From Candidatus Laterigemmans baculatus (GTDB lineage: Bacteria; Planctomycetota; Planctomycetia; Pirellulales; Pirellulaceae), in NCBI RefSeq assembly GCF_010367455.1, contig NZ_WRPR01000112.1, positions 1 through 64,000 of the forward strand: a stretch of 64,000 nt of DNA, in the 5' to 3' direction. Under the pieces are notes generated by a model, which saw nothing but the letters and a program-made list of their open reading frames with translations, did not search any database and was not told the origin of the DNA. This document shows, piece by piece, positions 1-64,000 of the stretch. Positions within the stretch are counted from its first letter, which is position 1. Each line of letters opens with the position of its first letter. The translations under genes were made by a program, and so were the position numbers.

Positions 1-852
1 TCCCCTTTTATCTGCGTTCTCCGCGCTATCCGCGGTCCCTCTCCTTTCCGTGATTTTTCGTGTCCTTCCGTGGCCACCATTCGTGAGATTCGTGGTCGTT
101 CTCCCGGCTAAGCCCTCGCGTAGATTAGGTGCGCGAGCGTGAGCCCCAGGACTACCGGGAGACGGGGGAACCAGGAAGGATACGAAGAGCACGAAGGCAA
201 GGTGGGGAGTTGAACCGCAGATAACACCGATAGCGCAGATTCTTGGTTCTCGCTGTTCCTCTTTCATCGGCGTTCTCCGCGCTATCCGCGGTTCTCTTTT
301 TCGTGCCCTTCCGTGGCCACCATTCGTGAGATTCGTACCATTCGTGGTGGTCTCCCCGGCTAAGTCCTCGCGTAGATTATGTGCGCGAGCGTGAGCCTCG
401 CGAGACTGCCGAAAGACGGGGGAACCACGAAGGAAAGGTGGGGGAGTTGAACCGCGGATAACGCCGATAGCGCGGATTCTTGGTTCTCGCTCTTCCCCTT
501 TCATCGGCGTTCTCCGCGCTATCTGCGGTCCCTCTCCTTTCCGTGCTTTTTCGTGTCCTTCCGTGGCCAACATTCGTGAGATTCGTGGTCGTTTTCCCGG
601 CTAAGTCCTCGCGTAGATTATGTGCGCAAGCGTGAGCCTCCCGGGACTGCCGAAAGACGGGGGAACCACGAAGGAAAGGTGGGGAGTTGAACCGCAGATA
701 ACACCGATAGCGCGGATTCTTGGTTCTCGCTCTTCCCCTTTCATCGGCGTTCCCCGCGCTATCGGCGGTCCCTCTCCTTTCCGTGATTTTCCGTGTCCTT
801 CCGTGGCCACCATTCGTGTGATTCGTGAGATTCGTGGTTGTCTCCCCGGATC
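1..852. repeat. Tandem array of a ~240 bp repeat, running off the left edge
   Basis: About three and a half imperfect copies lie head to tail. The landmark CGCGGTCCCTCTCC or a close variant occurs near 31, 287, 524 and 764, giving periods of about 256, 237 and 240 bases. Each unit contains a CCTTCCGTGGCCACCATTCG segment, a GCGTAGATTATGTGCGC segment, GACGGGGGAACCACGAAGG and a TTGAACCGC(A/G)GATAAC segment. Open frames crossing the array shift between copies and resemble no protein. Related single copies occur at 3012-3190, 38262-38480 and 62616-62892. No gene is seen here. Confidence 0.85.
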
Positions 853-863
853 CCGCCTCCCAC

Positions 864-2831
864 TCAGCTCAGCTCTTGCATGACTCGGCCGAAGGGGATT
901 CCGTTGCAGACGCCGAAGTGCGGATCGCGGGAGAGTTTGCTTCGCGTCATCGCTGGTGAGGTGAAGCCGCAGAGAAAGCGGGCTTGTTGGCGGGGCGTGG
1001 CGAGCACCTCGGGATGGCGGCCGGCCAAGTCTCGCACGGCGGTTGCGGCGGAGCGTCCGATGCGGCCCTCGTGCGACTCTGGGATGCGGAGCGGTCCATC
1101 GCCGGTGCAGGCTGTGCAGCGGCCGCAGGGCTGCTCCATCGTTTCCCCAAAATGCTCCGAAAGCGTCGCCGCTTGGCACTCATTTGCAGCGATCAATTCA
1201 AACACCTCGTCCAGCCGTTGGACCTCGCCCTGTTCGCGGTCAGTCAACCGGGCGTGCAGTTCCTCGGCGAGTGCCGTTGGCTGCGTGATCGGCTTGAGTT
1301 TGTGGTAGCCGTGGACGAGATCGCTGACGCGGACATCGATCCAACCCTGCTCGGCTAGGTAATCGATCGCCTTGACCAGGCGCTCGCGATCGGCACCCAG
1401 ACGTCTCGCGGCGACCGGGAGCGGGATCGAGAACCAGGTCCGTCCTTTGACGGCCGAGGCCAGCAGTCCGGCGATGAACTGCCGACGCTCGCCGCTGAAG
1501 TGGGCGAGGATCGATTGGGAACTGGTCAGCGGGCGGAATTGATAAGTGTCGTAGCGGGGGGACGTGCCGCGGAGGTAGCCGTCGAGCTCCAGGTACGTCA
1601 GCAGCGTGCGAGCGACGAGGACGCGAATATCGGTCTCGCTGGAGAGCCGGTAGTGGCTGATGTGAAACGTCTCCGCTTGTCCCGCGATCAGCTCGATGAA
1701 CCGCACCACCGACGAAGCATCGGGGGTATCACCGTAGGCGAAGTTCTCCAGCACGATCCGGTCGCCGGGGACGAGCAGCGTTTCGCAGGTCGAGTCGAGC
1801 CCGTCTCGCCCGGCGCGGCCGATTTCTTGGGCGTACGCTTCGAGCGACTTGGGCGGGTTGTAGTGGTACACGTAGCGAATGTCGCTCTTGTCGATCCCCA
1901 TCCCGAACGCGATCGTCGCCACCACGATCCCGTCGTTCGAATCGAGAAACCACTGTTGGATCTCGGCTCGCTCGGCCGGTTCGAGTCCGGCGTGGTAGGC
2001 TCGGGCCGGATAGCCGAGTTCGGCGAGTTGCCCGGCCACTTGTTCGGCTGTTTTCTGCAGCGTGACGTAGACCAGCGTGCAGCCCCGGGGTCGCTCTTTC
2101 AAACGTGCGAGCAGTTCGGCGTCGCGCTGAGCGTCACTGAGCACGCTGCTGCGAAGCTGCAAATTGGGGCGGAAAAACGGCGTCCGCACGGCGTCGTCGG
2201 CGTCGATCGCGAAGGCTCTGCGAATATCCTCGAGCACCTGCGGTGTGGCTGTTGCCGTCAGGGCCAGAACCCGTTCGGCCTGGAGGTCCTTCGCCAATTC
2301 GGCCAGCTTTAAATAGTCGGGACGGAAGTTGTGTCCCCACTGGCTGATGCAGTGGGCTTCATCCACGGCGAACATGGACACGTGCAAATCGCCCACTGCC
2401 GCTCGGAACCGCTCGTTGAAAAATCGCTCCGGCGCGACGTACAGCAGCTTCGTCTCGCCCCGCCGGACCCCTCGCATCGCCTCGCGAAACTCTTCCGGCC
2501 CCAACGACGAATCGAGCCGCGCCGCCGAGATCCCCCGCGCCGCCAGCGCATCGCACTGGTCCTTCATCAAGGCGATCAGCGGCGAAATGACGATCGTCAC
2601 CCCCGAGAACGTGAGCGCGGGGAGCTGGTAGCAGAGCGATTTGCCGCCGCCGGTCGGAAACACCGCCACGGCGCTCCGCCCGGCGAGCAAGCTGTCGATC
2701 ACCGCCCGCTGCCCGGGGCGAAACGATTCCAGCCCAAACCGCTCCCGTAGCAGCGCGTGGGGATCGACCGCCGGCACCGCCTCAGAGGCCGGCGCTGATG
2801 GGGAAGCTGGTGAAGCCGCAGCAGTTTTCAT
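864..2831 (-). CDS. recQ: ATP-dependent DNA helicase, RecQ family
   Basis: This is a 3'-to-5' superfamily 2 DNA helicase expected to act in recombination and replication-fork repair. The 655-residue product has Walker A PTGGGKS near residue 60, the DEAH box in AVDEAHCISQWGHNFRPDY, helicase motif VI as QEIGRAGRDG, and the RecQ zinc site (NEC followed by CGRCTAC). A winged-helix region follows. No clear HRDC domain is visible in the short C-terminal tail. The start at 2831 (MKTAAASPAS) is chosen because the 22 residues available upstream look unlike the family. The gene stands alone, with repeats on both sides. Family assignment is firm; the precise cellular role is inferred. Confidence 0.95.
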   Translation of the reverse strand: MKTAAASPASPSAPASEAVPAVDPHALLRERFGLESFRPGQRAVIDSLLAGRSAVAVFPTGGGKSLCYQLPALTFSGVTIVISPLIALMKDQCDALAARGISAARLDSSLGPEEFREAMRGVRRGETKLLYVAPERFFNERFRAAVGDLHVSMFAVDEAHCISQWGHNFRPDYLKLAELAKDLQAERVLALTATATPQVLEDIRRAFAIDADDAVRTPFFRPNLQLRSSVLSDAQRDAELLARLKERPRGCTLVYVTLQKTAEQVAGQLAELGYPARAYHAGLEPAERAEIQQWFLDSNDGIVVATIAFGMGIDKSDIRYVYHYNPPKSLEAYAQEIGRAGRDGLDSTCETLLVPGDRIVLENFAYGDTPDASSVVRFIELIAGQAETFHISHYRLSSETDIRVLVARTLLTYLELDGYLRGTSPRYDTYQFRPLTSSQSILAHFSGERRQFIAGLLASAVKGRTWFSIPLPVAARRLGADRERLVKAIDYLAEQGWIDVRVSDLVHGYHKLKPITQPTALAEELHARLTDREQGEVQRLDEVFELIAANECQAATLSEHFGETMEQPCGRCTACTGDGPLRIPESHEGRIGRSAATAVRDLAGRHPEVLATPRQQARFLCGFTSPAMTRSKLSRDPHFGVCNGIPFGRVMQELS

Positions 2832-3204
2832 CGGAATCGCCTTCGGGTGGAGGCAGAAGGGAAAAACCTCACAGGCACTCCGGCAGTGTACGGGCATTCA
2901 CGCGGAAGGCAAGTGTAGAATCCCCCAAAAGAGGCCCACGACTTTCCAGCCGCCGGACCGCCTTTCGTTTAACGGCAAGCCAAAGGCGACGGTGTTTCGG
3001 GGGGCGGGGCGCGACCACGAATAACACGAACGGTGGCCACGGAAGGACACGGAAAGGAGAGGGACCGCAGATAGCGCGGAGAACGCGGATAAAAGGGGAA
3101 TCAGAAAGCCAACAATCCGCGCTATCCGCGGGGCAACTCCCCGCCTTTCCTTCGTGCTCTTCGTGTCCTTCGTGGTTCCCCCGTCTTCTGATCACTCGGC
3201 GCCT
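2832..3204. repeat. Intergenic region with family-F half-hairpin and family-A repeat
   Basis: 2965-2990 is one arm of the TCGTTTAACGGCAAGCC element that forms a full hairpin at 4392-4459. 3012-3190 carries both orientations of the repeat found at 1-852: GGCCACGGAAGGACACGG, then CTTCGTGCTCTTCGTGTCC. Its centre has inverted GCGCGGAGAACGCGG-type segments. No coding sequence is supported. Confidence 0.7.
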
Positions 3205-4326
3205 TTAACCCTCGACGGCCGATTCGCTGCTCAGCCGATCGACCATGGCGGCCGAGCTGCCGAGGGTGCTGGCCAGTTCCCGCTGCCGCTCGGCCCAGGT
3301 CGGCGCCGCAGCGATTTCCAGCACGTGCCGCAATTCGGACGTGCACCGCAGCTCGGTGGCAATCTCCTCAAGCCGCTCGACCAGCCGCGAGGCGATCTGG
3401 CGAACCGGCTGCACTTCGTAGTTGTAGCCGTTGACCAGCGCGGCATTCGTCCCGTAGCGACTGGCTCGCCACTTGTTCTGGCGGACCATCATCGGGTGGC
3501 AGTCGAACTGGTAGGTTCCCTCGTCGATTTCATTGCTGAGCTGCTGGACTAGGCACTGGATGAGGGCGGCCATGGCGCAGACGTCGTCCAGATTGCCCGG
3601 CATGTCGCACATCCGAACTTCGACCGTTCCAAACTTGTGGTGCGGGCGGACATCCCACCAGATTTCGCGGATCGTGTGGATGAACCCCGTATCGACCATG
3701 TGGTTGACCAGCCAGGTGTACTCGCTCCAGTTCCGCATCAACGGGGGCAGCCCGGCTGTGGGCAACCCCTCCATGATCTTCGATCGCTGCGATTGCAATC
3801 CCGTATCGCGGCTCTCCCAAAAAGGGCTGCTGCAGGTCAGCGCCAAGAGCGTCGGGAGGTGCTGCATGATCCGGTCGCAGATCATCACGGCCTTGTCTCC
3901 CGAGTCGACACCGACATGCACGTGCAAGCCGAAGGTGATCAGCCGCCGCGCCATTTCCTGCAGCAGGTCGACCAGCCCTTGGTAGCGAGGCGTGGCGGTC
4001 ACGACCTGGTCCTTCCAGTGGCTGAACGGATGGGTGGCTCCCCACCAGAGCCGCAGCCCGAGTTGGTCGGCCGCGTGCTGCACGACACGCAGCTTGGCTT
4101 CCAGATCGCCGCGGGCGTCAGCGATGGTCTGACTGACGTCGCTGTTGAGCTCGACGCAGCTCTGCATTAGTTCGGGTTTGACGCAGCCGAGCGGCTCGGT
4201 CTCGAGATGCGCGATCAGTGAATCGCACTCGCTCGCTAAAGCAAAGGTTTGATTATCGAGCAAACCCAATTCGATCTCGATCCCCACGGTCGGCCGAGCA
4301 TTGGCAGTAAATTCAAGTTTCGTCAT
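3205..4326 (-). CDS. Carboxylate-amine ligase, YbdK family (glutamate-cysteine ligase GCS2 type)
   Basis: The 373-residue product has the length and motifs of the YbdK branch of GCS2 proteins: TVGIEIE at residues 13-19 and HVHVG at 135-139, both in the ATP/metal-binding core. Family members ligate an amine to a carboxylate using ATP, and E. coli YbdK shows weak glutamate-cysteine ligase activity. The real substrate here cannot be read from sequence. The start at 4326 (MTKLEF) is preferred over 4359, because the 11 extra residues precede the first conserved strand. No gshB or other thiol-pathway gene is nearby. Confidence 0.88.
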   Translation of the reverse strand: MTKLEFTANARPTVGIEIELGLLDNQTFALASECDSLIAHLETEPLGCVKPELMQSCVELNSDVSQTIADARGDLEAKLRVVQHAADQLGLRLWWGATHPFSHWKDQVVTATPRYQGLVDLLQEMARRLITFGLHVHVGVDSGDKAVMICDRIMQHLPTLLALTCSSPFWESRDTGLQSQRSKIMEGLPTAGLPPLMRNWSEYTWLVNHMVDTGFIHTIREIWWDVRPHHKFGTVEVRMCDMPGNLDDVCAMAALIQCLVQQLSNEIDEGTYQFDCHPMMVRQNKWRASRYGTNAALVNGYNYEVQPVRQIASRLVERLEEIATELRCTSELRHVLEIAAAPTWAERQRELASTLGSSAAMVDRLSSESAVEG

Positions 4327-4391
4327 TGTTGCCGATCCGTACCAAAGCCTTTCCACCACGTGCGCCAGCTTTTTCAGGCTGACAATCGAAG

Positions 4392-4459
4392 TCGTTTAAC
4401 GGCAAGCCGAAGGCGACTTTGTTTTAAAAAGCAGTCGCCTTCGGCTTGCCGTTAAACGA
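4392..4459. repeat. Family-F perfect hairpin (27-base arms)
   Basis: The arms 4392-4418 and 4433-4459 are exact reverse complements. They begin TCGTTTAACGGCAAGCCGAA and are separated by 14 AT-rich bases. A TTTTTT run at 4460-4466 follows on the + strand, so it could terminate rightward transcripts, but neither flanking gene runs that way. Single arms occur at 2965-2990 and 13364-13389. Confidence 0.85.
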
Positions 4460-4541
4460 TTTTTTCGCGAGCCGTCCTGCTCCGAACCAATCCAAAGTGT
4501 CGCTGTCCAGTTAGGGTTAGGCTGGAAAGCCTGACGTACGG

Positions 4542-4683
4542 TTAGTGCCCGGCCGCGGCGCCCCAGATTTCTCTCAGCCGTTGATCGCGACCGCAGGTGT
4601 AGCGGTAGTAGGGGGTTAAACGGGTCGATGTTATGCCAAAATACGTTGAGCAATTCTTCGTAGCTGACGCGGTGGGAGGTCCA
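4542..4683 (-). pseudogene. msrA: Decayed fragment of peptide-methionine (S)-S-oxide reductase
   Basis: Directly after the M20 amidohydrolase stop, the minus strand reads SYEELLNVFWHNIDPFN, which matches the conserved MsrA segment around SYEELLDVFW..DP. After a frame change it continues YYRYTCGRDQRLREIWG and reaches a TAA at 4542-4544. That matches the C-terminus of one MsrA subgroup (Y..CGRD..L...WG). The catalytic GCFW motif and roughly 60 residues between the two blocks are missing, so this is a remnant and not a gene. The assignment rests on remembered family motifs. Confidence 0.55.
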
Positions 4684-4689
4684 TGACTC

Positions 4690-5976
4690 TCATTCCTCGC
4701 GAGGTGCGAAGTAGGAGATGGCCGCGGCGGCCATCATGCGGATGCCGACGGCCAGAGCGCGTTCGTCGATATCGAACTGCGGCGTGTGGAGCGGCGCACA
4801 GCCGACTTGATCGCCGGCCACGCCGAGCCGGAACATGGCGCCGGGAACATGATCTAAGTAGTAGGAAAAATCCTCGCTGCCCATGCTGGGGTAATCGATC
4901 CAGTCGATCGCTCCGGCGCCGAGGGTGCGAGTCGCGGCGGTGGCGAGCATCTCGGTGATCTGGCGATCGTTCTCGACCGTCGGGGAGGACTGGGTGCGTT
5001 GGATGTTGATCTCGACTCCCGCTTCGCGATGGATCGATTCGTTGATGTCTTCGAGCGCATCCAGCGCTGCCGCGCGGGCTTCGCGGGAGAGGGTCCGGAG
5101 CGTTCCGTAGAGCGTCGCCGTGCCGGGGATCACGTTCGGCGAGTGGCCGCCAGTGATATGCCCGATCGAGATCACCACCGTCTTGTGGGCATCGACGATC
5201 CGAGGAATCCGTCGGTAGGTAGCCAGAATCCAGGCCGCTGCCGCTTCGATCGGGTCGCGAGTCAGGTGGGGCCGCGCTCCGTGCCCCCCCTGGCCGACGA
5301 AATCGACGCGAAACGTATCGCACGAAGCGGTCAAGGCACCGACACGCAATCCAATGCGGCCCACCGCTCGAGAGGGATCGACATGCAGCGCGATCGCCGC
5401 GGCCACGTCGCGGAGGGCGTGGGCATGGATCATCGCTTTGGCACCGGTCGCGGTCTCCTCGGCCGGTTGGAACAGCCCGCGGATGGCGATCGGCCACGGC
5501 AACAGCCCATCGCGGTCGAGCGAGACCAGCAGCCGCAGAGCTCCGTAAACGATCGTCGGATGCGCGTCGTGGCCGCAGGCATGCATCCGCCCTTCGCAAC
5601 TGCTGCGGTACTCGACCGCCTTGCCGTCCTGCAGTGGCAGGGCGTCGATGTCGCCGCGGAGCACGAGCCGAGGTGGCAACTCGGTCGCCGCAGTCCCACT
5701 CAGCAGGTCGCACGTCAAACCGGTGCGAGCTTCGGTCACCGTTGGAACCAGACCGAGCGATTCCACTAAGCGAGCCAGAAACTCGGTCGTGCGGAACTCC
5801 TGCTCGGACAATTCCGGGTTGCGGTGCAGGTGCCGCCGAACCGAGATCACATCGGGCAGCATCGCTTCGGCCCGCGCATTGATCTCGGTAACGAGGTCTT
5901 CCGAAAGGGGAGCAGCCGCCGGCGGGTCTCCGCCAGCGGCGGCCAGGTCGAGCGTTCGCAGGGGCAGTTCAGACAA
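4690..5976 (-). CDS. M20-family amidohydrolase (N-acyl-amino-acid / hippurate hydrolase-like)
   Basis: This is a metal-dependent amidohydrolase predicted to release an acyl group from N-acylated amino acids. The 428-residue protein shows the M20D signatures: GDIDALPLQ at 108-116, a metal-binding MHACGHDAH at 131-139 with C134 and H136, the glutamate pair in PAEE at 171-174, H198 in LHVDP, and SMGSEDFSYY near the C-terminus. The central segment is the dimerization domain. The N-terminus is about 35 residues longer than typical relatives but shows no signal peptide, so a cytoplasmic location is likely. The msrA remnant lies directly behind the stop. Exact substrate is unknown. Confidence 0.9.
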   Translation of the reverse strand: MSELPLRTLDLAAAGGDPPAAAPLSEDLVTEINARAEAMLPDVISVRRHLHRNPELSEQEFRTTEFLARLVESLGLVPTVTEARTGLTCDLLSGTAATELPPRLVLRGDIDALPLQDGKAVEYRSSCEGRMHACGHDAHPTIVYGALRLLVSLDRDGLLPWPIAIRGLFQPAEETATGAKAMIHAHALRDVAAAIALHVDPSRAVGRIGLRVGALTASCDTFRVDFVGQGGHGARPHLTRDPIEAAAAWILATYRRIPRIVDAHKTVVISIGHITGGHSPNVIPGTATLYGTLRTLSREARAAALDALEDINESIHREAGVEINIQRTQSSPTVENDRQITEMLATAATRTLGAGAIDWIDYPSMGSEDFSYYLDHVPGAMFRLGVAGDQVGCAPLHTPQFDIDERALAVGIRMMAAAAISYFAPREE

Positions 5977-6106
5977 TGTCGATCCAGGTGCTAGCAGCTA
6001 AGGGGAACGGACGAAACATTCTATCAGCCGTCAGGCACTGTCAAAAAACTCCGTTTCAGCATTACTTTCCCCCGGGATGGTCATCGAACAGTGCACGGCT
6101 AGACTC

Positions 6107-6225
6107 TGTCAGAAAACCCAGGGTTTTAGGCTTTTGAGCCGTAGGCGCTAGCCTCGGGCCTCGCAGCCCCGGGATTTCCGCTGCAGCACCCGCGGCTAGC
6201 GCCGTCGGCTCAGGGGTTTCTGACA
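6107..6225. repeat. Family-D MITE-like inverted-repeat element, copy 1
   Basis: The element is bounded by TGTCAGAAAACCC (6107) and its near reverse complement GGGGTTTCTGACA (end 6225). Inside, TTGAGCCGTAGGCGCTAGCC is mirrored by GGCTAGCGCCGTCGGCTCA, giving a long imperfect hairpin. A half arm repeats at 6231-6250. The flanking intergenic DNA (5977-6106 and 6251-6367) shows nothing recognisable. Related copies lie at 43251, 45261 and 58996. Confidence 0.8.
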
Positions 6226-6367
6226 AAGCATAGCGCCTTCGGCTCAGGGGCCACCGGAAAGCAACTCGCGGGCCGGAAGCTAAATTTTCAGTTCGTCTTG
6301 CTCAGCGGGCGGCAATTAGCCTATTTCCGCCAGCGGCTCCCCACCCGCTTCCGCGGTCCCTGATTTC

Positions 6368-7183
6368 ATGCGCCCTCCCCTTCCCTGGCTTGCCGCACTG
6401 CTCTGGATCGTAGGCGGCTGCGCAGGGTTATCGTTCACGGGCGGCTGCGCAGCACCTCTCGTTCGATCGACCGATCCGCCAGAGAGGCAGGCCTCCTTCG
6501 AGTCACCCGCGGAGCCGGTACCGGCGGCGAGTCGCGCGGCGGAGTGGATGGAGCGGTGGCTGTTTCCCAAACGGGTTGCCTGGGAGCAGTGGGGCGGAGC
6601 GAATCTGCAGACCGGCGACCTCGTCTTCACGCGCGGCAATTACTACGTGCTGCTCGGGGCGATCAACTTCTCCGATTTCCTGAGCACCGTTTCGGCCAGT
6701 CCCTTCTCGCACGTGGGGATCGTGGCGATCGAGGACGGGCAGGCGATGGTGTACGACATTTCCGATGCAGGACTCCGCAGCGCTCCCTTTGCCCACTATG
6801 TGACGCAGAGCAATTTTGAGCAGCTCGCGGTCCGCCGCCCGGTCCCGGAGCTGTACGCCGCGCTTCCCGAGGTGATCCGCTTCGTCCGCGAGAAGCAGGC
6901 CGAGGGAGTCGCGTTTGATCGCCGGTTCGGGCTCGGCAACGACGCGCTCTACTGCAGTGAGTTGATCGTCGAGGCTTTCGCGGCTGGCGGCGTCACGGTT
7001 GCGGAACCGGTTCCGGCTGGGGAGTTGCCGGGGATTGGCGAGGTGAGTCCTGCGATGCTGGAGCTGGTCCAGTGGACGACCGGGCTCGCGCTGAGCGATG
7101 CCGTCTATTCAATTGGCAATGAGACGAGTGGACTGTACGGCTCCCGCTGGTTTGTCGAGTGTTTGCCGCCGACCGAGTTGTAG
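6368..7183 (+). CDS. YiiX/YebB-like permuted papain-fold hydrolase, lipoprotein
   Basis: The 271-residue protein starts with a lipoprotein-type signal (hydrophobic stretch, then VGGC with C18; a second TGGC ends at C27). It continues into the circularly permuted papain (NlpC/P60-related, DUF830/C92) fold: TGDLVFTRG at 82-90, catalytic His in PFSHVGIV (H115) and catalytic Cys in LYCSELIVEAF (C196). Family members are cysteine amidases or hydrolases acting on peptidoglycan or lipid substrates in the envelope. The substrate here is unknown. It converges on the membrane-protein gene at 7188 with only 4 bases between stops. Confidence 0.8.
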   Translation: MRPPLPWLAALLWIVGGCAGLSFTGGCAAPLVRSTDPPERQASFESPAEPVPAASRAAEWMERWLFPKRVAWEQWGGANLQTGDLVFTRGNYYVLLGAINFSDFLSTVSASPFSHVGIVAIEDGQAMVYDISDAGLRSAPFAHYVTQSNFEQLAVRRPVPELYAALPEVIRFVREKQAEGVAFDRRFGLGNDALYCSELIVEAFAAGGVTVAEPVPAGELPGIGEVSPAMLELVQWTTGLALSDAVYSIGNETSGLYGSRWFVECLPPTEL

Positions 7184-7187
7184 CGAG

Positions 7188-7853
7188 TTACAGGCCGAGC
7201 CATTCGCGAAACCCGGCCAAGGTTTCGGTGGGCTGGCCGACAATCTGATAGACGGCGATCGCCATCAGGATGCTTCCGGCGGCAACCATCCCGCTCGCGC
7301 TGCGATGCGACGGGGGCTGCATGGCGTGGGTCCGTTCTCGGAGTTCCCGCAGCAGGTGGTTCCAAAACTCGGGATGGAGATGTTTTTCGAACGCTTCGAT
7401 CGCCACGGCGTGGGTCCAGCCGAGCGGTTCGACGCGGAGGTGGACGCGGCGTTCGGGGAGCGAGACCTGCATCCGTTCGACCGTGCTGACCGCGGCCGGG
7501 TCGACCGTCCGGGCGGCCGCTTCGAGCGGCTCCAGAATGTCTCGAGCCCGCACGCCGTAGATCACGATTCGCTGGGGGAACGAGAACAGCAGGAGGCTCA
7601 CGCAGAGCAGGTATAGGACGACCAGCAGGACCCAGGTCCACCAGCCGAGCTGGATGGCGGCGGTCGACGGAAAGAACAGATGGAGCGGTCCGACGACCAT
7701 CAGCCCACTGATCGCCAGCGCCACGGCGGCTCCATCGCGAACGCCGGTCGTGGCCAGCGGACGGCGGCGGAAGCGGATCCCGCCGAGCAGCAACAGGTAG
7801 GTGGCCAGTGGCAGCAGGGCGATGACCGTCGCGAAGGGGTCGAAGAAAAACAT
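7188..7853 (-). CDS. Uncharacterised membrane protein coupled to antiporter
   Basis: The family of this 221-residue protein is not recognised. It has three predicted membrane spans in the first ~105 residues (around 8-25, 45-62 and 71-92). A soluble region of ~85 residues follows (VDPAAVSTVERMQVSLPERR...), then one C-terminal span around 189-205. Its ATG shares one base with the antiporter stop (TGATG at 7851-7855), so the two are probably translationally coupled. A role as an accessory subunit or regulator of the antiporter is inference from that overlap only. Confidence 0.6.
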   Translation of the reverse strand: MFFFDPFATVIALLPLATYLLLLGGIRFRRRPLATTGVRDGAAVALAISGLMVVGPLHLFFPSTAAIQLGWWTWVLLVVLYLLCVSLLLFSFPQRIVIYGVRARDILEPLEAAARTVDPAAVSTVERMQVSLPERRVHLRVEPLGWTHAVAIEAFEKHLHPEFWNHLLRELRERTHAMQPPSHRSASGMVAAGSILMAIAVYQIVGQPTETLAGFREWLGL

Positions 7854-9802
7854 CAGGAAGAGGTGGGGACGGAATCGGAACTGGAGACCGCCTTCGGTTC
7901 GCTCGAAGCGGCGTGCCCGGGCGGAATGGGCAAGGCGGGAACCAAGGCCACGACAGTGCTCCCCGGTTCGGGATTGAGTTTCTGGTCGACCGTGTTGACC
8001 TGCAGCGTCTCGCCCTGGATGACGAACATCAGCACCGCCTGGTCCCCGTAGCGTACGAGAAAATCGCTGTAGGAAAAGTTGTCGCTCAGCTTCGTCGCTT
8101 TGAACACCGCTCCGGCGGCGACGGTTTCACGAATCCGGGTGAAGGTCCAGTCGGAGCCGAACAGCACGCGGGCCTGCAGGTGGCTGGCTGGCGAACGGCT
8201 GTCGGCCGCGGCGTGCGATTTGAACGGCAGCTGAAAGACGCCGGAGCTTTCAAACAGCTGGCGGAACTCCTGCACGGCCAGCGAATTGACCTCGTCGTTC
8301 GGCGTGACCGCCAGCATCCGACCGATCCCGCCGAGATTGACCTCGTTCCGCGCTTGATCGCTGAGCACATTGATGCACTCGGCCGGCAGCCCCGCCATCC
8401 GGGCGGCGCTGATCTTGTTGTAGTTGGTGTCGACCAGCATCACCCGGACGCCGTTCTCGTGGAGCACTTTGGCCAGCTCGCGAACCCAGTGGTCCGCCCC
8501 AGCAAACAGCAGCCCTTGCGGGTTCGCGATCGCCAACCCGAGGACGCGGGCCAGCGGTCCGGAGACGAGGCCGTAGAAGGTGACCGTAGAAAGAATCACC
8601 AAAAACGTGGCCGAAACGAGCGGCGTCGCGCTGTCCACCATCCCCGATTCGTCCGCCAACTGCTCGAGCTTCAGTGCAAACACGCTGGCCACCGCAGCGG
8701 CGACGATCCCGCGGGGAGCGAGGAAGCCCACAAACACCTTTTCCCGCCAATCGAGCTGCGTGCCGGCAAGCGAAATGAACGCCGAGGCGGGGCGGATCAC
8801 CGCGATCAGAAACAGGACCAGCCCGACGCCTGGCCAGCCCAAATCGAGCAGGGCCTGCGGATCGATCCGCGAGCCGAGCAGGATGAACAGGCAGCCGATC
8901 AGCAGCGTGCGGAGATGCTCCTTGAACTCGATCAAGTGCTCGATCACCGCCTGCTTCTGATTGGCGAGGATGATTCCCAGCAGCGTGACGGTGATCAGCC
9001 CCGACTCCTCGGCCAGATAGTTGCTGATGCAGAAGCTGACCAGGGCGACCGCCAGAGCCAAGATCCCCTGCAGATAATCGGGAACCCAGAAGCGGCGGAT
9101 GCACTGCACCAAGAAGCCGGCACCGGCGGCTCCGAGCACCAGTCCGACCAGCACTGTCTTGCCGAGCGAGAGGGCGGCGCTCCACGGGTTGACGCTCGGC
9201 GGGAGCAACAGCTCCTCGAATACCAGGACCGCCAGGACCGCTCCGATTGGGTCGATCACGATCCCTTCCCACTTGAGGGTCGAGGAGATGCGGCGGGTCG
9301 GGCGGATGTGGTGCAGCAGCGGCGTGATGACGGTCGGTCCAGTGACGGTCAAAATCGAACCGATCAGGAGCGACACCCGCCAGCTGAAATCGAGAAACCA
9401 ATGGGCGGCCAGCGTCGTCATCAGGCACGTCACGACTGCTCCGATCGTGACCAGCCGCAGGACCGCCGAGCCAGCCTCGCGAAGCTCCCCGAGCCGCAGG
9501 GTCAGGCTCCCCTCAAACAGGATCACCGCCACCGACAGGGAGACCAGAGGAAACAGCACCCGCGTTCCCGACGACGCATCGCCGCCGGTGACCCCCGCGA
9601 TCACTTCGTCCGGGCTGAGGAATTGACCGAGGATGATGCCGAAAATCAGCAGCATCAAAATCCCCGGAAGGTGCAGCCGCCAGGCGATCCACTGGGCCGC
9701 GACCCCGAGCGCCGGAACCAAGGCCACGTAGTACAGCAGCATGGAATGGCTATGCGCTGTTTCCGCAGCCCAGAGGGCCGGTAGTTCAAAAAACGGGCTC
9801 AT
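7853..9802 (-). CDS. Cation:proton antiporter (CPA1/NhaP-like) with C-terminal TrkA-N domain
   Basis: This 649-residue inner-membrane antiporter has an N-terminal Na+/H+ exchanger domain of about twelve spans (residues ~20-410), with MLLYYVALVPALGVAAQWIA in the first. A Rossmann-like TrkA-N domain follows around 430-560 (GADHWVRELAKVL then VMLVDTNYNKI). This layout is typical of K+ or Na+/H+ antiporters gated by nucleotides. The start at 9802 (MSPFFELP) is preferred over 9901. The ion specificity cannot be assigned. It overlaps the next membrane-protein gene by one base. Confidence 0.85.
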   Translation of the reverse strand: MSPFFELPALWAAETAHSHSMLLYYVALVPALGVAAQWIAWRLHLPGILMLLIFGIILGQFLSPDEVIAGVTGGDASSGTRVLFPLVSLSVAVILFEGSLTLRLGELREAGSAVLRLVTIGAVVTCLMTTLAAHWFLDFSWRVSLLIGSILTVTGPTVITPLLHHIRPTRRISSTLKWEGIVIDPIGAVLAVLVFEELLLPPSVNPWSAALSLGKTVLVGLVLGAAGAGFLVQCIRRFWVPDYLQGILALAVALVSFCISNYLAEESGLITVTLLGIILANQKQAVIEHLIEFKEHLRTLLIGCLFILLGSRIDPQALLDLGWPGVGLVLFLIAVIRPASAFISLAGTQLDWREKVFVGFLAPRGIVAAAVASVFALKLEQLADESGMVDSATPLVSATFLVILSTVTFYGLVSGPLARVLGLAIANPQGLLFAGADHWVRELAKVLHENGVRVMLVDTNYNKISAARMAGLPAECINVLSDQARNEVNLGGIGRMLAVTPNDEVNSLAVQEFRQLFESSGVFQLPFKSHAAADSRSPASHLQARVLFGSDWTFTRIRETVAAGAVFKATKLSDNFSYSDFLVRYGDQAVLMFVIQGETLQVNTVDQKLNPEPGSTVVALVPALPIPPGHAASSEPKAVSSSDSVPTSS

Positions 9803-10311
9803 ACAGGCTCGCTCGAAGAGGCTCGTGCGGAATCTCGGAGGATCCGGGGGGAACACGCGTTCCGGATCGGCGAAGATCCCCGGGCGGTTGCTTCGCAGCA
9901 AGCATAATACAGGCCATGCGACTCGGCGCTAGCGGGACGAGCCGGCAACGTCCGCGAGTCCCGAAGCCGGTTGCGAACAACGCCGGTGGCCGAGCGAAGG
10001 CAAGCGATGCAGCGAGTGCCAACAGCGAATCGGGCGCCGGTCTCGCTGGCAGCGTCGAAGCGGTCCGCCGCAAGAGGGCTACCGCGGCCGTAAGTTCCGC
10101 AGGTCGCTGCGCCTCTCTCACCCTCCCCCCGGGAGGGTCGGGCTCTCAGGCCCGGGGAGGGCCTGCAGGATTCAGCCGCGTAGAGGCGTTGCGTTTGGGA
10201 TCACCCTCCCCGCTCGTTCCTCGCGACCCTCCCGGGGGGAGGGTTTTGATCGGGGGGACTGAGAGAGACCAGCGTCCGCGGCTCCGGAGGTCCGCAATTC
10301 GTCCGGGCGAC
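9803..10311. repeat. Intergenic region downstream of rplU with family-H palindromes
   Basis: No gene is supported in this stretch. 10119-10246 contains two facing copies of the palindromic segment CACCCTCCC...GGGAGGG plus GGCCCGGGGAGGGCCTGCA. A related copy lies at 45196-45254. The remaining sequence (9803-10118) has no recognisable feature. Confidence 0.7.
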
Positions 10312-10626
10312 TCAGACGCCCGAGATCGACTCGATCCGGACGCGGGTGTGCAGCTGGCGGTGGCCGGTCCGCTTGCGGTAGGTTTTGCGGCGGCGGAATT
10401 TCTGCACGTAGATCTTCTCGCCCTGCTTCGGTCCAAGCACCGAGGCGGTGACGGCAGCCCCTTCGAGGGTCGGCGAACCGAGCTTCAGCCCGTCATCGCC
10501 GCCCACGGCCAACACCTTGCCGAACTCGACGTTTTCCCCTTGGGCCACGTCCCGGTAATCGACGACCAATTCCATGCCCGGTTCGACTCGGTACTGGCGT
10601 CCGCCGTCCACAATAATCGCGTACAT
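10312..10626 (-). CDS. rplU: 50S ribosomal protein L21
   Basis: The 104-residue protein is full length for bacterial L21, which binds 23S rRNA in the large subunit. It starts MYAIIVDGGRQYRVEPGM and carries the family signature KIYVQKFRRRKTYRKRTGHRQ near the C-terminus. In most bacteria rplU is followed at once by rpmA (L27). Here no L27 frame occurs in the ~500 bases downstream, which hold repeats instead. The gene is divergent from the DUF1080 gene at 10990. Confidence 0.97.
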   Translation of the reverse strand: MYAIIVDGGRQYRVEPGMELVVDYRDVAQGENVEFGKVLAVGGDDGLKLGSPTLEGAAVTASVLGPKQGEKIYVQKFRRRKTYRKRTGHRQLHTRVRIESISGV

Positions 10627-10721
10627 CGCAGGAAAACTCGTGTATCATTCTCGTGCGGTGAACGGCCGCTCGAGGGGGCCATCCGCCGCTGGGGGCAATA
10701 AGCTGCTTCAACGAATCGCGA

Positions 10722-10751
10722 AATATAGCGACCGGGCGAGCTTCCACGCAA
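10722..10751 (-). promoter_or_regulatory. Possible sigma-70-type promoter for rplU
   Basis: On the minus strand a TATATT (10727-10722) lies 18 bases after TTGCGT (10751-10746). It would give a leader of roughly 90 bases before the L21 start. The -10 matches consensus in five of six positions, but the -35 is weak. Planctomycete promoter rules are poorly known, so this is a suggestion only. The rest of 10627-10989 shows nothing else. Confidence 0.28.
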
Positions 10752-10989
10752 CCCATTTTGCGGCGAACCGGTGAGGCAACTTTTTTCCCAGGTTCCCCAA
10801 GTCCCGCCATCCCACGACGGCCCAGTTTGTTCATAATGGGCGACGGCCCCCCGCGGTCCAGGGGCCAAAACCGGCCGTGGGCCAACCCCGAGCTGGCCTC
10901 CGTGGGCGTCCTTCCCCCGAGCCGGGCCTGCCGGCTGGGGATCGCACCTTATTTGCTTCTTCCCGCTTGCCTTACGAGAGCTGTTACTG

Positions 10990-12309
10990 ATGATGCGAAC
11001 GCTTCCTTTCTTTCTCCTTTCCCTGACTGCCAGCGGAGTCCTCGGCGGCTTCGCGGCTGACTCGGCCGTCGCCGCGGAGGCAGCGGACCAGAGCCAAGAG
11101 CTTCCGCAGTTGTTCGACGGCAAGTCGCTTCAGGGGTGGCACGGCCGGCCTCACATGGATCCGGCGAAGTACGCTGAAACGACCGAAGAGCAGCGGGCCC
11201 AGTGGGAAAAGGAGACCGCCGAGCACTGGACGGTCGAGAATGGCGAGTTGGTCAACGACGGCAAGGGGCCGTATCTGACGACCAATAAGGAATATGGCGA
11301 CTACGAGCTGCGGCTCGAGTACCGCACGGTCGCCGGTGCCGACAGCGGGATCTACCTCCGCGGCGTTCCCCAGGTGCAGATCTGGGACACGACCGACGAG
11401 TCGAAGTTCAAGCTCGGTGCGAACCTCGGCTCCGGGGCGCTGTGGAACAATCCTCCCGGCGCTCCCGGCAAAGACCCGTTGGTCAAAGCCGACCGCCCGT
11501 TCGGCGAATGGAACAGTGTCCGCATCGTCCACGTCGGCGAGCGGGTTTCGGTGTGGCTGAACGACAAGCTGGTCGTCGACCACGCCCGGATGGACAACTA
11601 CTGGGATCGTGACGCGCCGCTTCCGGCAAAGGGGCCGATCCAGTTGCAGACGCACGGCGGCGAAATCCGCTGGCGGAACATCGGCTTGCGGGAGCTGTCG
11701 GCCGAAGAAGCCAACGAGATCCTCAGCTCGCACGGCGACAAGGGTTTCAAGTCGATCTTCGACGGCGAGTCGCTCGCAGGCTGGGCCGGTGCGGTCGACG
11801 ATTACCAGGTTCAGGACGGAGCGATCGTGTGCCGTCCGGGCCGCGGGGGCAATCTCTTCACCGAGGAAGTTTATGGCGATTTCGTCGCTCGGCTCGAATT
11901 CAAACTCCCTCCCGGGGGCAACAACGGCTTGGCGATTCGCTACCCGGGTAAAGGCGGCCCTTCGGTCGACGGGATGACCGAGCTGCAGGTGATCGACAAC
12001 ACGGCGGAAAAGTACGCCGAACTCGATCCCCGCCAGTACCACGGCTCGGCCTACGGCATGGCCGCCGCCAAACGCGGTTACCTGCGTCCGATCGGCGAGT
12101 GGAACTTCCAGGAAGTCACGGTCCGCGGATCGACGATCGTCGTCGAGCTCAACGGGACGGTGATCCTCGATACCGATCTCTCGAAGATCGAGGAGTTCAT
12201 GCAGAAGACGCCTCCGCCCGGACGCACCCGCACCGAAGGCCACTTTGGTTTCGCCGGTCACAGCGACCCGGTCCAGTTCCGGGCCCTGGAGATCAAGAAG
12301 CTCGACTAG
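10990..12309 (+). CDS. Secreted protein with two DUF1080 (3-keto-disaccharide hydrolase) domains
   Basis: The 439-residue protein has an N-terminal signal peptide (MMRTLPFFLLSLTASG, cleavage probably near AVAAEA). Two DUF1080 concanavalin-like domains follow, about 38-235 and 248-439, each starting with a F(D)GKSLQGW or FDGESLAGW motif. DUF1080 proteins cleave glycosides whose sugar has been oxidised at C3. The domains share FNG/LNG and GHFGFAGHSDPV-type strands. The gene converges on the sugar isomerase with six bases between stops. Export to periplasm or surface is inferred from the signal. Confidence 0.9.
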   Translation: MMRTLPFFLLSLTASGVLGGFAADSAVAAEAADQSQELPQLFDGKSLQGWHGRPHMDPAKYAETTEEQRAQWEKETAEHWTVENGELVNDGKGPYLTTNKEYGDYELRLEYRTVAGADSGIYLRGVPQVQIWDTTDESKFKLGANLGSGALWNNPPGAPGKDPLVKADRPFGEWNSVRIVHVGERVSVWLNDKLVVDHARMDNYWDRDAPLPAKGPIQLQTHGGEIRWRNIGLRELSAEEANEILSSHGDKGFKSIFDGESLAGWAGAVDDYQVQDGAIVCRPGRGGNLFTEEVYGDFVARLEFKLPPGGNNGLAIRYPGKGGPSVDGMTELQVIDNTAEKYAELDPRQYHGSAYGMAAAKRGYLRPIGEWNFQEVTVRGSTIVVELNGTVILDTDLSKIEEFMQKTPPPGRTRTEGHFGFAGHSDPVQFRALEIKKLD

Positions 12310-12315
12310 TAGTGG

Positions 12316-13236
12316 CTACACTACGTACTGCGACAGATAGCGGTACGATTGCTCGAGAGCTCGAAGGCGATCTTCGAGCGTCGCTTCATAGGCTCGGTCT
12401 TCGACTTCCACGCAGACCGGGCCGTTGTATCCGGCGTCGGTCAGGATGCTGAAGAATTTCCCCCAATCCACATCGCCGAGTCCCGGTAGCTTGGGCGAGT
12501 GGTAATCGTTGGGGTGGCCGAGCACTCCCACGCGGTCGCGCCGCTGTTGGTCGACCCGCACGTCCTTGGCATGCACGTGGGAGATGCGGTCGGCGAATTC
12601 CCGCATCGGCTGCAGGTAATCCATCGCCTGCCAAATCATGTGCGACGGATCGTAGTTGAGCCCAAAGTGCGGGTCAGGGATCGCTTCGAACATCCGCTGC
12701 CAAAAGGCAGGATTCGACGCGAGATTCTTGCCCCCCGGCCACTCGTCGGCCGTAAAAATCATCGGGCAGTTCTCGATCCCCACGTTCACGTCATGCTTCG
12801 CGGCGAGCTCGATCAGCGGCGTCCAGGTGTCGAGGAACCGGGGCCAGTTGTCTTCGACCGAAAGATTCCAGTCCCGACCGATAAACGTGTTGACTTGCCG
12901 TACGCCCAGTTCCGGCGCCGTCTCAATCACCCGCCGCAGGTGAGCCACCGCGGCCGAGGCTTCGGCTTCGTCGGGCGTGAGCACATTCGGATAATAAGCC
13001 AGGCCGCTGATCGCGATCCCGTGGTCGTCGAACTTCCGCCGCACTTCTCCGGTTGCGGCGTCATCCCCGGCGATGCTGTCGATGTCGATATGGGTGATCC
13101 CCGAGTAACGCCGCTCGGCCCGCGAGGGAGGCCAGCAGCACACTTCCAGACATTCGTAGCCAAACTTGGTGGCGATGCGAAGGACTTCGTCGAGCGACAG
13201 CTCGGGAAGAATTGCCGTGAGAAAACCGAGTTGCAT
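12316..13236 (-). CDS. Sugar phosphate isomerase/epimerase family protein (xylose isomerase-like TIM barrel)
   Basis: The 306-residue protein starts at [13 protein letters not shown] and has the AP-endonuclease-2/xylose-isomerase-like barrel. Likely metal ligands are Glu in GIENCP, Asp and His in [10 protein letters not shown], His in SHVHAKDV and Glu in CVEVED. Members interconvert keto- and aldo-sugars or inositols, with substrates that differ between genes. Its position beside a DUF1080 hydrolase fits the 3-keto-sugar pathway, but they converge and are not one transcript. No signal peptide is seen. Confidence 0.88.
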
Positions 13237-13257
13237 TGGGGGTGACTCCTAGTTCAA

Positions 13258-13327
13258 TCAGCCGCCAGGCGCTAGCGTCCGGTTCCGTTGCGGTGGCGGA
13301 AACCGGACGCTAGCGCGTGGCGGCTGA
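13258..13327. repeat. Family-E hairpin, copy 1
   Basis: TCAGCCGCCAGGCGCTAGCG (13258) is mirrored by CGCTAGCGCGTGGCGGCTGA (ending 13327), with CGGTTCC/GGAAACCG inside. 13364-13389 holds one arm of family F. Together they occupy most of the space between the isomerase start and the topoisomerase VI A stop. Confidence 0.8.
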
Positions 13328-13418
13328 TGGGGTGTTTCAGCGGTCAAATCGAATGTAAAAACCGACGCCTTCGGCTCGCCGTTAAACGACTGGAGGCGAA
13401 CCGAAGCCGCCTAGATCC

Positions 13419-14576
13419 TCAATCCAACCAGTCCTCGTTTTCCAGACGCTCGGGCACGTAGACCTCGGTAACATAACTGATGTCTTTGGAGATCAGGGCT
13501 TCGACTTCCAATTTGAAGCCATTGTCGAGCATCTTTTCGATCTCCTTCTGCCACGGCTTTTTGTTCTCGAACCATGGGTACTTGGCGATCTGCTTGGCCC
13601 GCTTGCGGTCGTTGTCACTGAGGTTGATCGTGACGTTCGGGTCGAGGTCGCAGCGTTCCAGATCGATGCTGCGGATGCCGAGGAATTTCGCGTCGGGAAT
13701 CGCCATCCGGCTCGACTCGAATGCGAGATTGATACTTCCCTGTTTGATCACGCTGTAGATGTAATATCCCCAGGGATCGTTATCGAGCAGGCAGTAGACG
13801 GGCAGACCGAGTTCGACGTGCAATCGGTGCAGCAAACGGCGGACGCCGCGAGGCGGCTGACCATTGCCGTGCGTCAAGATGCAGTTGTGGGTTTCCCAGA
13901 ACCGGTCCTCATTGAACCGCTGCCAGACCGTGTTTTTTTCCACATGCAGGATGAAGTCGGCGGTGCACTTTTTGAACTGCACCACGTCGGGCTCGCAGAT
14001 GCTCGGGATCCCATAGCCGCCGCGCCCCATGCGGGCGCAGTTGATGTCGTTGCCATCGTCGGTGATCACGATCGGGCCGACCATGTCGCCCCGTTTGTCG
14101 GCGAACAGGTGCAATTCTTCGCGCAGGCTCCCGGCCAGCACTTCCAAATCCTCGAGCACCGCGTCCGATTCGCTCTGGTCGTCGAAGGTCGCTTCCTTAG
14201 TGCCGGGAATCGTGTGTTTGAGCTTGTAGTAGAGTCCTCGAATGCTGAGCGTCTTGCCGCGATGGATCAGGTCCGCGCAGCCGCTTCCAGCCAGCAGCGT
14301 CTGCATGTACGAGCGGGCTTGGTTCAGATTGAACAACTCGCGGCGGTTGGTCCGCTTGCCCATCTCGAGAAAGCGTTTGCGGCGGTTGTAAGTCACGTTC
14401 GAGAGCGTCCGCGAAGGGATGTCGAGGTGCGGGTCGCGCTGATTCTCAGCCGCTTTGACCACCACGTCCGCGAGCCCTTTGAGCCGCTCGACCGTGTCGA
14501 GATCCTTGCCGACCAGCTTGACCGGCTTCGGTGGAGCCACGTCCGCCGTCGTTCGTCGAGTGCGCTTCTTAGCCAT
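13419..14576 (-). CDS. top6A: DNA topoisomerase VI subunit A (Spo11-like)
   Basis: The 385-residue catalytic subunit of a type IIB topoisomerase makes double-strand breaks through a tyrosine. The winged-helix active site is SIRGLYYKL at 111-119, with the nucleophile probably Y117. The TOPRIM metal residues are E213 in LHVEKN and D265/D267 in LLDNDPWGYY. All key residues are present, so it looks active. The N-terminus is basic (AKKRTRRTT). Its partner subunit B lies upstream on the same strand, separated by 346 bases of repeats, whereas the subunits are usually adjacent. Relaxation or decatenation of DNA is the expected role. Confidence 0.93.
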   Translation of the reverse strand: MAKKRTRRTTADVAPPKPVKLVGKDLDTVERLKGLADVVVKAAENQRDPHLDIPSRTLSNVTYNRRKRFLEMGKRTNRRELFNLNQARSYMQTLLAGSGCADLIHRGKTLSIRGLYYKLKHTIPGTKEATFDDQSESDAVLEDLEVLAGSLREELHLFADKRGDMVGPIVITDDGNDINCARMGRGGYGIPSICEPDVVQFKKCTADFILHVEKNTVWQRFNEDRFWETHNCILTHGNGQPPRGVRRLLHRLHVELGLPVYCLLDNDPWGYYIYSVIKQGSINLAFESSRMAIPDAKFLGIRSIDLERCDLDPNVTINLSDNDRKRAKQIAKYPWFENKKPWQKEIEKMLDNGFKLEVEALISKDISYVTEVYVPERLENEDWLD

Positions 14577-14922
14577 CGAAGGGAATTAGGTTCCAGGGGG
14601 CAGGGAACAGGTTTCAGGTTTCAGGTTTCAGGTTTCAGGTTTCAGGTTTCAGGTTTCAGGTTTCAGGTTTCAGGTTTCAGGTTTCAGGTTTCAAGTTTTT
14701 TCGTACTCGTACTCGTACTCGTACTCGAATCGAGCGCAACAGATTTCAGGTTTGAGATTTGAGATTGCAGATTTCTTCGTGCTTCGTGCTTCGTGCTTCG
14801 TGCCCGATTCGAGTACCGCTCCGCTGAGTACGAGTACCGCTTCGCTGAGTACGAGTACGAGTACGAGTACGAGTACGAGTACGAGTGCGAAGGGAATTCA
14901 AATTCCTGAAACCTGAAACCTT
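14577..14922. repeat. Heptamer (TCAGGTT)n and hexamer (GAGTAC)n tracts between top6B and top6A
   Basis: 14608-14693 is about twelve copies of the 7-mer TCAGGTT. 14701-14728 and 14809-14889 are (GTACTC)n and (GAGTAC)n runs in opposite orientation, with CGCTTCGCTGAGTAC links, so the pair can fold on itself. 14776-14803 repeats CTTCGTG four times. 14908-14920 (CCTGAAACCTGAAA) abuts the top6B stop. No coding function is supported, and the frames here encode repeats such as SYSYSY. Confidence 0.9.
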
Positions 14923-16920
14923 CTATCCCGCTTCTCCGTATTTCTCGGCCACCGATTCGTCGATCTCTTGGCTTTCGTTTTCGGAGACTTCGATCACCTT
15001 GCCGAATTCGTCGAGCTTGACGTCGGCGTCGGAGGTTTTCGACTCGGCGACTTGCAGGAGTTGGTTGTAGAGCCGTTCTTTGTCGGTGCCGTTGAGATCG
15101 CTGACCGCCGTGGCGACTTCGCCCAGGTAGCGGAGGAAGACGCTGCGGCGTTCGGCTTGCTGGCGAATCGATTTGCGTTTTCGCATGAACGCGGCGAGCG
15201 AGCGACCGACGCCCTGGATCGCCATCCGCAGTTCTTTCTCGATCTCCGGGTAGCTGGCGACCGCTTCCTTCGATTCGCTCGTGAAGGGAACCCAGACGCT
15301 GGCGATGTGGGCGATGATCGTGACCGGTCCGTTGGGCAGATTGCCGCGGGACTGGGTCAATCCATAGGCCCGCCAGTTGGTGTTGATCACGGCCTGGGTG
15401 ATCGCGCATGCGCCTCCCTGGAACTGCAGGGGCACGCGGTTGGCGAACCGCAGCACCTGGCACGATTGGCCTTCGCTGGTGTTGACCGCGTGCATCGCCT
15501 CGTGCAGCTTCTGCAGGTCGGACTTTTTGAGATTGCTCGGCCCTTTGCGAGTCGGCAGTCCGGCGGCTTTGATGATCTTGTCGGCCGAGTCGCTGCCGAG
15601 ACCGCTGAAGGTGTCGATCAAAAATCGCCGCAGGGTCCGCGCGTCGCTCTGACCGATCAGCTCTTCGAGTTCATCCAGGGCGACCCGCTGGGTCTGCGGC
15701 GAGCCGCCGTAGGCTAGACCGACTTCGACCTGGAACGGACAGCCGCGATAGACGGCCGGAGGGCGGGTCAGCGTGTCGTGGAATTCGCCGGGGACGACCG
15801 ACTGCAATCCCTTGAGCAGCAGGTCGTGGCCGATCGGGACTACGCAGTCGGTCGACGGCGGGCGGATCTTGGTTTCCTGCATCGCCTGGTACAGCTTGTC
15901 GGCCTGGGCGCGGCCGATCTTGCCGGTCGTCACCCGCGGTCCGATCTCCGCGGTTTCACAGATCCGGCGAGCCACTGCCGGAGTGACGCAGGAGAAGGTC
16001 TGCTTGAGGAACTGGCCGATCGGGTGCGAGCGGTCTTCGGCCAGCAGCGTGATCAGCCGCCCGAGTTCGATCCCGTAGGGGTGCGGCTTGATCTCCTTGG
16101 CCTCGGCCGGCAGCTCGGTCGTGCTCCGCCAGTAGGTCGTCTCGTTGCCGTCGGGATCGCGATAGTGGATCGTGACGTGCGGGTTGGCGATCGCTGTTTG
16201 CGAAAGGTATTCGTCGACGCTTCCGCGGCCTCGCTTATAGACTGCCGCCAATTCGATCGCCACACGGGTCCCGTGCTGGAGCGGCTCGCTCGTCCCATCC
16301 TCGTGCGGGATCTCGAACTCCCAAGCGATGTTCTGCTCGGCGATCTGCTTGAGCCCCTTCTCGCCTGGCGGAATATCGATTCCTTCGCCGCGGCCGTTGA
16401 CGATCTCCGGAGCGTTCTTTTTGGTGTCGATCTGCAGCTCGAAATAGTGCACCGGTTTGCGGATCGAGGTCTTGCTGACGATCCGGATCGGTTGGCCGCT
16501 GGTCAGCATCCCGTTCATGCCGGCCGCGCTGATCCCGATTCCTTGCTGGCCGCGGCTCATCCGCAAGCGGTGGAATTTCGAGCCGTAGAGGAGTTTGCCG
16601 AAGATCAGGGGAATCTGCTTTTTGACGATCCCCGGCCCGTTGTCCTGGACGCTCACGCGGAACCGGCCGTTGACCGTGCTGTCGATCTGCACCCAAATCA
16701 TCGGCAAAATGCCCGCTTCTTCGCAGGCATCGAGCGAGTTGTCGACCGCTTCCTTGACCGTGGTCAGCAGCGCCTTGCGGGGGTTGTCGAACCCGAGCAA
16801 GTGCTTGTTTTTGGCAAAGAATTCGCTGACCGAGATATCGCGCTGGCTTTTGGCCATCGCTTCGGCGGTCGAGCGGCGCGCGGGACGATCGGTTTTTGTT
16901 GCAGGGGTTGCAGTCGCCAT
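14923..16920 (-). CDS. top6B: DNA topoisomerase VI subunit B (GHKL ATPase)
   Basis: The 665-residue ATPase subunit shows the GHKL boxes KEAVDNSLDACEEAG (N box, N61), VQDNGPGI (D93) and SRGQQGIGISAAGMNG (124-137). A helix-two-turn-helix region follows (DSADKIIKAAGLPTRKGP), then a transducer domain. It is longer than Sulfolobus Top6B and nearer the Methanosarcina form. ATP binding dimerises the subunit and gates DNA passage by the Top6A dimer. The start MATATPATK at 16920 is preferred to 16998, whose extra residues look random. It is divergent from the secreted protein at 17256; nothing clear is seen in 16921-17255. Confidence 0.93.
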   Translation of the reverse strand: MATATPATKTDRPARRSTAEAMAKSQRDISVSEFFAKNKHLLGFDNPRKALLTTVKEAVDNSLDACEEAGILPMIWVQIDSTVNGRFRVSVQDNGPGIVKKQIPLIFGKLLYGSKFHRLRMSRGQQGIGISAAGMNGMLTSGQPIRIVSKTSIRKPVHYFELQIDTKKNAPEIVNGRGEGIDIPPGEKGLKQIAEQNIAWEFEIPHEDGTSEPLQHGTRVAIELAAVYKRGRGSVDEYLSQTAIANPHVTIHYRDPDGNETTYWRSTTELPAEAKEIKPHPYGIELGRLITLLAEDRSHPIGQFLKQTFSCVTPAVARRICETAEIGPRVTTGKIGRAQADKLYQAMQETKIRPPSTDCVVPIGHDLLLKGLQSVVPGEFHDTLTRPPAVYRGCPFQVEVGLAYGGSPQTQRVALDELEELIGQSDARTLRRFLIDTFSGLGSDSADKIIKAAGLPTRKGPSNLKKSDLQKLHEAMHAVNTSEGQSCQVLRFANRVPLQFQGGACAITQAVINTNWRAYGLTQSRGNLPNGPVTIIAHIASVWVPFTSESKEAVASYPEIEKELRMAIQGVGRSLAAFMRKRKSIRQQAERRSVFLRYLGEVATAVSDLNGTDKERLYNQLLQVAESKTSDADVKLDEFGKVIEVSENESQEIDESVAEKYGEAG

Positions 16921-17255
16921 CTTCTCCTTCGGGCAACTCAGAGGATCTGGGGCTTTGGGAAGCCGGGGAATTTGGGGACCCGGAATGCAGGTGCACAAAT
17001 GTTCCTGTCGGCTCCGTCGCTGCGGATTGTATCGGTTTTGCCCTGCGAACCCCAGCCGTCAAGCCGGGAAAGCGGGGTAATTTTGGTGTGATTGGGGGAA
17101 GGCGCTAGGAAAGGCTGGCCCGGCGAACTAGCGTTGGACGAAACAAGCCCCGGGGACTTTTCCATCAAAAACCAAACGTTTCCGCCTTGGCAATGGCAAA
17201 AATTACGGCCCCGGGCGGGATCGGCTCCAAACTCGACCAAAAGGGGACGAGCGTC

Positions 17256-17762
17256 ATGCGTCTTTCGCTTCGCAGCATCGTCGTCGCGGCAGCCGTTGCG
17301 GCGCTCGGCGGCACGGCCGACTCCGCTTCGGCTCAGGAATTCATCGTCAACAGCCAAGTCATCTCCGACGAGGTCGCCACGGACGCGGTGGTCAGCGGTG
17401 CGGCGGCTGGCGATGCGGTGGCCGGTGGGGCGGTGGTCGCCGGCGACGCGGGGTATTATCTGCCCGGCCGGACGTACGGTAGCCCTGACCTATTCTATAA
17501 TTACTACACCCAGGGCTACAGCAATGCTGTCAATGCTCAGATGTACGTCTCGCCTCTCCCGGTGCCGCCGTACGTCGGGCACACGTTCTACACGTACCAG
17601 CCGCTGCTGCCTGAGCATTACCTCTACTGGCACAAGGACCGTTACCACAACCACTACGACGGCGGTCGCGGCCTGAACCGCACCCGGGCGGTCTATTACT
17701 CGCCGCCGGCGCGAACCGCTGCGCAGAACGTGTACTGGAACTGGTTGCGGATTCCTCGCTAA
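17256..17762 (+). CDS. Small secreted Tyr/Pro-rich protein of unknown family
   Basis: The 168-residue protein starts at MRLSLRSIVVAAAVAAL, with a typical signal peptide likely cut after ADSASA. A ValAla/Gly-rich stretch follows, then a Tyr/Pro/His-rich mature half (LFYNYYTQGYSN, HTFYTYQPLLPEHYLYWHKD, VYYSPPA). AAGGGG lies about ten bases before the ATG and decides this start over 17187. No family is recognised. The composition suggests a cell-envelope or surface structural protein. The next gene, 40 bases on, encodes a protein of similar type, so the two are probably co-transcribed. Confidence 0.7.
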   Translation: MRLSLRSIVVAAAVAALGGTADSASAQEFIVNSQVISDEVATDAVVSGAAAGDAVAGGAVVAGDAGYYLPGRTYGSPDLFYNYYTQGYSNAVNAQMYVSPLPVPPYVGHTFYTYQPLLPEHYLYWHKDRYHNHYDGGRGLNRTRAVYYSPPARTAAQNVYWNWLRIPR

Positions 17763-17802
17763 ACGAGACCTCCCAATCCCCCGCATCCTGGAGTCGATTC
17801 CC

Positions 17803-18174
17803 ATGTTCAAGCAGACCTTGCTGGTCGCCGTCGCCGCTGCGGCGCTCACCGCGTGCGGTGCCCACCGCGCCGAGGCAGGCGATCCCTACGCCTTCACCGA
17901 TGCCTGGGCCGCCCAAGCCGCGGCGACTTATCCCTGGCACGGGGCGTACTACCACCAACAGTACGGTGCGCCGGTCGCGCTGGTCGTTCCGCCGACCTCG
18001 CACATGCGACAAGCCTACGCCTGGGGCGTCAGCCAGAACCTGATGTACCCGATCCACCACCAGTTCGAGCGGCCCGCCACCTATCCGGGCTCGACCGCCG
18101 GCTTCCTGCCCACCCCTTACTGGCCGAGCCACACCGACCAGTTCGGCGTGTACTACGTCCGCGGCCCCTGGTAA
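17803..18174 (+). CDS. Small secreted Tyr/His/Pro-rich protein of unknown family
   Basis: The 123-residue protein has a signal peptide (MFKQTLLVAVAAAALTACG; the C could also be a lipobox cysteine, otherwise cleavage after AEA). The mature part is rich in Tyr, His, Pro and Trp (TYPWHGAYYHQQYG, MYPIHHQFERPATYPG, VYYVRGPW). It follows the similar gene at 17256 by 40 bases and shares its bias, though I cannot show homology by eye. Envelope or surface location is inferred. A hexamer repeat begins about 10 bases after the stop. Confidence 0.65.
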   Translation: MFKQTLLVAVAAAALTACGAHRAEAGDPYAFTDAWAAQAAATYPWHGAYYHQQYGAPVALVVPPTSHMRQAYAWGVSQNLMYPIHHQFERPATYPGSTAGFLPTPYWPSHTDQFGVYYVRGPW

Positions 18175-18187
18175 GAGCCCTCTCCAA

Positions 18188-18325
18188 CTCGTACTCAGCG
18201 AAGCGGTACTCGTACTCAGCGAAGCGGTACTCGTACTCGAACGCGGTACTGAGTGCTGAGTACGAGTACGAGTACGAGTACGAGTACGAGTACGAGTACC
18301 GCCGCAAGCGGCTGAGTACGAGTTT
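18188..18325. repeat. Family-B (GTACTC)n / (GAGTAC)n inverted tract
   Basis: Left half: ACTCGTACTCAGCGAAGCGG repeated. Right half: about eight GAGTAC hexamers, then CAAGCGGCTGAGTACGAG. The halves are complementary and could form a long hairpin between the convergent secreted-protein and birA genes. Confidence 0.88.
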
Positions 18326-18332
18326 GGGCCGC

Positions 18333-19139
18333 CTACACTAGCCTTACGATTTCGCCTGATTCGACGTGGTGCACCGTGTGCCCGTCGTCGATTCGCAGGG
18401 CTCCCGCCTCGTCGATCCCGCGGCACCAGCCGCGGAGTGATTCTCGGCCCCGCTGCAGCGTCACTTGTTTGCCGCTGAGCAGGCATCGTTGGCGGATCGC
18501 CGCGATCAACTCGGGGAATTCCTCGGCCATCCGGGCAGTATTTTCGGCCAGCCGCTCGACGAGGAGCTCGAGCAGTTCGTTGCGAGCGAGCGGACGGTTG
18601 GCGATCTCGGCGAGCGATCCGGCTCGCTGGCGAACGTCCTCCGCGGCGGTGCTGAAATCGGTCGAGACGTTGACGCCGATGCCGATGACCACGCGGTCGA
18701 CTGCTGACCCAGCCGCTTCGACGAGGATCCCGCAGACTTTGCGGCCAGCAACTTGAACGTCGTTGGGCCACTTGATGCGGGCCGAGAGCGGAGGGACGAA
18801 GCTCTCAATCGCTTCGGCCACCGAGAGTCCCGCGACAAGGGCGATTCGCGAGGCAGTGGCGCGCTGGAGTTGTAGCCGCTTGAGCCCTTCGAGGAGGGAG
18901 AAGGTCAGCGTGCCGGCGTCGGCGTGCCATGAGCGATCGCCGCGGCCGCGACCGGCCGTCTGGTGGTCGGCTAGCACCAGCAGCGGCAGTTGCTCGTCGC
19001 TGAATTCCGCCCCGTGCTCGACCGCCCAGCGGTTGGTCGAATCGAGCTGGTGGAAGTGGCGGAAGCTGCGGACCGGTGAGCCCGCTTGTCGGAAGCTGGA
19101 GGGCTCCTCGGAGCTGGCAGGTGGCAGCATCGGGTCCAC
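18333..19139 (-). CDS. birA: Biotin--[acetyl-CoA-carboxylase] ligase
   Basis: The 268-residue protein has the biotin ligase core: QTAGRGRGDRSWHADAG (the GRGR-type biotinyl-AMP loop) around residues 60-76, and RIKWPNDVQVAGRKVCGILVE with the catalytic Lys. It joins biotin to carboxylase carrier proteins. The N-terminal DNA-binding domain of E. coli BirA is absent, so it is an enzyme and not a repressor. The start is a GTG at 19139, two bases after the upstream stop; an ATG at 19130 is the alternative. Translational coupling with the NRDE gene is likely. Confidence 0.9.
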   Translation of the reverse strand: MDPMLPPASSEEPSSFRQAGSPVRSFRHFHQLDSTNRWAVEHGAEFSDEQLPLLVLADHQTAGRGRGDRSWHADAGTLTFSLLEGLKRLQLQRATASRIALVAGLSVAEAIESFVPPLSARIKWPNDVQVAGRKVCGILVEAAGSAVDRVVIGIGVNVSTDFSTAAEDVRQRAGSLAEIANRPLARNELLELLVERLAENTARMAEEFPELIAAIRQRCLLSGKQVTLQRGRESLRGWCRGIDEAGALRIDDGHTVHHVESGEIVRLV

Positions 19140-19141
19140 GC

Positions 19142-19918
19142 TCAGCTAGCGCGGCTCTTGGTCCGCGACTCGCGGAGTCCTCGGCTGAGGATGTCTCGAA
19201 GCATCGGCGAGTAATCCTCGTACTTCGAGCGGTCCGGAGCTCCCGCGGAGAACTGGTAGATCGCGTCCCGCGGTTTGACCCCCAGGGCGAGCAGCGTGCT
19301 GCTGACCGTGCCGTGCTCCTTGCCCCGCATGACCATGCTCGGCCGGCCCGGTCCGACCGGAGCACGGGCGAAGACTTTACTCGCGACGGCGAGGAACTTG
19401 ACCGGCGAATCGAGCGTCTGAAGGGTCAGCAGCCGCTTGGCCATCTGGACGCGTTCGTCGGTCGGATCGTTGACGTTTCGCGAGCCGATGATGTTCAATC
19501 CTTCCTCGAGCTCGACCACTTCCTGGTCCTCTTCGGAATGAATGACCCAGCCGTGTTTGGCGTCGGCAATGACGATGTTGCAGCCCTCGTAGCGGGTTTT
19601 GTTCAGCTCCACGAGCGCTTTGTCGAGCGCTTTGCGGGAACTGGTGCAGCGGAGCAGGTCGAGGCAGAGCAAGCCGCGGGACCGCTGGCCGAACAGGGGC
19701 ATCAGGGTCGCCCGGTTGCACAGCCCCACGAACAGCCCGTTTTGGTTGACGCCCAACCAGCTGCCGCCGGCCCGCTGGTCGATGCCGCACAGCACGCGGG
19801 GCTTTCCCGATTGGATCGAAGGCGGCAAACTAGGCCGCTCAAAATATTCTTCCCGGTTGGCAGCGACCAGAATCGGACTTTCAGGAACAAGCTGATATTG
19901 AACGGCGAGGAGGCACAT
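19142..19918 (-). CDS. NRDE-family protein (TANGO2-like)
   Basis: The 258-residue protein starts MCLLAVQYQ, placing Cys2 at the N-terminus, and carries AANREEYFERPS, the NRDE signature. The start at 19918 is chosen because a Cys at position 2 is characteristic; 19942 would bury it. In eukaryotes TANGO2 relatives are linked to Golgi organisation, lipid and heme handling; bacterial function is unknown. The Ntn-hydrolase-like fold suggests possible amide hydrolysis. It lies two bases upstream of birA on the same strand and is divergent from the SpoA gene. Confidence 0.82.
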   Translation of the reverse strand: MCLLAVQYQLVPESPILVAANREEYFERPSLPPSIQSGKPRVLCGIDQRAGGSWLGVNQNGLFVGLCNRATLMPLFGQRSRGLLCLDLLRCTSSRKALDKALVELNKTRYEGCNIVIADAKHGWVIHSEEDQEVVELEEGLNIIGSRNVNDPTDERVQMAKRLLTLQTLDSPVKFLAVASKVFARAPVGPGRPSMVMRGKEHGTVSSTLLALGVKPRDAIYQFSAGAPDRSKYEDYSPMLRDILSRGLRESRTKSRAS

Positions 19919-20141
19919 CTCGGCTTTACTTTCGCTTTCCAAAGACCAATGAAACGAGGCCCTGGGGCCTGCGACGAGAGGGGAATCTACGGATCCGCCC
20001 GGTCGACTGGTGAAGCCGCTAATTTAGCTGCTCAGACGCTCGGGATGCACCCCCTGCGGTGGGGTAGGTAGCAAAAATAAAGCCGCATCTGGCAGGCTTT
20101 GACGCTCGCCTCGCCTTTTGGGCTGATGTCGGTCGGGGCGG

Positions 20142-20558
20142 ATGGCCGATACCGTCGGGGAGAGGGTCCAGCCGTGCGTCTTGAGCTGGACTCGTGCCCC
20201 CACTCCTGCCCTCGTTGCCATGCCGCACGCGGCCTCCACCGCTGACGCCAAGAGCACCCCCCGGCCTCCGACAGGGGCGGTTCCGCCAGCAAACTCCGGC
20301 AGCCCCAATCCCGGTTACCAGCGCGAGGTGCTGGCGATCCGGGCACCGGTGGCGGTGACCTTGGCCCAGAAGCCGGTGCCGCTCTCGGTGGTTCTCGATC
20401 TGGTTCCCGGAGCGATGCTGCAGTTCGACAAAAACTGCGACGAGCCGCTGGTCCTCGAGGTGGGCGGGCACGCGATTGCCTACGGCGAAGCGGTCAAAGT
20501 CGACGACAAATTCGGGCTCCGCATCCGCAGTTTCGACGTCGCCAAAGAAGACCCCTGA
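20142..20558 (+). CDS. FliN/FliM-type SpoA domain protein, orphan
   Basis: The 138-residue protein has a Pro-rich N-terminal half and a C-terminal SpoA (surface presentation of antigens) domain at about 62-130: VAVTLAQKPVPLSVVLDLVPGA, then GHAIAYGEAVKVDDKFGLRI. SpoA domains form the flagellar C-ring (FliN, FliM) or the type III secretion sorting platform. No other flagellar or secretion gene is within the window, so the partner is elsewhere or the protein has a separate role. ATG at 20142 is used; 20220 is a plausible internal start. Confidence 0.75.
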   Translation: MADTVGERVQPCVLSWTRAPTPALVAMPHAASTADAKSTPRPPTGAVPPANSGSPNPGYQREVLAIRAPVAVTLAQKPVPLSVVLDLVPGAMLQFDKNCDEPLVLEVGGHAIAYGEAVKVDDKFGLRIRSFDVAKEDP

Positions 20559-20575
20559 GGGGGGCGTTGCAGTCA

Positions 20576-20744
20576 TCAGCCGCCGGGCGCTAGCCCCCGG
20601 TTTCCGAAAGCGCGGTGGAAACCGGACGCTAGCGCGTTGCGGCTGATTGCGGAACCGGACGCTAGCGCGTTGCGGCTGATTGCGGAACCGGACGCTAGCG
20701 CGTTGCGGCTGATGGAGGAACCGGGCTACCGCGTGGTGGCTGAT
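20576..20744. repeat. Family-E hairpin, copy 2, with triplicated arm
   Basis: TCAGCCGCCGGGCGCTAGCC (20576) pairs with the arm AACCGGACGCTAGCGCG TTGCGGCTGATT, which is present three times in tandem (period ~36-38) plus a diverged fourth copy. The fourth copy supplies the last codons (QSATTR) and TAG stop of the NDH-2 gene at 20726. Confidence 0.88.
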
Positions 20745-22132
20745 TGTGCAGCGGCTGAGCGATTTGCGGCGGTGGCCGGTTCGCGTTCGGGGGGGCTCTG
20801 AAGCTGCTCGGCGAGGCCGTCGTCGAGCGGCGAAATCAGCTCCGCCCTCCCCTGCCGCCACTCCTTGCCGATGATCAGCCGCGCTCCTTTGCTGAACGTC
20901 AGGTACGACCAAGTCCACTGCAGGAACACGAACACGCGGTTGCGGAAGCTGCTCAAGTAGTAGATGTGGATCAGCAGCCAGGCGAGCCAGGCGATGAACC
21001 CGTTCAGCTTGGCTTGGCGGCTCTGCAGGATTGCTCGGCGACGCCCGATCGTGGCCATCTGCCCTTTGTCCCAGTACTGGAACGGCTTGCGTGTCGGCGG
21101 CTCGGTTCCCGCCGCGGATGTCGCCTGTCGATGGCGGATTTCGGCCAGAATCGTTTTGCCGACGTAGCGGCCCTCCTGCATCGCCACCGGCGCCAGACCG
21201 GGGAGCGGGCGGCCGCCGGGGCCAGCGACGCTGGCGAGGTCTCCGGCGACGAAGACGTTGGGGTGGTCGGGAATCGAGAGATCCTCGCCGACCACCACCC
21301 GGCCCGCCCGGTCGAGCGGGACACCGAGGCTTTGGCCGATCCGATTGGCCTGGACTCCAGCCGCCCAGAGGACCGTTCCGGCGTCGATCCGCTGGTCCTG
21401 CATGTTGATCCCGCGAGCGTCGATCGCGGTGACCGGTTTACCGAGCACGACTTCCACGCCGAGCTGGTTCAGCGCCTTGTGGGCCCAGCTCGCTTGGTTG
21501 GCGTCGAACTGGTTGAGGATCCGGTCGACGGCGTCGACCAGGATCACGCGGGCCTGAGTCGCGTCGATGGCGCGAAAGTCGCGAGCCAAAGCGAAGCTGG
21601 CCATCTCCGCGATCGCTCCCGCCAACTCGACTCCGGTCGGTCCACCCCCGACGATCACGAAGGTCATCCAGTGGGCCTGCTCGGCGGGGTCCTTGCTGCG
21701 TTCGGCTTTTTCGAAAGCCACCAGCACGCGGCGGCGGATCTCGGTCGCCTGTTCGAGGTTCTTCAGCCCCGGCGCGTACTGCTCCCACTGCGGATTGCCA
21801 AAGTAGCTGTGCGTCGCCCCGCAGGCGACCAGCAAATAGTCGAACTCGAGCGGCCCGGCATCGCTCAGCACCCGCCGATTGGGCACGTCGATCGACTGGG
21901 CTCGCGCCAGCAGCGTGCGGACGCGGGGGTAGGGACGGAGCATGCTGCGGATCGGCGAAGCGATGTCCGACGGATCGAGCCCCGCCATCGCCACTTGGTA
22001 GAGCAGCGGCTGGAACAGGTGGTGGTTTCGCTGGTCGACGATGGTGACATCGACCGCTTGGCTCTGGCCGAGCACCTTTGCGGCGTTGATTCCCGCAAAC
22101 CCGCCACCGATGATCACCACGTGGGGAAGCAA
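20726..22132 (-). CDS. ndh: Type II NADH dehydrogenase (NDH-2)
   Basis: The 468-residue flavoprotein transfers electrons from NADH to quinone without pumping protons. It has an FAD motif VVIIGGGFAGINAAKVLG at 5-22, the NAD motif FVIVGGGPTGVELAGAIAEM around 160-180, and CxxH-free quinone/FAD segments such as FVAGDLASVAGPGGRPLPGLAPVAMQ. The C-terminal stretch FIAWLAWLLIHIYYLSSFRNR is membrane-associating, as in other NDH-2. The extreme C-terminus is encoded by a family-E repeat arm. It lies behind the metK terminator with its own start at 22132. Confidence 0.93.
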   Translation of the reverse strand: MLPHVVIIGGGFAGINAAKVLGQSQAVDVTIVDQRNHHLFQPLLYQVAMAGLDPSDIASPIRSMLRPYPRVRTLLARAQSIDVPNRRVLSDAGPLEFDYLLVACGATHSYFGNPQWEQYAPGLKNLEQATEIRRRVLVAFEKAERSKDPAEQAHWMTFVIVGGGPTGVELAGAIAEMASFALARDFRAIDATQARVILVDAVDRILNQFDANQASWAHKALNQLGVEVVLGKPVTAIDARGINMQDQRIDAGTVLWAAGVQANRIGQSLGVPLDRAGRVVVGEDLSIPDHPNVFVAGDLASVAGPGGRPLPGLAPVAMQEGRYVGKTILAEIRHRQATSAAGTEPPTRKPFQYWDKGQMATIGRRRAILQSRQAKLNGFIAWLAWLLIHIYYLSSFRNRVFVFLQWTWSYLTFSKGARLIIGKEWRQGRAELISPLDDGLAEQLQSPPEREPATAANRSAAAQSATTR

Positions 22133-22198
22133 TTCAGCACACTCCGGTAAGAAAGGTTGTTCCTTCCTTGGTATGCATCGGAGGCAGAAACAGCAACC

Positions 22199-22230
22199 CG
22201 GTACTCAGTACTCAGTACCGCTTCGCGGAG
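22199..22230. repeat. Family-B short tract
   Basis: GGTACTCAGTACTCAGTACC followed by GCTTCGCGG, a short diverged member of the (GTACTC)n family, lies just beyond the metK terminator and before the ndh start. Confidence 0.7.
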
Positions 22231-22237
22231 CTCCACG

Positions 22238-22269
22238 AAAAAACGGACCCTCGGGTTAGCGAGGGTCCG
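22238..22269 (-). terminator. Intrinsic terminator downstream of metK
   Basis: Read on the minus strand, a perfect 10-bp stem CGGACCCTCG/CGAGGGTCCG (22269-22260 with 22253-22244) with loop CTAACC is followed at once by TTTTTT (22243-22238). It lies 37 bases after the metK stop and is the clearest terminator in the window. Confidence 0.9.
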
Positions 22270-22306
22270 CGATTCGTCTTTCAGCTGGGTTTGCCGTGTG
22301 GGCGGG

Positions 22307-23500
<1,194 letters not shown>

Positions 23501-23570
23501 TACTCCTGAAGACGCTTTTGGAAGACCCGTGTCCGCACGCCAGTATGACTGGACTGCGGGAAAAATGTTG

Positions 23571-23655
23571 GACGGTAGCCGGTAGCCGGTGGACGGTAGC
23601 CGGTGGCCGGTGACCGGACGCCGGAGACCGGAGACCGGACGCCGGAGACCGTTTT
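23571..23655. repeat. (GCCGGTA)n / (GGAGACC)n heptamer tract
   Basis: Diverged 7-mers GTAGCCG, then GGAGACCGGACGCC, end one base before the rng stop codon at 23657. The same 7-mer appears at 56608-56714. Confidence 0.85.
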
Positions 23656-23656
23656 C

Positions 23657-25261
23657 TCAGCTATCGATCTCGACCAGCTCGCCATGGCTGTCGCGGCAGT
23701 CCATTTCGAGGTGTTCGGGGAACAGTCCGTCGCTGCCGAGAATTTGGACGGTCATGCTGCCGCTCTCCTCCATCTCCATGATCTTGCGACGTTTGCGGTT
23801 GTTGAGGAACGCGGCCACTTCGTCGTTGACGCGAATCGTGACCCGCGTGATGTGTTCGTTGCGGCAGGCCAGGGCGAGCATCCGGATGACTTCGATCGAC
23901 ATGCTCTCGGCCGTCTTGACCAGCCCTCGGCCGCTGCAGCAGGGGCAGTCGGTATAGATGCTCCGCTTCAGGCTGGGGCGAATCCGTTGGCGAGTCATCT
24001 CGATCAACCCGAACGGGCTGGTCCGCAGAATTTTCGTCCGCGCCCGGTCGTTCTTCATCGCATCGCGGAGGGCGTGCTCGACTTTGCGGCGGTGCGACTC
24101 TTTCCGCATGTCGATGAAGTCATTGACGATCACGCCGCCGAGGTCGCGGAGCCGCAGCTGGCGAGCGATCTCTTTGGCGGCCGACATGTTCAACCGGAAG
24201 GCGGTTTCCTCGGCCGAGTCGTCGGTGCGGAAGTTGCCGCTGTTGACGTCGATCGCCACGAGGGCTTCGGTCGGATCGATCACGATCGAGCCGCCGCCCG
24301 GGAGCGGCACTTTCCGCTCGTTGATGTTAGCGATCTCTTCCTCCAGCCGGTACTTGTGGAACAGCGGCTCGCTGCCTTCGTACAGGTGGAGATGGTCGGT
24401 GAACCGCGGCATCACCAGCCGCAGGAATTCGCGAGCTCGTTCGTAGGCGTCGCGATCGTCGATGTGGATCGCTTCGATCTCGTCGTTGAAGATGTCGCGG
24501 ATCGTGCGGATGATCAGATCGCTCTCTTCGTAGATCACGCCCGGTTCGCTCGTCTCCTGCAGCCGGCGGACGATCGCCTTCCAGAGCCGCAGCAGGTAGT
24601 TCATGTCGCGGTGCAGGTCGCGGCCGCTCCGCTTCTGCCCGGCGGTGCGAACGATGAACCCGAGCCCCTTGGGCGGATTCATCTCGATCAGCAACTTGCG
24701 AAGTCGTTTGCGGTCGTCCTCGTCTTCGATCTTGCGGCTCACGCCGACCCGTCCGAGGGCGGGCATCAGGACGAGATAGCGGCCGGGGATGCTGATGTAA
24801 GTGCTGAGGGTCGGGCCCTTGGTGCCGATCCCTTCCTTGATGACCTGGACGAGCACCTCGTCGCCGCGTTTGAAGATCTCTTGGATCGGCGGCTTGATCC
24901 GGGGGCGTCCCCCTTTGAAGGCCCGGCGGTTTCCGTGCCCGCTCTCGCGTGCCCGCACCGCGGCTCGCTCGGCGTCCTCGTCCGACTGCCGCATGATCTC
25001 TTCGGGATCGTAGCCCCCTTGGCGGAAGTACTGCGGCTCGACGTCGCTGATGTGCAGAAAGCCGTTGCGGCCGACCCCAAAGTCGACGAACGCCGCTTGG
25101 ATGCTCGGCTCGAGGTTGACGATTCGCCCGCGGTAGACGTTCCCGGCGTAGGTCTCCTGGCTGGCCCGGTCGATGTACAGCTCGTCGAGCCGCCCGTTGT
25201 CGAGCACGGCGATCCGGCTCTCCTCGGGCTGAGCGACGTTGATCAGCATTTCTTTCTTCAT
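23657..25261 (-). CDS. rng: Ribonuclease E/G family protein
   Basis: The 534-residue endoribonuclease matches the RNase G length and lacks a long RNase E scaffold tail. An S1 domain spans about 35-130 (GNVYRGRIVNLEPSIQAAFVDFGVGRNGFLHISDVEP). The catalytic acidic residues are in VAIDVNSG and LGGVIVNDFIDMRKE, and the zinc link is CPCCSGRG. It processes rRNA and degrades mRNA. The start MKKEML at 25261 matches relatives, but an ATG at 25357 forms an ATGA overlap with the upstream stop, so an N-terminally longer, Ser/Arg-rich form is possible. The frame stays open further upstream by chance. Confidence 0.93.
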   Translation of the reverse strand: MKKEMLINVAQPEESRIAVLDNGRLDELYIDRASQETYAGNVYRGRIVNLEPSIQAAFVDFGVGRNGFLHISDVEPQYFRQGGYDPEEIMRQSDEDAERAAVRARESGHGNRRAFKGGRPRIKPPIQEIFKRGDEVLVQVIKEGIGTKGPTLSTYISIPGRYLVLMPALGRVGVSRKIEDEDDRKRLRKLLIEMNPPKGLGFIVRTAGQKRSGRDLHRDMNYLLRLWKAIVRRLQETSEPGVIYEESDLIIRTIRDIFNDEIEAIHIDDRDAYERAREFLRLVMPRFTDHLHLYEGSEPLFHKYRLEEEIANINERKVPLPGGGSIVIDPTEALVAIDVNSGNFRTDDSAEETAFRLNMSAAKEIARQLRLRDLGGVIVNDFIDMRKESHRRKVEHALRDAMKNDRARTKILRTSPFGLIEMTRQRIRPSLKRSIYTDCPCCSGRGLVKTAESMSIEVIRMLALACRNEHITRVTIRVNDEVAAFLNNRKRRKIMEMEESGSMTVQILGSDGLFPEHLEMDCRDSHGELVEIDS

Positions 25262-25353
25262 CGAGGTCTCTTCGGTTTGATTTGATGAACGCGAGGCGGA
25301 GCGTGAGGCGCGGCTGGAGCCGTCCGCACTGCGGCGCGTGGTTGGAGTGCTTC

Positions 25354-26196
25354 TCATGGCGTTTTGGTCGGGGGCATTTGGGTCGTTTGAATTTTGTTCG
25401 CGTGAGGATCGAGCGCGTCGGAGTCCGCCGCGTCTCGGGTCTGAGATGGATGGGTGGGTGCGGAGTTCGGCTCGGCACAGTCCGCCGCGGCAAGCTCGGC
25501 CGGATCGAGCTCGCGGTCGAGTTCGGTGCGGAATCGGGTCAGTCGTCCGCCGGCCTCGACGAGCCCCTGGAGACCGAGGGCGGTGAGCACATCGTCCGGA
25601 CGGAGGCTGGCGGTGCGGCTGCTCCGCAGGACCATCTCCAGCCGCCCGTCGCGGACGGCCAGGTCGACGATCTGTTCGGCGACGCTCGCCTCGACCGGCT
25701 TGTCTTTGCGGGTGAAGCGAATCGTGCCAGCGGCCCGCAGGCGCTCGATCCGGGCTTCGACCTCCGAAGGGTCGAGCGTCACGGCTGAAGCCAATGCATC
25801 GCTGGCCGCGTCGCTGGGGGGCCATTCGAGGGCGAAGTGGCCGCAGGCGAGTTGGGCTTTGCCAAAACCTTCAGGGATCCGGCAGACCCGCGTGATCTGC
25901 ATCCCGGCGGCGGTGGCCGCATCGCCGCGAAGGTCGCTCGAGAGCCGCTCGAGCAGTTCGGCGGCGGAGAGCTCCTCGGTCAGGTCGAGCTCGACGACTT
26001 CGTCGAGGCTCTCGGTGCCGAGGGCGAGGGCCGAGGGGAAGCTGATCCGCGGTTTGGGGTGAAAGCCCTCGGTCATCGCCAGCTGTAGCCCGCTCCGCCG
26101 CAGCAGGCGTTCCCACAGGCGTGCCAAATCCCGATGGCTGATCCAGCGGAGCAACCCGGTTTTCGTGAATCGGACTTGGTAGCGAACACGCGACAT
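25354..26196 (-). CDS. TIGR03936 family radical-SAM-associated protein (DUF2344)
   Basis: The 280-residue protein starts RVRYQVRFTKTGLLRWISHRDLARLWERLLRRSG after the Met, with the DUF2344 hallmark F.K.G...(F/W)(I/L)SH.D..R...R and PKPRISFPSALALGTES further on. The family is usually next to, or fused with, a radical SAM protein and often precedes rng, as here. The radical SAM partner is not in the window. It may act in tRNA modification, but this is not established. It lies 22 bases after the ptsI stop and ends in an ATGA overlap with a possible rng start. Confidence 0.88.
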   Translation of the reverse strand: MSRVRYQVRFTKTGLLRWISHRDLARLWERLLRRSGLQLAMTEGFHPKPRISFPSALALGTESLDEVVELDLTEELSAAELLERLSSDLRGDAATAAGMQITRVCRIPEGFGKAQLACGHFALEWPPSDAASDALASAVTLDPSEVEARIERLRAAGTIRFTRKDKPVEASVAEQIVDLAVRDGRLEMVLRSSRTASLRPDDVLTALGLQGLVEAGGRLTRFRTELDRELDPAELAAADCAEPNSAPTHPSQTRDAADSDALDPHANKIQTTQMPPTKTP

Positions 26197-26218
26197 GCGG
26201 GAGCGGTGTTTCGGATTT

Positions 26219-27964
26219 CTAGGTGGGAATCAATTCGGGAGCCAAGTCACTCAAGCGGTCCATCAGATACATGTCGACTTCGCCGGCGGCTTCGAACGTC
26301 ATGACCCGTTCGGCGATCTCGCGGCACTGCCCGATCGTCACCGAGCGGATGGCCTTTTTGACTTTCGTCAGGGCTTGCGGAGGAACGCTCAGGCGGCGGA
26401 CGCCGAGCCCGATCAGGAGCAGGGCCCGAGCCGGATTGCTGCTCATCTCGCCGCAGACGCTCAGCGGCACGTGGTGGGCGTCGGCGATCTCGACCGCGCG
26501 GAGGATCAACCGCAGGACGGCCGGGTCGCTCGACTGGTACAGATCGGCGACGTACTCGTTGCTGCGGTCGACCGCCAAGGTGTACTGGACCAGGTCGTTG
26601 GTCCCGACGCTGAGGAAATCGACCTCGCGGATGAAGCGGTCGAGCATCAGCACTGCCGAGGGGACTTCGACCATCATCCCGATCGGAATGTCGGTGCGGC
26701 AGCCGACCCCTTCCTCTTCCAGGTCCTCGGCCACGACGTTGACCAGCATCCGCGCTTGCCGGAGCTCGCCGAGGGTGGTGATCATCGGGAACATCAGCCG
26801 CACGTCGCCGTGGATCGCGGCCCGCAGGACGGCTCGCAGCTGGGGGCGGAAGAGGTCTTGGTTTTTCAGGCTGAGGCGGATCGAGCGGAGGCCGAGGCAG
26901 GGGTTGTGTTCGTACTCGGCCAGCGGCCGGTGGCCCATTTTGTCCGCCCCGAGGTCGAGGGTCCGGATGATCACCGGTCGCCCCTGCATCGCCCGGACGA
27001 CTTCGCTGTAGGCCTCGTAGTGGTCCTGCTCGGTCGGCTCGTCCTCGCGGCTGAGGTACAGGAACTCGGTGCGGTAGAGCCCAATTCCGTCGGCTCCACG
27101 CGACAAGCAGGCGGCGACTTCGTGGGGAAACTCGATGTTGGCCGAGAGTTCGATCGCGACCCCATCGGCGGTCTGCGAAGGGAGATCGGCCAGCTGGTCG
27201 AGGCGGGCGAGCAGCTCGCGGCGGCGGAGCAGCCCGCGTTCGTATTCGTCGAGCGTCGCCTGGTCGGGGTCGAGGATCACGATCCCCCGGTCCCCGTCGA
27301 CGATCACGCGGGTGCCGACGACCACGCGATCCAAAAACGGGCCGATCCCGACGACCGCCGGGAGCTCGAGCCCTTTGGCGACGATCGCCGTGTGGCCGCC
27401 CGGGCCTCCGGTCTCGGTGGCAAAACCGATCACCTTGGTGCGGTCGAGCCCCGCCGTTTCGCTCGGCGTGAGGTTGTGGGAGAAGGCAACCGAGGGCTCG
27501 ACCAGGCTGTCGAGCGGGCGGTGGGTGACCGCTCCGAGCTGCTGCAGCAGTTGCTTTTCGATGTCGAGCACGTCCTGCGCCCGCTCGGCCAACAGCGGGT
27601 TGTTGAGCCGCCGCAGGGCCGAGGCGTAGGAGTGCATGACCTGGCTGACCGCGTAATCGGCGGTGTGTTGCGAGCCGGTGATCTTCCGCTGCAGTTCGGC
27701 CGTCAAGCGCGGGTCGTGCAGCATCTGCAGCTGGGCGGCGAAGATGCTCCCGGTCGAATCGCCGAGCCGCCGCGAAGTGCTCTCGCGGTTGGTTTCGAGG
27801 GTGCGCGCCACAGCGGCCACGGCCGCGACGAGGCGGTCGTGCTCGGCGGCCACATCGGCTAAAGCGACGTGGCACCGGGGGATGCTGTAGCCTTGGTCAT
27901 CCAGCACGACTGCGGGACCGATGGCCACTCCCGGTGAAACCGGTATGCCGTGAAATTGTTCCAT
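26219..27964 (-). CDS. ptsI: Phosphoenolpyruvate-protein phosphotransferase (enzyme I)
   Basis: The 581-residue cytosolic enzyme I transfers phosphate from PEP to HPr. The phosphorylated histidine is H191 in TETGGPGGHTAIVAKGLELP. The PEP-binding barrel shows RTEFLYL, a catalytic Cys in VCGEMSSNP and GLGVRRLSV. Length is that of a standard EI without a GAF domain, so it is not the EI-Ntr type. The loop GGPGGH differs from the common GG(R/P)TSH. No EIIB/EIIC sugar permease is nearby, which points to a regulatory PTS. Confidence 0.95.
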   Translation of the reverse strand: MEQFHGIPVSPGVAIGPAVVLDDQGYSIPRCHVALADVAAEHDRLVAAVAAVARTLETNRESTSRRLGDSTGSIFAAQLQMLHDPRLTAELQRKITGSQHTADYAVSQVMHSYASALRRLNNPLLAERAQDVLDIEKQLLQQLGAVTHRPLDSLVEPSVAFSHNLTPSETAGLDRTKVIGFATETGGPGGHTAIVAKGLELPAVVGIGPFLDRVVVGTRVIVDGDRGIVILDPDQATLDEYERGLLRRRELLARLDQLADLPSQTADGVAIELSANIEFPHEVAACLSRGADGIGLYRTEFLYLSREDEPTEQDHYEAYSEVVRAMQGRPVIIRTLDLGADKMGHRPLAEYEHNPCLGLRSIRLSLKNQDLFRPQLRAVLRAAIHGDVRLMFPMITTLGELRQARMLVNVVAEDLEEEGVGCRTDIPIGMMVEVPSAVLMLDRFIREVDFLSVGTNDLVQYTLAVDRSNEYVADLYQSSDPAVLRLILRAVEIADAHHVPLSVCGEMSSNPARALLLIGLGVRRLSVPPQALTKVKKAIRSVTIGQCREIAERVMTFEAAGEVDMYLMDRLSDLAPELIPT

Positions 27965-28113
27965 CGTGGGCCGATGCCGTTTCGCTGTTGCCCCCCGGGC
28001 TTGGGCGTCCCGGTCCGCCAGGCTCCCTGGGGCTCGGTCGCATCGGCAAGCCGGCGGAGGGCCAGCGAAAGCTTCGTCTAAGTGGTTCGGTAGGTGTTCG
28101 GGGGCGGAGGCCG

Positions 28114-28410
28114 CTACTCGGACTCGGCCCCCTCGAGTTCATAAAAGCCGTGGTCGAACAGCTCGGCGATCGAGGCGATCGCTTCGGCTGCGTCCGCACC
28201 TTCGGCTGTCAAATGCAGTTCGGTTCCCTGGCTGGCCCCGAGCGTGAGGATCGAGAGGATGCTCTTGCAGTCGGCCATCTGTCCCTCCCGCCCGAGCATC
28301 ACCTCGGCGTCGTAGCGACTGGCCTGTTTGACCAGCAGGTCGGCCGGTCGCAGATGCAAACCCTGGGGGTTGCGCACGACGACGGTTCGCTGCAGTGGTC
28401 GGGAGTTCAT
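28114..28410 (-). CDS. ptsH: HPr family phosphocarrier protein
   Basis: The 98-residue phosphocarrier has the active histidine H19 in NPQGLHLRPA. CKSILSILTLGASQGTEL contains the serine corresponding to regulatory Ser46, though an HPr kinase is not visible here. The start at 28410 (MNSRPLQ) is chosen over 28461 because HPr proteins begin just before the first strand (QRTVVV). It sits between ptsN (48-base gap) and ptsI (149-base gap). It accepts phosphate from EI and presumably passes it to the PtsN-like EIIA. Confidence 0.92.
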   Translation of the reverse strand: MNSRPLQRTVVVRNPQGLHLRPADLLVKQASRYDAEVMLGREGQMADCKSILSILTLGASQGTELHLTAEGADAAEAIASIAELFDHGFYELEGAESE

Positions 28411-28457
28411 CGTGGACGGATCGCCCAATTGAGGCTCGGGGAGAAACAAGACGCAGG

Positions 28458-28934
28458 TCACGTGGCGAACTGGTTGTTGTCCGCTTCCTCGAGCAATTGG
28501 TGGATGTCATCGGCCGTCTTGGATTGCTTCAAGAACCGGCAGAAGGTGTCGTCGCGAAGCTGCCGCGAGATGTTCTCCAGGGCTCGCAGGTGGTCGCCCG
28601 GGCGTTCCGGAGGGCTGACGAGCAAGAAAAACAACTGGACGTTTTCGCCATCGAGGCTGTTGAAGTCGACTCCGTGAGCGCTGACGCCCACGGTGCCGAC
28701 CAGTTTCTGAACGCTGGGGTGTTTGGTGTGGGGGACCGCAACGCCGCGGCCGATTCCCGTGCTGCCGAGTTCCTCGCGTTTCAGGATCGCAGCGATGATG
28801 TCGTCCTTTTCTGCCGGATTGACATCGCCGGCGTCGAGGAGCGACTGGACCAATTCGCTGATGACCGACTCTTTGTCATCAGCGGCCAAGTCCGCTCGGA
28901 TTGCTTTGAAGCTAATAAAGTCGGCAAACTTCAT
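28458..28934 (-). CDS. ptsN: PTS EIIA domain protein, PtsN-like
   Basis: The 158-residue protein is a single EIIA domain of the fructose/mannitol/Ntr type. The phosphorylation site is H69 in GIGRGVAVPHTKHPSV, and LFFLLVSP and LLEEAD-like segments complete the fold. Start at 28934 (MKFADFI). With no EIIB or EIIC nearby and hpf upstream, a regulatory role like PtsN (EIIA-Ntr) in nitrogen and potassium control is more likely than sugar uptake. This is inferred from context. Confidence 0.9.
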   Translation of the reverse strand: MKFADFISFKAIRADLAADDKESVISELVQSLLDAGDVNPAEKDDIIAAILKREELGSTGIGRGVAVPHTKHPSVQKLVGTVGVSAHGVDFNSLDGENVQLFFLLVSPPERPGDHLRALENISRQLRDDTFCRFLKQSKTADDIHQLLEEADNNQFAT

Positions 28935-29047
28935 CGTCGGTGTGTTCCTTGATTGGATTGTCACCCGGATCGGCCGGCCAAGGCGATCGCTCGCGGCAAG
29001 GCGCCAGTGAGTGCCAAGCCGTTTGTTCGCGGGCGCTGGGACTCAGC

Positions 29048-29392
29048 TTAAGTCGCGTCTTCCGGGGCGGAAGCGTCGAGGTGCTTGAGTCCGGTGGCTC
29101 GGTGTCCGGTCAATTTTTCTTTGGCTCGGCGGAGCTGCTGCTCCATCTTCGGCATCGCCAGATCAACCGCCGCGATGATGTTCGAGGCTTCCGCTTTCGC
29201 CACGAACTCGCCGGCATGCTCCGCCGATACCTTCACTTCGATCGCAGGCGTCTCCTGATGCTCGAGATCAGCCGTGACTTCGATGGCGCTCACCCGGTCA
29301 AAAATCCGCCGCAGTTTGGCGACCTTCTCTTCAATGATGGCTTGGTCACCGGGGCGGAGATTGCCGTGGCGGGCCGAAACGCTGATCAGCAT
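29048..29392 (-). CDS. hpf: Ribosome hibernation promoting factor (HPF/YfiA family)
   Basis: The 114-residue protein starts MLISVSARHGNL and fits the short HPF/RaiA domain (DRVSAIEVTADLEHQETPAIEVKVSAEHAG, AAVDLAMPKMEQQLRRAKEKL). A 15-residue tail follows. It binds the 30S decoding centre and inactivates ribosomes under stress. It lacks the C-terminal dimerisation domain of long HPF. The start at 29392 is chosen because 29494 would add residues unlike the family. It heads the hpf-ptsN-ptsH-ptsI run and is divergent from the ligase at 29624. Confidence 0.92.
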   Translation of the reverse strand: MLISVSARHGNLRPGDQAIIEEKVAKLRRIFDRVSAIEVTADLEHQETPAIEVKVSAEHAGEFVAKAEASNIIAAVDLAMPKMEQQLRRAKEKLTGHRATGLKHLDASAPEDAT

Positions 29393-29623
29393 TGGAGCGG
29401 GTACTCCCGAGGTGAGCAGAAGAGGGAAGGAGTGGATCGGTGGAGCGCGACCGAAACCCCAGCATACGAAAGCTGCGGCCCGGCGGTAAGTCAAGGATTC
29501 TAAATCTCCCCGGCCGTTCCACCAAGATGGATCTGGCAGTCCAGGCGAACTTCGTCAAGCAGGCAAACCCGCCGCCCATCGCCGAGCGTTGCGAGCCGCC
29601 CCGGGAGGCCCTAGATTGCCGGA

Positions 29624-30997
29624 ATGAACAGCCACCCGCCGCAGCCACCCTCCCCCAGCACGCCCGCCAGCCGCGACCGCTGGCGGCGGGCCGACCCCGA
29701 GCAGATCGCCGCCCATCAGGTCGCGCGGGTCAACCGGCTGTTGGCCGAAGTCGTTGCCCAGGAAGGGTTTTATCGCCGCAAGTACCACGCGGATGCGCTC
29801 CAGCTCACCGAGTTTCCGAAGGTTACCGAGCTCGCCAAGATCACCGGGCTCCCCAGGATCACCGAGCTCGCCGACCTCCGCCGGCTGCCGCTGCTGGAGA
29901 AGCCCGAGCTCGATTCGGCCGATGGCTCTCCGGCCGCCTTTCATACCTACCCCCCCGGAGCCTACGTTCGCTTCCATCGTACGAGCGGCACCCGTGGGCG
30001 ACCGCTGCCGGTGATGGATACCGCGGCCGATTGGCGGTGGTGGATCGATACCTGGCAGTACGTCCTCGACGCCGGCCAAGTGACTCCCGCGGACGTCGCC
30101 GTGATGGCCTTCTCGTTCGGCCCCTTTATCGGCTTCTGGAGCGCCAACGACGCGCTGGTCGATCGCGGCGCGATGGTGATTCCGGCCGGTGGCATGAGCA
30201 CCGCGGCGCGGCTCGCGCTGATCGAGCAAACCCGGGCCACAGTCGTCTGCTGTACCCCGACCTACGCGATGCATCTGGCCGAAACCGCGGCGGCCGAAGG
30301 GATCGATCTGAGTGGCTCCAGCGTCCGCTTGCTGATCGTGGCCGGCGAACCTGGTGGCTCGATCCCCGAGGTCCGCCAGCGAATCGAGACGGCCTGGGGG
30401 GCGACGGTTCTGGACCACAGCGGCGCAACCGAGCTCGGTCCCTGGGGATTTGGCAGCCGCGACGGACGGGGGCTGCACGTGATCGAGTCGGAGTTCATCG
30501 CCGAGTTGCTGATCCCGGGAACCGACCGCCCCGCAGCCGAAGGGGAACTGGCCGAGCTGGTGCTGACCGGCCTCGGGCGGCTCGGCGCCCCGGCGATCCG
30601 CTACCGGACCGGCGATCTCGTCCGCGGCTATCGCGAGCACGACGAGCAGTGCCGGTTTTTGTGGCTCGAGGGGGGAGTGCTCGGACGGGCCGATGATATG
30701 CTGGTGATTCGCGGCGTCAATATTTTTCCCACCAGCATCGAGCAAATCGTGCGTTCACTCCCTCGGCTCGGCGAGTTCCGCTTGATCGCGACCCGCCGCG
30801 GTGTGATGGACGAGCTCGAAGTGTTGGTGGAAGACCCGCAAAACGATCCAGCCGATTTGGCCGCTGCGATGGAACAGCGGCTCGGGCTGCGGATTCCCGT
30901 GCGGGCGGTCGCTCCGGAGAGTTTGCCGCGGTTTGACGCGAAAGCCAAACGCTTGGAAGATCGCCGCCACGCCGCGCGCGGGGAGGGATCCCGATGA
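29624..30997 (+). CDS. PaaK-like phenylacetate-CoA ligase / AMP-binding enzyme
   Basis: The 457-residue adenylate-forming enzyme has the P-loop FHRTSGTRGRPLPV around 111-124, the motif DHSGATELGPWGFG, YRTGDLV, and ADDMLVIRGVNIFPTSIEQ before the small C-terminal domain. It should activate an aromatic or other carboxylic acid with ATP and CoA. Residues ~60-86 carry an unusual run of 6-residue repeats (VTELAK, ITGLPR, ITELAD) just before LRRLPLLEKPEL, where PaaK relatives have one copy. The stop overlaps the next start (ATGA at 30994-30997), so the two are coupled. The substrate is unknown. Confidence 0.87.
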   Translation: MNSHPPQPPSPSTPASRDRWRRADPEQIAAHQVARVNRLLAEVVAQEGFYRRKYHADALQLTEFPKVTELAKITGLPRITELADLRRLPLLEKPELDSADGSPAAFHTYPPGAYVRFHRTSGTRGRPLPVMDTAADWRWWIDTWQYVLDAGQVTPADVAVMAFSFGPFIGFWSANDALVDRGAMVIPAGGMSTAARLALIEQTRATVVCCTPTYAMHLAETAAAEGIDLSGSSVRLLIVAGEPGGSIPEVRQRIETAWGATVLDHSGATELGPWGFGSRDGRGLHVIESEFIAELLIPGTDRPAAEGELAELVLTGLGRLGAPAIRYRTGDLVRGYREHDEQCRFLWLEGGVLGRADDMLVIRGVNIFPTSIEQIVRSLPRLGEFRLIATRRGVMDELEVLVEDPQNDPADLAAAMEQRLGLRIPVRAVAPESLPRFDAKAKRLEDRRHAARGEGSR

Positions 30998-31377
30998 GCG
31001 ACGTCACCAGCCCATCGCCGAGCGACGCTCACGCTCGCCCCACCCCGCTCGAGCTGCGACGAATCTCGCCTGCGGAGATCGAGATCGCCTGGTCCGATGG
31101 AGCGACGCTGCGGTATCGCGCCGCTCTGCTCCGCGACAAATGCCCCTGCGCCACCTGCCGCGAACGCCGCCGCGGCGAGCAAGAGAAGCGGGACTCGGCC
31201 GCCGGAGAGCGACCGCTGAAATTGCCCGTGTTGTCGGCCGCCGAAGCAAAGCCGCTCGCGATCGAGCGGGTTCGTCCGGTCGGTCACTACGCCTACAACA
31301 TCGCCCTCAGCGACGGACACGACTCGGGGATCTTCCCCCTCGAGCTGCTCCGAGAGATCGGGCAACACGGACCCTAG
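30994..31377 (+). CDS. DUF971 / gamma-butyrobetaine hydroxylase-like N-terminal domain protein
   Basis: The 127-residue protein carries the single DUF971 (GBBH-like N) domain: LRRISPAEIEIAWSDGATLRYRAALLRDKCPCATCRE, then VGHYAYNIALSDGHDSGIFPLELLREI. The CxCxxC cluster is metal-binding in relatives. Stand-alone versions occur near Fe-S or Mrp/ApbC genes, but here it is translationally coupled to the ligase. Its precise function is unknown. A weak imperfect hairpin followed by TTTTT spans 31365-31397 and could be a terminator. Confidence 0.82.
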   Translation: MSDVTSPSPSDAHARPTPLELRRISPAEIEIAWSDGATLRYRAALLRDKCPCATCRERRRGEQEKRDSAAGERPLKLPVLSAAEAKPLAIERVRPVGHYAYNIALSDGHDSGIFPLELLREIGQHGP

Positions 31378-31416
31378 GCAGGGTTGCCAATCCGTTTTTG
31401 CCAGACACTGTTTCAA

Positions 31417-31487
31417 TCAGCCGCCACGCGCTAGCGTCCGGTTCTCACGGCGTTTTCGGGAACCGGGGGCTAGCGCCCGGCGGCTGA
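31417..31487. repeat. Family-E hairpin, copy 3
   Basis: TCAGCCGCCACGCGCTAGCG (31417) faces GGGCTAGCGCCCGGCGGCTGA (end 31487), with CCGGTTCTC/GGGAACCGG inside. It separates convergent genes. Confidence 0.82.
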
Positions 31488-31537
31488 TCAATAGGACGAG
31501 CTCGCCAGTCGCGGCTGACTAAAGGGCAAGATTCACC

Positions 31538-32224
31538 CTACCGGAAGAACGTGGTTCCGCCGGGGCTGCGGGCGACGTTGACCCGCGTCGAGTAGGGATC
31601 GAGCACCGTGGGGGCCATCCCGCCGCGAATTTCGGTGCGGACCGGGGGAGCGACGTAGGTCACCGGACCGGTGGAGATCGTGGTCAGCCCGGCCGACGGG
31701 GGGAGGCTGGCGACTTGCGTCTGCGAGGTGCTGGGGTTCGTCACGCCGACGGCGACCAACTGTTCTTCCTGCTGCTTTTCCATCCGCACGACCCGCGTCG
31801 GTTCGTTCACGACCCGTTGCTCGGCCACCCACCGAGTCGAGGTTTTGACGCGGTTGTAGGTTTCGGTCCGGGCTTCCCACTGCGTCTGGGGAACGTAGTG
31901 GTAGGCGAGCGTGGCGGGTTTGAAGGGGTTCCACAAGCCATGCCAGCGAGCTTCCACGCCGTAGCGGACGACTGGCGTGAAGTAGGTTTGGCTGACCGGT
32001 TCGAGCTCATTGACCGTCTGCGGCGTCGAGACAGTCACGACCTTCTGCTCCATCCGCGTTTCGACGACGGGGCGCTCGACCGTTTTAAACTCTTTGCGAT
32101 ACACAATCCCGGTCGTCGGGTCGGTGATTAAGTTGGAGTCCTCGGCCGCTGCCTGATGATCCCAAGGATTTCCAACCACGCTGCCCAGCAGGAATAGGGG
32201 CAGTAACATCCACCGCTTTCGCAT
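31538..32224 (-). CDS. Secreted protein of unknown family
   Basis: The 228-residue protein starts MRKRWMLLPLFLLGSVVG, a signal peptide probably cut near HQAAAED. The mature part is rich in Thr, Val and Arg with repeated TVERPVVETRMEQKVVTVSTPQTV-type strands (VERPV, ETRMEQ, TETYNRVKT) and VEARWHGLWNPF. It looks like a beta-rich periplasmic or surface protein. I do not recognise the family. It is divergent from the Trm112-like gene. The start at 32224 is used in place of 32260 because it opens the signal peptide. Confidence 0.68.
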   Translation of the reverse strand: MRKRWMLLPLFLLGSVVGNPWDHQAAAEDSNLITDPTTGIVYRKEFKTVERPVVETRMEQKVVTVSTPQTVNELEPVSQTYFTPVVRYGVEARWHGLWNPFKPATLAYHYVPQTQWEARTETYNRVKTSTRWVAEQRVVNEPTRVVRMEKQQEEQLVAVGVTNPSTSQTQVASLPPSAGLTTISTGPVTYVAPPVRTEIRGGMAPTVLDPYSTRVNVARSPGGTTFFR

Positions 32225-32393
32225 GGCATTCCCTCGCCAATAATGTCTGCGGACACGCATTGTCTGCGTGTGGAGAAGATTATCTTCTTCAATCGGTTGG
32301 AACTGTTCGGCGCGTGAGCTTTTTTCTCAAGCCGGCCGACTTTTTACCCGACACCTTTCGTGCCCGTCGTCCCCCCCGGGAGCTCCCCCCGCT

Positions 32394-32675
32394 GTGACCG
32401 ATCCTCCCACTCCACTCGATCCGGCCCTCTTGAGCCTCCTCCGCTGCCCGCAAACCGGCTCGGAACTCCGCGCCGCCACGGCCGAGGAAGTCGAGCGAAC
32501 GAACCGCCGCATTGCCGCTGGCGAACTCCGCGACGCCTCGGGAGAGCCGGTCCACGAGCCGCTCGGCGGAGGGCTCGTCACCCGCTGCGGAACGTGGCTC
32601 TACCCGATCCGCGACCAAATCCCCACCATGATCCCCGAAGAAGCCATCCCCGCGGGAGAAGCGAGCGGCGAGTAG
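32394..32675 (+). CDS. Trm112-like small zinc-ribbon-type protein
   Basis: The 93-residue product from a GTG at 32394 contains LLSLLRCPQTGSELRAAT, then GGGLVTRCGTWLYPIRDQIPTMIPEEAI. This matches the Trm112/YcaR (UPF0434) family, whose members activate methyltransferases in eukaryotes and are uncharacterised in most bacteria. A ~30-residue insert lies between the two halves. Only one Cys of each usual CxxC pair remains, so zinc binding is doubtful. The GTG is chosen because the longer ATG form (32268) adds unrelated residues. The stop lies inside a GCGAGAG repeat. Confidence 0.72.
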   Translation: MTDPPTPLDPALLSLLRCPQTGSELRAATAEEVERTNRRIAAGELRDASGEPVHEPLGGGLVTRCGTWLYPIRDQIPTMIPEEAIPAGEASGE

Positions 32676-33271
32676 CGAGAGGCGAGAGGCGAGAGGCGAG
32701 AGGCGAGAGGCGAGTAGCGAGAGGCAGTTCGTACTCGTACTCAGCGAAGCGGTAGGCCGATGAAAATTCCCGGTTCTGGGTAAAGTGGAGAGGATGCGGG
32801 GATTCAAGCTGCTGGGGATGGCGTGGCATTCTACTTATAGATCTTTCCGCCCCGCAGGGGCCCCAACAATCCAGCCCAGGGCACAGCGCCGCGGCAACGC
32901 CGCAGAGCGACGCCCTGGGTCACGCGTGTCCCTCACATCCAAAAGCCCTGAAAGGGCGAGACAAACCTCCGCGCCACGCGTCCAAGCCTGTATCGCCCTT
33001 TCAGGGCTTCGCTCACTGGTGCGCAACAATTCCCAGGGCGGCGCTCTGCGGCTTCGCCGCGACGCTCTGCCCTGGGCTGTTATGTTTGAGCCCTTCGGGC
33101 TGAGGGAAAAGTGCCGCGCAGAACCGTCTGGCCTCCGAAATCCTTTTCATGAGCCCAGCGAAGCGGTACTCGTACTCGTACTCGGTTCGTCAGGGTTCGA
33201 AGCGAGTACGAGTACGAGTACGAGTACGAGTTCGAATGAATTCTTCCCTGAAACCTGAAACCTCCCCTCCC
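32676..33271. repeat. Repeat-filled intergenic region
   Basis: 32680-32725 is a (GCGAGAG)n heptamer tract starting at the Trm112 stop. 32729-32757 and 33155-33233 are family-B hexamers, the latter with arms in both orientations. 32854-33115 is a larger element with imperfect dyad symmetry: CAGCCCAGGGCACAGCGCCG, AGCCCTGAAAGGGCG, CGCCCTTTCAGGGCT, and AGGGCGGCGCTCTGCGGC...GCCCTGGGCTG. 33244-33271 (CTGAAACCTGAAACC) abuts the next stop. No gene is seen. Confidence 0.82.
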
Positions 33272-35575
33272 CTACGACAACCCCCAGCGTTTTCTCAAGT
33301 ACCACTCGCTCGACATCAGGCCGACGAAGGCGAGCAGCAGCACCCAGCCGCTGAGCGGATCGTCGCCGAGGCGGTATTTTTCGACCACCGGGAGCACGGT
33401 TTGTTGCCGTAGCGCCGTGATCGTTTCGATCAGATCGTCGACTTCATCGGGCCGGAACGTGCGGCCGCCGGCCGAGCGGGTTAGGGCTGCCAGTTGCTCC
33501 ATCTGGGCGACTTCGGCTAGCGGGCGGCTCAGCTCCGCATCGACATCGACGACCTGAAACTGCATTTCCGCCGCTGCGATCGTGCTGGCCTCGCGAGAAT
33601 CGAAGACGCGGAGCGTGTAGAAGCCGCCCGGCAGGTCGGGAATCTGGCCCGAGACGAGCGGCTCGTCCGCGGCCCGCGAGGCACCACTGGAGCTCTGGGC
33701 GCCACTGGCGGCGGACTGGACTACTAGCGGCACCGCTTGCCGCGCGTCGTCGCCGATGATCTCGGCGGCCAACCGAGACTCACCGGCCGCCGGATCGAGC
33801 GAGTGGATGCCCGCGGTGAACGAGGCTGGTGCAGCGCGGTCGAATCGCCGAGCCTCCATCCGGATCCACACTTCGTCTTCTTCCAAGTTGTCGCGGGCGA
33901 GCAGCCACAGCAGGAGTTGACGCCAGAAGCGGCGGTGCACGTCGCTGCGGCCCTGCCCCCACCACTGCCAAGTGCTGTCGCCAGCAAACACCGCGGTCCG
34001 GCCTCCACCGTAGGCCCCCACGACCAGCAGCGGATCTTCCTCGGGCGACTCGAGTAAGACTTCCACGCCGGGAGCGATCTTGGGGTCGTCAAACCGGTTG
34101 GCTCCGCGGAGCGGCTTGAGCTCCTCCCAAACTTCGGCGTTGTTCTCGCTCTGCGTCAGCCGCGTGATTGGATGGGGGCGAGCGACGCGGAGAGGAACTT
34201 CCCCTTCGAGCATCGCCCGCGCCGGAGGTTCGGCGTCGAGCGGCGTCCGCATTGCCGCGTCAAGCGGAATCGGCAGCACCGGAGCCAAGGGGGAATTCGC
34301 GTAGCCGCCAGCGTCGAAAGTGTGGAGCCCGCCGATCATCAGCAATCCGCTCCCGGCGTTGACCCGTTCGGCGATCGCTTCGAGCGTTTCCTTGCCGAGC
34401 GCCGTGGCGTCGAGATCGCCGAGGATGAAGACGTCGTAGCGTCCCGGCTGCGTCGCGTCTCCGACGTCGATCGGCCAACGAGGCTGGGTCGCGCGATCGA
34501 TCAGCAGGTCGTCCAGTTCCAGGTCGGGCGATTCGCTGATCGCTCGCCGCAAGAACGTGTGCTCGAAACGCCGTTCCCCTTCGACATAGAGCACCCGCCC
34601 GCCCCCCTCGCGGACGTCGAGGAAAGCGGTCTGCGAGTTATTGTCGGTCAGCGTCTCGCCCGGCTGCGATTCGGCGACGACTTCCAAGCGGTACTGGCCA
34701 GCCGGTGGTGCCGCCAATTCGACGTCCAGCGGGAGCACCTCGTCGGCCGTACTCGGCGCGAGCGAGCGGGTCGCCAATTCCTCCCGTTGCCCCTGGTCAT
34801 TGATCAGCGTGATCCGCACCGGCAGGTCGCGCCCGGCCATCCCGCGGCTGCGCACGGCGGCGGTGATCCGAAACAGGTTTTTGCTAAACAGCTGGTAGGT
34901 TTCCGGCAGCTCTTCGACCGCCACGTCGCGGCTCTCCGAAGCGTCCACGCGGGGACCGATCGGCACCGACCACAGTGGAACCTCGAGCGACGCGAGCGTG
35001 CGGGCGACCGACGAAGGGTTGCTGTCGCTGACCGTGCTGGTCCCGTCCCCGCTGAAGACCACGCCGGCGAGCGGACGTCCCGAAGCGCTCGCCAAGCCAG
35101 CTCGCAGGGCCGCACCCAAATCGGTCTGCGGCCGCGTGGGGTCGGCAGCGAGGACGGCATCGAGCGAGCCGGGGTCGAGGGGCTGGACCGCGTCGCCGTA
35201 CGCGAAGTAGCGAATCTCCAGCTGTTCGTCGAGCGATTCGAGCGCGGGCCGCAGCTGCTCGATCACCTCGCTCTGCGTCTGCCACCGCGGCTGTCCCTCG
35301 CCATCGGGCAACGTCATGCTCCGTGACTGGTCGATCAACACCGCGAGCGTGGCGGCTGCGGGACGCGAATCGGTGCGGACGATCGCCGGACGGAGCAAGG
35401 CCAGGAGGAGCAGCCCCAACGCCGCGGCTCGGACCCCCAGCAGCACGCGAGCCCGCCGCGGCGTCAATTCGCCTCCGCTCGGGCGAATCGCTCCCAGAGC
35501 TCCCGCCCCGAGCAGGGCGATCGCCACCACGACCAGCAGCGAATCAAAGATCGGTTCGAGAGCCAGCGAGGTCAT
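33272..35575 (-). CDS. Large membrane-anchored VWA / glutamine-amidotransferase-like protein
   Basis: This 767-residue protein begins with two spans (around 10-28 and 48-63). A VWA-like domain follows with a MIDAS motif in LAVLIDQSRSMTLPDGEG (DxSxS present) near residue 82-98. A CARDB/beta-sandwich segment comes next, then a class I glutamine-amidotransferase-like region (VLYVEGERRFEHTFLRRAI ... LLMIGGLHTFDAGGY ... YGGGRTAVFAGDSTWQWW). One C-terminal span follows (GWVLLLAFVGLMSSEWYL). Such proteins sit with BatA/DUF58/MoxR loci and probably act in the periplasm. The start overlaps the upstream stop by four bases. Confidence 0.82.
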   Translation of the reverse strand: MTSLALEPIFDSLLVVVAIALLGAGALGAIRPSGGELTPRRARVLLGVRAAALGLLLLALLRPAIVRTDSRPAAATLAVLIDQSRSMTLPDGEGQPRWQTQSEVIEQLRPALESLDEQLEIRYFAYGDAVQPLDPGSLDAVLAADPTRPQTDLGAALRAGLASASGRPLAGVVFSGDGTSTVSDSNPSSVARTLASLEVPLWSVPIGPRVDASESRDVAVEELPETYQLFSKNLFRITAAVRSRGMAGRDLPVRITLINDQGQREELATRSLAPSTADEVLPLDVELAAPPAGQYRLEVVAESQPGETLTDNNSQTAFLDVREGGGRVLYVEGERRFEHTFLRRAISESPDLELDDLLIDRATQPRWPIDVGDATQPGRYDVFILGDLDATALGKETLEAIAERVNAGSGLLMIGGLHTFDAGGYANSPLAPVLPIPLDAAMRTPLDAEPPARAMLEGEVPLRVARPHPITRLTQSENNAEVWEELKPLRGANRFDDPKIAPGVEVLLESPEEDPLLVVGAYGGGRTAVFAGDSTWQWWGQGRSDVHRRFWRQLLLWLLARDNLEEDEVWIRMEARRFDRAAPASFTAGIHSLDPAAGESRLAAEIIGDDARQAVPLVVQSAASGAQSSSGASRAADEPLVSGQIPDLPGGFYTLRVFDSREASTIAAAEMQFQVVDVDAELSRPLAEVAQMEQLAALTRSAGGRTFRPDEVDDLIETITALRQQTVLPVVEKYRLGDDPLSGWVLLLAFVGLMSSEWYLRKRWGLS

Positions 35576-38055
35576 GCGGCGGCAACCGGAGTTCGTTTCC
35601 CGTCAGCACCCGCCCCGCGCGTGGAGGTATCATTCAGCGGCGAATCGCGACGGCTCGGGTAGAACCGGTTCGAGAGAAGTTGTTCGAGCAAAAACAGAGC
35701 GGCGACCAGCAACATCACGCCGGCGTACAGCGAACGCGAATCGCTCGCCTCTCCCTCAGCCCACTGCACGTCGTCGCGGTTGCGGACCAAGCGATAATTC
35801 TCCGCCCCGAGCAACGCGTCCAGCCGAGCCGGTTCGACCCGCTCGAGCCGCGTCGCAGCGGCGGAGAGATTCGCGCTGTAGCCGTACCGCTCGCCCCCTC
35901 CGCCGCGGAGCCAGTAATTGCCGGCGACCAGCGGCGGCCCCGGCACGACCACCCCCTCGGCCGCGTCGATGGCCACGGCCGGAGAATCGGGAGCAAACCA
36001 CTGAAACCGCGACGCCGCTTGCTCGGGAAGCGCCACCGCGACCGGTTGCCCCACCGCGACATTCATCTGCGACTGGCGGCCCCCCGAAAGATCCTCGAAG
36101 ATCTGATGCAACAACCCAAAGATCGGCCATGCGTCGGCCGCCGCGAGCAGATCATTCCACTGGTCCGCCGGAGGCACCAGCGCCGGAAGAGGCGTCGTGA
36201 GCAGGACCACGCGACCGGCGTCCCACCGCCGTTCGGCCAGCGCCGGATGGTCGGTCCCGGCGTACTTCATGACGGTCGACCAGGCTTCCCGCTCGGCGAG
36301 TTGCCAGTACAGCGAGACGCGATGGACGTTCCAGGGAGCGCCGCCGGGGATCGAGGAAAACGTGGCCACGGCCGGATGCCCGCTCTGCACGATCTGCAAA
36401 AACGTTCCCGGTGGACGGACCCGCCAAATCCGCTGGGGACTGCCGACCAGTGGCCAGGAAATGTTCCCCCCACCGGTTTCCGCATCGACGGCCGGGCCGA
36501 GAGCGACGAACAGCGAACCGCCGGCATGCACCCAGTTCTCCAACTGCTGGCGGACCAGTGTCGGCGGCAGCGCCGGATCGAACAGGCCGACCGCCGCGTA
36601 CGGTTCGAGCGAGCGGTCGCGGAGCGAGGCGCTGGACCCAAGATCGATATCGTACTCCCGCCGAGGATCTTCCACGCCGCGGGGATTGAGCACCGCGGCC
36701 AAAATCTCACGTTGCCGCGGATCGTCGGCGATGAGCAACACGCGGCGGGGCGGAGCGACGCGGACGGTCAGGTACCGCACGCTGTCGATCGCCAGCGGAT
36801 CGGGTTCGGTCAGCGCGACCAGGCCGTGGTGCGTGCCGATCTCCAGCGGCGGCACGGTCAGCGTCACCTGCGCTGGTTGCCCCTCGCCGAGCTGGAGCGA
36901 TTGGCGGTCGACCGTCCGCAGCGGTGGATAGACGGTCTCGCCGTCGCGCTCGATCGGCAAACCCGCCTCATCGCCGAACATCCGCAGCTCGAGAGTCAAC
37001 TGCCGAGTTGCAGCCGGGGGAACTTCCGCGTCGCTCGCCGAGCGCTGCTGGGCGACCTCGACCGACAGCGTCGTCGCGACTCCCCGCGGCGGCGTCGCAT
37101 CGGCCAGCTCGAGCTCCCCCAGCACGCGGTTGCGGTAGCTCGCCGAGCCGATGTCGACCACCTGGACTTTGACTTGCGGTTCTTCGGCGATCAACTGATC
37201 GAGCGCCGTATCGATCGCTTCCCGCTCCGTCTCGCCGCCGCTTTCGCTACCGCCCGACTCCTCCGCTCCCCAATTCCCTTCGCTCAGATCGGTCACGATG
37301 AACAGCGCGCGGCGGGGCAGATCGCTCGTCCGCAATAACCGCACGGCTGCCTCGATGCGTTCGGCGAGCGGCCGAGTCGACTGCAGCGGTTCGGTCTGGG
37401 TGATCCGCCGCTGGACCGCCGCCGCGTCGAGGGCGAAAGCCGCCGGACGGGCCGAGCGGTCGAGCGCCGCAAAGCGACTGTCACTCGGATAGCGGGAGAT
37501 CAGCCACGTGGCCATCTCGCGTGCCAGATCGAGCCGCGTTTCTCCCGATGGATTTTCGTAGCCCGAGGTGGGGCCGTTGTCGATCAATATCGCCACCGCC
37601 GCCGAAGCGGTCGACTGATTGATCGGCTTCGGACCGTTGGCGATCGCCACCGCGCCCCAGCCGCCGGCAAGGAGCAGCAGCCCGAGGCCCGACGCGGCCA
37701 AGCCCCAGCGGACCGCCGCCGCCTTGCCCGCCGCGAGCGCCCAGACCGCCAGGGCGACGACGACCAGCCCCAGGACGGCGAGCGCCCCGATCCCCAGCCA
37801 CGTGCCGGTCGCCGCGCGATGCACTTCCGGTCGAGCGAGAGCCACCGCCAAGACGGCCAGCAAGGCGATTCGCATCGCGAGCAAGACCCACCGCCGAACC
37901 TGCAACCGACGCCGGTTCGTCTGCAGTCGCTGGGTCAGAAACCGCACCGCCGGAAACGGAATCCGCTTCGGCTCCCGCCGACCAAGCAGGTGCAACGCGA
38001 GCGGAATCGCCGCAGCAAGAAATCCCAGCAGCAACGTCGCGTTAAGAAAAGCCAT
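35572..38055 (-). CDS. BatA-domain membrane protein with degenerate VWA
   Basis: The 827-residue protein opens with the BatA N-terminal membrane module (LLLGFLAAAIPLALHLLGRREPKRIPFPAVRFL) and further spans around 60-76, 85-110 and 115-145. A VWA-like domain follows, whose MIDAS is degraded (ILIDNGPTSGYENP; DxSxS lost). A long beta-rich periplasmic part and a C-terminal span (MLLVAALFLLEQLL) complete it. BatA-type proteins accompany DUF58 and MoxR in planctomycetes and are thought to assemble or protect envelope complexes. Overlap with the VWA gene downstream is ATGA-like (35572-35575). Confidence 0.83.
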   Translation of the reverse strand: MAFLNATLLLGFLAAAIPLALHLLGRREPKRIPFPAVRFLTQRLQTNRRRLQVRRWVLLAMRIALLAVLAVALARPEVHRAATGTWLGIGALAVLGLVVVALAVWALAAGKAAAVRWGLAASGLGLLLLAGGWGAVAIANGPKPINQSTASAAVAILIDNGPTSGYENPSGETRLDLAREMATWLISRYPSDSRFAALDRSARPAAFALDAAAVQRRITQTEPLQSTRPLAERIEAAVRLLRTSDLPRRALFIVTDLSEGNWGAEESGGSESGGETEREAIDTALDQLIAEEPQVKVQVVDIGSASYRNRVLGELELADATPPRGVATTLSVEVAQQRSASDAEVPPAATRQLTLELRMFGDEAGLPIERDGETVYPPLRTVDRQSLQLGEGQPAQVTLTVPPLEIGTHHGLVALTEPDPLAIDSVRYLTVRVAPPRRVLLIADDPRQREILAAVLNPRGVEDPRREYDIDLGSSASLRDRSLEPYAAVGLFDPALPPTLVRQQLENWVHAGGSLFVALGPAVDAETGGGNISWPLVGSPQRIWRVRPPGTFLQIVQSGHPAVATFSSIPGGAPWNVHRVSLYWQLAEREAWSTVMKYAGTDHPALAERRWDAGRVVLLTTPLPALVPPADQWNDLLAAADAWPIFGLLHQIFEDLSGGRQSQMNVAVGQPVAVALPEQAASRFQWFAPDSPAVAIDAAEGVVVPGPPLVAGNYWLRGGGGERYGYSANLSAAATRLERVEPARLDALLGAENYRLVRNRDDVQWAEGEASDSRSLYAGVMLLVAALFLLEQLLSNRFYPSRRDSPLNDTSTRGAGADGKRTPVAAA

Positions 38056-38524
38056 GCAGGGAAGGTTTTAGGTAGCAGGGAGCAGGTGTCCGGTGTCCGG
38101 TGTCCGGTGTCCGGTGCCCGGTGTCCGGTATCCGGTGTCCGGGAGCAGGTGTCCGGGAGCAGGTGTCCGGTGTCCGGGAGCAGGTTTCAGGTTTTTCGTA
38201 CTCGTACTCGTACTCGTACTCGTACTCGAATCGAGCGCTATCGAGATCTCAGATTGCGGGGGGAGGAACCACGAAGAGCACGAAGAGCACGAAGGAACTG
38301 CGGTTCGATTATAGGGGAATCAGCCCGTTGCAGAATGCAGGTTCCCGACGCTCGGGCGAGGAGCAGGCCCCAGCGTGCGATTGCTAATCCCTCAAACTCC
38401 TACAACTCCCCCGCTTTCTCTCGCCGCGTCTGCCTCTTCCTTCCGTGCCTTTTCCGTGTCCTTCCGTGGCCCTCCGCCCGTTTGGCCCCCCCTGAAACCT
38501 GAAACCTGAAACCTGCTCCCTCCC
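38056..38524. repeat. Composite heptamer/hexamer tract and family-A fragments
   Basis: 38083-38196 is (GTGTCCG)n passing into GGGAGCAGGTTTCAGG. 38197-38238 is (TCGTAC)n ending CGAATCGAGCG, the same order and junction as at 14608-14735. 38262-38345 and 38425-38480 are family-A pieces (GAACCACGAAGAGCACGAAG; CCGTGTCCTTCCGTGGCC). 38491-38514 is (CCTGAAA)n next to the DUF58 stop. No gene is supported. Confidence 0.88.
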
Positions 38525-39499
38525 CTAAAACCGACTTCGGCGGTTGACTAGGTATTCGGTCAAGGCGCGGTCGAACGGCATGCTGGTGTCGAGCGGCACG
38601 TAGTCGATCCGCAGCTTGCTGCACCTCTGGCGGTACTCCTCGCGGAACGCCTCGAGTCCGCTCAGGTAATCGTCGCGAAAACCGGTGGCGTCGACCGGAA
38701 TCCGCTCGCCGGTCTCGGTGTCTTCGAACTCCACTGGACCTTCGAAGGGGAAGCTGACTTCGGCTTCGTCGAGGATGTGGAACAGGATCACGTCGTGGCC
38801 GGAGTGCCGCAGCCGGGCGAGCGCCGCGTAGGTCGGCTCGGGATCGCCGAGCAAGTCGGTGAACAGCATCACCAGGCTGCGGTGCGAGAGCATCGCGGCG
38901 ACGCTGGCGATGCAGCTGGCCAGATCGGTTTCGCCAGCCGGCTTGAGCCGGGCGAGCTGGGCGAGCACGTCGGCCGATTGGCCGCGGCGGGAGCGAGCCG
39001 GAAGTTGAGCGCGAACCTTCTCGGCGAAGGTGATCAGCCCCACCGGGTCCTGCTGCATCACCATCAGGTAGCACAGCGAGGCGGCCAAGCAGACGGCGTA
39101 TTCGAACTTCGTCAATTCCTGGCGGTGGGTGAACCCCATCGACTCCGAGAGATCCATCACCAGGTAGCCGGTCAGGTTCGTCTCGGCTTCGAACCGTTTG
39201 ACGTAGTACTTGTCGGTCTTGGCGTAGGCCAGCCAATCGATCGTCTTCGGATCGTCGCCATGGCTGTAGCGGCGATGCTCGCTGAACTGGACCGAGAACC
39301 CATGGTAGGGGCTCGCGTGCAGCCCCTGCAAAAATCCCCGCACGACCATCTGGGCGCGCAGATCGAGCCGCTTGATCTGGTTGATGACGTGCGGCGAAAG
39401 GGGCGATTCGGACAGGAGCGGGCTCTCGCGGAGCGTGGAGGTTGGGGGCGCCTGGTTTGGGGGCGTCTGGTTTGGAGGCGAAGCAGCCACCTGCCTCAC
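38525..39499 (-). CDS. DUF58 domain-containing protein
   Basis: The 324-residue protein has the DUF58 signature (HRRYSHGDDPKTIDWLAYAKTDKYYVK) and a VWA-like fold with DLSESM as MIDAS. It is soluble and normally works with a MoxR AAA ATPase and BatA-type partners. The N-terminus contains a short PPNQ/PPTS tandem repeat. The start is a GTG at 39499 that overlaps the ammonium transporter stop (GTGA, 39496-39499), so it should be translated by coupling. No moxR is found in the window; the usual upstream position is taken by the transporter. Confidence 0.88.
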   Translation of the reverse strand: MRQVAASPPNQTPPNQAPPTSTLRESPLLSESPLSPHVINQIKRLDLRAQMVVRGFLQGLHASPYHGFSVQFSEHRRYSHGDDPKTIDWLAYAKTDKYYVKRFEAETNLTGYLVMDLSESMGFTHRQELTKFEYAVCLAASLCYLMVMQQDPVGLITFAEKVRAQLPARSRRGQSADVLAQLARLKPAGETDLASCIASVAAMLSHRSLVMLFTDLLGDPEPTYAALARLRHSGHDVILFHILDEAEVSFPFEGPVEFEDTETGERIPVDATGFRDDYLSGLEAFREEYRQRCSKLRIDYVPLDTSMPFDRALTEYLVNRRSRF

Positions 39500-41022
39500 A
39501 GGAACATATAGCTTTCCTCGCCATGCTCGGCGACGTCCAGTCCCCGCCGCTCTTCGTCAGCTGTGACTCGCAAGCCGATCATCAGGTCGATCGCTTTGAG
39601 GAGCACGAAGCTGCCGGCTCCGGCAAACAGGATGGTGACGAGCAGCGCGGCGGTTTGGGCGATGACCAACTCCCAATTGCCATCGATCCCGCCGAGCGGG
39701 GCTCCGTCGTTGAGGTTGTTGACTGCCCGCGTCGCGAACACGCCTGTCAGCACTCCCCCGAGAGCTCCGCCCACGCCGTGCACGCCGAACGCGTCGAGGG
39801 CATCGTCGTAGCCGCAGCGATGCTTGAGCCACGCGCACGCCCAGTAGCAGCTAAGCCCCGCAGCGGCCCCCATCACCAAGGCCGCCATCGGCCCGACGAA
39901 ACCGGCGGCCGGGGTGATGCAGACCAACCCGGCGACCGCTCCGCTGCTGGCCCCGAGCACGGTCGGTTTGCCGTTGAGCAGTCGCTCGGTCACGGCCCAC
40001 GCGACCGCCCCGGCCGCGGCCGAGAAATGGGTCGCGCAAAAAGCGCTGGCGGTCAATCCGTCGGAGGCCAGCTCGCTCCCCGCGTTGAAGCCGAACCAGC
40101 CGACCCACAACATCGCCGCCCCGAGCGCGGTGTAGGTCAAGTTGTGCGGCGGCAAGGGCTCGCGGCCAAAACCCATCCGCGGACCGACCATGATCGCGGC
40201 CACCAGTGCCGAGATCCCGCTACTCATGTGGACGACCGTGCCGCCAGCAAAGTCGAGCGCCCCGCCAAGCAAACTGTGCTCTTCGCCGTAAGCCAGAAAT
40301 CCGCCGCCCCAAACCATGTGGGCCAGCGGGCAGTAGATGAAGGTGCCCCACAGGATCGAAAACCAAACCATCGCGCTGAACTTCATCCGCTCGGCAAACG
40401 CCCCCGCGATCAGGGCAGGCGTGATGATGAAGAACATTCCCTGGAACAGCATGAAGGTCAGCGTCGGGATCGAACCGGTCATCGGCGTCTCCGGCCGACC
40501 CGCCGCCTCGTTCCAGTAGCGAGCGACGCCGCGCATGAAGACGTGGTCCAAATTGCCAATGAATGCGCTGTCGCCGCCAAACGCCAACGAGTAGCCGTAG
40601 AGAGCCCACAGGACGGTCATCAATCCCATCAGGAAGATGCACTGCATGAGGACGCTCAGCACGTTCTTTCTGCGGACCAAACCGCCATAAAACATCGCCA
40701 GCCCCGGAGCGGTCATGAACAGGACCAGCGCCGTGCAAACGAGCATCCAGCCGTTGTGCGCGGCTAACTCCCCAGCGTCCGCCGTCTCCGCAATCGCCGT
40801 CTCCGCAATCGCCAGCGGCTCGGCGGCCGGTGCGTCCTCGGCGGCCGGTGCGTCCTCGGCGGCCACCTGCGCCGGCAACGACGTTTCCTCCGCCGCGGAC
40901 CGCTCGGTGGCCTGCGCTACGGGCTCCTTCGAAACGGCCTCTTGCAACGAGACGCCTTGCCCCAGCACGATCACGCAGAGAGCGAGGGAGCAACACAGGA
41001 TCGCGCGGTTCATGACGGTCAC
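39496..41022 (-). CDS. amt: Ammonium transporter (Amt family), copy 1
   Basis: The 508-residue protein has a signal peptide (MNRAILCCSLALCVIVLG) and an Ala/Glu-rich linker with repeated AEDAPA and AETAI units (~50-85). The Amt/MEP core of about eleven spans follows. Key residues are visible: pore Trp in HMVWGGGFL, and the twin histidines in TVVHMSSGISALVAAIMVGP and FGVHGVGGALGGVLTG. It carries ammonium or ammonia across the inner membrane. Unusually for an amt, no glnK/PII gene follows; the stop overlaps the DUF58 start. The tail ends RRGLDVAEHGEESYMFL. Confidence 0.93.
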   Translation of the reverse strand: MTVMNRAILCCSLALCVIVLGQGVSLQEAVSKEPVAQATERSAAEETSLPAQVAAEDAPAAEDAPAAEPLAIAETAIAETADAGELAAHNGWMLVCTALVLFMTAPGLAMFYGGLVRRKNVLSVLMQCIFLMGLMTVLWALYGYSLAFGGDSAFIGNLDHVFMRGVARYWNEAAGRPETPMTGSIPTLTFMLFQGMFFIITPALIAGAFAERMKFSAMVWFSILWGTFIYCPLAHMVWGGGFLAYGEEHSLLGGALDFAGGTVVHMSSGISALVAAIMVGPRMGFGREPLPPHNLTYTALGAAMLWVGWFGFNAGSELASDGLTASAFCATHFSAAAGAVAWAVTERLLNGKPTVLGASSGAVAGLVCITPAAGFVGPMAALVMGAAAGLSCYWACAWLKHRCGYDDALDAFGVHGVGGALGGVLTGVFATRAVNNLNDGAPLGGIDGNWELVIAQTAALLVTILFAGAGSFVLLKAIDLMIGLRVTADEERRGLDVAEHGEESYMFL

Positions 41023-41061
41023 CGGAGGAGAGATCGAGGAACAGTGTCGGCGTGTGGGGGG

Positions 41062-42336
41062 CTAGATGAAGCGAAGCAAGGCGTACTTCTTCTTGCCGCG
41101 GCGGAGCACCAGCGTACTCTCGCTGGCCAAGTCCGCGGTGGTCAGCCGCTGGTCGCCATCGGTCACGCGGCGATTGTTGACGTACGCCCCCCCTTCTTTA
41201 ATCGTCCTGCGGGCTTCGCCATTGCTGCTGGTCAGCCCGGCTTGGCAGAGCGCTTCGACGACCCACAGCCCGTCGCCGCCGAGCTGCTCGCGGGACAATT
41301 CCTGGCTGGGCACATCGGCGAAGATCTCGCCCAACTGACGGTCGCTGAGCGCGTCGATCTCTCCGCCGAAGAAGATCTCCGTGGCCCGCTGCGCCGTGGC
41401 CAGCCCCTCGTCGCCGTGCACCAGCTGAGTCATCCAGCTCGCCAGTCGCTGCTGAGCGGTGCGGGCAGCGGGGTTCTCCTGCACTTGGCTCTCGAGCTGG
41501 TCGTACTCCTGGCGGTCGATCTCGGTCAGGAAGCGGAGGCACCGCAGCACGTCGTCATCGGCAACGTTGATCCAGTACTGGTAGAACGCGTAGGGGCTGG
41601 TCCGATCGGCCGAGAGCCAGATCGCTCCCTGCTCGGTTTTGCCCATCTTGCGACCGTCGCTGGTGGTCAGCAGCGGGGCGGTCAGCCCGAACAGCTGGGC
41701 GCCGAGCATTCGCCGGCCGAGGTCGATCCCGGCAGTGATGTTGCCCCACTGGTCGCTGCCGCCCGCCTGGATGCGGCAGCCCTGTTCGCGAGCCAAGTGG
41801 ACGAAATCATACGCCTGCAGCAGCATGTAGCTGAACTCGGTATAGCTCAGCCCCGCTTCGCTCTCGAGCCGCGAGCGGACCGACTCCTTGCCGAGCATCA
41901 CGCCGACCGGGAAGTTTTTGCCAACATCGCGGAGGAAGTCGAGGTAGCTGAAGTCCCGCATCCAAGTCAGGTTGTTCAGCAGCAACGCCCCTTGCGAGCC
42001 CTCAAAATCGAGGAACCTCCGCATCTGGGTGGCCACCCCTTCGACGTTTTTTTCGAGTTGTTCGGCCGAGAGCAAGTTCCGCTCTTCGCTCTTCCCGCTG
42101 GGGTCGCCGATCATGCCGGTCGCTCCGCCGACCAGGGCGATCGGACGATGCCCGGCGCGCTGGAACCGACGCAGCATCATCACCTGCATCAAGTGCCCCA
42201 CGTGCAGGCTCTCGGCCGTGGGATCGAAGCCGATGTAGATCGTCTGCGGACCGGAGGCCAGCAGATCTGAAAGACCCTTGCGGTCGGTGGCTTGGTGAAT
42301 CAAGCCACGCCAGGTGAGATCGTTGAGCAAGTCCAT
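41062..42336 (-). CDS. tyrS: Tyrosyl-tRNA synthetase
   Basis: The 424-residue class I synthetase charges tRNA-Tyr. The HIGH signature is HVGHLM at 45-50, the KMSKS signature is GRKMGKT, and an S4 RNA-binding domain ends the protein (EGGAYVNNRRVTDGDQRLTTAD). YIGFDPTAESLHVGHL is the typical start of the tyrosine pocket. Start at 42336 (MDLLNDLTW) is chosen because 42390 adds residues lying in the ispD repeat region. It follows ispD by 34 bases on the same strand. Confidence 0.96.
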   Translation of the reverse strand: MDLLNDLTWRGLIHQATDRKGLSDLLASGPQTIYIGFDPTAESLHVGHLMQVMMLRRFQRAGHRPIALVGGATGMIGDPSGKSEERNLLSAEQLEKNVEGVATQMRRFLDFEGSQGALLLNNLTWMRDFSYLDFLRDVGKNFPVGVMLGKESVRSRLESEAGLSYTEFSYMLLQAYDFVHLAREQGCRIQAGGSDQWGNITAGIDLGRRMLGAQLFGLTAPLLTTSDGRKMGKTEQGAIWLSADRTSPYAFYQYWINVADDDVLRCLRFLTEIDRQEYDQLESQVQENPAARTAQQRLASWMTQLVHGDEGLATAQRATEIFFGGEIDALSDRQLGEIFADVPSQELSREQLGGDGLWVVEALCQAGLTSSNGEARRTIKEGGAYVNNRRVTDGDQRLTTADLASESTLVLRRGKKKYALLRFI

Positions 42337-42370
42337 GGAGTGACCGCGTGGAGTGTGAATGGTGAAGAAT

Positions 42371-43126
42371 TTAACGCCCGGGCTGCCCATTTGAAGCCGG
42401 CCCGTTTGAAGCCCGCCCTTTTGAAGCCCGCCCCTGCCGTTCGGCGGCCAGCAGCGCTGCGGCGATGGCCAGATCGTCGGCGACCGTGATTTTTAGATTT
42501 GTGGGCGAGCCGACAACCAGGCGCACCGCGGCTCCGGCGCGTTCGACCAATTGAGCGTCGTCGGTGACCGGGAAGCCTCGCCAGCGAGCGTAGGCATCGC
42601 GGAGCAGAGAACCGCGAAACAGCTGGGGGGTCAATGCCTCCCATAACCCCCGCCGGTCGACCGTCGCGGCGATTCGGCTCTCGGCCCCTTCGCGCTTGAC
42701 GGTTCCCCGCAGCGGAGTGGCGAGAATCGCAGCCTCGGATGCTTCGGCCGCGGCGAACAGCCGCGCGAGATCCTCGTCGCGGACCAGCGGTCGCGCCGCG
42801 TCGTGCACGGCAATCCACTCGGCCTCCCCAAGCGTCGCCAGCGCCCGCCGCACGCTCTCGACCCGCTCGTCTCCTCCGGCGACCAGCTCGACGCGGTGCC
42901 GCGCGACCGGCGCGCTGCAGACGCCTTCCCAAAGGTCTGCGTCGTCGGGGTCGATCGCGATCACGATCCGCCCCACCTCGGGCCGCTCCCGGAGCCGGGC
43001 GACGGCATGCTCCCAGACCATTCGGTCGTCGAGAAGTGAAAAGATCTTCTTGCGGTCGCCACCAAAGCGGCGACTTTTCCCCGCGGCCGGTAGGACCACC
43101 GCGATCGATTCGGCTGCGAGCGTCAC
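42371..43126 (-). CDS. ispD: 2-C-methyl-D-erythritol 4-phosphate cytidylyltransferase
   Basis: The 251-residue enzyme catalyses the CTP-dependent third step of the MEP isoprenoid pathway. Motifs are VVLPAAGKSRRFGGDRKKIF near the N-terminus (with the conserved Arg/Lys pair), VHDAARPLV, and TDDAQLVERAG. The GTG at 43126 is preferred to 43222, since the extra 32 residues precede the first strand. The C-terminal ~20 residues come from a 15-bp tandem repeat (42389-42436; GRASK, GRASN, GPASN) and look accretive. Length otherwise typical (~230). Confidence 0.9.
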   Translation of the reverse strand: MTLAAESIAVVLPAAGKSRRFGGDRKKIFSLLDDRMVWEHAVARLRERPEVGRIVIAIDPDDADLWEGVCSAPVARHRVELVAGGDERVESVRRALATLGEAEWIAVHDAARPLVRDEDLARLFAAAEASEAAILATPLRGTVKREGAESRIAATVDRRGLWEALTPQLFRGSLLRDAYARWRGFPVTDDAQLVERAGAAVRLVVGSPTNLKITVADDLAIAAALLAAERQGRASKGRASNGPASNGQPGR

Positions 43127-43250
43127 GAGTTCAGGCTGTCTCCCCTCGACAGGATCGAGGCTGGGCGATGGGTCGGTCGAGCCGCTCAGCCTAACGCCTC
43201 GACCGACCGCTGGACATCGCACACGCCAGCGTCGTCTTCCGCTCCTCAGC

Positions 43251-43455
43251 TTGAGCCGTAGGCGCTAGCCTCGGGCCTAATCCGGTCCGCGGCATGGGAG
43301 AGCGTTGCGCTGCCGCGGCGTCCGATCGCGTGCTCGACCGGTTCGGCAACGCGACGGAACCCGCGGCTAGCGCCTTGCGGCTCAGGGGAACCCGCGGCTA
43401 GCGCCTTGCGGCTCAGGAAAACCCGCGGGTAGCGTCTTGCGGCTCAGGAGAACCC
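43251..43455. repeat. Family-D element, copy 2, with triplicated arm
   Basis: TTGAGCCGTAGGCGCTAGCC (43251) is opposed by three tandem copies (period 29) of AACCCGCGGCTAGCGCCTTG+CGGCTCAGG. The element lies between ispD and the second amt stop. No terminal TGTCAG motif is seen in this copy. Confidence 0.82.
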
Positions 43456-43457
43456 AC

Positions 43458-44927
43458 CTACGCCGCGACGTCGCCCGGATAGGCGTGCATTCGGTGCTCG
43501 GAGAAATCGAGTCCTGCATGCTCGTGCTCGGGGCTGACGCGGAGCAGGCCGATCGCCTTGAGCACCAGGAACAGGACGAGCATCGTGATGAACGCCCAGC
43601 CGATGATGATCGCCGAACTGTAGAGCTGAACCCAGATGAATCCGCCGCGGGTGAACAGGTCCACGCCGGCCTCGGTGGTGGGAATCGTGCCAAAAATGCC
43701 GGTGGCGATCCCGCCCCAGAGCCCGCACAGCCCGTGCACCGGCCAAGCCCCGACCGGGTCATCGATCCGCAGCTTCTCGAGCATGATCACTCCCATCACG
43801 ACCAGGAACCCAGCGACCAATCCGATCACCAGCGCCGCTTCCTGCGAGACGCGGTCGCAGTTGGCAGTGATTCCAACCAGCCCGGCCAGCACGCCGTTGA
43901 GCGCCATCGTCACGTCGGGCTTGCCAAACACGACCCACGCCGTCAGCAGCGCCGCGACCGAGCCGGCCGCCGCAGCCAAGGTCGTCGTGAATGCAATGTA
44001 CGTCGTCGCTTCGGCGTTCGACCAGCCGGAATAGGTGAGCTGGCTGCCGGGGTTAAATCCATACCACCCGACCCACAAGATAAACACCCCAAGGGCGGCG
44101 AAAGTGATATTATGACCGGGCATAGGGACGCTTTTTCCATCCTTAGTAAATCGTCCCAGTCGCGGTCCCAAAATCCAAGCACCGGCGAGCGCCGCAAAGC
44201 CTCCCACCGCATGCACTACGACCGAACCGGCGAAGTCCTGAAAACCTGCTTCGGCCAGGAATCCTCCACCCCATTTCCACATCCCGCTGATGGGATAGAT
44301 CAGGCCTGTCAAGAAAGCGCTATAAACCAAATAGCCGGCGAATTTCATCCGTCCGGCGACGGCGCCCGAAACGATGGTCGCGGCAGTGGCGGCGAAGGCG
44401 ACTTGGAACAGAAAGTCGGCGCTGTTGCTGAACCCGGTGTCCAGGTTCGGAGCGTCTGCATCGCGGGTCACGCCGGGGCCGGCATAACCGAAGTATCCGC
44501 CAGCGTAGTCCTCGCCCGGATACATCAGGCCGTAGCCGAGGACGAGGAACAAAATCACGCCCACGCCAAGGTCCAAGATGTTCTTGGCGAGGATGTTCAC
44601 GGTGTTCTTGGCCGCGTTGAGTCCGACTTCGAGCATGGCGAAACCGGCTTGCATGAACAGCACCAGCACCGCGCAGATCATCATGATCAGCGTGTTGATG
44701 GTGTAAGACATGCTGTCGGCATCGGAGACCTCAGTCACGCCGCCTTCGGAGATGACGGTTTCCGTGACCTCATCATCTGGAACCTCACTCGCGGCCTCAT
44801 TGGCTGGGGCGACTGCGGCGGCATCTTGAGCAACCGCGAAGGGTGCAAGTGCCAGGCTGGTTCCAATTCCTAATAGCCCCACGAGGAGCACGCATGTCAA
44901 AGATGGTCCCGTCGAAAACCTACCCAT
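43458..44927 (-). CDS. amt: Ammonium transporter (Amt family), copy 2
   Basis: The 489-residue protein has a signal peptide (CVLLVGLLGIGTSLALAPFAVAQ) and an acidic linker (~30-65). The Amt core begins NTLIMMICAVLVLFMQAGFAMLEVG. Twin histidines occur in SVVVHAVGGFAALAGAW and WPVHGLCGLWGGIATG. It is clearly distinct from copy 1 in core sequence and has an earlier split between Amt subgroups. PII is absent beside it. A repeat lies just behind its stop. I looked for a sigma-54 promoter upstream (44928-45195) and found none convincing. Confidence 0.92.
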   Translation of the reverse strand: MGRFSTGPSLTCVLLVGLLGIGTSLALAPFAVAQDAAAVAPANEAASEVPDDEVTETVISEGGVTEVSDADSMSYTINTLIMMICAVLVLFMQAGFAMLEVGLNAAKNTVNILAKNILDLGVGVILFLVLGYGLMYPGEDYAGGYFGYAGPGVTRDADAPNLDTGFSNSADFLFQVAFAATAATIVSGAVAGRMKFAGYLVYSAFLTGLIYPISGMWKWGGGFLAEAGFQDFAGSVVVHAVGGFAALAGAWILGPRLGRFTKDGKSVPMPGHNITFAALGVFILWVGWYGFNPGSQLTYSGWSNAEATTYIAFTTTLAAAAGSVAALLTAWVVFGKPDVTMALNGVLAGLVGITANCDRVSQEAALVIGLVAGFLVVMGVIMLEKLRIDDPVGAWPVHGLCGLWGGIATGIFGTIPTTEAGVDLFTRGGFIWVQLYSSAIIIGWAFITMLVLFLVLKAIGLLRVSPEHEHAGLDFSEHRMHAYPGDVAA

Positions 44928-45195
44928 AGAAGTCTCGCCTTTCGTAGTTAGATCTGCGCGGTGCGTATTCCATGGATATGTTGCATGGAGTGCGCAGGCG
45001 CGAACATAAGAACACCGAATTCTTGCGAATCCATTCCATCTGTAACGACGCAGCCGGAGCGAGCGCTATTGCGCACACCCGGTGGTTGTTATGAGGTTTG
45101 GTAGGCATGGAGGTGGGGCGACATCGCGCGGATGTCGGCGCGCACCTCGAGCGGGATGATTGGTGAAGTCAATTCGCGCGCAGCAACGCCAACCC

Positions 45196-45254
45196 ATCAC
45201 CCTCCCGCATGCGGGAGGGTCGGCCTCTCAGAGCCGGGGAGGGCCTGCGGAATG
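45196..45254. repeat. Family-H palindrome
   Basis: CACCCTCCCGCATGCGGGAG palindrome, followed by GGTCGGCCTCTCAGAGCCGG. It matches the segment downstream of rplU. The sequence between the second amt start (44928) and here has nothing recognisable. Confidence 0.72.
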
Positions 45255-45260
45255 TCTCTG

Positions 45261-45426
45261 TCAGAAAACCGGGTGACTTCGACCACTTTGAGCCGCAGAC
45301 GCTAGCTTCGGGCCTCACGCGACTTCGACCACTTTGAGCCGTAGGCGCTAGCCTCGAGCCTCGCGATTGGCGTGATTTCCGGTGCGGAACCCGCGGCTAG
45401 CGCCGTCGGCTCAAGGTTTTCTGATA
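45261..45426. repeat. Family-D element, copy 3
   Basis: It is bounded by TGTCAGAAAACC (45261) and GGTTTTCTGATA (ending 45426). The left arm TTTGAGCCGCAGACGCTAGC is duplicated with a spacer containing GACTTCGACCACTTTGAGCC. The right arm is CGGCTAGCGCCGTCGGCTCA. It ends 16 bases from the dehydrogenase stop. Confidence 0.83.
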
Positions 45427-45442
45427 ACTAGTTTGACACTGC

Positions 45443-46648
45443 CTAGCGTCGAGCGCGGGCGTGGTCGAGTGGCAACCAGGCGCCATTCTGTTGGCTGCTC
45501 GCGACGCACTGCTGAATGAAATACATGCCTTCGACGCCGTCGTGCACGTTCGGATAGAGCGTGTCGACGCGTTCTACCGCTTGGCCTTGCGAACGCTTGA
45601 CCATCGCATCGAATGCGGAGGCGTAGACGTTGGCGAAAGCCTCGAAAAATCCTTCGGGGTGCCCCGATGGCAACCGGCAGGAGGCAGCGGCCAGTGGAAG
45701 TGTATGGGGAGCGTTCGGGTCGCGAGTGTAGATTTTGTGGGGCTGGCCGTTCTGCCGAACGATCATCTCGTTCGGGTTTTCTTGCCGCCACTGCAGGGCT
45801 CCGCGGGTGCCGTCGATTTCGATCTGCACATCGTTCTCGCGGCCATGGCTGATCTGCGAAGCGGTGACCGTTCCGAGGCCGCCGTTTTGATACCGCACGA
45901 CGGCCGTGCCATAGTCGTCGAGCTGGCGGCCTTCGACAAACGTCTTCAGGTGGCAGCTGATCTCGGCCGGCAGCAGACCGGTCATGTAGCGGCCCAGGTT
46001 GTAGGCGTGGGTGGCGATGTCGCCAAAGCACCCGGCCGCTCCGCTTTTGCTCGGGTCGGTTCGCCAGGATGCCTGTTTCTGGGCTTCCTCTTCGAGCCGG
46101 GTTCGCAGCCAACCCTGGATGTACTGGACGCGGATCGCCTGAATCTCACCCAGTTCGCCCCCGAGAATCATCTCGCGGGCCTGGCGGACCAGCGGGTAGC
46201 CGGTGTAGTTGTGGGTCAGGGCGAACACGACATCCGAGTTGTCGACGACTTCGGCCAGCTCTTCGGCCTGAGCTAGATCGAACGTCATCGGTTTATCGCA
46301 GACGACGTTAAAGCCCGCCTTGACCGCGGCGATCGCCACCGCGGCATGGGTGCTGTTGGGAGTCGTCACGCTGACGAAGTCGATCCGCTCGTCCTCGGGC
46401 AATTCCGCTTCGCGGTCGATCATCTCCTGGTAGGAGCCGTAAGCACGGCTCGGAGCGATGTCGTAGCTCGGGGCGGAGGCCTTGGAGCGCTCCGGATCGC
46501 TCGACAGCGCCCCGGCGGTCACTACGGCACGGTTGTCCAGGCAAGCGGCGATCGTATGCACGCGGCCAATGAACGAACCCTGTCCCCCGCCGACCAAGCC
46601 CATCCGCAGCTTGCGGGCAAGCGGAGCGTTGATGCTCGTATCACTCAT
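45443..46648 (-). CDS. Gfo/Idh/MocA family oxidoreductase
   Basis: The 401-residue NAD(P)-dependent dehydrogenase has the Rossmann motif [18 protein letters not shown] near 17-34, the catalytic-type motif EKP equivalent as [15 protein letters not shown], and a C-terminal Gfo/Idh substrate domain ([19 protein letters not shown]). Family members oxidise sugars or inositols, often at C3. Planctomycetes carry many paralogs. Substrate unknown. The start MSDTSIN at 46648 is used, not 46714. No Tat signal is present, so it is cytoplasmic. A family-D repeat lies just downstream. Confidence 0.9.
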
Positions 46649-46940
46649 GGGAATCTTCTCCGATGATGAGGGACAGCCGGTGGACGCAGGCCAGCTGGGA
46701 TGCTGGATTCGCATCGTAAGTGCCGCTCAGTTGACGTACAATCCGCAGAAGAGCCTGGCAAAGGCTCTTGGCGCGTCCTCGGCGCTTCGTCGGCGGCGTC
46801 TCGGCCCGGCTCGGGGCGGTTCGGCGAATCGGCGGAAGGGAACAGATGGAGCCTTTCCCGCCGTTAGCTGGGGGGAATTCCGACCTATGCCCCAGACCGC
46901 TTTTTCCCCTTCCCTCGCTCGCATCGCGGAGATTTTTCGA

Positions 46941-47501
46941 ATGAAAATTTGTTGCGCAAAATCGCTCCACGTCGGATTTTTGACGGTATTGACGGTCGCA
47001 GGAGCGGCGGGTGCTGGTTTCTGGGCCGGTCGACTCGGCGACCGCGCGACGGCGGAGAGCGCCCCGCTGCTCTCGATCGACGCCACCGGCAGCGCGATCG
47101 GTGAAGAGTTCTCTTTGGCGACCGGGCCCGTCAGCGACGATGCCGAGGGAGTGTTCGTGCTCGACCACGCGACCGGCTTGCTGCAGTGCAACGTGCTCTA
47201 CCCGCGGACCAGCCAATTTGGGGCGGCGTTCCAGGTGAACGTCAAGGAATCGCTCCCCGGCGGAGGCAAGAACTCCAAGTATTTAATGGTCACCGGGGCG
47301 GCTCGGTTTGGTGCGAGCTCGAACCGCGGCGGCGGGAATTGCGTTGTCTACGTGCTCGACCAATCGAGCGGCGCCTACGCCTGCTACGGCGTTCCGTTCA
47401 ACCCCTCGGCAGTCAACTCCCGCACGCCGCAGATGGGCATGCTGGTCCCGTTGGCGGTCGGTCAAGCTCGCCAAGCCCTCGACCGCGACGCACTGCGGTA
47501 G
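46941..47501 (+). CDS. Membrane-anchored or secreted protein of unknown family
   Basis: The 186-residue protein starts MKICCAKSLHVGFLTVLTVAGAAGAGFWAG, with a single N-terminal hydrophobic segment. The mature part contains EGVFVLDHATGLLQCNVLYPRT, SKYLMVTGAARF, GNCVVYVLDQSSGAYACYGVPFN and a final helix. The pattern of LDHATGLL and LDQSSGAY suggests a repeated beta motif. CGGAG lies 8-9 bases before this ATG, which is chosen over 46887. I do not recognise the family. The 290 bases to the divergent dehydrogenase hold nothing clear. Confidence 0.66.
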   Translation: MKICCAKSLHVGFLTVLTVAGAAGAGFWAGRLGDRATAESAPLLSIDATGSAIGEEFSLATGPVSDDAEGVFVLDHATGLLQCNVLYPRTSQFGAAFQVNVKESLPGGGKNSKYLMVTGAARFGASSNRGGGNCVVYVLDQSSGAYACYGVPFNPSAVNSRTPQMGMLVPLAVGQARQALDRDALR

Positions 47502-47659
47502 CGGGGGTGCGGGCCCGGAGGGAGGCTCGCGTTGTCTTTGGCTGCCGTTTGCAGGTAAATCTGCGTTATCGTTGTCTTCAGGTGGGGTGATGGCCCGCGA
47601 CCGACTCGTGGGCTCCCGCGATGCGAGCCCGGATGGTTGGGAGTGCTTAGGTTAACGCT

Positions 47660-50197
47660 ATGGATCGAGTTCCTCGGGCAAGTCTCGCGGGCACGGATGC
47701 TGCTCCTGGTGAGCGTTCGCAGCTGGCAGCCGACCCCAAGCCGGCTGCGGTGGGGGCTCATGCCATCTTTCGGCTCAACGCCGCCGGGCGGATCTCGGTT
47801 TGGAACGCTGGAGCGGAACGGCTGCTCGGCTACGCAGCCGACGAGGTGCTCGGCGAGCCGCTGAGCTCGCTGCTGTCCCCCGAGGGACCGCTGCAAGGAG
47901 ACGCTCAAGAAGCTCTCGCGGCGGCCGACCGCGAGGGGAGCGTCGAAGAGCAGGTCTGGTCGTTGCGCAAAGACGGCTCCCGGTTCCCCGCCAGCATCGT
48001 GATCACGGCGCTGCACAACCGCGACCAGTTGCTCGAGGGTTTTCTAGTCGTCGCCCGCGACCTGACCGACCGCCACAAGGCGGAGGAGGCGCTGCAGGAG
48101 AGCGGCGAGCGGTTTCGGTTGATGGTCGAGTGCGTCAGCGATTATGCGATTCTGATGCTCGATCCCGACGGCAAGGTCTCGACCTGGAACAGCGGCGCCG
48201 AGCGGCTGATCGGTTACGCCCCCGAGGAGATCATCGGCCAGCACATCTCGAAGTTCTATATGGAGGAGGATGCCGAACGGGGCTGGCCGTACGAAGAGCT
48301 GCAGATGGCGCAGGCGGTCGGGCGGTTCGAGGACGAGGGCTGGCGGGTCCGCAAGGATGGCTCGCGGTTTTGGGCGAACGTGATCATCACCGCCATCTGC
48401 GACAGCGAGAACCGTCTGAAAGGCTTTGCCAAAGTCACCCGCGACTTGAGCGAGCGAAAGCAAGCGGAGATCGAGCTGCGGCGGTCGCACGACATGCTCG
48501 AGGAGCGGGTGCGGCAGCGGACGAGCGAACTGGCCAAGACCAACGCCGCACTGCGGGCGGAGATCGAGGTGCGGGAGCGGATCGAAGACGCCCTTCGCGA
48601 GCAGGCCGAGGAAGTCGAAAAGGTTATGGACGTGCTGCCGGTGGCGGTCTGGATTGCCCGCGATCCGCAGTGCCAAACGGTGATCGGGAACCGGGCGGGC
48701 TACGAGATGCTGCGGCAGCCGTTCGGCGGCAATCTCTCCAAGACCGCCCCCCGCGAGGAGCAGCCCACCGGCTTTCGTGTCTTTCACAACGGCAAAGAGC
48801 TCGCGCCGCACGAGCTCCCACTGCAGCAGGCCGCGAGTCAGGGGATCGAGGTCCAGGATTTCGAAGAAGACATCGAGTTCGAAGACGGCAGCCGGATCTA
48901 TGCCTACGGTTCCGCTTCGCCGCTGCTCGACGTGCACGGCAACGTCCGAGGGGCGGTCGCCGCATTCATGGACGTCTCGGAACTCCGGCGGCTCGACAAA
49001 GAGCTTCGCCAGAAGGTGCTCGAACTCGCTTCGGCCGATCAGCGGAAGGACGAGTTTCTCGCGATCCTGGCCCACGAGCTGAGGAACCCCCTGGCGCCGA
49101 TCCGCACCGGACTGGAGGTCATGCGGATGGAGCCGGAGAACCTGGAGCTGATCGCCGACGTCCGCGCCACGATGGAACGCCAGACGCAGCAGCTGGTCCG
49201 CCTGGTCGACGATCTGCTCGACGTGTCGCGGATCACGCGCGGCAAACTCGAACTCCGCCGGAGCGAAGTGGCGCTGGTCGACGTGCTGCAAAGTGCCGCC
49301 GAAGCCACGCGGCCCTTCATCACCGAGCTCAATCACGAGCTGACCGTGTCCCTGCCGAAGCAGCCGGTCGTGCTCCACGGCGATGCGGCGCGACTCTCCC
49401 AGGCGGTCGCGAACCTGCTCAACAACGCCGCCAAATACACCCCCCCGGGAGGCAAAATCGAGCTCGCCGCCGAACTGCAGGATGAAGCGGTCGTGGTCCG
49501 CGTCAACGATACCGGGCTGGGAATTCCAGCCGAGATGAACGACCGAATTTTTGAGATGTTCACGCAGATCGATCAGCGTCTCGAGAGCGGCTACAGCGGC
49601 CTGGGGATCGGATTGACGCTCGTCAAACGGCTGGTCGAGATGCACGGTGGAAGCGTCCACGTCGCCAGCCCGGGAGCCGGCCAGGGAAGCCAATTCTCCA
49701 TCCGACTACCGCTTCCCAAGCCTCCCGCCAGCGATCCCGGCGGAGCCGCCTCTTTCGGGGTCCGCGCCCAGCTAGCGACCCAGTCGGCTACGGCGTCGGC
49801 ACCCGCATCGGCGCCCGCGTCGGCACCACCTGCGCTCGACTCCGGGCGGCGGATTCTGGTCGTCGACGACAACCGAGATGCCGCGAACAGTCTCGCGATT
49901 GCCCTGCGGTTGCTCGGCAACGACGTCCATCTGGCTCACGACGGGCTCGATGCCGTCCAGATGGCCGCCGAAGTCCAGCCCGACGTGGTGCTGATGGATA
50001 TCGGGATGCCGAAGCTCAACGGCTACGAGGCGGCCGTGCAGATTCGTCAACAACCGGGAGGGGGCGAGCGGATTCTGATCGCCCAAACCGGCTGGGGCCA
50101 AGAAGCCGATAAGCAGCGAACCCGCGAAGCCGGCTTCGACCATCACCTCGTCAAACCGATCGAGATGAAGGTCTTGCAAAAGTTGCTAGATCCGTAA
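47660..50197 (+). CDS. Soluble hybrid histidine kinase with three PAS domains and a receiver
   Basis: The 845-residue protein has no membrane span. Two clear PAS domains lie at ~35-140 and 150-268 ([32 protein letters not shown]). A coiled coil spans ~270-320, and a third PAS-like region ~320-445. HisKA follows with the phosphorylated His in [16 protein letters not shown]. The ATPase has N box [13 protein letters not shown] and G boxes DTGLGIPAE and GLGIGLTLV. After an Ala/Pro linker ([11 protein letters not shown]) comes a receiver ([25 protein letters not shown]). It should sense a cytoplasmic cue. No response regulator or output gene is adjacent. Confidence 0.92.
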
Positions 50198-50211
50198 GGC
50201 CTAAAACCTTC

Positions 50212-51243
50212 TCAAACCGGTTTTGGGTTTCGTTCGGCGAAGCCTCGCTGGTGCCAGTACGGATAGGCGGGAGTGGTTGCGCTGGCCTCGTCGAGCCGGG
50301 CGATCTGCTCGGGGCTCAAGTTCCAGCCGACAGCAGCGAGGTTTTGGCGGAGTTGCTCCTCGTTTCGGGCCCCGATGATCACGGTCGAGACGCTCGGCCG
50401 CTGGAGCAACCAGTTGATCGCGATCTGCGGAACCGTCTTGCCGGTCTCTGCGGCGACCGCGTCGATCGCTTCCACGACCCGGTAGACCTGTTCGTCGGGG
50501 ATCGGCGGCCCGGCGTCGTGAGCTTGCTTGTTTCGCAATCGGCTGACCTCGGGCAACGGTTGGCCGCGGCGGATCTTGCCGGTCAGCCGTCCCCAGCCGA
50601 GCGGGCTCCAGACGACCGCCCCGACGCGTTGGTCGAGAGCCAGCGGCATCAACTCCCATTCGTAATCGCGACCGACCAGCGAATAGTAGGCTTGGTGGGC
50701 GACGTAGCGGCTGAGCCCGTAGCGGTCCGAGACGGCCAGCGATTTCATCAGGTGCCAACCAGAAAAATTCGAGCAGCCGAGGTAGCGAATTTTGCCGGCA
50801 CGCACCAAGTCGTCGAGCGTCTGCAGGACTTCCTCCACCGGCGTCACGGCATCGAAACCGTGAAGCTGATAAAGGTCGATGTAGTCGGTGCCGAGCCGCT
50901 TGAGGCTGCGCTCCACGGCCCGCGTCAAGTAATGCCGCGAGGAGCCGACGTCGTTCGGGCCGCTGCCGGTGCGAAACGTTCCCTTGGTGGAAACGAGAAC
51001 TTGATCGCGGCGGCCTTTGATCGCTTGCCCTAATATCTCTTCGGCCAAACCTTGCGAGTAGGTGTCGGCCGAATCGAACATCGTCAGCCCCGCTTCGAGG
51101 CAGATATCAACCAGCCGTGTCGCCTCGGCGACATCGCTATCGCCCCAGGCCTTGAACATTCCGCCGCCGCCGCCAAACGTTCCGGTCCCCAAACTCAGGA
51201 CCGGAACCTTCAATCCCGAGCCGCCCAATTGCCGGTATTCCAT
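50212..51243 (-). CDS. Aldo/keto reductase
   Basis: The 343-residue NADPH-dependent reductase has the catalytic tetrad Asp and Tyr in MFDSADTYSQG, Lys in VLVSTKGTF and His in YQLHGFDA. The cofactor motif is IIGARNEEQLRQNL near the C-terminus. It resembles the YajO/PdxI-like or Gpr-like class of AKRs (343 residues). Start at 51243 (MEYRQLGGSGLKVPVLSLGTG) is canonical. It follows the secreted unknown protein by 12 bases and may be in its transcript. Substrate unknown. Confidence 0.92.
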   Translation of the reverse strand: MEYRQLGGSGLKVPVLSLGTGTFGGGGGMFKAWGDSDVAEATRLVDICLEAGLTMFDSADTYSQGLAEEILGQAIKGRRDQVLVSTKGTFRTGSGPNDVGSSRHYLTRAVERSLKRLGTDYIDLYQLHGFDAVTPVEEVLQTLDDLVRAGKIRYLGCSNFSGWHLMKSLAVSDRYGLSRYVAHQAYYSLVGRDYEWELMPLALDQRVGAVVWSPLGWGRLTGKIRRGQPLPEVSRLRNKQAHDAGPPIPDEQVYRVVEAIDAVAAETGKTVPQIAINWLLQRPSVSTVIIGARNEEQLRQNLAAVGWNLSPEQIARLDEASATTPAYPYWHQRGFAERNPKPV

Positions 51244-51255
51244 CGCGTGTTGCTC

Positions 51256-52326
51256 CTAGGGTGAAGGGCTGCGGGACGGGAGCTGCGCCGCGGCCCGCGC
51301 TTCCTCGGCGATCGGCCGGGGATGCCGGTGCAGTAGCGCCGCGGCCAACGCGAGCTCGCGAGCCCTTTCGCCCTGTCCAGCCGCTGCCAAGCGGTCGGCC
51401 GCGCACAGCAGCGGGCCTCCCTGCAGTGAGATTGGCAGCTGGTCGATTTTTTTCAACCACCCTGCCGCGGCCGCTTCGATTTGAGGCACGGCGGTTCGTC
51501 GCCAGAGGACGCAGTCGGCGAGCCGGGCAAGCCAGGGATGGGCATCGTCGCTGCTCAGTTCCCGGAGCGTCCGTTCGGCAGCCGTCCGGTCGCCGGTGCT
51601 GCCGAGCATCCAACTGGCGGCGACGAGTCGCACCTCCGGCTCCGCCGCATCCAGCTGACTCCGCGCGGCTGCCACGGCCGAAGCATCCGCCGCTCGAGCG
51701 GTCCAGCGGATCGGCAGCAAGCAGAGCATCGGAGTCGGCGGACGGCTCCGCGAGAGCTGGGCGATCAGCTCGAGGGCCGCCGGATAACGTCCCGCTTCGG
51801 CGGCGGCAAGCGCCATGTGGCCGGTCAGCCACTGTTGCTGCCATACCGGGGGGCGATCGCGGACCGCCTCGAGCAACAGCGGAATCGACTCGCCGTAGCG
51901 GCCCGCTTCAAAGGCCTCCATTCCTTGCCGAGCACTGGTGGTGGTCCAGCCCGGCTCGATCCACACGACCCGCTCCGAGGCGATCAACTCGAGCGAGTCT
52001 TCCCGCCGCCGTTCAGCTTCGCTCGCTCCTGGTTCTCCGGAATCGACCCGGAGCGACTCCGGGGTGAACTCCAGGACCTCGCCCGCTGTGTGCAGGATCG
52101 GCTGCGGTAACCAGCTCGAATCGCTGCCCGGCCGCGGCGGCGGTTGGTGCCAAATTTGGGTCCGAGCCGGTGGCTCGGCAGGCGTCGATTGGGCGAGCGC
52201 CGAGCCGCTGGCGAAGAGCATCGCGAGGGCGAGGATAGTCGCCTTTCGCTCCGCGAAAGTAGCGATCATGCGCAACTTTCGCGGAGCGAAAGGCGACTCT
52301 GTGTTCCGCGGCAAAGGAGCAGGCAT
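51256..52326 (-). CDS. Secreted repeat-type protein of unknown family, coupled to VWA gene
   Basis: The 356-residue protein (337 if started at 52269) has a signal-like segment ILALAMLFASGSALAQ at residues ~31-46. An alpha-helical, Ala/Leu/Arg-rich region of TPR- or HEAT-like character follows (AGRYGESIPLLLEAVRDRP, AAEAGRYPAALELIAQLS). ATG at 52326 shares one base with the VWA stop (TGATG), so translational coupling supports this start. A perfect 24-base inverted repeat (52237-52298) lies in the coding region just before the signal and encodes part of its N-terminus. Function unknown. Confidence 0.68.
   Translation of the reverse strand: MPAPLPRNTESPFAPRKLRMIATFAERKATILALAMLFASGSALAQSTPAEPPARTQIWHQPPPRPGSDSSWLPQPILHTAGEVLEFTPESLRVDSGEPGASEAERRREDSLELIASERVVWIEPGWTTTSARQGMEAFEAGRYGESIPLLLEAVRDRPPVWQQQWLTGHMALAAAEAGRYPAALELIAQLSRSRPPTPMLCLLPIRWTARAADASAVAAARSQLDAAEPEVRLVAASWMLGSTGDRTAAERTLRELSSDDAHPWLARLADCVLWRRTAVPQIEAAAAGWLKKIDQLPISLQGGPLLCAADRLAAAGQGERARELALAAALLHRHPRPIAEEARAAAQLPSRSPSP
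52237..52298. repeat. Perfect 24-base inverted repeat inside the signal-peptide region
   Basis: Arms 52237-52260 (GTCGCCTTTCGCTCCGCGAA core) and 52275-52298 are exact reverse complements, with a 14-base spacer that holds an in-frame ATG (52269-52267). No other copy occurs in the window. In RNA it would be a very stable hairpin around a candidate start. Confidence 0.9.
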
Positions 52327-53372
52327 CAGGAAGCGTTTCCAGGCATGGCGTCGAGCGTTTGGACTCGAATATAGCGATACTGGCCCCCGTTCTCCTCGGC
52401 CAAGGTTTGCAGGAAACTGTCTTCCGGAGTGACTCGATCGGTGCCGAATTCGATCGTATGAATGGTCGTTCCGCTGCGGCCGCTGCGGCTTCGCACCTCG
52501 TCGAGCTCGCGGCGATTGAGGCGGGGGATCCGGGCGTCGGTGAGAAAGAAGATCACGTCCGGCTCGAGCCGCAGCGCCATTTTGAGCGCGTCCATGTGTT
52601 CGGTCCCCCCGAAGGCCTGGATCGAACGCACGAAGGCTTCGGCGCGTTGCTTCATCGAATCGTCGGCGGGCAGCATCCAGTACGATTGGCCGCTCGGCTC
52701 GAAGTGGACCGGGCGGTGGTTATAAAAGATGATCTGAAAGGCGTGTTCGGGGCCGAGACCTCGGAGGCCTTTGATCATCTCCCGCTTGGCCGCCGCCAGG
52801 GCGCTGAAGCCATTCATGCTGTCGCTGCGGTCGAACACGAAGATGAAGCGTTGACCGGAGCCGGAGACTCCGAACAGGCTGATCGTCGCTGGCGATCCGC
52901 CGCCCTCGCCGTTCTCAACCGTGCCGCTCCCGCGGTCGACCGCCGGCTCCATCGCGTTGCCCCCGGTCGAGGGAGTCGGAGCGGGGGTCTCGGTCGCTTC
53001 GGCGAGCAACCCTTCGAGATCCAGGGGAGCCATCGCCGAAGGGGCAGCGGCGGCAGCGGCGGCAGCAGCTGTCGCTTCACTCGTCTCGCTCGCCTCCGCC
53101 GCGGTTTCCGCCGCTTCGGATTCCACCGCTTCGTATTCGGTGCGGTCGGGCATGCGGTGCGCGATGGCCACGCCCACTTGCCGATCCGGTTCGTCGCCGG
53201 TCCCCCCGCCGGGGCTGTCGACCCACAGGAACAGCAGCAGCATCAGGATGCAGTGCAACAGCATCGACATCGCCCAGGCAGGAATGCTGCGCGGGTGCCG
53301 CGGCACGTCGCCGACCGGAACCGGTTCGGACGACGAGTCGTCGCTGGAGGTCGATGGGGCGGATTTGAACAC
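52326..53372 (-). CDS. Membrane-anchored VWA-domain protein
   Basis: The 348-residue protein (from GTG 53372) has one membrane span (MSMLLHCILMLLLFLWV, residues ~34-50), an Ala/Glu-rich linker, and a C-terminal VWA domain with intact MIDAS (FIFVFDRSDSMNGFSALAAAKREM). TGATG overlap couples it to the next gene. An ATG start at 53516 is possible, but its extra 48 residues include a 19-bp tandem repeat (53388-53450) and are not conserved-looking. The orientation suggests a periplasmic VWA domain binding a ligand or partner. Confidence 0.8.
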   Translation of the reverse strand: MFKSAPSTSSDDSSSEPVPVGDVPRHPRSIPAWAMSMLLHCILMLLLFLWVDSPGGGTGDEPDRQVGVAIAHRMPDRTEYEAVESEAAETAAEASETSEATAAAAAAAAAPSAMAPLDLEGLLAEATETPAPTPSTGGNAMEPAVDRGSGTVENGEGGGSPATISLFGVSGSGQRFIFVFDRSDSMNGFSALAAAKREMIKGLRGLGPEHAFQIIFYNHRPVHFEPSGQSYWMLPADDSMKQRAEAFVRSIQAFGGTEHMDALKMALRLEPDVIFFLTDARIPRLNRRELDEVRSRSGRSGTTIHTIEFGTDRVTPEDSFLQTLAEENGGQYRYIRVQTLDAMPGNAS

Positions 53373-53545
53373 GAGTGGACCGCGCGGGCGAGAAACGGGG
53401 CAGCGGGCGAGAAACGGGGCAGCGGGCGAGAAACGGGGCAGCGGGCGGGGGTGATTTCCAAATGCTCGGCCGAGCCGGGGTTCAGGAGCCGCCCCCAACA
53501 CTGCATGATAGGGCATTCGACCTCCGCACAGGCGACTCCGAGAAC

Positions 53546-54118
53546 ATGTCCGTCACCTTTCTTCGTACATTCCTACGACGCCCCGGCCAAGTTGGTGCGA
53601 TCGCTCCGAGCTCCCGACACCTGGCGGCCGCGATGGTCGACTGGTTCGATTGGGAGCAGGCCCGCGGGGTCGTCGAGTACGGTCCCGGCACCGGGGTGTT
53701 CACCGAAGCGATCGCTCGCCGGCTGCACCCCGAGGCGCGATTTTTTGCGATCGAACGGAGCGAAGAGCTGTGCCGGGTGGTTCGGCAGCGGTGCCCGGCG
53801 GTGACCGTCTGTCAGGACAGCGTGGTCAATGTCGCCGAGCTCTGTCGCCAGCAGCAGATCGAGACGGTCGACGCGGTGGTCTGTGGGTTGCCTTGGGCCT
53901 CGTTTCCCGATGCGTTGCAGCGGGAGTGCCTGGACGCCTTGGCGGAGGTGCTCGTCCCCGGCGGCCAGTTCGCGACTTTCGCCTACTGGCAGGGAATGCT
54001 GATGCCCGCCGCCCACCATTTTCGCCGCCGCCTGGACGACTATTTTAGCGACATTCAGATGAGTCCCACCGTCTGGCGGAACCTACCGCCGGCGTTCATT
54101 TACCGCTGTCGCCGCTGA
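53546..54118 (+). CDS. Class I SAM-dependent methyltransferase (phospholipid N-methyltransferase-like)
   Basis: The 190-residue protein has motif I VVEYGPGTGVFTEAI at 42-56, a DAVVCGLPWASFP motif IV, and an N-terminal MSVTFLRTFLRRPGQVGAIAPSS, which is the lead sequence of COG3963-type phospholipid methyltransferases. It could methylate phosphatidylethanolamine, but rRNA-dimethylase-like substrates are not excluded. It is divergent from the VWA gene and 43 bases upstream of hisS on the same strand. The ATG at 53546 is chosen since the longer frame (53375) crosses the VWA gene and repeats. Confidence 0.82.
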   Translation: MSVTFLRTFLRRPGQVGAIAPSSRHLAAAMVDWFDWEQARGVVEYGPGTGVFTEAIARRLHPEARFFAIERSEELCRVVRQRCPAVTVCQDSVVNVAELCRQQQIETVDAVVCGLPWASFPDALQRECLDALAEVLVPGGQFATFAYWQGMLMPAAHHFRRRLDDYFSDIQMSPTVWRNLPPAFIYRCRR

Positions 54119-54161
54119 CCCTTTCCCCCCATTCCGTAACTCCGCCCTTGGCGGCCGATCC

Positions 54162-55520
54162 ATGTCCTTGATCCAACCCCGCACGCTCAAAGGTTTTCGC
54201 GACTATCTGCCCGAGACGATGATGCCCCGCGAGGAGTGCATGCAGATCGCGCGGCGGGTTTTCCGGCGATACGGTTTCGCTCCGATCGACACGCCGACGC
54301 TCGAGTACATGGAGATCCTCGGCGGCAAAGGGAGCGAAGAGACCGACCGGCAGATGTACCGGTTCACCGACCACGGCGGCCGCGAAGTGGGGATGCGGTT
54401 CGACCTGACCGTCCCTCTGGCGCGGTTTGCCGCCCAGCACATCGGCGTCCTCGGCACGCCGTTCAAACGCTATCACATCGCTCCGGTGTGGCGGGGGGAG
54501 AATACGCAGGCCGGACGGTACCGCGAATTCGTGCAGTGCGATTTCGATACGATCGGCACCGAATCGGTGGTCGCCGACACCGAGGCGGTCGTGGTCATCG
54601 ATGACTTGCTCCGCTCGCTCGGCTTCGAGCGGTTTCGGATCCACTTGAACAACCGCCAGATTCTGAGCGGGCTGCTCGAACATCTCGGCTTGCTCCAGGC
54701 TTCGGTGCCGGTCCTGCGGGCTCTCGACAAGCTGGCCAAGATCGGTCCCGACGCGGTGGCCGAGGAGATGCGTTCGACCGCGGGAGTGAGTGACGCGCAA
54801 GCCCAGAGCGTGCTGAAGCTCGCCGAGCTGAGCGGCACGACCGAAGAGACGCTCGCCGCACTGCCGAGCGTCACCGGTGGTAATCCGACAGCCGCGGCGG
54901 GAATCGAACGGCTCCGCGCGATCGTCCGTGGGGCGCAGGCCGCGGGCGTGGCCGAGGGACGGATTCGGCTGGACGTGGGGATCGCTCGCGGACTCGACTA
55001 CTACACGGGCGTGGTCTTTGAGACTTTCTTGGACGATCTGCCTGGCATCGGCAGCGTTTGCAGCGGTGGCCGCTACGACAACCTGGCCGAGCTGTACACC
55101 AAGCAGCACCTCCCGGGAGTCGGCGCGTCGCTCGGCCTCGACCGACTGCTGGCCGCGATGGAGCAGCTCAAAATGCTCCCCGAAACCCGCACCCCGGCTC
55201 CGGTCTTCATTCCTTATTTCGATGCCGAGCGGATCGACGACTACTTGCGGATCGCTGCCGCCGTGCGAGCCGGTGGAATCGGAGCGGAGCTGTACCCCGA
55301 GCCCAAAAAGCTCGGTCAGCAACTGAAGTACGCCGACAGCCGCGGGTTCCGCGTGGCGGTGATCGCCGGAGGACGCGAGCTCGACGCCGGACGCGTGCAG
55401 GTCAAGAACCTTCAGCACAAAATCGCCACCGACGTCGACTTTACCCCGGAAGCCCCCGAAGCCCTGCTCGACGCGATCCGCCAAGTGATCGATCTGAGCG
55501 AAGCGACGCTGCTAGCCTAG
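54162..55520 (+). CDS. hisS: Histidyl-tRNA synthetase
   Basis: The 452-residue class II synthetase charges tRNA-His. Motif 1 lies near RTLKGFRDYLPETMMPREECM; motif 2 includes YHIAPVWRGENTQAGRYREFVQCDFD; the histidine-specific motif is ARGLDYYTGVVFETF. Motif 3 is VGASLGLDRLLAAME. The C-terminal anticodon-binding domain follows (~330-450). Length is typical for the bacterial enzyme. The next gene, 45 bases on, is not a partner in translation. Confidence 0.97.
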   Translation: MSLIQPRTLKGFRDYLPETMMPREECMQIARRVFRRYGFAPIDTPTLEYMEILGGKGSEETDRQMYRFTDHGGREVGMRFDLTVPLARFAAQHIGVLGTPFKRYHIAPVWRGENTQAGRYREFVQCDFDTIGTESVVADTEAVVVIDDLLRSLGFERFRIHLNNRQILSGLLEHLGLLQASVPVLRALDKLAKIGPDAVAEEMRSTAGVSDAQAQSVLKLAELSGTTEETLAALPSVTGGNPTAAAGIERLRAIVRGAQAAGVAEGRIRLDVGIARGLDYYTGVVFETFLDDLPGIGSVCSGGRYDNLAELYTKQHLPGVGASLGLDRLLAAMEQLKMLPETRTPAPVFIPYFDAERIDDYLRIAAAVRAGGIGAELYPEPKKLGQQLKYADSRGFRVAVIAGGRELDAGRVQVKNLQHKIATDVDFTPEAPEALLDAIRQVIDLSEATLLA

Positions 55521-55565
55521 CTCTCTCAAAAAAACCTTCCCCAGAGTCCCAAAAGGTTTCGCGGC

Positions 55566-56603
55566 ATGACTCAGCGTCTCGCTCCTCTCCTGTTTCTGGT
55601 CGGGCTGTGGACGATCGCCGCGGGCTGCGCGCGGCAGCCTGCCGGCGAGGTCGTGGTCTACGCGACGGTCGACCAGGAGTCAGCCGCTCCGATCCTCTCG
55701 GCATTCACGCGCAGCGAGGGAAAGGAGATCAAGCCCCGCGCCGTCTTTGAATCGGCGTCGATGCCCGAATTGTCCATGCAGATCATCCTCCACGCGAATG
55801 GACTGGAGGAACGAGTGCAGGGCGATCTGTTTTGGGACGATGCAGTGCTAGAAACTCTGCTGTTGCAAGAGCGAGGGCTGTTGGCGCCGCACGACTGGGA
55901 CGTGCCTGCCGATTGGCCCGCGATCGCGGAGGATCGCACTTGGTGCGGCTTTGCCGCTCGAGCCCGCGTCCTGATCGTCAACGAAACGCTTCTTCCCAAT
56001 CCGGCCGAGCGGCCGACGAGCGTCCTGGATCTGGCCGATCCGCGGTGGCGTGACAAGTGTGGCATCGCCGAACCGTGGCGGTGGGGCGGGACTTCCGCGA
56101 CCCATGCGGCGGTTCTCTACGAACAGCTCGGCGGTGAGGAGTTCGAGAAATTTTTTGCCGCGGTCGCCGAGAATGCAAAGCTGCTCCCGAGCAACTCCAG
56201 CGTGGCCCAGGCGGTCGCCCAAGGCCGGCTGGCGTGGGGAGTGACCGACAGCGACGCGGCGATCCTTGAGCGCGATGGTCGGATGCCGGTGGCGATCATT
56301 TTCCCCGACCAGCAACCGAACCAGTTCGGCACGCTGCGAATCCCCAACACGGTGGCGATTCTCAAGGACGCACCCCATCCGCTTGCGGCCAAGCTTCTGG
56401 CCGACTACCTCGTCAGCCCCGCCACCGAAGAGCGATTCGCCATGGGGGACGGCGCCCAGATTCCCCTATCCCGCAGCGCCACTTATCAACCCCGCGTGCT
56501 CCCGCCCGAAGGAGCACGCTGGATGGAAGTCGACTTTCAATCCGCCGCCAAAAGCTGGAGCAAGGCCAATGAAATTCTGGTCCAGACATTCATCCCCGAA
56601 TAG
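55566..56603 (+). CDS. ABC-type solute-binding lipoprotein (iron(III)-type), orphan
   Basis: The 345-residue protein starts MTQRLAPLLFLVGLWTIAAGC, a lipoprotein signal with Cys21. It is followed by VVVYATVDQESAAPILSAF, the signature start of FbpA-like (class II) periplasmic binding proteins, with SNSSVAQAVAQGRLAWGVTDSD in the middle. Iron(III) or a similar anion is the likely ligand, but family members also bind thiamine, putrescine or phosphonates. No permease or ATPase gene is near, so it would share a transporter encoded elsewhere. A repeat tract starts within five bases of its stop. Confidence 0.85.
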   Translation: MTQRLAPLLFLVGLWTIAAGCARQPAGEVVVYATVDQESAAPILSAFTRSEGKEIKPRAVFESASMPELSMQIILHANGLEERVQGDLFWDDAVLETLLLQERGLLAPHDWDVPADWPAIAEDRTWCGFAARARVLIVNETLLPNPAERPTSVLDLADPRWRDKCGIAEPWRWGGTSATHAAVLYEQLGGEEFEKFFAAVAENAKLLPSNSSVAQAVAQGRLAWGVTDSDAAILERDGRMPVAIIFPDQQPNQFGTLRIPNTVAILKDAPHPLAAKLLADYLVSPATEERFAMGDGAQIPLSRSATYQPRVLPPEGARWMEVDFQSAAKSWSKANEILVQTFIPE

Positions 56604-56797
56604 GTTTCAGGGAGCCGGTAGCCGGTAGCCGGTGGCAGGTAGCCGGTGGCCGGTAGCAGGTAGCCGGTAGCCGGTAGCCGGTAGCCGGTAGCAGGTAGCA
56701 GGTAGCAGGTAGCATTGAGATTTGAAATTTGAGATTTGATATTTCAAATATGAACTTTGTTCTCACTCTTCACTCTTCACCCTTCACTCTTCACTCT
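56604..56797. repeat. (GCCGGTA)n heptamer and (TTCACTC)n tract
   Basis: 56608-56714 is (GTAGCCG)n mixed with GGTAGCAG, starting right after the solute-binding protein stop. 56762-56814 repeats TTCACTC, and the last repeats form the final codons KSEE and TGA stop (56798-56800) of the arrestin-like gene. No gene is supported. Confidence 0.9.
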
Positions 56798-58237
56798 TCA
56801 CTCTTCACTCTTCACCAGCAGTCTTCGTTCGTCGCGGTCGTAGCCGACAATTTGGGCTGGTCCGCTCCAGCGTTTCTGTCGCTCGATGTCGGCGACCTGG
56901 GAGAGCGAGAGGCCTCTGATGTGCAGCATGATTGGCTGCGGCGGATCGGGATAAGTCGCCAGGAAATTCGTTCCCTCGCGGTCGGCGAAGGAGGGTTCGT
57001 CGGAGTCGGCGTAGAGGCTTCGGCGCTCGATGTCGACCGATACGTTCATCACGAGGCCCTGCACCGCTTCGACCACCTGGTCGATCATCTCAAATTGTTC
57101 GCGGTTGGCCCAAACTAGATTCACCGTTTCCTCGAAGCTGACGCCTGCCGGTTCAGGGGAATCCTGCGGCAGCGGAGTGGACGGATTGCTCCCTTGCTCG
57201 CCGAGCCCCGCAAAGGCGTCGTTCCCCAATTCGGCGTCGCGGGCCCCAGGGAGCAGTGCCGCGGCGGCGGCCGGTTGTGTCGGGGGAACCACCTTGATTT
57301 TTTGTTCCTCGACCCAGTCGGGCCAACGGGGGATATCGATGCGGAGCTTCGCCGTCCACTCGATGTCGTTGTCCGACAAATCGATCGAATAGATGGGCCG
57401 CATCGGCAGCGTCGCTTCGATCGGGAAGCGATGTTCCTTGTCAGCCTGCAATTCTCCCGCGGCCATCACGGAGATCCGTTCCTCGTGCACCGTCTCCGCA
57501 TGCGTCGTTCGGTTGGTCCCTGAACCGGAAACGCAAACTTCCTTGGCGTGCAGGTGCATCGTGATTCCGTTGAGGGTGATGTTCTTCTTTGGTTTGACGA
57601 CCAACTCCGCACGGACCGTTTCGCCTGGACTGAGGCGCGGCGTATCGAGTCGGAATTCGACGGGACCGAGCCGACGTTTGGGCAGGACTTTGCGGAAGAA
57701 CCACCAACCGCCGCTGAAAACGGCGACGACGGCCCCAAAGCACCAGAAAAACGGATTGAGCAAAAAGACCAGCCCGAACACGATCAAAAAGAGGGTGATC
57801 AGAAAAGTCGCGATCGGGCCGTTCGATTTCGCCTTCACTTCCGGGGCTCCCGACTCGGGAGCGGAAGTCACATAGACGCGAAACGGGTGGGCCACGGTGG
57901 GATCGAACTTCCAGGGCAGTTTGGCGGTGGCCCGAACCACATGCTCCACCGTCAGAAAGCTGCCGTGATAGGTCGGAGGCCAAGTGCCGCTGGCGAGATC
58001 GAACTCGTACCGGTAGGTCTCGCCTGCCCGCCACTCGCCCTCAAAAGCCGTCACCGAATCGACTTCGCCCGAATCGATATTGCCACGTCCATGGGTTTCC
58101 CAACGGGTGCTGATCTGCAGTCCCTTGCAATTAAAATCGCCGTCGGGCCGGACCACGACCGTCCCACGCACGCGCTCGCCCCCGCGGACGATGCGGTCGC
58201 CGTCGGCCATCTCAATCGACAAATCGCACTTTGCCAT
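56798..58237 (-). CDS. Membrane protein with tandem arrestin-like domains
   Basis: The 479-residue protein begins with an arrestin-N-like beta sandwich (residues ~1-128; GDRIVRGGERVRGTVVVRPDG, SGTWPPTYHGSFLTVEHVVRA). Two membrane spans follow (141-160, 163-182), then a second sandwich of the arrestin-C or SpoOM type (~195-320; GPVEFRLDTPRLSPGETVRAEL, EWTAKLRIDIPRWPDW). An acidic linker and a unique C-terminal domain complete it. Arrestins and SpoOM scaffold membrane trafficking or signalling in other organisms. Here the function is unknown. The start overlaps the ATPase gene by 26 bases. Confidence 0.68.
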   Translation of the reverse strand: MAKCDLSIEMADGDRIVRGGERVRGTVVVRPDGDFNCKGLQISTRWETHGRGNIDSGEVDSVTAFEGEWRAGETYRYEFDLASGTWPPTYHGSFLTVEHVVRATAKLPWKFDPTVAHPFRVYVTSAPESGAPEVKAKSNGPIATFLITLFLIVFGLVFLLNPFFWCFGAVVAVFSGGWWFFRKVLPKRRLGPVEFRLDTPRLSPGETVRAELVVKPKKNITLNGITMHLHAKEVCVSGSGTNRTTHAETVHEERISVMAAGELQADKEHRFPIEATLPMRPIYSIDLSDNDIEWTAKLRIDIPRWPDWVEEQKIKVVPPTQPAAAAALLPGARDAELGNDAFAGLGEQGSNPSTPLPQDSPEPAGVSFEETVNLVWANREQFEMIDQVVEAVQGLVMNVSVDIERRSLYADSDEPSFADREGTNFLATYPDPPQPIMLHIRGLSLSQVADIERQKRWSGPAQIVGYDRDERRLLVKSEE

Positions 58238-58991
58238 GCTTCGTTCTCGTCAAAATATGCAGCTGGTCGTACAGGTAGGATTCGATCGCGCGAATGTTAT
58301 TTCCAAATCTCCCAATCAATCGTTCGGCATCCTGCTGACTGATGCGAGGAAGTTCGCCGGGTCGCAGTCGCGCGAGCTCGATCCGGCGATTGAGGATCTC
58401 CACGAGCCGCCGGGCGTCCAGGTGCTCGGAGACGTCGATCGTTCGCACCCGGTAGCCGGCTCGCTCGAGCGGGCCCGCGAGGTCGACATGGGTGCCCAGG
58501 ATCAAAGGCACGCGGCGTCGCAAGACGCGGCGGCGCACCAACCACGGCAGTCGCTGCGCCTCGTCGATCAAGAGCGGAACGCCCACGGGAATCGCCGGAG
58601 TCGGTGCGTCGGCGGCGAGGTAGACATAGGCGGAGTCGGGAAGCTGAGTCTGCAGGGTCAGCAGGTGCGTCGTCTTGCCCCGCCCGCAGTCCCCCATGAA
58701 CTGTAGCGCCCGCATGGAGCAAGCTTTCGTACTCCGACGGGCCTCAGCGGCTGATGGGGAGGGAGCGTGCGGCTCTGCGGCCTGAATCCAAGGAACGAGC
58801 TCGTCGGTTTCAACGACCGCCGCGGCAGCACGTTGCTGGCGGGTCAATTCGCCAAACGGGTTGTAACGCAGATTCAGGTGGGCCAAGGGGAGCCAGGCCA
58901 GCGAGCCTCCGTCGGCTGATCGAAGCTCCACGCTTTCGCTCATTCGCATCGCTGCCGCCGTCGTTTCCAAATCATATTCCCGTGATCCCAT
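58212..58991 (-). CDS. AAA-type ATPase, ExeA/TniB-like
   Basis: The 259-residue protein has Walker A GDCGRGKTT (residues 100-108), Walker B LLIDEAQRLPW (141-150), a sensor-like NNIRAIESYL, and an N-terminal LNLRYNPFGELTRQQ that matches the lead of ExeA/TniB-like ATPases. It is small and lacks any membrane span. The stop lies 26 bases inside the arrestin-like gene, so the two are probably co-translated. The start at 58991 (MGSREY) is chosen; ATGs at 58949 and 58943 also fit, and the frame runs further upstream through a repeat by chance. Role unknown. Confidence 0.72.
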   Translation of the reverse strand: MGSREYDLETTAAAMRMSESVELRSADGGSLAWLPLAHLNLRYNPFGELTRQQRAAAAVVETDELVPWIQAAEPHAPSPSAAEARRSTKACSMRALQFMGDCGRGKTTHLLTLQTQLPDSAYVYLAADAPTPAIPVGVPLLIDEAQRLPWLVRRRVLRRRVPLILGTHVDLAGPLERAGYRVRTIDVSEHLDARRLVEILNRRIELARLRPGELPRISQQDAERLIGRFGNNIRAIESYLYDQLHILTRTKHGKVRFVD

Positions 58992-59380
58992 ATCGTGAGC
59001 CGAAGGCGCTAGCCTCGGGCCCTTTGAGCCGTAGGCGCTAGCCTCGGGCCTCTTGAGCCCATCGTTTCGGCTGCAGAACCCGCGGCTAGCGCCGTCGGCT
59101 GCAGAACCCGCGGCTAGCGCCGTCGGCTCAGGGATCCTTGAGCTTTGTTTCGTGCTCCCCCCTTCTCTATTTTTCCTTAATCTTGGCGGAACATCGACTT
59201 TAAACGGAGGGCTGCGGGATCTGTAGCGGTTAAAACGTTGGCGGCAGCCGGAGGGGAAGATACGATGGCGACGGCATTCGCAGCGCAGCGCGGACTCGCT
59301 CTTTCGCCGGAGGAGTGCCGTGTGCTGTTGCGTCGGATGCTTTTGAATTGATGCTTTTTCCCGCCAACACGAGTCCCACC
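58992..59380. repeat. Family-D element, copy 4, and flanking spacer
   Basis: GAGCCGAAGGCGCTAGCCTC (58996) and TTGAGCCGTAGGCGCTAGCC (59024) are nested left arms. Two right arms (AACCCGCGGCTAGCGCCGTC+GGCT) end at 59131. The rest (59132-59380) has no recognised feature. The ATPase start is 4 bases from the first arm. Confidence 0.8.
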
Positions 59381-60562
59381 ATGACGCTCTCACCAAACGT
59401 TTTCCGTTCCGCCCGCTGGCTGATGTTGGTGGCGGCGAGCCTCGTTCCCGTCGCCGCAAATGCCGCGGAGCTCCCCGGGGCCGCCAAAGTAATCGACGCG
59501 GCTGAATACGCTTCGCTGCAGGCGGCTCTCGATGCCGTTCCCGCCGAAGGTGGTTATGTGCGGATCCCGCCGGGCCGCTTCGAAATCAGTGAGCCGCTGC
59601 AAGTTCGGACGACCGATACCACGATCGTCGGTGCCGGATCGGCCACGCAGTTGATCAATACCAATGAAGAGGGCAAGCCGGCAATCCTCGTCGGCAAACC
59701 CGAGTTCGCAGGCCGGGCAACGCCAAAAGCCGAACGGTTATGGCGGGTCGAGTTGGCCGAAATGCGAATTTTGGGCAACGAGAAAAGTGGGGCGGGAATC
59801 GAAGCCCATTATATCGAAGAGATCTTCATCCACGACCTGAGCCTCACCGAGCATGGAAGCCACGGTATTCTGCTGAACCACTGTTACGAAGACCCACGCC
59901 TCAGCGACAATCTGCTCACCTATAACGCCGCCGACGGCATTCATCTCATTGGGTGTCATGATATCGTCGTCTCGGCCAACCATTTTGAGGAGAATCAAAC
60001 GGGGTTGCGGTGCCTCGACGGTTTTAACCTCACCATGAATGGCAATAACCTCGATGACCATCTGGGTGACGGCGTGATCATCGAAAATACGTATGGTTCC
60101 GTGTTGTCGGGCAACATGATCGAAGAATGCCAAGGATGGGCGATCATCATCGACCGCGACTGCTATGGAATCACGATGTCCGCTAACGTGATTGCTCACG
60201 ATTTTGCTGGCGGGATCGATCTCCGCGACGCTCACGGTTGTGCGGTCACCGGGAACTCGTTTCCGCTGGTCAAGAACGCCGCGGTCGCCGTCCGCAAAGA
60301 CTCTGGGCGGATCGCGATCACTGGTAACGCCTTCAGCGACTCTTATATCGGCGACGGCAAAACCCGCCGCGGGACCGAATCGACCAGCCTGGAGGAGAAC
60401 CCCAACGAAGCGACTGGAATCCTGCTCGAGACCACCTCGCCGGTCGCCATCTCCGGAAACCTCTTCAGCGGCCTCAAAACGCCGCCGATCCGCAGCGAAG
60501 CCGAGCGGCAAGGCGACGAAGCGAACAACGTCTTGGTGACCGACGAGGCGGACAAGCAGTAA
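59381..60562 (+). CDS. Secreted right-handed parallel beta-helix protein
   Basis: The 393-residue protein has a signal peptide (MTLSPNVFRSARWLMLVAASLVPVAANAAE). The body is a right-handed beta-helix with repeated NSFPLVKN, NHFEENQTGLRC, NNLDDHLGDGVIIEN and NVIAHDFAGGIDL coils of about 22 residues. Such folds are typical of pectate lyases, NosD and surface polysaccharide-active enzymes. No catalytic residue can be assigned, so enzyme class is open. The ATG at 59381 begins the signal peptide; ATGs at 59351 and 59315 would extend it. It precedes a sulfatase by 91 bases on the same strand. Confidence 0.85.
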   Translation: MTLSPNVFRSARWLMLVAASLVPVAANAAELPGAAKVIDAAEYASLQAALDAVPAEGGYVRIPPGRFEISEPLQVRTTDTTIVGAGSATQLINTNEEGKPAILVGKPEFAGRATPKAERLWRVELAEMRILGNEKSGAGIEAHYIEEIFIHDLSLTEHGSHGILLNHCYEDPRLSDNLLTYNAADGIHLIGCHDIVVSANHFEENQTGLRCLDGFNLTMNGNNLDDHLGDGVIIENTYGSVLSGNMIEECQGWAIIIDRDCYGITMSANVIAHDFAGGIDLRDAHGCAVTGNSFPLVKNAAVAVRKDSGRIAITGNAFSDSYIGDGKTRRGTESTSLEENPNEATGILLETTSPVAISGNLFSGLKTPPIRSEAERQGDEANNVLVTDEADKQ

Positions 60563-60653
60563 GAAACCCTCGGAGCGGATCGGTTCGCCTGCAGGTTGTT
60601 TATAGTGGGGCAATGCAATTGCTTTCACCCATGCAAGCTGAGGGAATTCGGTC

Positions 60654-62588
60654 ATGAAGAAGGGTTGGAACTGGAGCAGTGGGAGCTGGATGCTCGTTCT
60701 GCTGGCGGGGCTGGTAGGCTCGTTGAGCGGCGGAGCGTCGCTTTGCTCGGCGAGTGAGTCGGCGAGTGAGTCGGCGAGTGAGTCGGCCGGTGCAGCGACG
60801 CCTCGCCCCAACATCCTGTGGATCACCAGCGAAGACAACGGCCCGCAGCTTGGGGCCTATGGTGATGCGTACGCCGACACCCCCAATCTCGACCGCTTGG
60901 CGGAGCGGAGTTTGCGGTACCAGACGTGCTGGTCCAACGCTCCGGTTTGCGCCCCGGCGCGGACCGCCCTGATCAGCGGCATGTATCCGACCAGCACGGG
61001 CGGTCAGGCGATGCGGAGCCGCGTGCAGCTGCCCGACTCGATGGAGCTCTATCCGACGCTGATGCGGCAGGCCGGTTACTGGTGCACCAACAACAGCAAG
61101 ACGGATTACAACGTCAAGACCCCCGAGGACCTCTGGCACCAGTCCAATCGGCAGGCCCATTGGCGCAATCGACCTTCGGCTGAGATGCCTTTCCTGTCGG
61201 TCTTTAACATTACCGTCAGCCATGAAAGTCAGCTCCGCAAACGGCCGCACACGCTGGTTCACGATCCAGCCAAAGCGCCGCTGCCGGCCTACCATCCCGA
61301 CACTCCCGAGGTGCGGCACGATTGGGCTCAGTACTATGACAAGATGACCGAGATAGACGCGGGCGTTGGTGAGATTTTGGCCGAGCTCGAGGCCGACGGA
61401 CTGAGCGATTCGACGATCATCTTCTACTACGGCGACCATGGATCGGGGATGCCACGGAGCAAGCGATGGCCGTACAGCTCCGGGCTCCGCGTTCCGCTGA
61501 TCGTGCACATCCCCGAAGCGTTTCGCCAGCTGGCTCCGGCCGATTACCGAGCGAACGGGGTCAGCGATCGCTTGGTCTCGTTCGTCGACTTCGCTCCCAC
61601 CCTGCTCAGCCTCGCTGGCGTCGAGCCGCCGGAGTACCTGCAGGGTGAGGCTTTCTTAGGGCCGCACGCGGGGCCAGCCCATGAGTACCTGTTCGGCTTC
61701 CGCGGGCGGATGGATGAGCGGATCGATCTCGTGCGATCGGTCACCGACGGACGCTTCGTCTACCTGCGGCATTTCATGCCCCACGAGATCTACGGCCAGC
61801 ACGTTTCTTATATGTTTCAGACGCCGACGACTCAGGTCTGGGAACGAATGCACCGAGAAGGAAAGCTCGACGAGGTGCAAGCAAAGTTCTGGAAAGAAAA
61901 GCCGGTGCACGAGTTGTACGATCTGGCGAATGACCCGGACGAAGTCGTCAATTTGGCCGACGACCCCGCCCACGCCGAAACCCTCGAACGACTCGCCGCG
62001 GCGGTTCGCGGTTGGATGCTCGAAGTGCGTGACGTCGGATTGCTGCCCGAGGGCGAAATGCATCGGCGAGCCGAGGGGACCACGATCTACGAGATGGCTC
62101 AGGATCCGCAGCAGTATCCTGTCGAGCGAGTTCTGGCTATAGCCGAGCTGGCTTCGGATCGCCGCGAGAACCCGACGCAGGCATTGCTCGCCGCCACCGC
62201 AGATCCCGATTCCGCCGTCCGCTACTGGGCGGTGCTCGGGCTGACGATTCGAGGCGAGGCGGTTGCCGAGGCGGCCAGCGCGACGCTGCTTGCCGCTCTG
62301 GAAGATCGCTCGCCCGACGTCCGCGTTGCCGCGGCCGAAGGACTCGCCCGCTACGGCAGCCCCGAGCAGCGCGGCCGCGCTCTGCAAGTGCTGGCCGAGC
62401 TGTCCGACGTTCGCGAGCACAGCGAATACACCGCGATGGCTGCCCTGAATGCCATCGAAGCGCTCGGCGAAACGGCCGAACCGGTCCGCGCCACCATCGC
62501 CGCTCTCCCCAATACCTCCGGCCAAGAAGGGCCCCGAACCGAAAGCTACGTCGGACGATTGCTCAATACGATTAGGGGGGAAAGGTAG
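60654..62588 (+). CDS. Formylglycine-dependent sulfatase with C-terminal HEAT repeats
   Basis: The 644-residue secreted sulfatase removes sulfate from polysaccharides or glycolipids. The formylglycine site is C99 in NAPVCAPARTALISG (CxPxR). Metal and substrate residues appear in PRPNILWITSEDNGP and FYYGDHGSGMPRSKRWPYSSG. After the signal peptide (SWMLVLLAGLVGSLSGGASLCSA) the sequence repeats SESA in a 12-bp tandem run (60749-60787). Residues ~490-644 are HEAT-like helical repeats (RRENPTQALLAATADPDSAVRYW). The matching FGE maturase is not in the window. A beta-helix gene precedes it. Confidence 0.93.
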   Translation: MKKGWNWSSGSWMLVLLAGLVGSLSGGASLCSASESASESASESAGAATPRPNILWITSEDNGPQLGAYGDAYADTPNLDRLAERSLRYQTCWSNAPVCAPARTALISGMYPTSTGGQAMRSRVQLPDSMELYPTLMRQAGYWCTNNSKTDYNVKTPEDLWHQSNRQAHWRNRPSAEMPFLSVFNITVSHESQLRKRPHTLVHDPAKAPLPAYHPDTPEVRHDWAQYYDKMTEIDAGVGEILAELEADGLSDSTIIFYYGDHGSGMPRSKRWPYSSGLRVPLIVHIPEAFRQLAPADYRANGVSDRLVSFVDFAPTLLSLAGVEPPEYLQGEAFLGPHAGPAHEYLFGFRGRMDERIDLVRSVTDGRFVYLRHFMPHEIYGQHVSYMFQTPTTQVWERMHREGKLDEVQAKFWKEKPVHELYDLANDPDEVVNLADDPAHAETLERLAAAVRGWMLEVRDVGLLPEGEMHRRAEGTTIYEMAQDPQQYPVERVLAIAELASDRRENPTQALLAATADPDSAVRYWAVLGLTIRGEAVAEAASATLLAALEDRSPDVRVAAAEGLARYGSPEQRGRALQVLAELSDVREHSEYTAMAALNAIEALGETAEPVRATIAALPNTSGQEGPRTESYVGRLLNTIRGER

Positions 62589-62914
62589 CAGGTTTCAGGT
62601 TTGAGATTTGAGAGTCCGGCAGGGGCCACGGAAGGACACGGAACGGCACGGAAAAGGGGGAAAGTCGTTAATAATTGTGCTCGTGCTCAGCGAAGCGGTG
62701 CTCGTGCTCGTGCTCGGATTCAGGGGGCACCACGAAGGACACGAAGGAATCTGAAAGATCAGATCGATCAGACCTGAGATTTCCCATTTCCGGTTGCCGT
62801 TCCTCCCCCTTCTTTTTCATCCGCGTTCTCCGTGCGATTCGCGGTCCCTCCCCTTTCCGTGCCTTTCCGTGTCCTTCCGTGGCCACCATTCGTGGTTTTC
62901 CCTCAGGCCAGCTA
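62589..62914. repeat. Family-A/B repeat-filled intergenic region
   Basis: CAGGTTTCAGGTTTG starts 1 base after the sulfatase stop. 62616-62660 and 62725-62892 carry family-A pieces (GGCCACGGAAGGACACGGAA; CACCACGAAGGACACGAAGG; CCGTGTCCTTCCGTGGCCAC). 62679-62719 is a (GTGCTC)n family-B variant with CAGCGAAGCGG. No gene is supported; it ends 22 bases before the symporter stop. Confidence 0.85.
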
Positions 62915-64000
62915 TTACGCTCCGATGGAGGCGAGGCCCATCAGCAGCGCGATGATTAGACCGACGACGACGATCGAGACGAGGACTCCGACGATGTCCT
63001 TCACGCTCGGCCGGGAGAATTCGAGCTGCGTGCCGGGGAACAGCCGCCGATCGTTGAAGCGGCTCGGGTTGCGATACGATTCTTCGAGCCGCTGGTGATC
63101 GACTGCCGGATCGGGATGCACTTCGGTCTTCATCTTGGCGTAGTAGCGGTCGAGCGTTGCCTCGGAGTTGCGCGGCGTGATGAAGCTGACCAGGATCAGG
63201 AACACGAACGGCAACAGGAGTCGCGAGGGGAGCCGCAGGGTCTCGAGCGTTGCCGGCGAGACCGCCGCCAAGTCGACTCCCAGCCCCCGGTAGACGAGGA
63301 AGTCGAGCCGCAGCGGTCCCTGCCCCTCGAGCGGTCCGGCTTGGCGTCGGACCGTCACGCGGGTATTGTCCTCTTCGTACTCTTCGACGACTTCCAGCTG
63401 CGGCTGGCCGACCGGCACCGTGCTGTCCCAGAAGATGGCCTGGCCCCCGCGCTTCGTCGTGAACTCGGCCTGCTCACCGAGCGCTGCGTTGGCCGGTTCG
63501 GTCCCGATCGCCTTGAGAACTTCGTCCAACCGTTCGGGATCCTGATAGCGCTCCCGGGCTTCGGCGACCGCTTGCTCCCAGGCTTCGTGCTGGGCGACAT
63601 CCGATGCGGTGACCGGCCGCGTCGTCGTGCGGGTCACTTCGTGCGTGGTGGTCGTCAGACGGGGGTCGGTGCGCAGCGACGGGGCGACCATCGGGAGCAG
63701 GGTCGGCAGGATGAAGAACAGTAGCGCTGAAAAACCGATCGTTGCCCAAACCGACGTGCGGTTGGCCCGCCGCCAATACATTCCGATCCAGAAGGGGGCG
63801 GCGAACAGAATTGGCAGCTCCACCGCCATCTTGAATTGCCCGAACACGTCGGCATAGGTCAGCGCCAGGCCAGCCGCGCCGATGATGATAATCAAGCCGG
63901 TCAGTCGGCCCACGGCGACATACTTTTTCTCTGTCGCATGCGGATCGATGTAGGCTGCATAGACATTGCGAACGACGAGCGCCGAAGTGACGATCATATA
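62915..64000 (-). CDS. Sodium/solute symporter (SSS family), C-terminal part
   Basis: The frame is open to the right edge, so the N-terminus lies outside the window. At least 361 residues remain. They begin YMIVTSALVVRNVYAAYI, part of an SSS-family membrane core. Further spans are LTGLIIIIGAAGLALTYAD, LPILFAAPFWIGMYWRRANR and FSALLFFILPTLLPMV. A soluble acidic insert (~110-220) lies before the last spans (LLLPFVFLILVSFITPRN; IVVVGLIIALLMGL). It cotransports a solute with Na+. The substrate is unknown. Confidence 0.85.
   Translation of the reverse strand, partial: YMIVTSALVVRNVYAAYIDPHATEKKYVAVGRLTGLIIIIGAAGLALTYADVFGQFKMAVELPILFAAPFWIGMYWRRANRTSVWATIGFSALLFFILPTLLPMVAPSLRTDPRLTTTTHEVTRTTTRPVTASDVAQHEAWEQAVAEARERYQDPERLDEVLKAIGTEPANAALGEQAEFTTKRGGQAIFWDSTVPVGQPQLEVVEEYEEDNTRVTVRRQAGPLEGQGPLRLDFLVYRGLGVDLAAVSPATLETLRLPSRLLLPFVFLILVSFITPRNSEATLDRYYAKMKTEVHPDPAVDHQRLEESYRNPSRFNDRRLFPGTQLEFSRPSVKDIVGVLVSIVVVGLIIALLMGLASIGA

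Follow-up and report, generated by a model that had tools for sequence, protein, structure and literature searches.

What would a planctomycete do with a membrane protein built from two arrestin-like lobes, and does the small ATPase encoded beside it belong to the same machinery? In eukaryotes, proteins of arrestin fold are familiar as adaptors for cargo and receptors. We came upon such a pair of genes in the window analysed here, a stretch of 64,000 nucleotides of contig NZ_WRPR01000112.1 of Candidatus Laterigemmans baculatus (Planctomycetia, Pirellulales), and examined its parts, its relatives and the readings that could account for it.

Two overlapping genes

Reading the sequence confirmed both open reading frames and the 26-base overlap on which the original prediction was built:

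56798..58237, minus strand: gene of the tandem-arrestin membrane protein, 479 aa (ORF reading, Pfam, AF2)
58212..58991, minus strand: gene of the AAA+ ATPase, 259 aa, with its ATG at 58991 and its stop ending at 58212 (exact start uncertain)
58212..58237, minus strand: 26-base overlap of the two genes (ORF coordinates)

The overlap suggests that the two genes are translationally coupled. The start of the ATPase is uncertain, since roughly the first 33 residues lack conservation and have a low pLDDT and the frame stays open further upstream of the ATG at 58991. A promoter and terminator scan gave no excess over shuffled sequences.

Two predicted arrestin lobes flank a predicted membrane hairpin

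Pfam recognized Arrestin_N in two stretches of the 479-residue protein (47.9 bits versus a cut-off of 24.9). The Spo0M model also passed its cut-off (26 versus 23 bits), over residues 193-318 in lobe 2 only and as a partial match (positions 15-136 of a profile of 213). In the AF2 model, calculated from 43 sequences (pLDDT 89.1, pTM 0.66), lobe 1 is followed by a pair of long helices that a single break residue separates, then by lobe 2 and, after a linker predicted with low confidence, by a C-terminal domain of alpha/beta type:

57872..58228, minus strand: arrestin lobe 1, residues 4-122 (Pfam, AF2)
57668..57817, minus strand: two-helix membrane hairpin, residues 141-160 and 162-190 (AF2 helices; hydrophobic sequence, basic flank PKRR)
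57290..57661, minus strand: arrestin lobe 2, residues 193-316 (Pfam, AF2)
56807..57136, minus strand: C-terminal alpha/beta domain, residues 368-477 (AF2; strand order OB-like by eye)

Vps26 ranked first for this model in Foldseek (1.9e-16) and was the best fold match in VIA-align (Z 19.2, rmsd 5.8, 252 aligned). Lobe 2 aligned with Spo0M (5cl2; Z 15.0, rmsd 2.6, 122 aligned), and the profile of the arrestin protein matched TXNIP at 1e-9. Spo0M, Vps26 and the arrestins have been placed in one clan (Alvarez 2008, PMC2515105); Spo0M is the only bacterial member named in the text of that paper that we cite, and the word planctomycete is absent from its main text. By profile and by fold alike, the beta-sandwich lobes of the window protein belong to the arrestin clan. 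Pfam, AF2, Foldseek and VIA thus bear out the predicted arrangement of an arrestin-like domain on either side of a two-span hairpin, and structure prediction, which had been proposed as a check on both proteins, returned arrestin folds here and an AAA+ fold for the partner; the non-arrestin outcome was absent.

The C-terminal domain had been described as unique, a claim that we cannot uphold, given that most planctomycete relatives match there by profile and that matches to this region alone occur in genomes of family f39. No Pfam model matched the domain, and its best match by sequence in the PDB was Rv2074 (E 0.046). The viral fold library gave low TM-scores and no clear relative for the arrestin model, and the related-locus search with the window protein P0001 as sole query returned no relative.

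The partner is a small AAA+ ATPase

The 259-residue protein combines both Walker motifs with an AAA+ fold, which the AF2 model predicts as compact (pLDDT 87.7):

58671..58694, minus strand: Walker A GDCGRGKT, residues 100-107 (K106 in 49 of 49 sequences)
58554..58574, minus strand: Walker B LLIDEAQ, residues 140-146 (D143 in 49 of 49, E144 in 47 of 49, Ser in 2)

Hda stood first among the Foldseek matches (1.4e-6), while in VIA the highest rows went to chains of Cdc6/ORC and of p97 (Z from 12.5 down to about 11, rmsd between 3.3 and 4.7); a Cdc6/ORC chain reached Z 12.5, rmsd 3.6 and 201 aligned. Only 37 residues separate the Walker A Lys from the Walker B Asp, which is a short spacing, and the lid carries an Arg (R234) that we take to be the sensor-2 residue. 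Because the Walker A Lys, Walker B Asp and Walker B Glu are retained, the ATPases of this type look able to hydrolyse ATP.

Searched by sequence, the ATPase matched no Pfam or NCBIfam model above cut-off, and its only Pfam signal was a sub-threshold match to AAA_22, presumably the general family that includes ExeA/TniB. AAA_22 was matched at E <= 0.1 by 33 of the 49 ATPase sequences (best 9.7e-5), and the best PDB match of the ATPase profile was an RNA helicase (E 0.046). The proposed resemblance to ExeA/TniB therefore stands at the level of the AAA+ superfamily and of weak AAA_22 matches, but no cut-off was passed and the best folds were those of Cdc6/ORC, Hda and p97; ExeA, TniB and TnsC are absent among the fold matches listed, an absence that counts neither for nor against these families.

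The gene pair recurs across relatives

A scan with the arrestin profile, in which 84,980 species were represented by a single genome each, gave 84 relatives, the best 80 of which were kept as 79 distinct loci, fetched with the patterns W[KRE]THGRGN and [IVF]DIPx[WFY]PDW. Some of these loci come from the same MAG or genome as another (for example L074/L075, L106/L116, L089/L109 and L120/L130). The arrestin alignment takes in 42 of the 79 fetched proteins and the ATPase alignment 48 of 70. Conservation of the neighbourhood, a further check proposed with the prediction, was found: an ATPase profile detected the partner in 70 of the 79 loci (best 80 of 84 relatives), so the refuting outcome, a pair kept in no relative, was absent too. 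It lies upstream on the same strand in 69 of the 70 (within 130 bases in 67) and downstream in L119. With start codons chosen by script, the two genes overlap in 54 of the 69 upstream pairs, by exactly 26 bases in 17. Of the nine loci in which no ATPase was detected, one (L116) begins only within the arrestin gene. Since the ATPase recurs beside the arrestin gene across relatives, we rejected chance or an annotation artefact as its origin. Distances among the arrestin proteins and among the ATPases correlate (r 0.85 over 68 loci, leaving out the truncated L088 and L106 and the loci with no ATPase), as is expected for adjacent genes and no proof of pairing.

Within the host's class, ATPase relatives occurred in 11 of 198 genomes, and each of them had an arrestin relative no more than about 0.8 kb away. 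A strong arrestin relative was present in 12 of the 198; the twelfth genome, G023, has no ATPase alongside and none by the fused-type profile. A sample of 392 genomes of the phylum held ATPase matches in 12, eight of them below 1e-40. The pair was also found on contigs labelled Myxococcota, Acidobacteriota, Lentisphaerota, Deinococcota, Pseudomonadota and Schekmanbacteria (L119, L121, L125-L129, L134), labels that binning of MAG contigs may have made wrong. At all eight of these loci the arrestin match stops near profile position 330, so that the C-terminal domain is missing.

These labels bear on the idea, towards which the original prediction leaned, of a scaffold that shapes the internal membranes or vesicles of planctomycetes or coats them. 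It draws on retromer Vps26 as the best fold match and on compartmentalized planctomycetes with coat-like proteins, as reported in PMC2799638. But a common fold proves no function, and the pair also sits on contigs labelled Myxococcota, Acidobacteriota, Deinococcota and Lentisphaerota and is thus not tied to planctomycete membranes. We regard such a coat as very unlikely.

A three-gene version of the same system

Weak matches in the class led to a second version of the system, in which the parts are split over three genes in the order lobe 2 (with the membrane hairpin), lobe 1 (small and soluble) and a related ATPase. The split stretches fetched first, 18 from 17 genomes, contained the ATPase in 12. 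Profile-profile comparison with hhalign paired the fused and split ATPases (98.9%, E 1.3e-17), the second hairpin helix plus lobe 2 of the fused protein with the split membrane protein (99.2%, E 6.2e-20), and fused lobe 1 with the stand-alone protein (98.9%, E 2.1e-17), which supports, at the sequence level, homology of the two versions part by part. A DUF3592 domain was found in 9 of 14 split lobe-2 proteins; Pfam found none in the fused 479-residue protein. Genome G006 encodes two fusions in the swapped order hairpin-lobe 2-lobe 1.

The host genome itself (G000) carries a split system on contig C111, with lobe 2 at 21414-22250, the ATPase at 22707-23321 and lobe 1 between them, so the pair in the window is a second, fused copy. 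The original prediction had missed this three-gene version, which is present in nearly all genomes searched of the order, including the host.

Co-occurrence was tallied by hand among the matches listed, with strong matches defined as E <= 1e-18 for the ATPase and <= 1e-40 for the arrestin protein (1e-80 in the host's order), thresholds that were chosen after the tables had been seen; the list of split ATPase matches has a gap from 2.5e-19 to 2.7e-7. Among the matches listed, 54 of the 198 class genomes had a strong split ATPase and all 54 had the arrestin protein. In the host's order both were present in 46 of 49 genomes and neither in three (G122, G185 and G106, the last with the fused pair only), again among the matches listed; the Fisher value for 46 versus 3 is 5e-5, computed ignoring relatedness. 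The split genes stood together in 45 of the 54 genomes and apart in eight (G142, G150, G162, G170, G059, G002, G025, G037), and in G043 they lay at contig ends (among the matches listed). Where the ATPase was apart, the two arrestin genes were still adjacent in all eight. G006, G092 and G112 had no strong split ATPase and encode, at a distance from the arrestin genes, an ATPase closer to the fused type. G172 and G195 have an arrestin lobe-2 protein, yet the profiles found neither ATPase nor lobe 1 in them, and G119 gave a weaker lobe-2 match (1.1e-12) and a weak ATPase match only (3.5e-4).

Such a distribution speaks to two further readings. A two-gene cassette that is mobile or serves in defence and spreads by transfer would account for the patchy fused version (ATPase relatives in 11 of the 198 class genomes) and the wide range of phylum labels. 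However, PADLOC matched neither protein to any family at E <= 1, the arrestin protein had no plasmid match and the ATPase no phage match, and the matches listed place the split version in almost every genome of the order. We consider a cassette highly improbable and rejected it as the main reading. Near-universality in one order (among the matches listed) would, on the other hand, suit an envelope-structure assembly factor, in which ATPase and membrane scaffold help to place one large complex, as reported for ExeA-ExeB in type II secretin assembly (PMC4098917). Its layout of membrane scaffold plus ATPase and the weak AAA_22-type matches fit as well. Against it, the ATPase has no transmembrane or peptidoglycan-binding part and secretion genes were not noticed among the recurring neighbours, and we hold this reading to be quite unlikely.

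Those neighbours, which were clustered and named by eye, are shared by no more than 26 of the 79 fused and 11 of the 35 split loci, and around the fused pair they vary from one family to the next; we read them as synteny within related genomes. None of the conserved neighbours of either version pointed to a function.

The split ATPases depart from the fused ones at Walker B

Fused and split ATPases share an invariant Walker A Lys and Walker B Asp, and likewise an invariant His after the sensor-1 strand, lid Arg, Tyr and N-terminal NPF box. The Walker B Glu, however, is replaced in the split ATPases by Gly (10 of 11) or Ser (1 of 11), with a Glu or Asp two residues on. Because of this replacement, hydrolysis may have been lost, and the split ATPases may bind ATP only or use the shifted acid. 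ATPases of both versions gave weak matches to AAA_16, NACHT and nSTAND models, stronger in the split ones (nSTAND1 best 4.1e-7).

Both features would agree with a signalling scaffold, in which a membrane sensor or kinase, once activated, is bound by the arrestin and has its state reported by the AAA-like partner, a STAND-like nucleotide switch, with no transport or remodelling. Spo0M, a bacterial protein of the arrestin clan, is described as an inhibitor of sporulation (PMC2515105), which adds to this reading. Yet the DE motif is kept in 47 of 49 fused ATPases, the best fold rows are classic AAA+ proteins, and among the clustered neighbours (named by eye) we noticed no family of sensors, kinases or regulators that recurs. 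On balance, a signalling scaffold seems unlikely to us.

Conserved loops lie at equivalent positions in both lobes

Three stretches of the fused protein are the best conserved (SGSGTNxTTH in its general form for the second):

58079..58096, minus strand: loop THGRGN of lobe 1, residues 48-53 (T48, G50, G52 and N53 in 43 of 43)
57500..57529, minus strand: loop SGSGTNRTTH of lobe 2, residues 237-246 (G238, G240 and T245 in 43 of 43; not a search pattern)
57314..57337, minus strand: DIPRWPDW of lobe 2, residues 301-308 (conserved in the alignment)

Forms of THGRGN and DIPRWPDW served as search patterns, so their conservation in the arrestin alignment is inflated; the THGRGN-type loop was present in 11 of 12 sequences found by other means than the patterns. 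The loops of lobe 1 and lobe 2 occupy equivalent strand-strand positions in the AF2 model, places that presumably correspond to the finger loop and C-loop with which arrestins bind receptors. Both extend to the split version: W.T.G.G is present in 43 of 43 fused and 13 of 13 split proteins, E233 and G240 of lobe 2 in 43 of 43 fused proteins with counterparts in 14 of 14 split ones, and the split lobe-2 loop keeps E, G, T and R in 14 of 14.

We compared loop retention with the presence of the ATPase. As strict text patterns, SGSG..xTT fits 45 of 79 proteins and W.T.G[KR]GN 70 of 79, and loose profile-based forms fit more. The loose lobe-2 pattern was found in 66 of 69 covered loci with an ATPase versus 5 of 9 without. 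Both loops are gone from the G023 paralog, whose gene stands without a neighbouring ATPase; the lobe-2 proteins of G172 and G195, where no ATPase was found, have lost the lobe-2 loop; and in G006 the copy on the ATPase's contig retains W.T.G.G and GT, whereas the other copy has no lobe-2 loop. In G112, G092 and one G006 copy the loops are kept though the related ATPase is unlinked. These patterns in the sequences lend weak support to a tie between loop retention and the ATPase, and the argument from loop loss is weakened because the lobe-1 W.T.G.G loop is kept in 8 of 8 covering loci without an ATPase, most of which were fetched by that very motif.

A candidate arrestin adaptor under AAA+ control

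The predicted folds and hairpin, the coupling of the genes, their co-occurrence even when unlinked and the shared conservation of the loops lead us to favour, tentatively and at a little under even confidence, a two-lobed arrestin adaptor that is anchored in the membrane and under the control of a small AAA+ ATPase dedicated to it. The hairpin would insert in the cytoplasmic membrane, with both arrestin lobes on one face, probably the cytoplasmic one, where they would make a Vps26-like two-lobed scaffold; in the split version two proteins would presumably re-form it. The equivalent conserved loops of both lobes might then be the working face and, by analogy with the crest loops of arrestins, might bind a client membrane protein or the ATPase, or one after the other. 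On binding or hydrolysing ATP, the AAA+ partner would switch or disassemble the adaptor-client complex, acting like a clamp-loader or initiator switch and not like an unfolding motor. The adaptor could thereby serve in sorting or assembly of envelope or membrane proteins.

Taken further, the locus could represent an ATP-driven arrestin machine in bacteria: a Vps26-like membrane adaptor, made as one protein or as separate lobes, which an AAA+ ATPase of its own would drive through a cycle and which belongs to the core of one planctomycete order but also occurs outside it. This wider proposal we consider doubtful. If true, it would provide a bacterial counterpart of the eukaryotic arrestin and retromer cargo adaptors with direct ATP control added, which to our knowledge these lack. 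The conserved pairing offers a testable bacterial system for arrestin adaptors in a setting free of ubiquitin ligases and G-protein-coupled receptors, and supplies a hypothesis for unannotated core planctomycete genes, DUF3592 proteins included.

Comparison with known systems

Vps26 and the alpha-arrestins (ARRDC3, TXNIP) share with the window protein two arrestin lobes in tandem. In contrast to them, it is bacterial, bears a membrane hairpin between the lobes and has an AAA+ ATPase as partner, and we know of no Vps35 or ubiquitin-ligase partner for it. Alpha-arrestins recruit HECT ligases through PPxY motifs in their C-terminal tail; the sole PPxY here is PPTY at residues 87-90, inside lobe 1 and at a site that varies among relatives, and the C-terminal part has none. 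Spo0M is likewise a bacterial arrestin-fold protein, and its Pfam model covers lobe 2. It is soluble, with no hairpin and no known ATPase partner, and the partial profile match together with the predicted hairpin sets the 479-residue protein apart from the full Spo0M architecture. The membrane proteins with DUF3592 are alike in so far as most of the split lobe-2 proteins share that domain, for which the fused protein gave no match.

The ATPase has the AAA+ fold, Walker A and B motifs and lid Arg in common with Cdc6/ORC and Hda, but has no DNA-binding domain past the lid, and its genetic partner is an arrestin protein. Its likeness to ExeA/GspA and TniB/TnsC presumably lies in the N-terminal NPF box and the DEAQ Walker B. 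In ExeA/GspA a transmembrane segment and a peptidoglycan-binding domain follow the AAA part; the window ATPase has neither, and we rejected its membership of ExeA because the protein ends shortly past the lid helix 233-248. TniB and TnsC have a transposase partner nearby, and neither ExeB nor a transposase was noticed among the recurring neighbours (clustered, named by eye).

The original prediction knew of no described system with this pair. The literature searched, at the level of titles and the starts of abstracts and with subscription papers mostly outside its coverage, likewise yielded no description of an arrestin-AAA+ pair. We call the system new as a combination, made of parts that belong to known folds.

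Relatives of the arrestin protein and its C-terminal domain

Arrestin genes of the same family as the one in the window are duplicated in tandem at two related loci (L120 and L129) and on two further contigs (G202:C196 and G260:C759). Genome G006 encodes arrestin proteins in which the order of the lobes is swapped to hairpin-lobe 2-lobe 1 (L165 and L166), and a related ATPase is located about 33 kb from one of these copies on the same contig. G119:C508:12149-13495 may encode another relative of lobe 2 (E about 1e-12), in a genome that gave no more than a weak ATPase match. In genomes of family f39 (G243, G380, G400, G327 and others), the profile matched the region of the C-terminal domain alone, at positions of about 340-469, and the matches listed for these genomes include no arrestin hit.

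Repeats in the window

The window contains the following repeats:

1-827, tandem repeat, 240-base unit, 3.4 copies, 82% matches
56613-56713, heptamer tandem repeat AGCCGGT x14.4
56763-56815, heptamer tandem repeat TCACTCT x7.6
58996-59128, palindromic REP-like elements, with GCCGWAGGCGCTAGCCTCGGG and GCCGACGGCGCTAGCCGCGGG in facing orientation

The two heptamer repeats lie between two convergent genes, and the TCACTCT repeat overlaps the final codons and the stop of the arrestin gene. The REP-like elements lie immediately upstream of the ATPase gene; allowing at most one mismatch, the GCCGWAGGCGCTAGCCTCGGG form occurs in 310 copies in the genome (versus 0 for the reversed control).
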